Below are positions 1-33,726 of a DNA stretch of 33,726 bases, piece after piece. This stretch comes from Chthoniobacterales bacterium (GTDB lineage: Bacteria > Verrucomicrobiota > Verrucomicrobiia > Chthoniobacterales > UBA10450). The DNA lies in the NCBI GenBank assembly GCA_025934755.1, contig JAICWQ010000012.1, positions 1 through 33,726 on the forward strand, in the 5' to 3' direction. Under the pieces are notes generated by a model. It ran no database searches and was not told the origin of the DNA. It saw only the letters and a list, made by a program, of their open reading frames with translations. Position 1 is the stretch's first letter. Every line of letters starts with the position of its first letter. Position numbers and translations under genes: made by a program.

Positions 1-29
1 CCGATGACGACGAAATCGTATTCCTTCAT
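1..29 (-). CDS. Start of a probable FAD/NAD(P)-binding oxidoreductase (partial)
   Basis: Only nine complete codons are visible, reading MKEYDFVVI followed by the first two bases of a Gly codon, before the window ends. A hydrophobic strand running into a glycine this close to the N-terminus is what a dinucleotide-binding Rossmann fold looks like (L-aspartate oxidase, thioredoxin reductase-like and many FAD enzymes begin this way). The ATG at 29-27 overlaps the TGA of panC (28-26) as ATGA, so the gene is very probably translated by coupling to panC. With an NAD- or FAD-type start next to a vitamin gene, nadB is one possibility, but the visible piece cannot decide the family. Confidence 0.5.
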
Positions 30-853
30 CCAAGTCGAATGTTGTCGATCAAGCGGGTCTTTCCAAAATAAACGGCAAGGACGAGCACTGAGTCGATTGC
101 AACATTATTGATAGGCTGAAGGGTGTTTGCATCGACCAGTTCAACATAATCGATCCGCGCGAGCGCAGCTGTGCCAATTGTGTCGCGAACAAGCTCGATA
201 ATCTCTCTCGCGGACTTTATCCCGGAATTTTTCGCCACCAACAGTGCTTTCCGCAAAACCGGCGCCTGTCTCCGTTCTTCCGGGCTCAAATACCCGTTGC
301 GCGAGCTGCATGCGAGTCCGTCCTCCTCCCGCACCGTCGGAACCGCGATGATGTCGATCGAATAATTCAAATCGCGCACCATTCGCCGAATGATTGCCAG
401 TTGTTGCAAATCCTTTTCGCCGAACACAGCAACATCTGGCTCCAAAATGTTGAACAGCTTCGCTACAACGGTGCAAACGCCGCGAAAATGACCGGGGCGG
501 GAGTTTCCTTCGAGCACATTTGATAGCGAATTCTCTTCCACAAAAACGGAGCGAGCATCGGCGTACATTTCCAACGCATTCGGCCTGAACAGCAGGTCGA
601 CGCCAGCCTCGCGACAGAATTCTTCGTCCTGCGCTTCCGGACGCGGATACCGTTCGTAATCGGTGCCGGGCTCGAATTGCAGTGGATTCACGAAAATGCT
701 GACAGCCACTTCGCCATCATTACCCGCCTGTTCGCGCGCGACTCGAATCAGCTCATGGTGGGCCTTGTGCAACGCGCCCATTGTCGGGACGAAGCTGCGG
801 CGCCTTGTTCCCTCGCGACGCGGAACGTTTGCAATCGTCGTTGCGATTCGCAT
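26..853 (-). CDS. panC: Pantothenate synthetase (pantoate--beta-alanine ligase)
   Basis: PanC joins pantoate and beta-alanine with ATP to make pantothenate, the last step of vitamin B5 synthesis before CoA; it is cytosolic. The 275 residues match the usual family length (about 280). The nucleotidyl-transferase HIGH-type motif is at residues 23-32 (PTMGALHKAH). The usual glycine between the two histidines is alanine here, a conservative change. Further family blocks are FVNPLQF, GRPGHFRG-like (SRPGHFRG), the ATP-site FGEKDLQQL and SSRNGYLSPEER. The N-terminus before PTMG is slightly shorter than usual. The start ATG at 853 is the only in-frame one close to the HIGH motif. It lies at the end of a leftward gene string and overlaps the next gene by four bases (ATGA). 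Assignment is secure. Confidence 0.96.
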   Translation of the reverse strand: MRIATTIANVPRREGTRRRSFVPTMGALHKAHHELIRVAREQAGNDGEVAVSIFVNPLQFEPGTDYERYPRPEAQDEEFCREAGVDLLFRPNALEMYADARSVFVEENSLSNVLEGNSRPGHFRGVCTVVAKLFNILEPDVAVFGEKDLQQLAIIRRMVRDLNYSIDIIAVPTVREEDGLACSSRNGYLSPEERRQAPVLRKALLVAKNSGIKSAREIIELVRDTIGTAALARIDYVELVDANTLQPINNVAIDSVLVLAVYFGKTRLIDNIRLG

Positions 854-995
854 GTCGCAACCATGAACTAGTCCGATGCGGCGCGCGAATTAGAAACAAA
901 CCGTCGCCCACCGAAACGCCAATCGCGAGGAGAAGCGAAGCGATGACAACTGCGACGCCCCGGACTGCGAAGGACGAGTGTTCGTGTTCGTTCAT
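753..995 (-). CDS. Possible small single-pass membrane protein overlapping panC
   Basis: An 80-codon frame starts at an ATG 55 bp after the methyltransferase stop and runs 101 bp into panC in another frame. Its first half looks protein-like: a short polar head (MNEHEHSSFAVR), then about 20 hydrophobic residues (GVAVVIASLLLAIGVSVGDG) and a basic stretch, which is the topology of a small inner-membrane protein. The second half is antisense-like, Arg/Asn-rich sequence encoded over panC and is not convincing. It fills an otherwise empty 197-bp gap in a same-strand gene string, which favours a gene. The overlap and lack of a known family argue against. Either a real short protein with a fortuitous tail, or noise. 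Confidence 0.3.
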   Translation of the reverse strand: MNEHEHSSFAVRGVAVVIASLLLAIGVSVGDGLFLIRAPHRTSSWLRHANRNDDCKRSASRGNKAPQLRPDNGRVAQGPP

Positions 996-1050
996 GACAG
1001 ATTTTCGCGCGAGTGCGCGATTTCTTTCGGAAAAAACCGCTCGCCAACGC

Positions 1051-1740
1051 CTATTGCAGCCAGATCGCCTGCCGGGCGAACCTGAAACTCCGGTGGCCGA
1101 AATTTTTCCAATCCGCGCGCTTGGCCAGCTCTTCCAGTTCGGAAAATGAAAATGCCCTCGCCACGGAAAGCCGGGCGTCGAACCTGGTCATTGGCTCACG
1201 AAAAATCGTAGCGGTCAAAAGATTGACCCCGATCGTTCCGAGCCAACCGCGTCGCAAATCCGAAACCAGGGCGAATTTTTGTGATAACTCGCGGCAACGA
1301 CGGAGCACGTGCACCGCATCCTCTTCGCTGAAATGATGAAGGGCCAGAGTGCAAAAGACGATGTCGTAAGGTTCGGACGTCTGCCACTCGAGAATGTTTT
1401 CGTTGAGGAAGGAAACGTTGGGATAATTGACGCTAAGTTTTCTCGCGATTTCGAGCGTCGCAGATTGTTGATCGATCGCATCGATCGAGACTTCGGCTCC
1501 GACGTCCCGCGCGTGGTCCGCGATCAGTCGCGGAATATCGCCCGAGCCGGTGGCAAGGTCGGCGACGCGCAGTCGGTCGCCGGGATGAATCCAGCGCCGC
1601 AGGAAAGAGGAAATCAGTGAATAGCTGCCGAACCAGCGGTTGAGCTTCCGAAGATTATCGAGATCACGTTCCAGTTCGTCGGAGACGGGCTGCGGCCGGT
1701 CCATCAACTCGAGCGTGGCCGGGTCGAATTGCCGGTTCAT
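1051..1740 (-). CDS. Class I SAM-dependent methyltransferase
   Basis: A 229-residue soluble protein with the Rossmann-type methyltransferase fold. Motif I is VADLATGSGDIPR (about residues 59-71), followed by an acidic ribose-binding strand (IDAIDQQ), the NENILEW loop, the motif IV/post-IV region YDIVFCTLALHHFSEED and a C-terminal substrate region. The HHF signature and length resemble UbiE/Methyltransf_11-type enzymes acting on small or isoprenoid-like molecules; the substrate cannot be read. It starts three bases before repeat copy A and follows the cupin gene. In related bacteria similar methyltransferases lie beside FAD-dependent reductases, and one may start at position 29 here, but that link is inference. 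Confidence 0.85.
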   Translation of the reverse strand: MNRQFDPATLELMDRPQPVSDELERDLDNLRKLNRWFGSYSLISSFLRRWIHPGDRLRVADLATGSGDIPRLIADHARDVGAEVSIDAIDQQSATLEIARKLSVNYPNVSFLNENILEWQTSEPYDIVFCTLALHHFSEEDAVHVLRRCRELSQKFALVSDLRRGWLGTIGVNLLTATIFREPMTRFDARLSVARAFSFSELEELAKRADWKNFGHRSFRFARQAIWLQ

Positions 1741-1742
1741 TC

Positions 1743-1798
1743 AGGTAGGGGCGATTGACCTCAATCGCCATGGCGGTTCGGTGAACCGCCGCTACCTA
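1743..1798. repeat. Cloverleaf palindromic repeat, copy A
   Basis: A 56-bp element with an outer inverted repeat (AGGTAG at the left, CTACCT at the right) enclosing two hairpins: GGCGATTGA/TCAATCGCC with a two-base loop, and GGCGGTTC/GAACCGCC with a three-base loop. Read on the minus strand it has the same order as copy D (21224-21279). It lies between the start of the methyltransferase (1740) and the cupin gene, and its right part is translated as the last 11-12 codons and stop of the cupin protein (stop at 1763-1761 inside a hairpin). Confidence 0.85.
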
Positions 1799-2528
1799 GA
1801 AATTTTCGCCAGGACGAAGGCAGTTCGGCAGTTTCGACCTCACTTGCGATTCGTCCTTCAAACTCCGGCAGAAAGGTAGTGCTCGTGCCGTAGACCATGA
1901 TCAAATCTTCGGACCCTTCGGCACGGATGGCGTGGGCCACGCCCGGCGGAATGACGATTCCAGCGTTGTCGCGACCGCGATGATTATCTCCGTCGACAAA
2001 GAAGCGCATGTTTCGTTCCGGAAGTCCGGCGCGAACGTCCCGCAAAAAGACTTCGGCCCGGCCCTGCAAGAAAAACATCACATCCCATTGCTCGCGATCA
2101 TAAGCGCGCAGGGCGTAGTTTTGCGGCTGGGTCACAAACAGACGGCGAAACCATTTCTCGGGAGTCGTATCGTCCGGAATGCTTGGCGGATGAATATGAA
2201 ATCCTTTGGCGCTGTTCGCGAACATGCGCGCGGCGGACCATTGTTTTGGCCGCAGCCCGATTTTGCCAAGAACTCCCTCCGACTCGCGGGCAAGCTCGCC
2301 AAAACTGCCGCGGTGGCGCTGGGCATGAATCGTCCTCGGAAAAATCTCGACCCCCGGAATCCAAGCTTTTTTCAACTCGGTCTTGCTGCGAGGGGCGACG
2401 ATTTCACCAGCGTCCACGCCTGAATCCGAAATCCGCTGCGCAAGCGAGCCGGATTTGTAATCGCGTGAGGCAAGCGACTTTCTCGCGCGTTCGTTCAAGC
2501 CGAGCCACAAATCCTTTTTCATTTTCAT
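1761..2528 (-). CDS. RmlC-like cupin family protein (dTDP-sugar epimerase-like)
   Basis: A 255-residue protein whose centre resembles the dTDP-4-dehydrorhamnose 3,5-epimerase/RmlC jelly roll: IPGVEIFPRTIHAQRHRGSFGE near residue 57, then FHIHPPSIPDD, a strand-rich middle (WDVMFFLQGRAEVFLRDVR) and the IPPGVAHAI cupin turn near residue 200. The N-terminal 50 residues are an extra basic/polar extension. Function is likely sugar-nucleotide or small-molecule binding; epimerase activity is not proven. The last residues (GSGGSPNRHGD) and the stop codon come from repeat copy A, so the native C-terminus was probably replaced or extended by the repeat. Upstream, 120 bp separate it from the divergent acyltransferase-heptosyltransferase gene, and promoters for both should lie there. 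Confidence 0.65.
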   Translation of the reverse strand: MKMKKDLWLGLNERARKSLASRDYKSGSLAQRISDSGVDAGEIVAPRSKTELKKAWIPGVEIFPRTIHAQRHRGSFGELARESEGVLGKIGLRPKQWSAARMFANSAKGFHIHPPSIPDDTTPEKWFRRLFVTQPQNYALRAYDREQWDVMFFLQGRAEVFLRDVRAGLPERNMRFFVDGDNHRGRDNAGIVIPPGVAHAIRAEGSEDLIMVYGTSTTFLPEFEGRIASEVETAELPSSWRKFLGSGGSPNRHGD

Positions 2529-2648
2529 CTACCGGAGCCGCTTACATGCCTAACGAAGCTGCCCTGTTACGGCCAGATTATATTTCATTGCAGGGGCGGT
2601 CGTGCAAATTTACGCTGTGGCGCGTCGGCGGGCGCTTGGCCGAGATTC

Positions 2649-4550
2649 ATGCTCGAGTATTTTGTTTACCTTATCTACCGGACAGGCTTTGCCCTGATCA
2701 GCCTTTTGCCGTTGCGAGCCGCGTTCGCCCTGGGAAAGGCACTTGGTCTTTGCGCCTGGGTCGTTCTGGGGAAATACCGGCGCCTGGCATTCCGCAACAT
2801 CGAGATTGCGTTCGGCGCGGAGAAATCCCGTCGCGAAATGCGCGGCCTGGTTCGGCGGCATTTTCAACGGCTGGGCTCCAATCTCCTTTGTACGGTGAAG
2901 CTGATGCGAATGTCCCCCGACCAAATCCTCCAAAACGTCACCGTGGAAAACATAGAGGCGATGGCCCGGGAATTTCGGGCAGGGACGCCGGTCGTGCTCG
3001 TGTTGAGTCATCTGGGCACTTGGGAGCTGTTTGCGCCGTTGATGCCGAAGTTCGTCGGTTTCGTTCGCAACTCGAGCGTATATCAAAAACTCGGCAATCG
3101 CTTCATTGACGCCCACGTCCGAGCGAGCCGAAGCCGCACTGGACTCGAGCTGTTCGATCGGCGGGAAGGATTCCAACCCGTGATCGACCTGCTGCGATCC
3201 GGCGGCGGCGTTGGAATCCTGAGCGACCAACACGCTGGCGATCAGGGAATCTGGACCCCCTTTTTCGGGAAACTCGCATCCACTTCACCTCTGCCAGCAT
3301 TGCTTGCCAAACGAAGTCGCGCTGCGTTGATCGCGGCTGCGGTTTACACAACCGGAACGGCCCGCTGGCGAATGGTTTTCACCGAGCGCTTCGATATTCC
3401 AGGCGGTTCGGTCGAGGCCCTCACTTCGAAGATAAATGAAATTATCGAACAACAGATCCGCCACGCGCCCGAAGACGGCTTCTGGGTGCACAACCGGTGG
3501 AAAACGCCGCGCCCGAATTTCCTTCTCAATCGCTACAAACGCGGAATTTATGTGCCAAAGGAGGTCCCGGCCGAAAAACTGAAGCCGTTTCGGATTTTGA
3601 TTCGAAGCAGCAACTGGCTCGGCGACGCTGTAATGAGCGTTCCGGCGGTGCGCGCGCTCAAAAAGGGACGTCCCGATGCCCACGTCATCGTTCTCACTCC
3701 CGAAAAACTCGTCCCGATGTGGAAATTGATTTCGGAAGTCGACGAACTTCTGCCGCTGCCCGGTAAATCCGTTTTCGCTGCGATGCGCCTGGTCAGGAAG
3801 CATTCACCCTTCGATGCGGCAATTCTGTTTCCTAATTCGCTCCGCTCTGCGCTAGAAGTCGCGTTTATTCCCCGCAAGGCAGGATATCGGGGACGCGCGC
3901 GGGCCTGGTTGTTAGATCAAATCGTGCGCGAGCGGCGTCGGCCGGGCCCACTCGAGCATCATGCCCGACGTTTTCTTCGGATCGCGGCCGATTGCGGCGC
4001 CGACGTCGACTTGGAAAATAAACTCGAACTTTCAATCGAACCTCAAACGTCGAACCTCAAACATCGAACCGCTCTTGGTCTTTGCCCGGGCGCTGAGTAC
4101 GGACCCGCCAAACGATGGTTGCCGGAGCAGTTTGCTGAGGCTGCAGCGCTAATATCAAATGGATCGGACGCAAAATGGATCTTGTTCGGAACCAAGAACG
4201 ATCTGCCAGTTGGAGAAACCATCGCCGCCAAACTCGGTGGCAAGTGCGTCAATCGTGTCGGCCAAACCACCCTGGACGAATTGATTTCGGAATTGCGGGA
4301 ATGCCGCGCGCTTCTGACCAACGATACAGGCACCATGCACTTGGCGGCCCTTCTCGGAATCCCAGTGGTGGCAATTTTCGGTTCAACTGAGCCACAGTTG
4401 ACCGGACCACTCGGAGAAAATCATCTTGTCGTCCGGCACCACGTCGAGTGCAGCCCCTGTTTCCTCCGTGAATGTCCGATCGATTTTCGGTGCATGAAGG
4501 AAGTTACGACCCAGGAAGTTGTCAATGCGATGAAGTCGATCGTACAATGA
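2649..4550 (+). CDS. Fused lipid A-type acyltransferase and GT9 heptosyltransferase
   Basis: One 633-residue frame joins two LPS enzymes. Residues 1-300 are an LpxL/HtrB-like lysophospholipid acyltransferase: N-terminal membrane anchor, the catalytic H-x4-E motif at 121-126 (HLGTWE), the LSDQHAGDQGIW block at 191-202 and HNRWKT at 281-286. Residues 313-633 are a GT9 ADP-heptose:LPS heptosyltransferase (WaaF-like): IRSSNWLGDAVMS at 318-330, the donor-site run NDTGTMHLAALLG at 558-570, FGSTEP, and the Cys-rich CSPCFLRECP of heptosyltransferase II. The inferred role is to acylate lipid A and add core heptose at the inner membrane. A 7-nt repeat tract encodes residues 462-474 between the GT lobes. 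The gene overlaps the thioesterase start (ATGA). Confidence 0.9.
   Translation: MLEYFVYLIYRTGFALISLLPLRAAFALGKALGLCAWVVLGKYRRLAFRNIEIAFGAEKSRREMRGLVRRHFQRLGSNLLCTVKLMRMSPDQILQNVTVENIEAMAREFRAGTPVVLVLSHLGTWELFAPLMPKFVGFVRNSSVYQKLGNRFIDAHVRASRSRTGLELFDRREGFQPVIDLLRSGGGVGILSDQHAGDQGIWTPFFGKLASTSPLPALLAKRSRAALIAAAVYTTGTARWRMVFTERFDIPGGSVEALTSKINEIIEQQIRHAPEDGFWVHNRWKTPRPNFLLNRYKRGIYVPKEVPAEKLKPFRILIRSSNWLGDAVMSVPAVRALKKGRPDAHVIVLTPEKLVPMWKLISEVDELLPLPGKSVFAAMRLVRKHSPFDAAILFPNSLRSALEVAFIPRKAGYRGRARAWLLDQIVRERRRPGPLEHHARRFLRIAADCGADVDLENKLELSIEPQTSNLKHRTALGLCPGAEYGPAKRWLPEQFAEAAALISNGSDAKWILFGTKNDLPVGETIAAKLGGKCVNRVGQTTLDELISELRECRALLTNDTGTMHLAALLGIPVVAIFGSTEPQLTGPLGENHLVVRHHVECSPCFLRECPIDFRCMKEVTTQEVVNAMKSIVQ
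4036..4070. repeat. In-frame 7-nt tandem repeat in the heptosyltransferase domain
   Basis: Five consecutive heptads: TCGAACC, TCAAACG, TCGAACC, TCAAACA, TCGAACC. They code for a hydrophilic SIEPQTSNLKHR stretch. Weaker heptad-like sequence extends upstream to about 4020. The unit type matches other 7-nt tracts in the window. Confidence 0.8.
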
Positions 4551-4960
4551 ATTCGAAACGGCCGCGCATCCGCACCGAACTGCAGGTCATGTTCTTCGAT
4601 ACCGATTCGGGCGGCGTGGTCTCAAACATCGCCTACCTCCGATTCATCGAGATCGCGCGCACCGCGCTCGCAGAGGAACTCGGATTGCGGCTAAGCGAAA
4701 TGGAGCAGACAAGGCGATATCCCGCGGTGGTTCGCACTGAGATCGATTATCGGCGTCCGGGAAAAGTTGGCGATCGCCTCGTGATTGAAGGGTGGCTGGA
4801 CAAAGTGGAGCGGGTACGTTTCTGGTGCGGGTATCGAATCACCCGTCCGGCGGATGATGTTTTGATCGCCGAATGCCGGCAAATGGTTGCGCTGGTGCAG
4901 ATGCCGCAAGGCAAACCCATCCGGTTGCCGGAACATTGGAGTAAATATCGGGACGAGTAA
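4547..4960 (+). CDS. Hotdog-fold acyl-CoA thioesterase, YbgC/4-HBT type
   Basis: A 137-residue single hotdog domain. The helix-start signature FFDTDSGGVVSNIAYLRFIE near residues 16-35 is that of 4-hydroxybenzoyl-CoA/YbgC thioesterases, with the acidic residue expected for catalysis. EIDYRRPGKVGD and the later beta-strands complete the fold, and the length is typical. It hydrolyses an acyl-CoA or acyl-ACP thioester in the cytosol; the substrate is unknown. The chosen ATG at 4547 overlaps the preceding TGA (ATGA), and a longer frame from 4472 would lie inside the upstream gene. It sits between the lipid A acyltransferase/heptosyltransferase and a GT-C enzyme, so a role in envelope lipid supply is plausible. 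Confidence 0.88.
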   Translation: MNSKRPRIRTELQVMFFDTDSGGVVSNIAYLRFIEIARTALAEELGLRLSEMEQTRRYPAVVRTEIDYRRPGKVGDRLVIEGWLDKVERVRFWCGYRITRPADDVLIAECRQMVALVQMPQGKPIRLPEHWSKYRDE

Positions 4961-4963
4961 GCG

Positions 4964-6742
4964 ATGACCGCGGGCGCGCGAACATTCACGATCGAGGATG
5001 CGCTGCTGGAACCGCCGGCATTGCGGCCACCGCCCCTCCGTCACTTCTTGTTCGTTTGTTTGGTCGCGCTCGCCGCCCTTGTCCATTTGACGACGATCAG
5101 TTGGAGCGATCTTTATAATCACACGGAGGGCCAATATGCGGGCGCCGCTCGCGAAATGCTGGAAGGCCACCAATTGCTTTGGCCAACCAACGACGGTTTA
5201 CCAAGGTTGCCCAAACCACCGCTGCTCTACTGGCTGATTATCGCTTCGTTCAAGATTTTCGGCGTCAATGCCGCGGCCGCTCGCCTGCCGATTGCCGGGG
5301 CGATGATTGCGTCGGTCGCGCTTACGTTCCTGATCGGGGAAAAATTATCGGATTACCGGCGGGGATTCTTTGCCGGGCTGATTTATCTCTGCTGCTGCGG
5401 CACGGCCATCCTCGGGCGCATTCTGATGCCCGAGCCGCTGTTTAGCGCATTCATCGCTGGTGCGATTTTTTGCGGTATTTGCGGTTATCAGCGCCGGCCC
5501 AGGCGCAGTTGGTGGTTTCTGGGAGTGTGGGTCTGTTGCGCCCTGGCTTGCCTGACCAAAAGTTTGCTCGGTCTGATTTACCCGGTGACCATTTTCCTTT
5601 TGCTTTCGGCGTTTTATCGCGAAGCCCGGATTCGTTTCGCCCCCCTCTTCCATTGGTCCTACGCGGTCATATTTGTTTTGCTCGTTGTGCCTTGGTACGT
5701 CGCAACCGAACTGCATTTCCCGGGCTTTTTGCGCGAGCTCTTGCACGTGGAATGGATTGGTCATCTTCGCTCGTTTTCAAGCGTTGCCGAAAGTGATAAC
5801 GGAGTCCCTCGATTCCAATTTGTCTGGATGCACCTGGTTTGGTGGTTTCCCTGGTCGATTGCAATTGTGCCGGCCGCGATTGCGGGGTGGCGAAAAGTCC
5901 TCCGACCCTACGAACTTGCGTTTGCCGAAGCTTTGCCGTTGACCTGGATGGCTGTCGTTTTCTTGCCCCTCCTCGTTATCGGACAACGGCAGGACTATTA
6001 TTCGATGAGCATGTGGTGCGCGTTCGCGATTTTTGCTGCCACCGCATGGGAACGGCTCTCAAATCGATGGCAGCTCGCCGGCGCAGCAACCGTCGGATTC
6101 ATCGGAATCATCCTCGGACTACTTTCGCGAGCCCAACCGCGATTTGAGCCAACAAGCGAAACGGCAACGAGCAGTTGGACCGCGTGGGATGCGCTGGAAA
6201 TGCTGCCCGCCTCTGCGTGGCCGGATCTGAAACGGATGGTCCAAATCATTGCCGTTTCACTCATCGTCGGTTCCACCATCGCTGTTTATTTTGCCGCCAG
6301 GAATCGCCCCCGACTTTGCCTGACCGCCCTGGCGATCGCGATGGTTCCGATTTCCCTGTCGTTAGCAGACGGGATCGCGCGACTGGCGCCGCAATTTTCC
6401 CTGGCTAGCGTGGGTCGCGTTCTCGAGAGCAGGCTCACCCCCAACGATGCCGTCGTTTATGAAGGGGACCTCGATGACGCCAGCAGCCTGATCTTTTATT
6501 TGCACCGCAGATTTTATTTGGTGAATCAACCGCGAAACGACGAGATGCACATCACGGGTGGGCGCGACATTTCGGTTACTGAAGACGCCATTTTGCGCCG
6601 CTGGAGTGATCCGCAGGGGATTTATTTGATCATCCGGGAAGAACGGATTCCTCATTGGCAACAGCTTCTGACCGACCGTTTCCACATTTACCATCAGGTC
6701 GCAACGTCAGGGGATCACGTGGTCCTGACCAACCAGTTGTGA
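4964..6742 (+). CDS. GT-C glycosyltransferase, ArnT/PMT (family 39/83) type
   Basis: A 592-residue integral membrane protein. After a short cytosolic head and first membrane segment (about residues 28-46) comes the large periplasmic loop with the GT39/ArnT acidic motif ([20 protein letters not shown]55) and the lipid-carrier motif KPPLLYW at 84-90. About ten more membrane segments follow, then a soluble C-terminal part after about residue 480 ([16 protein letters not shown]). Such enzymes transfer a sugar from a polyprenyl-phosphate carrier to lipid A, protein or another acceptor at the periplasmic face. Three bases separate it from the thioesterase stop, so it is part of that operon. It may modify the same LPS that the upstream fusion builds; the sugar is not predictable. 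Confidence 0.85.
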
Positions 6743-6810
6743 TCGCCCCGCGAGCTAGGATTTGAAAATCGCCAGCTTCACGCTAGCTTGGGCGCTCATT
6801 GCCCAACATT

Positions 6811-6966
6811 ATGTCTCAGCATCGCAGTCTTAGAGGAACCAGCACAATCGTCGCCAAGCGCAACGTGCTGAAGCGTTTCGAGCGGGTCGAGCTGCTCAAA
6901 AAGCGCGGCCAATGGAAAGACGGCCGCAAGGTTATCGGTCTACCCAAGACGAAGCCGGACGCGTAA
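6811..6966 (+). CDS. Small basic protein of the Verrucomicrobia/Chlamydia family
   Basis: A 51-residue, strongly basic protein that starts MSQHRSLRGTSTIVAKRNVL and continues with KRFERVELLKKRG and a KVIGLPKTK tail. It belongs, as I recall it, to the small basic protein family (TIGR04137) found across Verrucomicrobia and Chlamydiae. Its size and charge resemble small ribosomal or RNA-binding proteins; its exact role is not established. It is the best lineage marker in the window. No good Shine-Dalgarno sequence is seen before the ATG. An inverted heptad-repeat hairpin begins seven bases after the TAA and may act as its terminator. Confidence 0.85.
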   Translation: MSQHRSLRGTSTIVAKRNVLKRFERVELLKKRGQWKDGRKVIGLPKTKPDA

Positions 6967-6972
6967 TCGGAA

Positions 6973-7020
6973 AGTTGAGAGATGAGAGTTCTCTCCGCTT
7001 TGGCCTCTCAACTCTCAACT
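6973..7020. repeat. Inverted heptad-repeat hairpin behind the small basic protein gene
   Basis: Left arm 6973-6988 (AGTTGAGAGATGAGAG) and right arm 7005-7020 (CTCTCAACTCTCAACT) pair over 16 bp with one mismatch around a 16-nt loop. Each arm is two 7-nt units (CTCTCAA type). It could serve as an intrinsic-type terminator, though no T-run follows, and it shares the tandem-heptad design of other tracts in the window. Confidence 0.75.
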
Positions 7021-7043
7021 AACGATTATCAACCGGTTCACCC

Positions 7044-7763
7044 ATGAGGCTGAACCGTTTTCTCGCCGCCGCGGGTGTTGCATCCCGGCGCAAATGCGAC
7101 GAACTCATCGCCACGGGGCGGGTCACAATCAACGGCCGCGTTTGCACTGATTTCAGCACGCAACCGGATGAGCGCGATCATGTCAAAGTCGACGGTAAAC
7201 TTGTGCATGCCGAGCGGACATTGACGATCGCGATGCACAAACCGGCGGGATTCGTATCAACTCACGGCGATCCCCATGCGCGTGACACGATTTTCGACTT
7301 GTTACCGCAAAAATTCCCGCGCCTTTTCAACATCGGGCGTCTGGATGCGCAAAGCGAAGGCCTTCTTCTGCTAACCAACGACGGCGATCTCGCGCAACAG
7401 TTGACCCACCCGCGCCACAAAGTTGAGAAAGAATACGAAGTCGTCTTGGACCGAGCTTGGGACAATGCCCTCGGGCAAAAATTGTTGCGAGGAATCGTCC
7501 TCGATGGAAAACGCGCCCGGATTTCGCGACTACACTCAATCGGGCCAACTCGGCTTCGAGTCGTTTTGCATCAGGGACTGAATCAGCAAATCCGGCGAAT
7601 GTTTTATGCAGTCGGGTACGAAGTGAAACGGTTGGTGCGCGTCCGGGTTGGAAACTTGCGTCTCGGCAGCTTGCCACGAGGAGAGTGGCGAATGTTAACA
7701 AAGGACGAACTCGGCATCCTGACGCGACCTCAAAAAATAGCCGGGGGCCGGGACAGAAGATAA
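7044..7763 (+). CDS. rRNA pseudouridine synthase, RsuA/RluB/RluE/RluF family
   Basis: Isomerises a uridine in rRNA to pseudouridine. Residues 1-48 are an S4 RNA-binding domain (MRLNRFLAAAGVASRRKCDELI, GRVTINGRV). The catalytic domain carries MHKPAGFVST at 64-73 and the active-site motif GRLDAQSEGLLLLTNDG with catalytic Asp101. The GLNQQIRRMF block near 185 is typical of RluB/RsuA. The length (239) fits. Which rRNA position is modified cannot be told; RluB-like 23S specificity is likely from the LNQQIRRM sequence. Its last 34 bp overlap the convergent DUF2752 gene, so the basic RPQKIAGGRDRR tail is encoded over that gene's 3' end. Confidence 0.92.
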   Translation: MRLNRFLAAAGVASRRKCDELIATGRVTINGRVCTDFSTQPDERDHVKVDGKLVHAERTLTIAMHKPAGFVSTHGDPHARDTIFDLLPQKFPRLFNIGRLDAQSEGLLLLTNDGDLAQQLTHPRHKVEKEYEVVLDRAWDNALGQKLLRGIVLDGKRARISRLHSIGPTRLRVVLHQGLNQQIRRMFYAVGYEVKRLVRVRVGNLRLGSLPRGEWRMLTKDELGILTRPQKIAGGRDRR

Positions 7764-8215
7764 ATCCAGTTCGCCAGCAGCAAAACGATGACGAGCACAC
7801 GCATCACTTTTTTTTCCGCAATGGTGAGTTGAGCGAGACGGAATCGCCGCGCCCCTGTTGTTAAAACCGCCACTGCGTAAACATCGAAAATGGTTACCCC
7901 GCACAGAACAATGAAGATCAGAGGGTTCCACCGCAGCGCACCGATGAAATCGCCGTGAAAAAAACGGATCGCTGATCGAGTCATCCCGCAAGTGAGGCAG
8001 GGATGCCCTGTGAGATCGTGAAACGTGCACCGTGGCCAGGGTAATCCAATCCAAAGCCAAAGGCCGCCCGAAACGATTGTTAGGATTGAGACCGCCAGCC
8101 AGATCAGCTCGTAATCGGTTTCACCCGGTTGAAGCGATCGGGAACGAATTTGCACTGCGCCAAACTCAATGCTGGGCAGCGCTCCAGGCCCCGAGCGCGC
8201 CGAACATAAGCGCAA
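7730..8215 (-). CDS. DUF2752 membrane protein
   Basis: A protein of up to 161 residues with the DUF2752 core: WPRCTFHDLTGHPCLTCGMTR (paired Cys and the CGMTR motif) followed by FFHGDFIGALRWNPL, flanked by three or so membrane segments. The family has no known biochemical function; its members are small inner-membrane proteins. The 8215 ATG lies 50 bp inside the upstream Yip1-type gene. The GTG at 8155 (just after that gene's TGA at 8168-8166) gives a protein beginning near VQIRSRSLQPGE and may be the true start. The first 20 residues from 8215 do not look conserved. It is probably cotranscribed with the Yip1-like gene and ends convergently inside the pseudouridine synthase gene. Confidence 0.82.
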   Translation of the reverse strand: MRLCSARSGPGALPSIEFGAVQIRSRSLQPGETDYELIWLAVSILTIVSGGLWLWIGLPWPRCTFHDLTGHPCLTCGMTRSAIRFFHGDFIGALRWNPLIFIVLCGVTIFDVYAVAVLTTGARRFRLAQLTIAEKKVMRVLVIVLLLANWIYLLSRPPAIF

Positions 8216-9068
8216 TCAAAATGCCGCCTCCGCAGCAAACGATCAGCGGGAGCAAAACGGCCAGGACCGCGCGACCCGTCTCCGTCTCATGAGCGCGGGC
8301 GAGTCCAATGCAATAGACCACCAAGGCCCAGATGCCTGCGACAAAGCCGCCGCAAACCGGAATCATTTGGAGCGGGCCAGTTGATCCATGCGTGAAGGCG
8401 AGAACACGAAAGGTCGTCTCAAAACTTTGTTTCGCGCCGCCGACAATCATCAAACAGACATGGACAATCGCGGCGCCGATGAACATCCAAATGCAAATGA
8501 AGACCGGAAGAAAAATAATAAACAGGATGGAGCCGAGGCCCATCCCCGCCATCATCGCAAAAGCGTTATGGCTCCGATTGCCAAAGAATCCGAGCGACTG
8601 CAGTCCCATTGAAAAAAGAAACGAAACCGCGCCGCCAATACTGCCTCCGATCACTGCGTAAAGTAATGGTTCCCCGAACCCGCCTTCGCGTCGCATAGCC
8701 GTGAACGCCTCGCTTGGCCGGGTGAGGACCATTTGCAAGGTTTCGATAAATGCGCTGAACAATCCTTTGCTGTGCCGTTCATCCCAGGGCAATCCGCTTC
8801 GCGGGGCGGCGGCGGTGTTTGGCACTACCACCGCCGAAGGCGACGAAGTGGCCGATGTCTGCGGTGGAGGCGCCCCAGGGCTGGACGTCGCGGTGGAAAA
8901 GTCGCCGGCGAACTCGGCAAACTGCGAAAGCGGTTGCCAACTTGCCATGCCCTCTTTCCATCCGAGATCGCTCGGCAGAAAGCGGCCGGCGCGGATACTC
9001 TCGCGAACCTGTTCCTCCGGAAATGCGCCCAGACTCGTTGCGCCCCGATTAACGTGGATCGTCGCCAT
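8166..9068 (-). CDS. GYF_2 plus Yip1-type membrane protein
   Basis: Three parts are visible in 300 residues. Residues 1-55 form a GYF_2 (DUF4339) domain (MATIHVNRGATSLGAFPEEQVRESIRAG, then the DLGWKEGMASWQPL core), thought to bind proline-rich or peptide partners. Residues 56-95 are a Pro/Ser/Thr/Ala linker. The rest is a Yip1-like bundle of about five membrane segments. The GYF-linker-Yip1 combination is common in Verrucomicrobia and Planctomycetes with unknown function; membrane trafficking or envelope organisation is only an analogy from eukaryotic Yip1. The start ATG is well placed, since the GYF domain begins immediately. The TGA overlaps the DUF2752 gene region. Confidence 0.82.
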   Translation of the reverse strand: MATIHVNRGATSLGAFPEEQVRESIRAGRFLPSDLGWKEGMASWQPLSQFAEFAGDFSTATSSPGAPPPQTSATSSPSAVVVPNTAAAPRSGLPWDERHSKGLFSAFIETLQMVLTRPSEAFTAMRREGGFGEPLLYAVIGGSIGGAVSFLFSMGLQSLGFFGNRSHNAFAMMAGMGLGSILFIIFLPVFICIWMFIGAAIVHVCLMIVGGAKQSFETTFRVLAFTHGSTGPLQMIPVCGGFVAGIWALVVYCIGLARAHETETGRAVLAVLLPLIVCCGGGILIALMFGALGAWSAAQH

Positions 9069-9145
9069 AACGCTCGCGTTCTAGTAAGCGGAGCGGCCAA
9101 AGTCAATCGCGTTGCGCGGTTGATTCGTTAAATCGTTACACCGTC

Positions 9146-9164
9146 GAATCGGATTTACCGATTC
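9146..9164. terminator. Hairpin after the AlkA-like gene
   Basis: GAATCGG (9146-9152), five-base loop, CCGATTC (9158-9164): a perfect 7-bp stem in the 123-bp gap between two leftward genes, 28 bases past the stop of the glycosylase gene. There is no strong T-run, so terminator function is only possible. Confidence 0.4.
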
Positions 9165-9191
9165 TTGATTCACCAATCTCCAGTCACGATC

Positions 9192-9821
9192 CTAATCGAA
9201 TCGATTGGTCTTCTTCGGCACGTCCAGGGCCCGCCAGAAATACCACGCCGCGACCGACCGGTGCGGGCGGAACTTTTCCCCGAGCTTCATCAGCTGTTTT
9301 GGCTTCGGAAGGTTTCGGCGCCCAAACGTTTTGGCGAACCCTTTTTGCACTCCGTAGTCGTGCACCGGCCAGACATCAGGCCGCCCAAGATCGAAAAGAA
9401 GAAGCATTTCAACAGTCCAGCGGCCAATCCCACGAACGCTGATCAGGCGTTCAATGATTTCTTCATCGGTCATCTTCACGAGCGCGCGGGCCGAGGGCAC
9501 TGTCCCGTCGATCGTTTTGGCCGCGAGGTCCTTTAACGCAGCGACTTTGCTCCGCGAAAGCCCGGCCGCCCGAAGTTTTTCGTCCGGCGTTTTCAAAACC
9601 AGATGGGGATCGAGATTTTTTCGCCGCGGATAAAGGGCCCGCACCCGTTTCCAGATTGTCGCGGCCGCTTTTCCGCTCAGTTGTTGATACGCGATCGATT
9701 CCGCAAGCGCCTCGAACGGGCGAACCGGTCCCCGCGGCTTTACCTTGTACCGGAGCGAACGCGCGATCAGCGCAGCCATTCTCGGGTCTGTCGCCGACAG
9801 GTGATCTTCAGGTGTCGCCAT
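9192..9821 (-). CDS. DNA-3-methyladenine glycosylase II-type enzyme (HhH-GPD)
   Basis: Base-excision repair enzyme that removes alkylated purines. The 209 residues contain the HhH-GPD fold: an early helix block (FEALAESIAYQQLSGKAA) and the helix-hairpin-helix ISVRGIGRWTVEMLLLF at about 127-143. The catalytic aspartate is D155 in VWPVHDYGV. It lacks the N-terminal AlkA domain of E. coli AlkA (282 residues), like the shorter MAG/AlkA proteins of many bacteria. It is monofunctional by type, since the catalytic Lys of the Nth/OGG1 branch is absent. A divergent UPF0173 gene starts 63 bp away. No operator for an Ada-like regulator is recognisable. Confidence 0.9.
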   Translation of the reverse strand: MATPEDHLSATDPRMAALIARSLRYKVKPRGPVRPFEALAESIAYQQLSGKAAATIWKRVRALYPRRKNLDPHLVLKTPDEKLRAAGLSRSKVAALKDLAAKTIDGTVPSARALVKMTDEEIIERLISVRGIGRWTVEMLLLFDLGRPDVWPVHDYGVQKGFAKTFGRRNLPKPKQLMKLGEKFRPHRSVAAWYFWRALDVPKKTNRFD

Positions 9822-9884
9822 GCCCGTTTCTTTTCGCTCAGGAAAATGTTTTGCTCAACCGCGTGTTTTCGTTTTGGTGAGAAA

Positions 9885-10628
9885 ATGACAACGCAGCTTA
9901 CTTGGTACGGACAATCCGGTTATAAAATCATCACTCCCGGGGGGAAAGTTCTCTTGATCGATCCCTGGCTGACGAATCCCCTCTTCGATAAAGCAAAGGA
10001 TGAATTGGCAAACTTGAGGGCGGTTGATTTCATCCTCCTCACGCACGGGCACGGCGATCATGTCGGCGACTCTGTCGAAATCGCCAGGAAAACCGGAGCG
10101 AAGCTCGTGGCGAACGTCGATCTTTCCGCCGCGGTTGTCAGCGTGCTTGGTTATCCGAGCGACCAGGCCGGCGCCGAGACCACCGGACATATCGGCGGCC
10201 AACTCACCTTGCTGGGCGGCGAGGTGAAGGTTTGTTTCGTGCCCGCCATGCACGGATCAACCGTGCGGAAAGATGAAAATTCTCCGCCAGTCGCGGCCGG
10301 CATGCCGACAGGCCTCGTCGTTTCCATTCGCAACGGTCCAACGATCTATCACACCGGCGATACCGGGTTCTTTTCCGATATGGCCCGCATTTCCGATCAC
10401 AACCCGATCGACCTCATGCTGGTTTGCATCGGGGATCATTTCACCATGGGACCAATCGGCGCAGCCGAAGCGGTAAACCTGGTCGCACCAAAAATAACTA
10501 TTCCGAATCACTACGCGACGTTCCCGGTGCTGACCGGAACGCCGGAAGAGTTTGGCGCTGAGTTGGAGAAAATCGGCGCCAAAACAGAGCTACGCGTGAT
10601 GAAGGTCGGCGAAACGATTATAATCTGA
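9885..10628 (+). CDS. UPF0173 metallo-beta-lactamase-fold hydrolase
   Basis: A 247-residue MBL-fold protein of the UPF0173 (YtkL-like) group. The metal ligands are in LLTHGHGDHVGD (H54, H56, D58, H59), with further ligands in AMHGS near 125 and YHTGDTGFF near 156; PNHYATFPVL near the end supplies the last histidine. The substrate is unknown; the family hydrolyses ester- or phosphodiester-type substrates in vitro at best. The start at 9885 gives the typical MTTQLTWYGQSGYKI N-terminus; the longer open frame back to 9603 lies over the divergent glycosylase gene and is spurious. Length and motifs are complete. Confidence 0.9.
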   Translation: MTTQLTWYGQSGYKIITPGGKVLLIDPWLTNPLFDKAKDELANLRAVDFILLTHGHGDHVGDSVEIARKTGAKLVANVDLSAAVVSVLGYPSDQAGAETTGHIGGQLTLLGGEVKVCFVPAMHGSTVRKDENSPPVAAGMPTGLVVSIRNGPTIYHTGDTGFFSDMARISDHNPIDLMLVCIGDHFTMGPIGAAEAVNLVAPKITIPNHYATFPVLTGTPEEFGAELEKIGAKTELRVMKVGETIII

Positions 10629-10700
10629 ACGGGAAATCGAGGGGATCGCTAAAAACCTTTGAAGTCAACGCGATCACAACCGTCCAAGAAGAGGGCAAAG

Positions 10701-11750
10701 ATGGGAATTTTAGCGGACGGGGCAGCTTTGGTTGGGAATCTGGTTCCAGGCGGTTTGATCACGGCCGCGAGCAAAATAGTGGAAGCGCCGTTGGGGCTGG
10801 CAAACGTTGCCACCCGCCTGGTTGAGGCGATTGCACTCAATTCGGTGTGGGAAAAGCGGCGCGGCGGACGCGTCGTTGTCTATAAACGCCGCAACCTCCA
10901 CAGCGAGCAGCTGGCTGACCTGACCAATCTTTACTTTCGCGTGGCTAATATTCCAATTCGTTTCTGGAGCAAACTGGATGAATGGCGACGATGGGAAGTC
11001 GACTGCTTCGAAATGCTGAACGGCGATCACTTTCACGCCTGCGCAACCGGAAAACGCTGCGTGGTTGCGGAAAAGTTACCGGGCGAAAGTTTGTGGGAAC
11101 ATCTGAATCGCGGCACGCTCACACGAAAGATGCTTCGGGCGGCAGCGTTCGAGTTTCGACGCGCTCATCAATTCTGGAGTGACGAATTTCGCGGGCGATG
11201 GTCACACGGCGATGCCAGCATCACGAATTTAATCTACGATGCGAAGACGAACCGCGCCCGCTTCATTGACTTCGAGATTTATCATGACAAATCCCTCTCG
11301 GCCGCGGCGCGACAGGCGGACGACTTGCTTGTATTCCTGCTCGATTTGGTGGGAACGGTGCCGACCCGGCAATGGCTGGCGTTTTCCACGACGTTCCTCG
11401 AAGCCTACGGCGATGCGAAAGTTATCGCTCAACTTCGCAAACAACTCGATCTGCCCGGCGGCCTGGCCTGGATTTGGTGGGGCGTGCGCACGAATTTCAC
11501 CAATCCGGCAAAAGTGAAGAAACGTCTCGGAAATTTAAACCGCGCTATCGCGAAACTGAACCTTCAGGAAGGCACGACCGCGGTTCGCTCGCGGAGCAAA
11601 CGTCGTCCTTCAATCAATTGCCAGGTCACAAGGCCCGGAATTCCGAAGCCAAGTTCTCGCACGCGTGCGATGACCGACAAGGCCAAGCCGATTTCTCCGC
11701 ATTTAAACGCATTAGTCGCCAGCCCCAGAAGACAGGCAATGCCGAAGTAG
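10701..11750 (+). CDS. Protein kinase-fold (LPS/Kdo kinase- or APH-like) phosphotransferase
   Basis: A 349-residue cytosolic protein with kinase-fold landmarks: a lysine-bearing strand (VVVYKRR, K62), a catalytic loop SHGDASITNL with HGD at 169-171 and N176, and the metal-binding DFE at 190-192 in ARFIDFEIYH. The pattern resembles lipopolysaccharide (Kdo/Waa) kinases and RIO/APH-like enzymes. With a flippase and PAP2 gene next door, an envelope-lipid or sugar substrate is plausible. The ATG at 10701 has GAAGAGGG just upstream; the longer frame begins with TTG at 10659. The last ~60 residues lie antisense to the neighbouring flippase gene and look non-conserved, so the domain proper ends near residue 290. 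Confidence 0.68.
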   Translation: MGILADGAALVGNLVPGGLITAASKIVEAPLGLANVATRLVEAIALNSVWEKRRGGRVVVYKRRNLHSEQLADLTNLYFRVANIPIRFWSKLDEWRRWEVDCFEMLNGDHFHACATGKRCVVAEKLPGESLWEHLNRGTLTRKMLRAAAFEFRRAHQFWSDEFRGRWSHGDASITNLIYDAKTNRARFIDFEIYHDKSLSAAARQADDLLVFLLDLVGTVPTRQWLAFSTTFLEAYGDAKVIAQLRKQLDLPGGLAWIWWGVRTNFTNPAKVKKRLGNLNRAIAKLNLQEGTTAVRSRSKRRPSINCQVTRPGIPKPSSRTRAMTDKAKPISPHLNALVASPRRQAMPK

Positions 11751-12592
11751 CCGGCTTCCTGGACGCCCAGGCCCGCCGGCACCACGAAAGCAGCCGATCG
11801 AATTGTCAGCGCCATGCTTTGAAGAATGATCGCATTGGCAATCGTGGCGTGAAGATTCAGCGCCCACAACGCGATATAAATTTCGCCCGAGTTGAGAATC
11901 AACGAAAGAATTGTCCACCCGCAGCATGCCATCGCCGCTCGCCGTCGCGCATAGACGGAACGGACCGTCTCATCAAGGGTAGCACCGCTCTGGACCAGCG
12001 ATTGCCATTCCGGCGAGTTCGCCAGCTTCGCAATCATTCGGGCGAGAAACCCAAACATGCCGCGGCGCTGCACGAAATAAAAACCCCCAACCGCGGCGAT
12101 TCCGATAACCGTCCCAATAATCGTCGGTCCGACAAGACTTTTCTGGCCGGTTGCATTCACCAAAAGGACAACGCCGAGCAGAGTGAAAGCCGCTTGCGTG
12201 AAAACGCCAAGAGTAAGATCGACCAGAACCGTCGCGGCAGCGACAGGAACGGGTGTTCCGCTAATTGCGGCCAGCCGCGCGCGCACAATGTCGCCTCCCA
12301 CGGCGGCAGACGGGATCAGAGTGCTGACCGATTCACCGATCCAGCGCATCCAATAAATTCTTCGCAGCCGGGGACGCTCGGCTCGTGGAAACAAAACCCA
12401 CCAGGCAAGCGAGTCCAAAAATACCGGAACCAAGAAGTGGTAAGCAATGACGGCCAAAAGAGCCCAGCCGGCAGTGGCAATCGCAGAACCGACCTGGCCG
12501 GCGCCTTCCCGGATCAGGAGTCCGGTGAATAAGGCGGCTCCGGCAAATCCGAGCAGATAAAAAGTTAAGCGAACTTTATTAGGAACTTTCAT
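11564..12592 (-). CDS. LPG-synthase-type flippase domain membrane protein
   Basis: A 342-residue integral membrane protein with about eight hydrophobic segments. The signature of the lysylphosphatidylglycerol synthase TM/UPF0104 family is present: WMRWIGESVSTLIPSAAVGGDIVRA near residue 82, and SAAFVVPAGLGVQEAG near 275. Such proteins move lipids or act beside hopanoid and envelope genes (HpnL-like members exist). The MprF-like catalytic domain is absent. The gene is convergent with the kinase-fold gene and overlaps it by 187 bp. It lies 93 bp from the PAP2 gene, also leftward, so PAP2 then flippase is a likely transcription unit for lipid handling at the inner membrane. The exact cargo is unknown. 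Confidence 0.82.
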   Translation of the reverse strand: MKVPNKVRLTFYLLGFAGAALFTGLLIREGAGQVGSAIATAGWALLAVIAYHFLVPVFLDSLAWWVLFPRAERPRLRRIYWMRWIGESVSTLIPSAAVGGDIVRARLAAISGTPVPVAAATVLVDLTLGVFTQAAFTLLGVVLLVNATGQKSLVGPTIIGTVIGIAAVGGFYFVQRRGMFGFLARMIAKLANSPEWQSLVQSGATLDETVRSVYARRRAAMACCGWTILSLILNSGEIYIALWALNLHATIANAIILQSMALTIRSAAFVVPAGLGVQEAGYFGIACLLGLATNAFKCGEIGLALSVIARVRELGFGIPGLVTWQLIEGRRLLRERTAVVPS

Positions 12593-12685
12593 CCAAGTAA
12601 AAGACGGTATCGCGAAAAGAACGGTTTAGCGTCGAATGCTAACACTAAACGCCTGTGAGCGCGTTCCTGGATGGCTGAGACTAGC

Positions 12686-13438
12686 CTAAATGACCGAATT
12701 CGCTGGCGGCGACGCGACAACATCGTCGGTCTGCACCATCGCGGGAACCAACTGGGACTCCGGTTCGGGAAGCACACTTTCCATGACCGGCCGCAACGCG
12801 AGTCGACGCAATGGCCGGGCGGCGAACAAACAAATTATTAGCCACGCCATTCCGAAAAACATTCCAGCCAGGACATCCGTAACATAATGCGCTCCGAGCG
12901 CGATTCGGCTGAATCCCACCATAGCGACGACAAACATGGCGCCTGAAAACAGTAGAACGCGGCCCCGACGACCCTTAATTAGAGGAAAGACGAAAAGCGC
13001 GATCTGCCCATAAAGCAGGGTGGCGCCAATGGTGTGCCCGCTGGCAAAACTGTAGCCAGACCAATCGACAAACCAGCCATCAACGAACGGGCGATGCCGA
13101 TGGACTAAAATTTTTACCAACTCGTTCAATAACATTCCGCCCGGAACGGCTACGACCATCATCGCCAGGGAAAGCCACCACCGCTTGAAAATGAACAGTA
13201 GCACCGCAACTGCAAGCACGACGCCGATCCATTCGCTCGAGCCAAATTCGGTGATCCCGCGCAATACCGCTACGAACTTGTGGGTCAGGTGGGCGTGAAA
13301 CCAAGTCGCAGTGCCGTGATCGACACCGGCAAGCGGATTCGCAAATGCTAAAGGGGGATTTATCACAGGCGGGCCGCGAAATGTAGTAGCAAAATCAAGC
13401 CCGTCAACCCGAAAGCTTCGGGTAAAATGCCCAATCAT
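12686..13438 (-). CDS. PAP2-family membrane phosphatase
   Basis: A 250-residue membrane phosphatase with all three PAP2 signature blocks: K-x6-RP at 109-117 (KILVHRHRP), SGHT at 133-136, and SRIALGAHYVTDV at 177-189 with the catalytic histidine H184. Enzymes of this family dephosphorylate lipid phosphates such as undecaprenyl-diphosphate, phosphatidate or phosphatidylglycerol-phosphate on the periplasmic side. Five to six membrane segments surround the motifs. A long charged C-terminal tail (after about 215) is polar and acidic, of no known role. It is followed by the flippase gene. Likely a UppP/PgpB-type activity; the substrate is inferred only. Confidence 0.9.
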   Translation of the reverse strand: MIGHFTRSFRVDGLDFATTFRGPPVINPPLAFANPLAGVDHGTATWFHAHLTHKFVAVLRGITEFGSSEWIGVVLAVAVLLFIFKRWWLSLAMMVVAVPGGMLLNELVKILVHRHRPFVDGWFVDWSGYSFASGHTIGATLLYGQIALFVFPLIKGRRGRVLLFSGAMFVVAMVGFSRIALGAHYVTDVLAGMFFGMAWLIICLFAARPLRRLALRPVMESVLPEPESQLVPAMVQTDDVVASPPANSVI

Positions 13439-13548
13439 TATTTGCCGGCCAGCCAGCCCAAAGCTTGCTTGCTAGAGACAAAATAATGGGATACACGGGG
13501 CTTGGCTCGCAAATGCGAACAAAGGATCGACAGCCAGTGCTTTAACCT

Positions 13549-14520
13549 ATGAATCGCCTTATCCTCGCCTTAACCGTCAGTTCGTTCTCTTTCGCCTTCT
13601 CCGCTTTTGCCGGAACGGCGATGGAATTACAGCCCGCTCCGTCGCCCGCTCAGGACGAAAACAAGAATTCCACCGACATCTTCAATTACGAGACCACTTA
13701 TACGGGCAAGAGTGATTTTCAACAGTACAACGGCCGGTTTGGCGAAGGCGATTCGCTCTATGACGACCTTAGCTACGCCCATCGGTTCTTGATCACTGGA
13801 AACTGGTACCTGCGGCTCGGCGCCGAGTACGAACGCTTCGATTTCGGTGGTGACAACGGGCATAACCGCTTGGCCGTGTCCGGGTGCCCTTCCTGCGGAA
13901 TCATCGGTAGTAACAATGGATTACCCGATCATTTGCAGACGGTTCACGCCCTCCTCGCCTACGAGTACATTGTCCACGATCACGCCGGCGCGGGCATCGA
14001 GCTCGATCCGGGTGTTTATTTTGAAGATCACGTCGACGGTGGCGCGTTTGATATTCCCTGGAAAGTTTGGGTCTCTTTTCCGTTGAAGAAGGACAAAATT
14101 TTTGGAGTGATCGGCGCGGGGGGTTCGCTCAACTCAAATCCGATTGCCGCGCCGGGTGGCGGGTTGATCTGGCTTTTCACCGATCACCTGCGTCTCGAAG
14201 GCGTCTTTCCGAAGCCGGCGCTGGTTTACAATCCGAACGACGACTGGGAATTTCGGATCGCTGGAAATCTTTACTATGAAAGTTTTCGGACGGATAACGT
14301 GATCACGCCAGCGCTCAAATTGCGGGTCCACGATCCAGTCGTCCAATACAGCGAGGATCGGGCTGGAATCCAGGCGACCTATTCGCATTTCAAACCGTTC
14401 GACCTCACTCTGGACGTCGGTTGCACCATCCGGCGCGAATTCGATTTTTTCCGCGCCGAAGCATCGGTAAAGACCGATCCAGCGCCCTACGTCAGGTTTG
14501 CGGTCGAAGCGAAGTTTTAG
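13549..14520 (+). CDS. Secreted outer-membrane beta-barrel-like protein
   Basis: A 323-residue protein with a clear signal peptide: MNRL, hydrophobic core, cleavage probably after AFA near residue 21. The mature part alternates hydrophobic and polar residues in short strands with aromatic girdles (NWYLRLGAEYERFDFG, DHLRLEGVFPKPALVY, WEFRIAGNLYYESF) and ends VRFAVEAKF, with a terminal aromatic residue as in BamA-recognised barrels. I do not recognise a named function; similar proteins are annotated as hypothetical outer-membrane proteins in Verrucomicrobia. A pair of cysteines (GCPSCG) lies in a loop near residue 114. It ends convergently with the SCP2 gene, stop codons overlapping by four bases. 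Confidence 0.7.
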   Translation: MNRLILALTVSSFSFAFSAFAGTAMELQPAPSPAQDENKNSTDIFNYETTYTGKSDFQQYNGRFGEGDSLYDDLSYAHRFLITGNWYLRLGAEYERFDFGGDNGHNRLAVSGCPSCGIIGSNNGLPDHLQTVHALLAYEYIVHDHAGAGIELDPGVYFEDHVDGGAFDIPWKVWVSFPLKKDKIFGVIGAGGSLNSNPIAAPGGGLIWLFTDHLRLEGVFPKPALVYNPNDDWEFRIAGNLYYESFRTDNVITPALKLRVHDPVVQYSEDRAGIQATYSHFKPFDLTLDVGCTIRREFDFFRAEASVKTDPAPYVRFAVEAKF

Positions 14521-14906
14521 GGGAAAATCTCGTCCAGCTTGCGCGCCATGGACTGCGGCCCGTGGACCTTCAGGCGCCCGGTCATAAACGCCCATGTGCC
14601 TTTGAGTTTACCGTTGCACATCGCCACCCAATCGTTGTCGCTGGTAATGAAAGTAACGGTGGGATTATCGATCTTCCCCTTCCCCATCGTAAATTTTCCG
14701 TCTTCGACATCGATCCACCAGTCGCCGCCGTTAGGCCCACTGAGGTTCCACTGATATTTTACGTGTACGCCTTTGGCCTTGTCCGCCTTGAAGCTGCCGC
14801 GCATTCCATCGAACACTTGTTGCGGGGTCGAATTCTCTTCAGCCCCACAAATACTTGAAAGCGCGAGGGTGAGCATTAACACGAGACAGATACGATTCGT
14901 TTTCAT
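14517..14906 (-). CDS. Exported SCP2 sterol-binding-domain protein
   Basis: A 129-residue protein: signal peptide (MKTNRICLVLMLTLALSSICG, cleavage near CGA/EEN), then an SCP2-like lipid-binding fold. Family features are TPQQVFDGMRGSF, the DWWIDVEDGKF turn, the NPTVTFITSDNDWVAMCNGKL strand-helix and GRLKVHGPQSMARKLDEIF at the end. SCP2 domains bind sterols, acyl chains or other hydrophobic ligands. Most bacterial copies are cytosolic, so export to the periplasm is notable and suggests lipid carriage or sensing there. It lies near a flippase and PAP2 gene but is not cotranscribed with them. It overlaps the stop of the barrel gene by four bases. Confidence 0.82.
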   Translation of the reverse strand: MKTNRICLVLMLTLALSSICGAEENSTPQQVFDGMRGSFKADKAKGVHVKYQWNLSGPNGGDWWIDVEDGKFTMGKGKIDNPTVTFITSDNDWVAMCNGKLKGTWAFMTGRLKVHGPQSMARKLDEIFP

Positions 14907-14944
14907 CCCAATGGTAATCGATGGCGCGAAGGTAATTGGCCGCT

Positions 14945-15739
14945 TCAGTTGATGTTGTATAACTCAGCGCGCCGGTGCGCAAATGCCGGCACCCTGTTAC
15001 GAATATCGGCGACAGACTCGATCGAAATCTGCGCCTGAATCAACTCCTCGCCGTCGGAAGACGCGCTCGCGAGAATTTCACCGGAAGGATCGATAATCAT
15101 CGAACCTCCACACAATTTGACGCCGTCATCAGTGCCAACGCGATTCGCGACAACGAAGTAACTTTGATTCTCAACCGCGCGGGCCCGGGCGAGAATCTGT
15201 AAATGTTCCGCGCGCACGACCGGCCAGGCGGACGAATTCACGATCACATTCGCGCCGTTCTTCACTACAAGGGTACGAGCCATTTCCGGAAAACGCAGGT
15301 CATAACAAATGCTCAGTCCAATTTTGAAATCGCTCATCTCGCAGGCGACGAATTCGTTCCCCGGCGAAAAACAAACCCGCTCGTCGAGGGGCGCCGCCGT
15401 CACCAAATGAGTTTTGCGGTATTTGCCGAGTAGCTCGCCGTCCGGACCGACAAAAACTTGCCCGTTAAAGATCAAATCGCCCTCCCGATCAGAAATGCCG
15501 GCCACGATTGCAATCGAGTTCTCTTTGGCGATTCGCTGCAATTCAGCCACGGCACCGTCGCTCCACGATCGAGCGTATTTTTGGATTACCGGCATCGAGT
15601 AACCGGTGTCGACCATCTCTGGAAACACAACGAGCTCTGCGCCCGACCCTTTCGACCGCGCCGTGAAGTCGCGCAGCTTGCCCATATTCGTGTCGAAATT
15701 TCCGAGCTCACAGGAAATCTGGGCCGCCGCCACTTTCAT
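14945..15739 (-). CDS. Nitrilase-superfamily carbon-nitrogen hydrolase
   Basis: A 264-residue cytosolic amidase with the complete Glu-Lys-Cys triad: E41 in VVFPEM, K109 in KYRKTHL and C145 in SICYDLRFPE. The N-terminus MKVAAAQISCELGNF is typical. Length and blocks suit the omega-amidase/YafV or Nit1-Nit2 group that hydrolyses small amides such as alpha-ketoglutaramate or deaminated glutathione; which of them is not resolvable. The ATG at 15739 is preferred over a TTG three codons upstream (15748), which sits beside repeat copy B. It follows the MFS gene on the same strand, separated only by that repeat. Confidence 0.9.
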   Translation of the reverse strand: MKVAAAQISCELGNFDTNMGKLRDFTARSKGSGAELVVFPEMVDTGYSMPVIQKYARSWSDGAVAELQRIAKENSIAIVAGISDREGDLIFNGQVFVGPDGELLGKYRKTHLVTAAPLDERVCFSPGNEFVACEMSDFKIGLSICYDLRFPEMARTLVVKNGANVIVNSSAWPVVRAEHLQILARARAVENQSYFVVANRVGTDDGVKLCGGSMIIDPSGEILASASSDGEELIQAQISIESVADIRNRVPAFAHRRAELYNIN

Positions 15740-15748
15740 GATGTTCAA

Positions 15749-15799
15749 GGTAGCGGCGGTTCACGGAACCGTCACGGGCGATTGAGGTCCATCGCCTAC
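15749..15799. repeat. Cloverleaf palindromic repeat, copy B (degenerate)
   Basis: GGTAGC, then hairpin GGCGGTTC/GAACCGTC (one mismatch, loop ACG), a short linker, hairpin GGCGATTGA/TCCATCGCC (one mismatch), and CTAC. It lies between the MFS and nitrilase genes. The TAG of the MFS gene is taken from its right end (15798-15796). Confidence 0.75.
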
Positions 15800-17223
15800 T
15801 TTAGATTTTTGTCGAGCGCGCCGATCTTGCGAATCTCCGGCCACTTCCATGCTGCTCCGAGCACGACCAGAATTGTTCCGATTCCGCCGCCGACAACCGA
15901 AATTACCGGTCCCACCAACGCAGCGGTCAATCCCGACTCAAGCGCGCCAAATTCATTGGAGGTCCCGATGAAAATGTTGTTCACCGCCAAAACACGGCCG
16001 CGCATTTCGTCCGGCGTCACAAGTTGCACGATCGAGCCGCGAATGATGACGCTGACGCTGTCGACTGCGCCCGCCAGAAACAATGTCGCCAACGACAACC
16101 AAAGCACTTTGGACAAGCCAAAAATAATCGTCGCAATCCCGAATCCAGTTACACACCACAGCAAGGTTTTTCCGGCCCGGTGCATCGGCGGCAGATAGGC
16201 CACCGTCAGCGCCATCGCGAACGCGCCGATCGCCGGCGCGGCGCGCATCCAACCGAGACCGACCGCACCGCAATGCAAAATTTGGTCGGCGTAAATCGGC
16301 AACAACGCGACCGAGCCGCCTAACAACACCGCAAATAAATCAAGCGTGATCGTGGCCAGAATCACTTTCTTCCTGAAAACGAATTTTGCGCCGGCAGCCA
16401 GGCTTTTCCACGTGCTCTGTTTCTCGCGGTCGTGGGTCTGTTTGGCGCGGGGAATTGGCAGCACCGCCAGAAAGAACAAGGTCGAGGTGATTGCATCGAT
16501 CGCGTAGACAATCGGGAACCCGCGATTTGCGACGACGAATCCGCTCAGGGCCGGACCAACGACCGCTCCGATTTGGAATACACTGCTGTTCCAGGTCACG
16601 GCATTGGCAAACGCGTCTCGCGACACCAGGGTCGGAAAAAATGAGCTTCGCGCCGCCCAGGAAAATGTCCGGGCAATCGCGCCCAGAAATAACAGCAAGT
16701 AAAGCAGCGGGATCGACGCGTCGTCGAAGTGAAAGCTTTGTTGATGCTGCTCAAAGACTCCGGCAATCGCGCTGAATCCGTGATTACAGGCCCGCAAGAC
16801 CGGCAATTGAGGAATGTTGAGATGTTGCCAGGAGACTAGCGCCAGCAACGCGGACGTGATCGCACTGAAAATCTGGGACACGAGAATGATGTGCTTGCGA
16901 CTTATCCGATCGGCGAGATGTCCGGCCGGCAGGGAAAAACCGACGATCGGAACCGCAAAGACCAGACCAACCAATCCGAGTGCGGTCGCCGAATGAGTGC
17001 GCCGATAAATTTCCCATTCCACAGCCACGGCCAGCATCTGGCGGCCGATGATCGATAATAAATTGCCGGTGGTGAAAAATCGGAAGCCGCGCGACCGAAA
17101 CGCAGCGTAAGGATCGTGCCTCGGCGCGGGCGGAATGATCGGGCCGCAAATTTCCGGCCGGCCCCCAATTGGGGATTCATATTCGTTAGGCACTCTTGTT
17201 TCTCCGAAAGACCACATGAACAT
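15796..17223 (-). CDS. MFS transporter, EntS/MFS_3-type exporter
   Basis: A 475-residue major facilitator with 12 predicted membrane segments. After a 40-residue cytosolic lead (prolines, PEICGPIIPPAPRHDPYAAF) comes the first helix block FRFFTTGNLLSIIGRQMLAVAVEWEIY. The loop 2-3 signature is GHLADRISRK near residue 103. A late block TPDEMRGRVLAVNNIFIGTSNEFGALESG is characteristic of MFS_3/enterobactin exporter-like transporters. It most likely exports a small molecule by proton exchange; the cargo is unknown. A short insert with CNHGFSAIAGVFEQHQQ between helices 4 and 5 is unusual. The stop codon lies in repeat copy B. An in-frame ATG two codons downstream (17217) is an alternative start. Confidence 0.88.
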   Translation of the reverse strand: MFMWSFGETRVPNEYESPIGGRPEICGPIIPPAPRHDPYAAFRSRGFRFFTTGNLLSIIGRQMLAVAVEWEIYRRTHSATALGLVGLVFAVPIVGFSLPAGHLADRISRKHIILVSQIFSAITSALLALVSWQHLNIPQLPVLRACNHGFSAIAGVFEQHQQSFHFDDASIPLLYLLLFLGAIARTFSWAARSSFFPTLVSRDAFANAVTWNSSVFQIGAVVGPALSGFVVANRGFPIVYAIDAITSTLFFLAVLPIPRAKQTHDREKQSTWKSLAAGAKFVFRKKVILATITLDLFAVLLGGSVALLPIYADQILHCGAVGLGWMRAAPAIGAFAMALTVAYLPPMHRAGKTLLWCVTGFGIATIIFGLSKVLWLSLATLFLAGAVDSVSVIIRGSIVQLVTPDEMRGRVLAVNNIFIGTSNEFGALESGLTAALVGPVISVVGGGIGTILVVLGAAWKWPEIRKIGALDKNLK

Positions 17224-17254
17224 GCCTGTCCGGGACGAATTGTCGACACAACGT

Positions 17255-17280
17255 GGCGATGGAGGTCAATCGCCCCTACC
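17255..17280. repeat. Cloverleaf repeat, partial copy C (second hairpin plus right arm)
   Basis: GGCGATGGA/TCAATCGCC hairpin (imperfect) followed by CCTACC. The left half of the element is not recognisable. It lies in the divergent gap between the MFS exporter and the CysJ-like gene. Confidence 0.6.
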
Positions 17281-17294
17281 CGGGCCGTCCATTT

Positions 17295-17319
17295 GGTAGC
17301 GGCCGATCACCGATCGGCC
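17295..17319. repeat. Cloverleaf repeat, partial copy C' (left arm plus first hairpin)
   Basis: GGTAGC followed by GGCCGATC, loop ACC, GATCGGCC: the first-hairpin layout of copies A, B and D with a different arm sequence but complete pairing and the same loop. It lies 14 bases after partial copy C and 129 bases upstream of the CysJ-like start. Confidence 0.6.
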
Positions 17320-17448
17320 ATCTGTGTTCGAATGACAGGTACGGCGCCGGACCGGCCGACGATCTGGCTAAATAGGAAAGCCGCGAGATGTCTCGCGCGA
17401 AAAAAGGCTGAGAAAAGTTGCGGCAAAGAGAGACCGCCGTTACAAGAA

Positions 17449-18621
17449 ATGAACATGTCAGAAGTCAGCGCACCGCCAAAGCCGGCGTCCACTTCACAAT
17501 GGACGCGGCAAAATCCTTTTCCCGGCAAACTCGTCGTCAACCGTCGTTTGAGCACGGCTGACTCGGAAAAAGACACCCGTCATTTCGAAGTGGAGCTGAC
17601 AAACTGGGGATTAACATTTGAGCCCGGCGACTCCGTCGCGGTTTATCCGACAAACGATCCTCCACTGGTCGACGAAATCATTCACGCGCTGGGCGCAAAA
17701 GGCGACGAGCCGGTTCCGGCCGCTAAAACGACGAAGCCGCTCCGTGAAGCGCTGCTCCGAGATTATTCGATCACCCAGGTGACGCCCAAGTTTTTGAAAG
17801 CGATCGCGGAACGCGCGTCCGCCGCTCCGATGTTGAAGGAATTATTGCACCCGGAAAGAAAACACGACCTCGAAAATTACCTGTGGGGCGCCGAGGTCAT
17901 CGACTTCTTGATCGACCATCCATCGGTGAAATTCACCCCGGAGGAGTTTGTCGGACTGCTCACCAAATTGCAGCCGCGTTTGTATTCAGTCGCGTCGAGT
18001 CTGCGGGTTTTTCCCGACAGCGTTCATTTCATTGTCGACGTTGTGAAATACGAAAGCCGCGGCCGCATTCGCAAAGGGGTTTGCTCCGCTTTCATGGCCG
18101 AGCGCGCCGACAATGTTCCGGTGCCGGTCTATCCCAGCTCGGCGAAGCATTTTCATATGCCGGACGATGGAAACATTCCGTTGATCATGATCGGGCCGGG
18201 CACCGGGATCGCGCCGTTCCGGGCGTTTTTGCAGGAGCGACAGGCCCGGGGCGACAAAGGCAAAAGCTGGCTCTTCTTCGGAGCGCAACGCGAGAAATGC
18301 GATTACGCCTATCGCGAAGATTTTCATCAAATGAAACAGGATGGAATTCTCACCCGGATGGATTGCGCGTTTTCGCGCGATCAAGCCCACAAGATCTACG
18401 TGCAACATCGGATGCTGGAAAACGCGGCCGACATTTGGAAATGGATTGACCGCGATGGCGCGCATTTCTTTGTTTGCGGCGATGCCAAACGCATGGCGAA
18501 AGATGTGGATGCGGCGTTGCGAACAATCGTGCAGGAGCACGGAGGCAAATCGCCCGAGGAAGCAAGCGCCTACGTCGAAAAACTCAAAGCCGACAAGCGC
18601 TACAAGCGCGACGTCTACTGA
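17449..18621 (+). CDS. CysJ-like flavoprotein (FAD/NADPH half of sulfite reductase)
   Basis: A 390-residue diflavin-reductase-type protein without the N-terminal flavodoxin domain. Residues 25-235 are the FAD-binding and connecting domains: FEPGDSVAVYPTND at 57-70, the FAD motif RLYSVASS at 177-184 and GVCSAF at 210-215. Residues 243-390 are the NADPH domain: GPGTGIAPFRAF at 249-260, FFGAQREK and CGDAKRMAKDV at 343-353. The C-terminus ends in an aromatic residue (RYKRDVY), as in CysJ. It should pass electrons from NADPH to a sulfite reductase hemoprotein or similar acceptor; no such partner is in the window. Two ATGs (17449 and 17455) are possible starts; the frame open from 17116 is not conserved. 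The upstream gap holds the split cloverleaf repeat. Confidence 0.9.
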   Translation: MNMSEVSAPPKPASTSQWTRQNPFPGKLVVNRRLSTADSEKDTRHFEVELTNWGLTFEPGDSVAVYPTNDPPLVDEIIHALGAKGDEPVPAAKTTKPLREALLRDYSITQVTPKFLKAIAERASAAPMLKELLHPERKHDLENYLWGAEVIDFLIDHPSVKFTPEEFVGLLTKLQPRLYSVASSLRVFPDSVHFIVDVVKYESRGRIRKGVCSAFMAERADNVPVPVYPSSAKHFHMPDDGNIPLIMIGPGTGIAPFRAFLQERQARGDKGKSWLFFGAQREKCDYAYREDFHQMKQDGILTRMDCAFSRDQAHKIYVQHRMLENAADIWKWIDRDGAHFFVCGDAKRMAKDVDAALRTIVQEHGGKSPEEASAYVEKLKADKRYKRDVY

Positions 18622-18624
18622 TTG

Positions 18625-18775
18625 AAAATCCGAAATTCGAAACCCGAATTTCGAAATAAATCAGAAACCCAAAATCTAAAGTCTCGACACCTGTCGCGGA
18701 CGTGTTTTGAATTTTATGCTTTGAACATTCGAATTTGTTTCGGATTTCGATATTCGACTTTCGGATTCATCACAC
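18625..18775. repeat. Degenerate inverted 7-nt repeat tract upstream of the MBL gene
   Basis: AT-rich sequence with loose 7-nt units: ATTCGAA/ATCCGAA-type on the left (about 18625-18680) and the reverse complement (GAATTTG, TTCGGAT, TTCGATA, TTCGACT) on the right (about 18730-18775). It is open in the frame of the next gene from a TTG at 18622, but that translation is repetitive and not protein-like. It fills the gap of 192 bp between the CysJ-like stop and the MBL ATG. Confidence 0.6.
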
Positions 18776-18813
18776 CGCTTTGCAGGATTGGTTTGCTTTG
18801 TCTTTTTCAGACA

Positions 18814-19695
18814 ATGCACGCCGCGCCCCTGGATAAATATTCCTCACTGATCGTTGCTGACAAAGACCCCGGCTGTTCACCGCCGACGAATTCGATCCGC
18901 GTCACTTATCTCGGGGTTAACGGATTTCAATTCGAGAACGGTGGTCACGCTTTACTGGTCGATCCCTATTTCACCCGCATCGGATTGTGGGCTGCCGCTC
19001 TGAACGAGCGGATCGAATCGAATCCCAATCGGGTAACCGAAGGTTTGCGATATGTCCGTCCGGATATCGACGCAATTCTCGTCACTCATGCCCACTTCGA
19101 TCACTTGCTTGATGGGCCTGAAATTATGCGGCGCACTCACGCCCAATTGCTGGCCGGACCAACTGCGATCCGGCTGGTCGAGTCATTCGGAATTTCACCC
19201 GGCAAATGCGACGCCGTGAAACCCGGAAGCGCACGAAAAATCGGACCCTTCAAAATTCGGGTATTTCCTGCGCAACACGATCGCCTGTTTGGGAAAATTC
19301 CATTTTCCGGAAAGTCGGCATCGTCCAAACCGATGAAGGCGTCAGATTGGGGAGTGGGCGAGCCGCTCGCATTTTTAATCGAAGCAGCCGGCAAACGAAT
19401 TTACATCGACTCCGGCGGGATGCCCGGTGCTCCACCGACGGCAGAGCATGTCGATCTTGCAATCCTCGGAGTTGCGTTACCAGACAGTAGAAAGCGTTTT
19501 GCGGAGGCGATTCGACAACTGCAGCCACGTTACATTCTGCCAAGCCATCAGGACGATATGTTTGCGCCGATGAATCGAGGATTTGTTTTCGGAAAGATGA
19601 CAAACTTTCCTGCGCTCCTTCGCGAAACTCGAAAAGAAAATTTACCCGGCGATCTGATTCTTCTCGATTATTTCAAACCGTGGACGCTGCCTTGA
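18814..19695 (+). CDS. MBL-fold metallo-hydrolase, probably once exported
   Basis: An MBL-fold protein of 293 residues from the ATG. Metal ligands lie in LVTHAHFDHLLDG, then AQHDR and IDSGG, with the last histidine in LPSHQDD; YLGVNGFQFENGG opens the fold as in the UlaG/L-ascorbate-lactonase-like and NAPE-PLD-like groups. Substrate unknown. The sequence just before the ATG, read in frame, is CRIGLLCLFQTMHAAPLDK. This looks like a signal peptide core with an AXA-like cleavage site, but no standard start precedes it: the 7-nt repeat tract (18625-18775) lies there instead. So the true start is uncertain, and the protein may have lost its export signal. The stop overlaps the cyclase start. Confidence 0.8.
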   Translation: MHAAPLDKYSSLIVADKDPGCSPPTNSIRVTYLGVNGFQFENGGHALLVDPYFTRIGLWAAALNERIESNPNRVTEGLRYVRPDIDAILVTHAHFDHLLDGPEIMRRTHAQLLAGPTAIRLVESFGISPGKCDAVKPGSARKIGPFKIRVFPAQHDRLFGKIPFSGKSASSKPMKASDWGVGEPLAFLIEAAGKRIYIDSGGMPGAPPTAEHVDLAILGVALPDSRKRFAEAIRQLQPRYILPSHQDDMFAPMNRGFVFGKMTNFPALLRETRKENLPGDLILLDYFKPWTLP

Positions 19696-21209
19696 AGCGA
19701 CATGCCCTGCTCGTCACGGCCCTCGCGCCGTTGATTCCACATTTGGTCGGCAGCACGTTCAACATTTGGTACAACATGACGGTGATCGATCCGCTGCTGG
19801 TCGCGGCGGGTTTAAAACAACGGTTCATCTCGACCGTGATCATGTGGAATGCCGTCGCTTATCCAGCCGGGATTGGCATTTGGCTGTGGTTGATTGTTTC
19901 GCTTCGCTCGACCTATGAACGGCTCGCTCGTGGGGAGAACATTCCACCGGATAAACTTGATCCGGTCCGGCGACGCCTGGTTCATCTGCCGTGGTATGGC
20001 GCGGCGATTTCGGGCGCCGGATGGTTCCTGGGCGCAATTGTCTTTCTGATTTCCCTCGCCCTCGCCGGCCGGCCAATGAACACCCAATTGTTCTGGCATC
20101 TTCCAATTTCGTTCGCCGTTTCTGGATTCATTGCCACGACCCAGAGTTTCTTCCTGATCGAGCTGGCAAGCCACTGGGGACTGTTTCCGCTCTTCTTCCA
20201 CGATGCGCGCCCTGACCGATTGGAAAGAATCCATCCAATCACCTTGCGAATGCGCGGATTCATGTGGGCGATCTCCGCCAGCGTTTGTCCGATCGGCTCT
20301 CTGTTGTTGTTGCTTTTTGCGCCACCATCGCCCGCGACAAATCCACAATTGTTCGGCGTCTTCGTGGCAATCATCGGGGTAGCGTTTGCATTGTTCTCGG
20401 CATTGCTCATTGGACGTTCGGTCGCCCAACCTGTGGATGAATTGCGGAGAGCGGCGCAGGCCGTCAGGCAAGGTCAGCTCGAAGTTCAAGTTCCGTTGCG
20501 GAGAGCCGATGAATTCGGCGCCTTAATTGGCGAGTTTAATCGCATGGTGACGGAACTGCGCGAGAAGGAGCGGCTCCGACAAAGTTTTGGCGCGCATGTC
20601 GGCCGCACCGCGGCTGAAGAAATACTGACGCGCGATCCTGGTCTCGGCGGAACCGAACAGGTCGTCACGATAATGTTTGTCGACATTCGTTCGTTCACCG
20701 CGCGGTCTGGATATTTGTCTCCGACCGGGACAGTTGCTCTTTTGAACGAATTTCTCCGGGTGATGGTGGAGACGGTCGAAGGCGAGCACGGCGGGATGAT
20801 CAACAAATTTCTGGGTGACGGGTTCATGGCGCTTTTCGGCATCGGTAACCGCAGTATCGATCACGCCGACGATGCCGTTGCCGCTGCGCGCTCGATTCAA
20901 CGAAATTTGGAACAGTTGAATGCGAAAAGAAGTGCCCGGGGCGACGAAACAATTAACATTGGAATTGGCATTAACACCGGTCCGGCGATTGTTGGCAGCA
21001 TCGGTTCGCCAGAACGGATGGAATTTACGGTGATCGGCAATACCGTGAACGTTGCGTCGCGGGTCGAAGCCCTGAACAAGACCCTCGGCACCTCGCTCTT
21101 ATTGACCAAGGAAACGCGCGCTGCTCTGCAACAGGCAATCGAACTTCGCGAACTTCCGCCACAAACCGTCAAGGGCGTCGATCAACCTGTCGCGATCTAC
21201 ACCATCTAA
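19680..21209 (+). CDS. Membrane-bound class III adenylate/guanylate cyclase with HAMP
   Basis: A 509-residue signal protein. Residues 8-245 hold about six membrane segments, followed by a HAMP linker (RSVAQPVDELRRAAQAVRQGQ, about 246-266, continuing to 298). The cyclase domain has metal aspartates D335 (FVDIRSFT) and D380 (FLGDGFMALFG), substrate lysine K376, T450, and transition-state residues N457 and R461 (NTVNVASRVE); so it should be active, making cAMP or cGMP. The N-terminal membrane domain may sense a ligand of unknown type. The start is GTG at 19680, overlapping the MBL gene by 16 bp, or TTG at 19692 overlapping its TGA; either implies translational coupling. Repeat copy D follows. 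Confidence 0.92.
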   Translation: MDAALKRHALLVTALAPLIPHLVGSTFNIWYNMTVIDPLLVAAGLKQRFISTVIMWNAVAYPAGIGIWLWLIVSLRSTYERLARGENIPPDKLDPVRRRLVHLPWYGAAISGAGWFLGAIVFLISLALAGRPMNTQLFWHLPISFAVSGFIATTQSFFLIELASHWGLFPLFFHDARPDRLERIHPITLRMRGFMWAISASVCPIGSLLLLLFAPPSPATNPQLFGVFVAIIGVAFALFSALLIGRSVAQPVDELRRAAQAVRQGQLEVQVPLRRADEFGALIGEFNRMVTELREKERLRQSFGAHVGRTAAEEILTRDPGLGGTEQVVTIMFVDIRSFTARSGYLSPTGTVALLNEFLRVMVETVEGEHGGMINKFLGDGFMALFGIGNRSIDHADDAVAAARSIQRNLEQLNAKRSARGDETINIGIGINTGPAIVGSIGSPERMEFTVIGNTVNVASRVEALNKTLGTSLLLTKETRAALQQAIELRELPPQTVKGVDQPVAIYTI

Positions 21210-21223
21210 CGCCAGCCCTGAAC

Positions 21224-21279
21224 AGGTAGCGGCGGCTCACCGAGCCGCCAAGGGCGATTGAGGTCAATCGCCGCTACCT
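21224..21279. repeat. Cloverleaf palindromic repeat, copy D (most complete)
   Basis: A 56-bp element between two convergent genes: AGGTAGC (21224-21230); hairpin GGCGGCTC/GAGCCGCC with loop ACC; linker AAG; hairpin GGCGATTGA/TCAATCGCC with loop GG; GCTACCT (21273-21279). All three stems pair perfectly. The stop codon of the YfhO-like gene (TAG, 21276-21274) lies in its right arm. It could form a bidirectional transcription stop. Confidence 0.9.
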
Positions 21280-23508
21280 CAGCTTCTCGTGCGATCGCAC
21301 GGCGCCGAACATCCCTAAAATCCAGATTGCCGCACAGACGATCGAAATTGCGCTGCCAACGACTAACCACCACGGACGATAAATCAGGCTTAAACGACCG
21401 TGCGCGCCCGCCGGAACTTCGACGGTTGGAAATAATCCGCGATACGAATTGACTGGAAGGGCTCGATTTCCGACCGTCGCTTGATATCCGCGAAAGTAAG
21501 GCCGCGAAAAAGTCAGAAGCGCGTTTTCGCCACCGACCGGAACGTCGACATTTACGGCGACGTGATTTCGCGAGTCGTCGATTTCCGAGATTTTTGCGGT
21601 CGCGAACTCTCTTCCCGGAAAGGTGTCGATCCATTCAACTGAACGGACCCGGGCGAGCGGTCCGCCATTTCGATGAAAAACACGGCCATCGTCGCTGGAA
21701 AATTCCAGCTGCCACAGCGCCGTCATCGGTTCGACGCCAATTTCAGGGGCGATGATAATACCGTCGACCCCAAGCTGTTCCAGAATTCCACCGGGGCCCG
21801 ATTGGTTCTCGATCAGATATTTTCCGACGTCGGGGTCGATTTCGCCGTGGATAAAAAACTTGAACTCACGGGCCACGCCCGCCGCGAGAATCGGGCTGTA
21901 GCCATTGATGAAATGCAATTGGGCAAACATCGGAGTGCTGCCGGGCCGCGCCACCTGCCCGACCGGACCGTTTCGGTATTCGCGCCGGTAGGCGTACTCA
22001 GCCGGCGAGTAAATCGCGAGATAGAGACGATTTCGATCCAACGGTTCCGGTCTGATGAGGTCTTGAGAAAAATTGTATTTCGGGACGCCGCAATTCGGCG
22101 GAATGCAAATATAAGTCGCGAGCAAAACAGCAAAGGTGACGATTGGCGGCATCCACCGGCGCACTTTCGTGATGGGGAGGAACAACTCGAACAGCGCCCA
22201 AATCGCCGCGATCTGGAAATAAATCCAGGTCACCGTCGCGGCGTAGCTGCCACCAAGGTTGAAGACCGACATCGGGATGGTGATGATCAGCAAAAGGAGA
22301 AAGGCCGTGGAACCAACCGCCAGGCGTGGCCGAAGCTGCAGCACTTCAGCGGCGCAAAGCGCAAGGACCAGATGAAAAAATGGCAGCCACCGAAAACTCC
22401 ATCGAAAAAGCCCGGTGGTGGGAACCATCGCGAGCACAAGCAGAACGACGAGAAGGATCAGTTCCCACTTTATTCGCCGGAGGATTAAACGCGGCTGCCA
22501 AAGAAACCCGGCGACGAGCGCGGCCGGCGCTGCGAGACCGCAGGCAAGTTCAGTCGCAGTGTGAGGCAGGTAACGAGTGGAAAAATCGGCCCAATTCACC
22601 GTCCAACATGGCAAGATAAACGCCGGCAAAGCGCGCCAGGGCACGATCCATTGCCAATGCCCTCCCGCGGACTGCAACGAGCGAGCCGAACCCTGGACGT
22701 AATCGAAAATCGCCAGCCATGACGGCGCCGCTAATCCAAAGCCGAGCGCCACTCCGAACATCATCGGCCCGACCGATCTCCAATCCCGCGTTTGAGAGAA
22801 GGATTTGATCGCCAACCACGCGATCAAAAGGACAAGCATCAAAACCGTGTAAGGAAATCCCCCGGTAACGAGCAGATAGACAAACGGCGCCGGCCACAGG
22901 GCCGGAAGCAAACGCTCAACGCTCAACCTCCAACGCTCAACGCCCAATTTTCCGAGTTCCGCGTTGAGCGTTGAAAGGCGAAGCGATTTCTCACAGCCCC
23001 ACCAGGCCCACGGCAACCAGCTGAAAGCTGCGAGCGCGCCGAACCAATCCGTCGCGCCCCAGCAGATGATCCAGCCGTTCAGGGCGGCGACCAGTCCGAC
23101 AAAAATCGACAATGAAAAGGAAAGCTTTCGATTACGCGCGAGGACGAACGCTCCGGCCGCCAGGACAAAAAGATGAGTGATCGAGAGTGCAGCCGCTTGT
23201 TGCGGGAAGGTGAGAGGGAATTTCCAAATCAAAATAACAGCGGCGTTTACAAAAATCGAAAAGGTCCCGTATTGAAATTCGCCCGCGAGATTAGAGCAGA
23301 CCCACGAGTAAGGACTGAGCAGCGGGAGATGACCTTCGCTCCAACTTCGGGCAACGTCGGCGAATACTGGGAGGATCGACAATTCATAATCGTCGTTCCA
23401 AAAGATAAGGCGATCGTGCCAGAGCAGCGCCAGACAGAACCCGATAACGAGCAGCCCGGCAATGAAGGCGCCGAGAATTTCCGAACGCAATGAGCGCGGT
23501 TCGGACAT
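21274..23508 (-). CDS. YfhO-like large membrane protein (GT-C-like)
   Basis: A 744-residue integral membrane protein with 11-13 hydrophobic segments and a soluble C-terminal region. The early periplasmic loop (FWNDDYELSILPVFADVARSWSEGHLPLLSPY, near 37-66) and the end (FSRPYFRGYQATVGNRALPV, then VPAGAHGRLSLIYRPWWLVVG) match the YfhO pattern, a GT-C-like family that helps glycosylate lipoteichoic acid in Bacillus. Here it may modify a cell-surface polymer; not proven. Residues 176-201 (LRLSTLNAELGKLGVERW...) are encoded by an inserted inverted 7-nt repeat and interrupt a cytosolic loop between membrane segments without breaking the frame. The stop lies in repeat copy D; the start is 10 bases from a 7-nt tract. 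Confidence 0.82.
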   Translation of the reverse strand: MSEPRSLRSEILGAFIAGLLVIGFCLALLWHDRLIFWNDDYELSILPVFADVARSWSEGHLPLLSPYSWVCSNLAGEFQYGTFSIFVNAAVILIWKFPLTFPQQAAALSITHLFVLAAGAFVLARNRKLSFSLSIFVGLVAALNGWIICWGATDWFGALAAFSWLPWAWWGCEKSLRLSTLNAELGKLGVERWRLSVERLLPALWPAPFVYLLVTGGFPYTVLMLVLLIAWLAIKSFSQTRDWRSVGPMMFGVALGFGLAAPSWLAIFDYVQGSARSLQSAGGHWQWIVPWRALPAFILPCWTVNWADFSTRYLPHTATELACGLAAPAALVAGFLWQPRLILRRIKWELILLVVLLVLAMVPTTGLFRWSFRWLPFFHLVLALCAAEVLQLRPRLAVGSTAFLLLLIITIPMSVFNLGGSYAATVTWIYFQIAAIWALFELFLPITKVRRWMPPIVTFAVLLATYICIPPNCGVPKYNFSQDLIRPEPLDRNRLYLAIYSPAEYAYRREYRNGPVGQVARPGSTPMFAQLHFINGYSPILAAGVAREFKFFIHGEIDPDVGKYLIENQSGPGGILEQLGVDGIIIAPEIGVEPMTALWQLEFSSDDGRVFHRNGGPLARVRSVEWIDTFPGREFATAKISEIDDSRNHVAVNVDVPVGGENALLTFSRPYFRGYQATVGNRALPVNSYRGLFPTVEVPAGAHGRLSLIYRPWWLVVGSAISIVCAAIWILGMFGAVRSHEKLR
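22911..22974. repeat. Inverted 7-nt repeat inside the YfhO-like coding sequence
   Basis: Left arm: AACGCTC, AACGCTC, AACCTCC, AACGCTC, AACGCCC (22911-22945). Right arm: GCGTTGA twice (22961-22974). TCAACGCTCAACGC-type pairing gives a stem of about 12-14 bp around a 17-nt loop. The tract is translated as part of the membrane protein. Confidence 0.85.
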
Positions 23509-23517
23509 TTAACAGAG

Positions 23518-23559
23518 CAAACGTCCAACGTCCAACGTCCAACGTCCAACGCCCAATGA
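23518..23559. repeat. 7-nt tandem repeat, left flank of the four-helix-bundle gene
   Basis: Six consecutive units: CAAACGT, CCAACGT three times, CCAACGC, CCAATGA. It begins 10 bases upstream of the YfhO-like start codon and ends 14 bases before the four-helix-bundle stop codon. Confidence 0.88.
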
Positions 23560-23573
23560 AATAGCATGAAATG

Positions 23574-24077
23574 TCATGTCGCGTTTCGTTCGGCAGTTCG
23601 AATACTGGAAAAGAAGATTTTGATGAGCTCTTCCGTCTCACCAAGAATGGCGGTCAGTTTGGAGCTCGGAACCATTTCGGATCTAGCCGCAAGTCGGAGC
23701 CAGCGTCGTGTTTCTTTCAGCTCCTTAAGACAGATCTTCAGCTTGTGAATGAAGTCTTTTCGCGATTCTGCAGCCTCGACTTCTCCATGATTGCCGTAGG
23801 GCGAAGTTGCACAGCGCAGCACCTGGCCAGCCAAGTGATTTGCCGCCCTCGTATTTGGCAATGCATCAACCAGCCGGATAATGCGCGCGCTGAATTCAAG
23901 AAGCCTGTCTTCCAGATCGAAGATTTGTCTTTGCTCGATTTGAGCGTTGGGCGTTGGGCGTTGGGCGTTGAGCGTTGAGTTCGATTTTCGGGAAGAAAAA
24001 TAACTTGGTGCGTCTTCGCGCAGATGATTCTTACCACTCCAAAGGATTAATCCCGCGGCGTTCGATGTTTTCTTCAT
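23574..24077 (-). CDS. Four-helix-bundle protein (23S rRNA-IVP/S23/Avd-like)
   Basis: The conserved part begins near residue 50 of the longest frame (QRQIFDLEDRLLEFSARIIRLVDALP, nucleotide about 23930) and runs about 118 residues to the stop. It has the IVP/S23 pattern: RLLEFSARIIRLV, a GQVLRCATSPYGNHGEVEAAESRKDFIHKLKI block and a final ELKETRRWLRLA/EELIKIF helix pair. Relatives are encoded in intervening sequences of some bacterial 23S rRNAs; Avd proteins of diversity-generating retroelements share the fold. Residues 34-47 come from a 7-nt repeat, and the first 33 look unconserved. The ATG at 24077 overlaps the MBL stop (ATGA), but no standard start sits nearer the domain. Inverted heptad tracts flank the gene. 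Confidence 0.82.
   Translation of the reverse strand: MKKTSNAAGLILWSGKNHLREDAPSYFSSRKSNSTLNAQRPTPNAQIEQRQIFDLEDRLLEFSARIIRLVDALPNTRAANHLAGQVLRCATSPYGNHGEVEAAESRKDFIHKLKICLKELKETRRWLRLAARSEMVPSSKLTAILGETEELIKIFFSSIRTAERNAT
23944..23978. repeat. 7-nt tandem repeat, right flank of the four-helix-bundle domain
   Basis: Five consecutive units on the plus strand: GCGTTGG three times, GCGTTGA twice. These are the reverse complement of the CCAACGC-type units at 23518-23559, so the two tracts form inverted flanks about 385 bp apart. They are translated as STLNAQRPTPNAQ in the longest frame. Confidence 0.88.
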
Positions 24078-25021
24078 AGCACAACCGGTTTTCCTTCAGT
24101 CATGACCAGGACTTTATCCTCAATGCCGTGAACCCGAGCCGACTCGCGCAATCGCTCAAGCGGTTCCTCAAGCGGTTCGTAACCGAGACGAAAAGTTCCA
24201 TAATGCATCGGCACCAGAGTTTTCGCCTTTAACTCATTGAATGCCCGAACCGCTTCTTCCGGATTCATGTGCACTTCCCGAGCCAGCGGCGGGTCGTAAG
24301 CGCCGATCGGCAACAGCGCGATCTCGATGTTGTGGCGTTCGCCGATTTCCTTAAATCCCTCGAAGTAGGCGGTGTCGCCGCAATGAAAAACGGACCGCCC
24401 GTCAGATCCGATGACAAAACCGCCGAAGCCGCGATGCGTGTCAGCCAGGAATCGCGCTCCCCAATGGTGCGCCGGGGTAAGTGAAACCCGAAGCGGACCG
24501 AGCTCGACCGTCTGCCACTCATCAAGCTCATGCACAATGTTGAAACCGAGGCGGTGGACCAAACGCCCAACCCCTACCGGAACCACAATCGGTTGATCCG
24601 CGGCGATCGCCCGAAGGGTTCGACGATCGAGATGGTCGAAATGCGCGTGAGTGACGAGCACGAAATCGATCGATGGCAGATGATGGATGTGAAAGCCCGG
24701 TTGCTTCAAACGTTTGATCACGCTGAGCCACATCGACCAGATCGGATCGATCAAGACGTTGGCTTCGTGGGTTTGAATTAAAAATGAGGCGTGACCGATC
24801 CAGGTGATGCAAATCTGGCCGGGCTGCACTTTTGGAAACAGCGGCCGGATGTTTCGGGCGCCGGACCTTTTGGTGAAGATCGACGGGATCCACACGCTGG
24901 TGATAAAATTGCGTTTGGTCCAATCGTTACCTGGACGAAGCTTCACTCGCTTCGATTTCTTCGCGCCGGTCTCCTGCGCGTGGCGAACGATCTTCCGCTT
25001 TCTCGAAAAAGGATTCGGCAC
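24074..25021 (-). CDS. NAPE-PLD-like MBL-fold hydrolase
   Basis: A 315-residue MBL-fold protein of the N-acyl-phosphatidylethanolamine phospholipase D/UlaG-like group. After a basic N-terminus come ITWIGHASFLIQT, then the zinc motif VTHAHFDHLDRR, TPAHHWGARF, HCGDTAYF and VPMHYGTF, all family landmarks. Likely a phosphodiesterase or lactonase; a phospholipid substrate is possible. The start is GTG at 25021 (MPNPFSRKRK). The TGA overlaps the ATG of the frame that includes the four-helix-bundle protein. Length agrees with NAPE-PLD-like bacterial proteins (about 310-370). Confidence 0.88.
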   Translation of the reverse strand: MPNPFSRKRKIVRHAQETGAKKSKRVKLRPGNDWTKRNFITSVWIPSIFTKRSGARNIRPLFPKVQPGQICITWIGHASFLIQTHEANVLIDPIWSMWLSVIKRLKQPGFHIHHLPSIDFVLVTHAHFDHLDRRTLRAIAADQPIVVPVGVGRLVHRLGFNIVHELDEWQTVELGPLRVSLTPAHHWGARFLADTHRGFGGFVIGSDGRSVFHCGDTAYFEGFKEIGERHNIEIALLPIGAYDPPLAREVHMNPEEAVRAFNELKAKTLVPMHYGTFRLGYEPLEEPLERLRESARVHGIEDKVLVMTEGKPVVL

Positions 25022-25072
25022 TGGGCCGAACCATATAAGTCGTGACGTCCCGAATCAAACCGCCCCGGCCGC

Positions 25073-25094
25073 GGTCGTACCTACAGGTACGACC
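25073..25094. repeat. Perfect 10-bp-stem palindrome between two leftward genes
   Basis: GGTCGTACCT, loop AC, AGGTACGACC. It begins 12 bases after the stop of the methyltransferase-like gene and lies upstream of the NAPE-PLD-like gene. It could be a terminator or an interspersed palindrome; only one copy is seen here. Confidence 0.65.
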
Positions 25095-25106
25095 CCAGAA
25101 CAGGAG

Positions 25107-25826
25107 CTAGGTGGTGAAGAAAAGTCGCAGACGGGGACGTAAACCGAGTGGCGGTAACGGAGGCGGCAGACAAACAAAGATCCCGTAACCGCGCTGGGAA
25201 TGCGGGCGTGGGTCGCGCTCGACATCCAGCTCACGGAAATCGAGAAAAAGCGGATCGTCGCCGAAAAACGCGTTAGAGAAATTATGTTCGACAAATTTTC
25301 GTTGCGGCGAATTGGGGGGGAAATCGTGAACGAACACTGCGCACGGTTTTCCGGTTTGTAAAAGATCGATTGCCAACTTTATCGCGCGAAAATCCTTGGG
25401 GCCGTCGATCAGAATTGCATCGCCGGCCTCCAGGCGTTCGGGCAAAATTTGCCGCGAGTCGCCGTAAAGCAGATCGACGTTGGATTCGTTTTTCAACTTC
25501 GCCTCCGCCGCGAGAGCGTTGTTCGATTCACGTTCGTATTCCACGCTGACTATCTGCGATTGGGGAAAGCAGCGGGCCAGAAGGAGCGTGCTTTTGCCGC
25601 GGGCCCGGCCGGATTCCAGAATCTGTTTCGGCGCGAACGGTTTCACAGCGGCATAAAACAAAAACATCTCGCTCTCCCAGATTCCGCCGAACCCGGCTTC
25701 GGGCGCGATGTTGGCGATGATTTGCCGATATTCCGGCAGCAATTGTTCAGCGCGTTCCGCGACAGCGGATGCAGTCAGTGACAAGTGACGAGTGACCGGT
25801 GACGAGTCCGGAGAAAAAGCCGGCAT
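25107..25826 (-). CDS. Class I methyltransferase-like protein
   Basis: A 239-residue protein. The middle shows a Rossmann methyltransferase-like order: QILESGRARGKSTLLLARCFP in place of motif I (ESG-x-x-RG-KS), IVSVEYE as the ribose-binding acidic strand, VDLLYGDSRQIL, and AILIDGPKDFRAIKLAIDLL, as in Methyltransf_24/cephalosporin-hydroxylase-like enzymes. FVHDFPPNSPQRKFVE follows. Function unknown; sugar or lipid modification is plausible next to the sulfotransferase locus. The N-terminus (PDSSPVTRHLSL) is encoded by a 7-nt tandem repeat, so the start may have been altered. The C-terminal tail (PPPLPPLGLRPRLRLFFTT) is Pro/Arg-rich and atypical. A palindrome follows the stop. Confidence 0.62.
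   Translation of the reverse strand: MPAFSPDSSPVTRHLSLTASAVAERAEQLLPEYRQIIANIAPEAGFGGIWESEMFLFYAAVKPFAPKQILESGRARGKSTLLLARCFPQSQIVSVEYERESNNALAAEAKLKNESNVDLLYGDSRQILPERLEAGDAILIDGPKDFRAIKLAIDLLQTGKPCAVFVHDFPPNSPQRKFVEHNFSNAFFGDDPLFLDFRELDVERDPRPHSQRGYGIFVCLPPPLPPLGLRPRLRLFFTT
25778..25808. repeat. 7-nt tandem repeat at the 5' end of the methyltransferase-like gene
   Basis: Units GTGACAA, GTGACGA, GTGACCG, GTGACGA and a partial GTC. It lies between the divergent methyltransferase-like and sulfotransferase starts and is translated in the former's N-terminus. Confidence 0.8.
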
Positions 25827-25879
25827 GCTGGAAGATCGGAAGTTTGTGCCTGCAAGCCAGCAGATTTAGACTGATCTCG

Positions 25880-26884
25880 ATGGAAAGCTTTCGGTTCGAC
25901 GAGCGCGCCTGTTTTATCGCCGGCGCGGCGAAATCGGGAACGACGCTGCTCGTCTCGTTACTGGACAGCCATCCCGAGTTGCTCGTGATGCCGCAGGACA
26001 CTGCCTACTTCCCAACAGTTTTGACGAAATATCGCGACCGTGGGCGCCGCGGGCAATTCGATTACCTGACCAGGGAATCGTGGACCAACGTGCTGTTTGG
26101 CTTTCAAGCGATGCGAGGCCGCCAGGATTACGCAGGGTTTCCCAAGCAAAAGTTTTTGGAAATCTTCGAGAACACCGCGTTCAATCCGGCGAATCAAGAT
26201 CGCGATTTACTGGTGTTGATGATGGAGGCCTACGCTCAGATCGTGGGCGTACCACTGGACCGGGTGAGACGGTGGGTGGAAAAAACTCCCGCGAACCGGA
26301 ATTATGTTCCTGAAATTTTTAGCCGGTTTCCGAAAGCGAAACTTCTGCTCACGATGCGCGATCCCCGGGCCCTGCTTTCGGCGCAAATCGCGCTCGAACA
26401 TACTCGCAACACGCGCCGGTTCTCCGTTTACTACGTCGTCGCGCATTGGCGGGCGGCCGCGAAGCTCGCGCGTAAAATTCGGAACAAAGAAATTCCAGGG
26501 CTCGTGGTCGGCTACGAAAATCTGGCCCTTGAACCGAAAGAGTCGATGCAAAAGGTGTGCGATTATCTTGAGATCAGTTTTGATCCCGAAATCGTCCTGA
26601 ACCCAACGAAGGCCGGCCGTTCCTGGGCCGGCAATTCGGCGGCCGGCACTCGCTTTGCCGAAATCAGCACGGCGCCGGTAACGCGCTGGAAAAACGATTT
26701 ACACGAAGACGAAATAGGCTGGGTTGAATCGCATTGCCGGGAGCTGATGCAGGAATTCGGTTATGAGCCGAGGCTGACCCGGCGTTCGCTGCGTCATTTT
26801 ATGAAGCCAATTCGCGGCGAAAGGCCGAAAGAATTTCTCAAATCGCGTGTATATTCATTACGCGACCGGGTGACCGGGACTTGA
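25880..26884 (+). CDS. Sulfotransferase-family protein
   Basis: A 334-residue cytosolic-type sulfotransferase (PAPS-dependent family). The 5'-phosphosulfate loop is FIAGAAKSGTTLLVSLLDSHPEL at 12-34 with the K-S-G-T-T core. The 3'-phosphate motif is LLLTMRDPRALLSAQ at 155-169. RWVEKTPANRNYVPEIFSRFP between them and a basic C-terminus fit the Sulfotransfer_3 type. It would place a sulfate on a sugar, lipid or small molecule. The ATG at 25880 is used because the longer frame upstream runs through the heptad tract. It begins a plus-strand locus with two more sulfotransferase domains. No CysD/N/C genes for PAPS synthesis are in the window. Confidence 0.85.
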   Translation: MESFRFDERACFIAGAAKSGTTLLVSLLDSHPELLVMPQDTAYFPTVLTKYRDRGRRGQFDYLTRESWTNVLFGFQAMRGRQDYAGFPKQKFLEIFENTAFNPANQDRDLLVLMMEAYAQIVGVPLDRVRRWVEKTPANRNYVPEIFSRFPKAKLLLTMRDPRALLSAQIALEHTRNTRRFSVYYVVAHWRAAAKLARKIRNKEIPGLVVGYENLALEPKESMQKVCDYLEISFDPEIVLNPTKAGRSWAGNSAAGTRFAEISTAPVTRWKNDLHEDEIGWVESHCRELMQEFGYEPRLTRRSLRHFMKPIRGERPKEFLKSRVYSLRDRVTGT

Positions 26885-26918
26885 TCGCGCAACAATTTCG
26901 ATTTCAGTTTTCGACGTT

Positions 26919-27803
26919 ATGAGGGCTCTAAGGATTCTTGTTCCAGTATTTTTCATTTGTGCGACAGCAATGGCGTTTGAATCGCGATTGCCGCTCAAGA
27001 CAATTTTCAAAGGCGAACCGCAGTTTCATCGGTTGATTTCACTGGCCAAAGAGAATGACTGGAAATCGCTTCCCATTGGCGAGCGAACCGCGGCTGTGGG
27101 CCAGGCCCTGACCGGAACACGGTACAAATCGTATACCCTGGAAATTGATAACCGGATCGAGTCGCCGTCCGTCAATCTGACAGGGCTCGACTGCTGGACG
27201 TTTTTCGAGACGTCACTCGCCTTCGCGCGAATGCTGAACGAGCCCGAGGAAAACTGGACGCCGGAAAATTTCCTGCATTACATCGAGATCGACCGTTACC
27301 GCGGTGGTGTTTGCACCGGCGAATATCTTTCGCGTCTGCATTATCTGGAAGACTGGCTCTACGACAATAACAAGCGCGGTCTGGTGGAAGATCTGACTAC
27401 GAAACTCGGCGGCTCCAGCGTGCCTCACGCCGCGCATGAAATGACGGCCGGCTGGCGGCATTACCGGTACCTTGCAGCCAACAAATCTTTGCTCGGCCCG
27501 CTCGCCCGAATGGAGGAAAATGTTTCAAGCCGGCCGCTTTACCAGATTCCCAAGAGCCGGGTGGCCAAGATCGAACCGAAGCTGCAAAGCGGCGATATCA
27601 TTGGGATCGTTTCGCACGACGGGAGATTATTTTCGACATCGCACGTGGGCCTGGCCCTGCGGACCAGTGACGGCGTGTTGCATTTCATGCACGCTTCGGC
27701 GCCGCACAATTACGGCCGAGTGCTGGTTGACTCGCGGCTGTCCACTTACTTGCGCACGTATCGCAGCGATACCGGCATCATGGTCGCGCGACCATTGAAG
27801 TGA
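26919..27803 (+). CDS. DUF1460 exported amidase-like protein
   Basis: A 294-residue protein with a signal peptide (MRALRILVPVFFICATAMA) and a DUF1460 domain. The fold is NlpC/P60-like. The likely catalytic cysteine is C92 in NLTGLDCWTFFETSLAFAR, and the histidine is H242 in FSTSHVGLALR; GDIIGIVS before it is the usual strand. YRGGVCTGEYLSRLHYLEDW is a family block. DUF1460 proteins are annotated as N-acetylmuramoyl-L-alanine amidase-like, so a role in cell-wall amide cleavage in the periplasm is likely. It follows the sulfotransferase by 34 bp on the same strand and may be cotranscribed. The motifs are complete, so it looks functional. Confidence 0.88.
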   Translation: MRALRILVPVFFICATAMAFESRLPLKTIFKGEPQFHRLISLAKENDWKSLPIGERTAAVGQALTGTRYKSYTLEIDNRIESPSVNLTGLDCWTFFETSLAFARMLNEPEENWTPENFLHYIEIDRYRGGVCTGEYLSRLHYLEDWLYDNNKRGLVEDLTTKLGGSSVPHAAHEMTAGWRHYRYLAANKSLLGPLARMEENVSSRPLYQIPKSRVAKIEPKLQSGDIIGIVSHDGRLFSTSHVGLALRTSDGVLHFMHASAPHNYGRVLVDSRLSTYLRTYRSDTGIMVARPLK

Positions 27804-27914
27804 CTACGACGCGATCGGCAGAGTGACGAGGAACGTTGCGCCCTTTCCAGCCCCATCACTTTGAGCAGAGGATCTCGAAGTGGCGTGGCGGGTGAATCCG
27901 GTTTTTGTCGACGC
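27804..27914 (-). pseudogene. Remnant of a histidine kinase C-terminus
   Basis: On the minus strand, 37 codons between two stops read out to DGAGKGATFLVTLPIAS followed by TAG at 27806-27804. GKGATF-x-V-x-LP is the usual end of a HATPase domain of sensor kinases. The codons before it (TRHATSRSSAQS) are degenerate, no N-box, G-box or start codon remains, and the piece ends at a TAA near 27917. It occupies the 222-bp gap between the DUF1460 and GT4-sulfotransferase genes and ends at the base following the DUF1460 stop. Probably a decayed kinase gene or an inserted fragment; chance similarity of a short stretch cannot be excluded. Confidence 0.45.
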
Positions 27915-28025
27915 TTAATTTTGATTTAACAAGCCGGAAGTAAACCGCGCAATCGCGCGACCAGTGATGCGAAGTTAACGACTGGAGTGGCGTTCAAAGA
28001 AGCTGTAAAAGGTTATTCTGAAGCA

Positions 28026-29864
28026 ATGAAAGTCTTGTGTGTCGTCGAGCATGGCAACGCGCCAAGTACGCGGCTTCGCCTGCGCGATTGCCTGGAGCAC
28101 TATCAACGCCTCGGGGTCGAGGCGACGGTGCTCCCGGCCCGGCGATCGAGTCTGGGCGACCGGCTGCGGGTTCTCAGGGAAGCAACTCGACACGACGTCG
28201 TCGTCCTGTTCAAGACAATCGGCTTCAACGGATTTGAGCTCAGCCTTCTGCAACGGGCGAACCGCCGAATCGTCTTTGATTTTGACGACGCGGTAATGTT
28301 TCGAGATCAGAAACATCGGCGCCCACTGCGCGCAAAGACGTTCAAAAAATTCGTCCGAACGGTGTGGCATTGCGAAGCAGTCGTCGCCGGAAACGATTTC
28401 CTTGCCTCTTTCGCAGAAGCTTGCGGGCGGCGCGCGGTGATTCTTCCCACTTCGATTGATCTGACCAAGTACAAATTAAAGGAGTATCAAGACGGCCTCG
28501 GCCTAACGATCGGCTGGCTCGGCCTGAGTGATGGTCTTCCCTACCTTCGCTACATTCAGCCAGCCTTGCAGCAACTGAGCACGCGCTTTCCGGGCTTGAA
28601 ACTGAAAGTGATCAGCGACAAACCGCTCCAACTTGATGGCGTTCGTGTTGAAAATGAACCCTGGCAATTGGAAACCGAGCAAACAACCCTGGCCAGTTTC
28701 GACATCGGCATTATGCCTCTGTGGGATTCGGTTTGGACCCGGGGCAAATGCGGTTACAAAATTTTGCAGTACATGGGAGTCGGGACGGCGGTGGTCGCCT
28801 CCGATGTTGGGGTGAACGGGCAGATCATCACCCATGGTGAGAATGGCTTTCTCGCGCGGAGCATCGACGATTGGATAGCGACCCTCGGAAGCCTGATTGC
28901 GGACGCTGACCAACGAAAAGAATTTGGAGTTCGCGGGCGTGAACTGATCGAGCAGCGTTATTCGCTGGAAACATTCGCGAAGGGATACGTCAAGGTTTTG
29001 CGGGAAGTCGCCCGGCATCCCAGTGATTCACCGTCCATTGTCACCCGGAGCGCGTTTCATCGATGGAACTTCAGCAGTCGCGCGCGCGAACTTTCCGGAG
29101 GGGATGCGATTGTGATTTCAGTGCCCAAAAGTGGACGCACCTGGGTCCGCACTTTTCTTTGCGCTTACTTTTGCAAGAGGGCCGGACGATCCTTCACCCT
29201 GCGGCCGGACCATTATCACGATCCAACCATACCTCGTCTGATTTTCTCCCACGATTTTGCAGAACAACGGATGAAGGGAAGAGTGTGGGACCGGGTCCGC
29301 GGCAAATATTTGGTGCCGGCCCGGGAATTGGCAAGGGCGCGGGTGATTCTGCTGGTCCGCGACCCGCGCGACGCGTTTGTATCGCTCTACATGCAGTTGG
29401 TCCATCGAACCCGGGAAACGCCGCAACAGATCAAAGAAAAAAAAGTCGGGGATCTGATGCGCGACCGCCGTTACGGCATCATGTCGATCATTAAGACGAT
29501 GAACGATTGGTTCGCCGAATTTGGACGCCACAATAATTTCACCCTGCTTCATTACGAATCGCTTCATGCATCTCCGCAACAGAACTTTCGCGCTCTGCTG
29601 GCAACGCTTGGGGAAACCTCGCCGGATCCGGACGCGTTTAAACATGCTCTCGAGTTTTCCGATTTCGCAAACATGCAACGACTGGAGACGGCCGGCGTGT
29701 TCGACTCGAAGATTCTACGGTCAACCGACGTCCGAAATCCGGAGTCGCTTAAGGTCCGGCGCGGAAAGGTCGGCGGATATCGCGATTATCTTTCTGCGGA
29801 AGACCAGGCCTTTGCCGCGGACGCGCTGAAACACCTCGACGCTCGCTTCGGGTACACCGCTTGA
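28026..29864 (+). CDS. GT4-type glycosyltransferase fused to a sulfotransferase
   Basis: A 612-residue two-domain protein. Residues 1-332 look like a GT-B, family-4-type glycosyltransferase: MKVLCVVEHG-x-PSTRLR, FDFDDAVMF at 84-92, GKCGYKILQYMGVGTAVVASDVG at 240-262 and THGENGFLA at 269-277. Residues 360-612 are a PAPS sulfotransferase: 5' loop VPKSGRTWVRTF at 366-377, 3'-phosphate motif LLVRDPRDAFVSLYMQ at 442-457 and the late KVRRGKVGGYRDYL at 576-589. One protein may thus add a sugar and sulfate it, or handle one glycan in two steps. The ATG at 28026 gives the natural MKVLCVVEH start. It overlaps the next sulfotransferase gene region (stop TGA at 29862-29864). Confidence 0.88.
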   Translation: MKVLCVVEHGNAPSTRLRLRDCLEHYQRLGVEATVLPARRSSLGDRLRVLREATRHDVVVLFKTIGFNGFELSLLQRANRRIVFDFDDAVMFRDQKHRRPLRAKTFKKFVRTVWHCEAVVAGNDFLASFAEACGRRAVILPTSIDLTKYKLKEYQDGLGLTIGWLGLSDGLPYLRYIQPALQQLSTRFPGLKLKVISDKPLQLDGVRVENEPWQLETEQTTLASFDIGIMPLWDSVWTRGKCGYKILQYMGVGTAVVASDVGVNGQIITHGENGFLARSIDDWIATLGSLIADADQRKEFGVRGRELIEQRYSLETFAKGYVKVLREVARHPSDSPSIVTRSAFHRWNFSSRARELSGGDAIVISVPKSGRTWVRTFLCAYFCKRAGRSFTLRPDHYHDPTIPRLIFSHDFAEQRMKGRVWDRVRGKYLVPARELARARVILLVRDPRDAFVSLYMQLVHRTRETPQQIKEKKVGDLMRDRRYGIMSIIKTMNDWFAEFGRHNNFTLLHYESLHASPQQNFRALLATLGETSPDPDAFKHALEFSDFANMQRLETAGVFDSKILRSTDVRNPESLKVRRGKVGGYRDYLSAEDQAFAADALKHLDARFGYTA

Positions 29865-29872
29865 GTCTTCGA

Positions 29873-30601
29873 ATGAATGCGCCCGTCCTCATCATCGGGG
29901 CACATCGTTCAGGAACCAGCGCAACGGCGCGCGCGCTCGAGATGGCTGGTCTCCAAATCGGGCAGCGATTGGACAGCCACCGCGAGTCAAAGGCCCTGCA
30001 ACGGCTCCACGAAGAATATCTCAGACAGGTCGGCGCGTCCTGGCATGATCCGAAACCGTTTTTGCAACACCTCCAAACCTCCGATGGGCGGCGCCATTGC
30101 GTGGAATATCTTCGCTCGAATATCCACGACGACTTTGGCCGAATCCTTGGATACCGAAACGATCCGAAGGGAATCTGGCGACGTTTGCGCTTAAAACTCG
30201 GAGCGCCCTGGGGATGGAAAGAGCCTCGCACCACTTTGTTCGCCCCGGCGTGGCTCGAAATCTTTCCGGACGCGCGAGTCCTTCACGTGGTCAGGAACGC
30301 GCTGGCTGCCGCCGAAAGTATTCGCGAACGCGAATTGAAATTCGAAGCGGCCGGAGACCAGCCGATTCCGAACCTCCGACATCTCAATTATTGCCGAGAG
30401 CTCGTTGAAACTTACGTGCGGGCCGCCGAACAGATGTCCGGTTCAGCAAATTATCGGCGGCTTGAATTTGAAGAGCTCCAGGCCAATCCTCCGGCATTGC
30501 TCGAGCAGTTGGCCAATTTTTGCGAGCTGCGCACTACGGCCGGGAAGGTCGCCGCCGCTGCGGCAAGTATTCGACCAGCCCGGGTCAGATCGGCGTTGTA
30601 A
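29873..30601 (+). CDS. Small sulfotransferase-family protein
   Basis: A 242-residue protein with the P-loop-like PAPS site LIIGAHRSGTSATARALEMAG at 6-26 (HRSGTS) and the second half-site RVLHVVRNALAAAESIRERE near 134-153. GAPWGWKEPRTTLF between them is typical of short sulfotransferase-like proteins that work on glycans. Whether it transfers sulfate or is a non-catalytic relative is open. The ATG at 29873 is eight bases after the upstream TGA; a TTG at 29861 overlapping that TGA is possible. Translation is surely coupled to the GT4-sulfotransferase gene, so the two should act on the same product. It converges with the response-regulator gene. Confidence 0.8.
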   Translation: MNAPVLIIGAHRSGTSATARALEMAGLQIGQRLDSHRESKALQRLHEEYLRQVGASWHDPKPFLQHLQTSDGRRHCVEYLRSNIHDDFGRILGYRNDPKGIWRRLRLKLGAPWGWKEPRTTLFAPAWLEIFPDARVLHVVRNALAAAESIRERELKFEAAGDQPIPNLRHLNYCRELVETYVRAAEQMSGSANYRRLEFEELQANPPALLEQLANFCELRTTAGKVAAAAASIRPARVRSAL

Positions 30602-30629
30602 TGCGGCCTGCGCTTCGGCTCAAGTTCAT

Positions 30630-30642
30630 CGGCAGGATGCCG
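30630..30642. repeat. Short palindrome between convergent genes
   Basis: CGGCA, loop GGA, TGCCG in the 48-bp gap between the sulfotransferase and response-regulator stops. It resembles the GGCAGGATGCC-type interspersed palindromes I recall from Verrucomicrobia and Planctomycetes; a single copy here, so uncertain. Confidence 0.35.
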
Positions 30643-30649
30643 GTGCACA

Positions 30650-31330
30650 CTACTTAACGTGCATCGCGTCTTCCCACCGAATTGCGGCCCGCAATAATTC
30701 AGTAAGTGAGGTAACGCCAAATTTTTCTTTGGCCCGCGCGCAATAGGCCTGAACGGTCTTCAGACTCAAACGCAAATCGTCCGCAATCTGAGACGGTGTT
30801 CGTCCCTGACCGAGCAATCGGAATATTTCGAGTTCGCGATCGCTAAGACGCTCAACCGGTTCGGCCGCGGCGGTCTTGCGCGAGCTCATCCGTTTCGCCA
30901 TGGAATTAACGACCCGATCGCTCACGTAGACATCGCCTTCAAGGACTCGACGAATGGCTGTGAGAACGTTCTTCGTCGTTTCGCGTTTCATCACATAACC
31001 GCGAGCGCCGGCGTGCAGCGCGCGCTCGGCATACAACGCTTCGTCGTGCATCGAAATGACAATGACGGCGAGTTCGGGAAACTGGTTCTTCAAGGTTTTC
31101 ACCAGCTCCAGCCCCGACTCGTTCTTCAGGGAAATGTCTACCAGCACGACATCGGGCTGGCTTGCCTGAATGCCGGACATCGCGCTCGCGGAGTCTTCCG
31201 CTTCTCCTGAAACCTTGAGGTCGGTCTGTTGATTGATGAGATTGGCAAGGCCTTCGCGGACGAGTGGGTGATCGTCCACAATAAAGACCTGGTGGTTTCG
31301 GGCGCCGCCGTTCTGGCTTTTTGATTTCAT
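30650..31330 (-). CDS. NarL/LuxR-type response regulator
   Basis: A 226-residue DNA-binding regulator. Residues 14-130 are the receiver: acidic pair D19-D20, phospho-acceptor D65 in VVLVDISLK, ISMHD (S93) and K115 in GYVMKRE. Residues 158-222 are a LuxR-type helix-turn-helix: LSDRELEIFRLLGQGRTPSQIADDLRLSLKTVQAYCARAKEKFGV. It is the partner of the histidine kinase that ends nine bases upstream. Target genes are unknown. The phospho-site residues and helix-turn-helix are intact. Its stop lies close to a small palindrome, tail-to-tail with the sulfotransferase gene. Confidence 0.94.
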   Translation of the reverse strand: MKSKSQNGGARNHQVFIVDDHPLVREGLANLINQQTDLKVSGEAEDSASAMSGIQASQPDVVLVDISLKNESGLELVKTLKNQFPELAVIVISMHDEALYAERALHAGARGYVMKRETTKNVLTAIRRVLEGDVYVSDRVVNSMAKRMSSRKTAAAEPVERLSDRELEIFRLLGQGRTPSQIADDLRLSLKTVQAYCARAKEKFGVTSLTELLRAAIRWEDAMHVK

Positions 31331-31339
31331 CTTGAGAGT

Positions 31340-32413
31340 TTAATCCGCATTCAATTTACATATGACCACTGTTCCGCCGTTGCGGTTACGCTGAACAGAA
31401 AATTTTCCTCCGATTAAAGCCGCGCCGTGGGCCATGAGACGCAGACCCAGGCCCGGAGGTTCCGGCAATTTTTCGGGAAACCCCTTCCCATCATCGGTAA
31501 TCGCCAGAGTAAGCCGCTGACCCTTGCGAGCCAGTTCAATATCGATCTTGCTGGGATGCGCGTGTTTCACAGCGTTCGTCGTTGCTTCCTGGGCAATATG
31601 ATAGAGCTGGGTGGCAGTGGTGGAATCGCGCACCGGCACCGCGCCATTACCTCTAAAGGTACAGGCAACTCCGAACCGCTCAGTCACATTTTCGGCGAGC
31701 CCCTGCAAGGCCACATTTAATCCGTCGGCCTCCAATTCGGGCGAAAAAAATCCACGTGCCAGATTTCGCGTCAGATCAATGCCTTCCTCCAGATAACGCA
31801 CTACTTTGTCCGCATCAGGCACTTCGATTGCCGAACGCTCCGCCAATTTTTCCCGCAAAACCTGCGCGGCCAGCGCGGTGCCGGTCAAATGCTGGCCCAC
31901 CGAGTCATGCAGGCTTTGCCCAAGACGCCGGCGCTCCCGGTCCGCGATCTCCGCGATTTCCTGATCGAGCCGTTCCCGCTCGGCCATTTCCCGTTGTAAT
32001 GCGAGGGTGCGATCGCGGACCCGTTGATCAAGCTCACGCAGAAGGGTGCACAATTTGTAAAGAACGACCGTAAATGCGGAGTAGGAGGCGAGTGCCATCC
32101 CCGCATTCCAAATTAATACTGCTGGAATGCCCGCCGCCAAATCCGACATCACCCAGACGACCACACTTAAGGTGGCGATGGCCAATCCAAAGAACAGGCC
32201 GGCGAACCAGGTCCCAATAGAGATCGGGATCAAGTAAAACAGCGAGAGGGAACGTTCGTAGCCGGTCCGGAAATCGATATATCCAATGATGCCGACCAAA
32301 ATCAACGACACAGCCGCCATTGTCGCGCGTCCAAATGCCACTGCTCCAGGACGCGTTTTCCCAATAAGCCGGCTGGTGCGGCTGACCGGCAGATTATCGA
32401 TTACAGATTGCAT
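31340..32413 (-). CDS. Membrane-bound sensor histidine kinase, HisKA_3 (NarX/DegS) type
   Basis: A 357-residue kinase. Residues 28-120 form about three or four membrane segments with no large periplasmic loop (MASE-like sensor), then a coiled coil (LRELDQRVRDRTLALQREMAERERL, 125-149). The dimerisation/phospho-acceptor motif RERRRLGQSLHDSVGQHLTG has H169. The HATPase domain has N280 (QEATTNAVKHA), the G1 box DDGKGF at 307-312, and GLGLRLM at 321-327. Hydrophobic sensing of a membrane or intracellular signal is likely; no ligand can be named. The response-regulator gene follows after nine bases. The tmRNA gene begins divergently 110 bp away. Confidence 0.93.
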   Translation of the reverse strand: MQSVIDNLPVSRTSRLIGKTRPGAVAFGRATMAAVSLILVGIIGYIDFRTGYERSLSLFYLIPISIGTWFAGLFFGLAIATLSVVVWVMSDLAAGIPAVLIWNAGMALASYSAFTVVLYKLCTLLRELDQRVRDRTLALQREMAERERLDQEIAEIADRERRRLGQSLHDSVGQHLTGTALAAQVLREKLAERSAIEVPDADKVVRYLEEGIDLTRNLARGFFSPELEADGLNVALQGLAENVTERFGVACTFRGNGAVPVRDSTTATQLYHIAQEATTNAVKHAHPSKIDIELARKGQRLTLAITDDGKGFPEKLPEPPGLGLRLMAHGAALIGGKFSVQRNRNGGTVVICKLNAD

Positions 32414-32486
32414 GCATGTGGCGATGAGGGGCGGCTAGAGATTAGAACAAACCTGCGTTTCAACGCTCGATTTTTCCAACGACAAT

Positions 32487-32515
32487 TTGCGCAGGACGAG
32501 ACCGGACAGTATCTT
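32487..32515 (+). promoter_or_regulatory. Probable sigma70-type promoter of ssrA
   Basis: TTGCGC at 32487-32492 and TATCTT at 32510-32515 are separated by 17 bases; the tmRNA 5' end is eight bases after the -10 box. Spacing and position suit a housekeeping promoter, although the -35 box matches only TTG. Confidence 0.5.
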
Positions 32516-32523
32516 ACCCTGAC

Positions 32524-32880
32524 GGGGGCGCACTGGTTTCGACTCATTGTTGGAAGCGCAGGCGGCATGTCGAGGATGGTTCGTTGGCCTCGTTAAAAAC
32601 CGGACCAAAACAAATAAACGCAGATCACGAAGATCTCGCTCTCGCGGCTTAATTGACCGTGACGTTTTCGCAGCGACGCCTGCTGGCGGCGGAAACGGGG
32701 ACAGCAGGCTGGCGAATCGGCGGAGCGACCGCGTTTGATTCGCAAGATCGAATTCGTGGACGCTCGGAAGACGGCAGCGCGCCGGTGCGACGTCGGCTTC
32801 TCAGACTTTAACGCCGGATAAACATGTAGATGTCTGCGTGGATAGCGACGAGGACAGGGGTTCAACTCCCCTCGCCTCCA
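32524..32880 (+). ncRNA. ssrA: Transfer-messenger RNA (tmRNA)
   Basis: Rescues stalled ribosomes and tags the nascent peptide for proteolysis, with SmpB. The 5' end GGGGGCG pairs with CGCCTCC near the 3' end (seven pairs, one G-U) and the D-arm region has GGTTTCGACTC. A conserved GGCATGTCGAGG block lies near 32570. The T arm at 32854-32874 is GGGG-TTCAACT-CCCC. The tag frame starts at the GCA at 32620 and reads ADHEDLALAA before TAA (32650-32652), 10 codons as in the E. coli ANDENYALAA tag, ending ALAA. Length is 357. No CCA is encoded after the terminal A, so the CCA-adding enzyme would be needed. The open frames that cross it are shadows. Confidence 0.93.
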
Positions 32881-32915
32881 GTCTACGCTCGCGTCAAAGA
32901 GGCGAGCGTAGACTG
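32879..32915 (+). terminator. Strong hairpin at the 3' end of ssrA
   Basis: CAGTCTACGCTCGC (32879-32892) and GCGAGCGTAGACTG (32902-32915) form a perfect 14-bp stem around a nine-base loop, starting at the last two bases of tmRNA. It lacks a T-run. A terminator or RNA 3'-processing signal is likely; it also abuts the repeat copy that follows. Confidence 0.65.
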
Positions 32916-32942
32916 TCGCGCCGTAGCCTTGGCGAAGGCGGA
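32914..32942. repeat. Short palindromic repeat, first copy flanking the GIY-YIG gene
   Basis: TGTCGCGCCGTAGCC then TTGGCGAAGGCGGA, with an internal GCCTT-GGCG-AAGGC hairpin. In one frame it reads RRSLGEGG, a string I recall often in Verrucomicrobia. A diverged copy lies at 33264-33292. Confidence 0.6.
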
Positions 32943-32998
32943 CCCTTTCTTGGACCTGCAAATCAACGTCGCGAGCTACGACTCGGCCTGCCCGCGGA

Positions 32999-33246
32999 AT
33001 GGCCCGTTTCGTCCACGTTTACATCCTTCAGAGCCAAAGTGATCCTGCTCGGTTTTATACTGGCTCTGCACGCGATCTGCGGACGCGCCTCCTAGACATA
33101 ACCAGGGCGGTGTTCGGCATACTGCAGAGCGGAGGCGTTGGCGGCTCAAGACCTACGTTGCCCTGCCAGACGACCGACGAGGAAGAGAGTTTGAGAAGTA
33201 CTTGAAGTCGAGCTCTGGCCGAGCATTCGCAAAACGGAAGTTGTAA
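32999..33246 (+). pseudogene. GIY-YIG endonuclease-like gene with a single-base frameshift
   Basis: The first 33 codons read MARFVHVYILQSQSDP, then ARFYTGSARDLRTRLLD: the GIY-YIG core with VYI and YTG as the two motif strands and an arginine helix. At about 33097-33099 the frame breaks (GAC-AT where GAC-CAT is expected). In the shifted frame the protein continues NQGGVRHTAERRRWRLKTYV and ALPDDRRGREFEKYL, ending KSSSGRAFAKRKL at TAA 33244-33246, exactly the usual C-terminal part of small UvrC-like GIY-YIG proteins (about 82 residues). Thus one base seems lost, either in nature or in sequencing. The gene is bracketed by short repeats (32914, 33264) and lies 118 bp after ssrA, so it may be a small mobile unit. 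Confidence 0.75.
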
Positions 33247-33263
33247 CTTCGCGCCCGCAAAGC

Positions 33264-33292
33264 TGTCGCGCGCCAGCCCCCGGCGAAGGTCG
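33264..33292. repeat. Short palindromic repeat, second (diverged) copy
   Basis: TGTCGCGCGCCAGCC then CCCGGCGAAGGTCGA, in the same orientation as the copy at 32914-32942 and ending 18 or more bases past the GIY-YIG stop. Both share TGTCGCG at the left and GGCGAAGG at the right. Confidence 0.45.
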
Positions 33293-33320
33293 AACAGCCG
33301 CCGGTACGTCCTAATTGAGC

Positions 33321-33355
33321 GGTCGGCCTCTGTTCTGCGTCTTTACCGGCCGACC
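33321..33355. repeat. 8-bp inverted repeat upstream of the last gene
   Basis: GGTCGGCC (33321-33328) and GGCCGACC (33348-33355) around a 19-base loop, in the 210-bp gap between the GIY-YIG remnant and the next coding region. Could end transcription from upstream. The following AT-rich part (33360-33435) probably holds the promoter of the next gene; TTGGCA at 33400 and TATAAC at 33421 are only 15 bases apart, so not a strong match. Confidence 0.4.
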
Positions 33356-33456
33356 CCGTAATTTTCTTGCATCATCGCAAAATAAAGCTTCCCATCGAGT
33401 TGGCAGTGTTCTATAAAAACTATAACAACAATAACTACTAGCCTCGCTCCCGTTTC

Positions 33457-33726
33457 ATGAATTTCCCGTCTCTCGCCAAAATTACTTACCATTGCGCCCT
33501 CCTCTTCGCCTGCGTCGCCCTCAGCTGTCGCCCCCAGCAGAGCGTCCTGGTTGCCCCAAAGGACGACGATCTCGTTGTCCTCAATGGTTGCGTCGTTTCC
33601 GCCTGTAATTATCTCGCCGCAGTCAAAACCCAACACGCTCTGGACACCAACTTCTGGGCCAAAATTCTGCTGGTGCGTTACAACAACCATCCCGCCGGTC
33701 ACGCTTACTGCGTCTGGGAAACCGAC
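33457..33726 (+). CDS. N-terminal part of an exported protein (partial)
   Basis: Ninety codons are open from ATG 33457 to the window end. The start MNFPSLAKITYHCALLFACV leads into ALSCRPQQS, which looks like a signal peptide or lipoprotein signal (LSC, a weak lipobox). Next comes VLVAPKDDDLVVLNGCVVSACNYLAAVKTQHALDTNFWAKILLVRY, then NNHPAGHAYCVWETD. The Cys-rich segment and the GHAYCVWE ending recall cysteine-protease- or transglutaminase-like folds, but I do not recognise the family. It is not seen as a closed frame because the stop lies outside the window. The 210-bp gap before it carries the AT-rich promoter-like region. Confidence 0.65.
   Translation, partial: MNFPSLAKITYHCALLFACVALSCRPQQSVLVAPKDDDLVVLNGCVVSACNYLAAVKTQHALDTNFWAKILLVRYNNHPAGHAYCVWETD

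Follow-up and report, generated by a model that had tools for sequence, protein, structure and literature searches.

Inverted heptad arrays around a bacterial S23/IVP gene point to a possible new family of genetic elements that spread repeats

The window, which is the whole stretch of 33,726 nucleotides analysed here, comes from a Chthoniobacterales (Verrucomicrobia) genome of 2.97 Mb that is 98.5% complete. Its minus strand carries an open reading frame (ORF) of 167 amino acids (23574-24077), with a hydrolase-type ORF on one side and a 744-aa ORF on the other. The product belongs to the S23/IVP family of four-helix-bundle proteins. It matches PF05635 over residues 60-154 (positions 23616-23900; E=3e-14, 53.5 bits, curated cut-off 33.8) and TIGR02436 over residues 57-162 (E=2e-23, 82.5 bits, curated cut-off 24). 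These matches bear out an earlier note on this DNA, which had placed a four-helix-bundle (23S-IVP) gene between repeat arrays. The domain of the ORF also matches the structure PDB 2rld, and a profile built from the S23 proteins of this genome additionally finds PDB 2gsc. Both homologues have five chains.

Two arrays of a 7-nt word bound the gene. The 3' arm of the cassette (23520-23556) consists of 5.3 AACGTCC-type units (AACGTCC four times, AACGCCC). The 5' arm (23940-23979) has units of TTGGGCG/TTGAGCG, 5.4 of them at 23940-23977, which the gene strand reads as CAACGCC/CAACGCT. One array is the inverted copy of the other; the opposite orientation had been recognised before, and the earlier counts of six and five heptads were about right. 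The two arrays have period-7 scores of 28 and 29, as against a highest score of 12 in 60 Markov-1 resamples of the whole window. They are real and far above chance.

The reading frame traverses the upstream array. This array is translated within the 167-aa ORF (...STLNAQRPTPNAQ...), since there is no in-frame ATG, GTG or TTG between it and the domain. Wherever the array is not followed by a start codon, gaining or losing one 7-nt unit would shift the frame, so that copy number could switch expression. Throughout the window subfamily (window 23940-24077; loci L398-L421) the upstream array is usually translated, forming an N-terminal tail with TPNAQRR-type repeats.

The same architecture is found well beyond this locus. 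There are 18 PF05635 matches in the genome, and all 18 genes have inverted 7- or 8-nt arrays on both sides, as judged by eye over 200 nt on one side of each gene and 260 nt on the other (L007 and L020 only weakly). The words differ between elements. Three of them (L005-L007) carry GTGACGT-type words, L004 has TTGATAG, L016 has AATTGCC/AATTTCC, and L009 and L011 have TTGAG followed by three variable bases. A strict period-7 detector found only part of these arrays and missed the 8-nt and degenerate ones, so the two arms of each element were compared with each other instead.

The arm comparison covered 122 S23 genes from the family and 105 from other taxa, including Patescibacteria, Acidobacteria, Bacteroidetes, Gammaproteobacteria, Nitrospira, Chloroflexi-type Anaerolineales and Firmicutes. 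The genomes surveyed are mostly draft metagenome-assembled genomes, placed taxonomically through named relatives, and genome-wide counts derive from pattern and family searches. Matching arms (score of at least 13, a score that does not tell base-pairing apart from a common unit word) occur at 80.4% of 225 pooled S23 genes, against 1.4% of 294 same-geometry control window pairs. The commonest period is 7, followed by 8. The earlier note had named S23 genes without heptad flanks as one outcome that would speak against its proposal; the flanks are general, both within this genome and across phyla.

The most mundane account of these arrays is that they are ordinary slippage-prone simple repeats, with S23 genes nearby by chance. 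Heptad arrays are indeed abundant in these genomes. The account is nevertheless contradicted by the difference in arm matching between genes and controls, and by words that follow the protein across loci, and its probability is close to negligible.

S23 genes also adjoin such arrays on two cyanobacterial plasmids. On plasmid pANA02 of Anabaena sp. 90 (L321), a very long GTGACAG/GGAACAG array precedes an S23 gene located between cas6 and cas4, within a type I-D CRISPR-Cas operon. A pair of Calothrix plasmids has a larger region in common, and gives no junction information. A phage origin was considered and rejected, as a single query (L214) found no S23 match among 50,697 phage records.

A second gene type shows a similar arrangement. 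Genes for GxxExxY proteins (PF13366, PD-(D/E)XK) have inverted arrays in 27 of 29 cases, mostly of 8- or 9-nt units (L288-L317, L092). Their mean arm score is 20.8, compared with 10.2 for mismatched pairs.

Occupied and empty sites can be seen among relatives. They were sought by searching 61 family genomes with chimeric flank queries and then reading the junctions. At three sites (L013, L014 and L019) the flanks are separated by about 0-10 nt in relatives and by about 500 nt in this genome, and short spacers are found in relatives at the L008 and L004 sites. Divergence of about 15-25% between the flanks of the relatives and those of this genome blurs the exact junctions and any target-site duplication. 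An example for a varied site is the junction between sdhA and sdhB. Here the S23 cassette of genome G032 has the same word, those of G026, G010 and G053 have another, and G038 has a gene-less 8-mer hairpin. In G044 the L019 site is taken by a GxxExxY-type gene flanked by 9-nt arrays. A locus unchanged in all relatives was the other outcome named beforehand as unfavourable, and the empty sites of these other elements of the class show that it did not come about.

The window element itself behaves more conservatively. The window-type S23 gene is present as a single copy in 25 of the 61 family genomes, with 54-80% identity to the window protein, and has CAACG/GAACG/GAACA-type arms in 24 of the 25. 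These genes occupy at least three syntenic positions, the window position being common to G021, G044 and G039. The subfamily has therefore moved, but rarely. In two relatives, G005 and G022, the spacer at the window position contains no gene but a hairpin, about 105 nt long and made of the same heptads; the neighbouring hydrolase of G005 is 93% identical in protein to the one in the window. The corresponding spacer of G023 contains a hairpin of a 9-nt word.

Gene-less copies are also numerous within the genome. The pattern CAACGNNCAACGNNCAA has 45 matches, against 0 for the reversed pattern, although matches inside one array are not independent because the units are in tandem. Besides the cassette, gene-less arrays or hairpins of CAACGYY, the word of the window element, occur at about 20 loci. 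Clear hairpins are seen at C24, C180 and window 22911-22974, among others; elsewhere one arm has a degenerate partner, or the search for a partner found none.

The hairpin at 22911-22974 (arms 22911-22947 and 22950-22974) consists of the same heptads as the cassette and lies in frame within the coding sequence of the 744-aa protein (21274-23508). Compared with five orthologues, this protein has 18 extra amino acids at that place. Around it (window 22911-23010) the in-frame hairpin replaces target sequence and is not a simple addition. The 10-mer GAGAAATCGC at one edge of the hairpin is the reverse complement of sequence in relatives. Judging from this one 10-mer, there might have been a local inversion of target DNA.

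Seven of the roughly 20 gene-less CAACG arrays have TTCAGA within 45 nt (a hand count), compared with a random expectation of about 0.2. This box also follows arms in cassettes L402 and L403 and in the hairpins L322/L323, a sign that the gene-less copies and some cassettes may descend from a common source.

Other words are dispersed as well. GTGACNN, the word of the three cassettes L005-L007, gives 99 array matches versus 5 for the control, and one such gene-less array lies in the window at 25777-25803. The window also contains inverted AAATTCG/AAATCCG-type arrays around no S23 gene (18626-18763), with a unit resembling the arms of cassette L019 of the same genome. At another locus (L359; G000:C147:16687-16780) a CAACG array is directly followed by a TTCATCC/TTCACCC array, so that the elements are nested or adjacent.

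The abundance of gene-less arrays is associated with the gene. Among the 61 family genomes, the median number of CAACG matches per Mb (again non-independent within an array) is 9.7 with a window-type gene and 3.3 without (Mann-Whitney p=4e-5; genus-stratified permutation p=0.0016; p=3e-4 for genomes at least 90% complete). G031, G040 and G033 are exceptions, being rich in arrays and lacking a window-type gene. The association concerns a single subfamily and does not prove a causal link.

Both arms of one element carry the same word, and the word varies from element to element. The similarity of arm words climbs with protein identity (Mantel r=0.39; 0 of 2000 permutations). Proteins that are 80-97% identical have the same word in 41 of 41 pairs. 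At 70-80% identity, and counting only pairs with no common flanking DNA, the word is still the same in 47 of 78, compared with 0.9% of family pairs below 40% identity. As similar proteins have a common word at unrelated flanks, gene and arms move together. Plain co-inheritance on one element would, however, also be expected to make word and protein co-vary. A different possibility, that the word is copied from the target site, was rejected. At the sdhA/sdhB junction, L077-L079 share a word despite differing adjacent sequence, and other elements at this same site have a different word.

The earlier note had also proposed that the unit could be a mobile cassette. For the class, movement was not seen directly but is favoured by arms that similar elements keep at different loci, by words that co-vary with the protein, and by empty sites. 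For the window copy the proposal holds less well: its subfamily is mostly inherited in place, and the same spacer in two relatives has a gene-less hairpin in place of a clean empty site. The window copy is thus better called the gene-bearing member of a repeat family than a freely hopping unit.

The polarity of the arms is fixed as well. Among close pairs, 312 have the same orientation and 1 the opposite. Of 150 non-redundant elements, 126 have an upstream arm whose sense strand is rich in G and 22 one that is rich in C, with the window subfamily among the C-rich exceptions.

TRAP binds spaced triplet repeats. By analogy, an S23 ring might bind the array in its own 5' leader and control its own or neighbouring expression, the gene-less arrays being regulatory targets. 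The location of the upstream array just before or at the gene start and the conserved sense-strand polarity both fit such an autoregulator. It leaves unexplained the inverted downstream arm, the empty sites and the hairpin inserted in a coding sequence, and it sits poorly with an array that is translated in the window subfamily. On balance this explanation is rather unlikely.

The explanation given the greatest weight here, at about even probability, is a two-part repeat system in which an S23 protein recognises its own word and maintains or spreads gene-less copies of it. The window feature would be the gene-bearing member: a small gene for the S23 protein with, on either side and in opposite orientation, some 4-6 repeats of a word 7 or 8 nt long. 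Since the word changes along with the protein, and the polarity of the arms does not vary, recognition of this word would most likely take place on one strand, either of a transcript or of single-stranded DNA. Homologues with five chains and arms with about 4-6 units suggest that one unit may be bound per subunit of a five-membered ring. Recognition could then lead to the upkeep or spread of this word in gene-less arrays and hairpins, much like the partnership proposed for RAYT proteins and REPINs. Host enzymes would presumably supply the copying chemistry. Against such a two-part system stand the array-rich genomes G031, G040 and G033, which lack a window-type gene, and the fact that no catalytic domain is known in S23 proteins; the gene encodes no transposase.

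Among the closest known systems are the intervening sequences (IVSs) of 23S rRNA in Coxiella and Leptospira. They encode S23p, a protein of the same family, and as in the elements described here the ORF lies between inverted terminal repeats. In Coxiella, tandem GACAGAT heptamers precede S23p in a number that varies by strain, and the IVS has a terminal stem of 28 bp (PMC4990558), in keeping with the architecture seen here. The elements here differ in being inserted between genes in protein operons and in having per-element words with dispersed gene-less copies. A motif search found no 23S motifs at the loci examined, and the window element is not inserted in a 23S rRNA gene.

Another model is a passive selfish element acting at the RNA level, like a 23S rRNA IVS. 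In this model the arms pair in the transcript and RNase III cuts the stem, making insertion into an operon harmless, without any action of the protein on the arms. The arms are complementary, several cassettes lie between co-directional genes such as sdhA and sdhB, and the Coxiella IVS is excised by RNase III (PMC4990558). In Coxiella, S23p seems to go unexpressed and the cell can do without its reading frame (PMC4990558), which counts against the two-part system. Such a passive element would leave unexplained why element-specific words track the protein and why gene presence is linked to array density, and pairing alone does not need a tandem 7-nt period. It too is regarded as rather unlikely, although this model and the leader-binding regulator would each account for part of what is observed.

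The two-part system resembles REPIN/RAYT, in which a single-copy, mostly vertically inherited gene is tied to many gene-less inverted repeat pairs, with repeat types that differ by gene (PMC3116915). Here too, a single-copy gene goes with numerous scattered inverted repeats like those on its own flanks. RAYT, however, is a transposase of the tyrosine type, and no catalytic residues are known for S23, a small bundle of helices. The repeat here is a tandem 7-nt array where theirs is a REP palindrome. The window protein matches only PF05635/TIGR02436-type families, and no REP-associated tyrosine (HUH) transposase.

A link to diversity-generating retroelements was considered as well, with the S23 protein acting as Avd in these or other reverse-transcriptase elements. 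Avd (PDB 4DWL) and PF05635 proteins are related and have a similar four-helix-bundle fold (PMC10053308). An RVT_1 search of this 98.5% complete genome found no reverse transcriptase, which contradicts the link there unless the enzyme belongs to an unrecognised family. Moreover, S23 genes occur as single-gene cassettes or short ORFs in 59 of the 61 family genomes. A retroelement origin is thus very improbable.

Heptamer repeats have been described in several bacteria without a partner gene being proposed: GGGAATC in Xanthomonas, with 70-75 convergent inverted pairs per genome, GGGGA(T/C)T in Nostoc and TAACTGA in Beggiatoaceae (PMC4692102, PMC4679880). They are 7-nt intergenic arrays like those described here, where in contrast an S23 gene is associated. 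No prior link between S23 genes and element-specific heptads was found in the open-access literature, subscription literature being outside the search.

Taken together, the findings suggest that these genetic elements form a family, not recognised before, that spreads repeats. A wider proposal is more tentative, and is thought somewhat less likely to hold than to fail: S23 rings, each reading its own heptad and driving hairpin spread, may form a transposase-free, REP-like mobile class across bacteria, one that includes the 23S rRNA IVSs, explains the orphan heptamers and has a parallel in the GxxExxY class with its 8-9-nt words. If true, this would give a role to PF05635, a widespread uncharacterised bacterial protein family, and a partner gene to the dispersed heptamer repeats of unexplained origin in Xanthomonas, cyanobacteria and Beggiatoaceae. 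It would also provide a shared framework for the 23S rRNA intervening sequences. Since each element has its own word beside its own protein, a protein-to-word code would be readable from sequence and testable by a simple binding assay.

Apart from these elements, the window contains a tmRNA gene (32524-32880) with the tag ADHEDLALAA.
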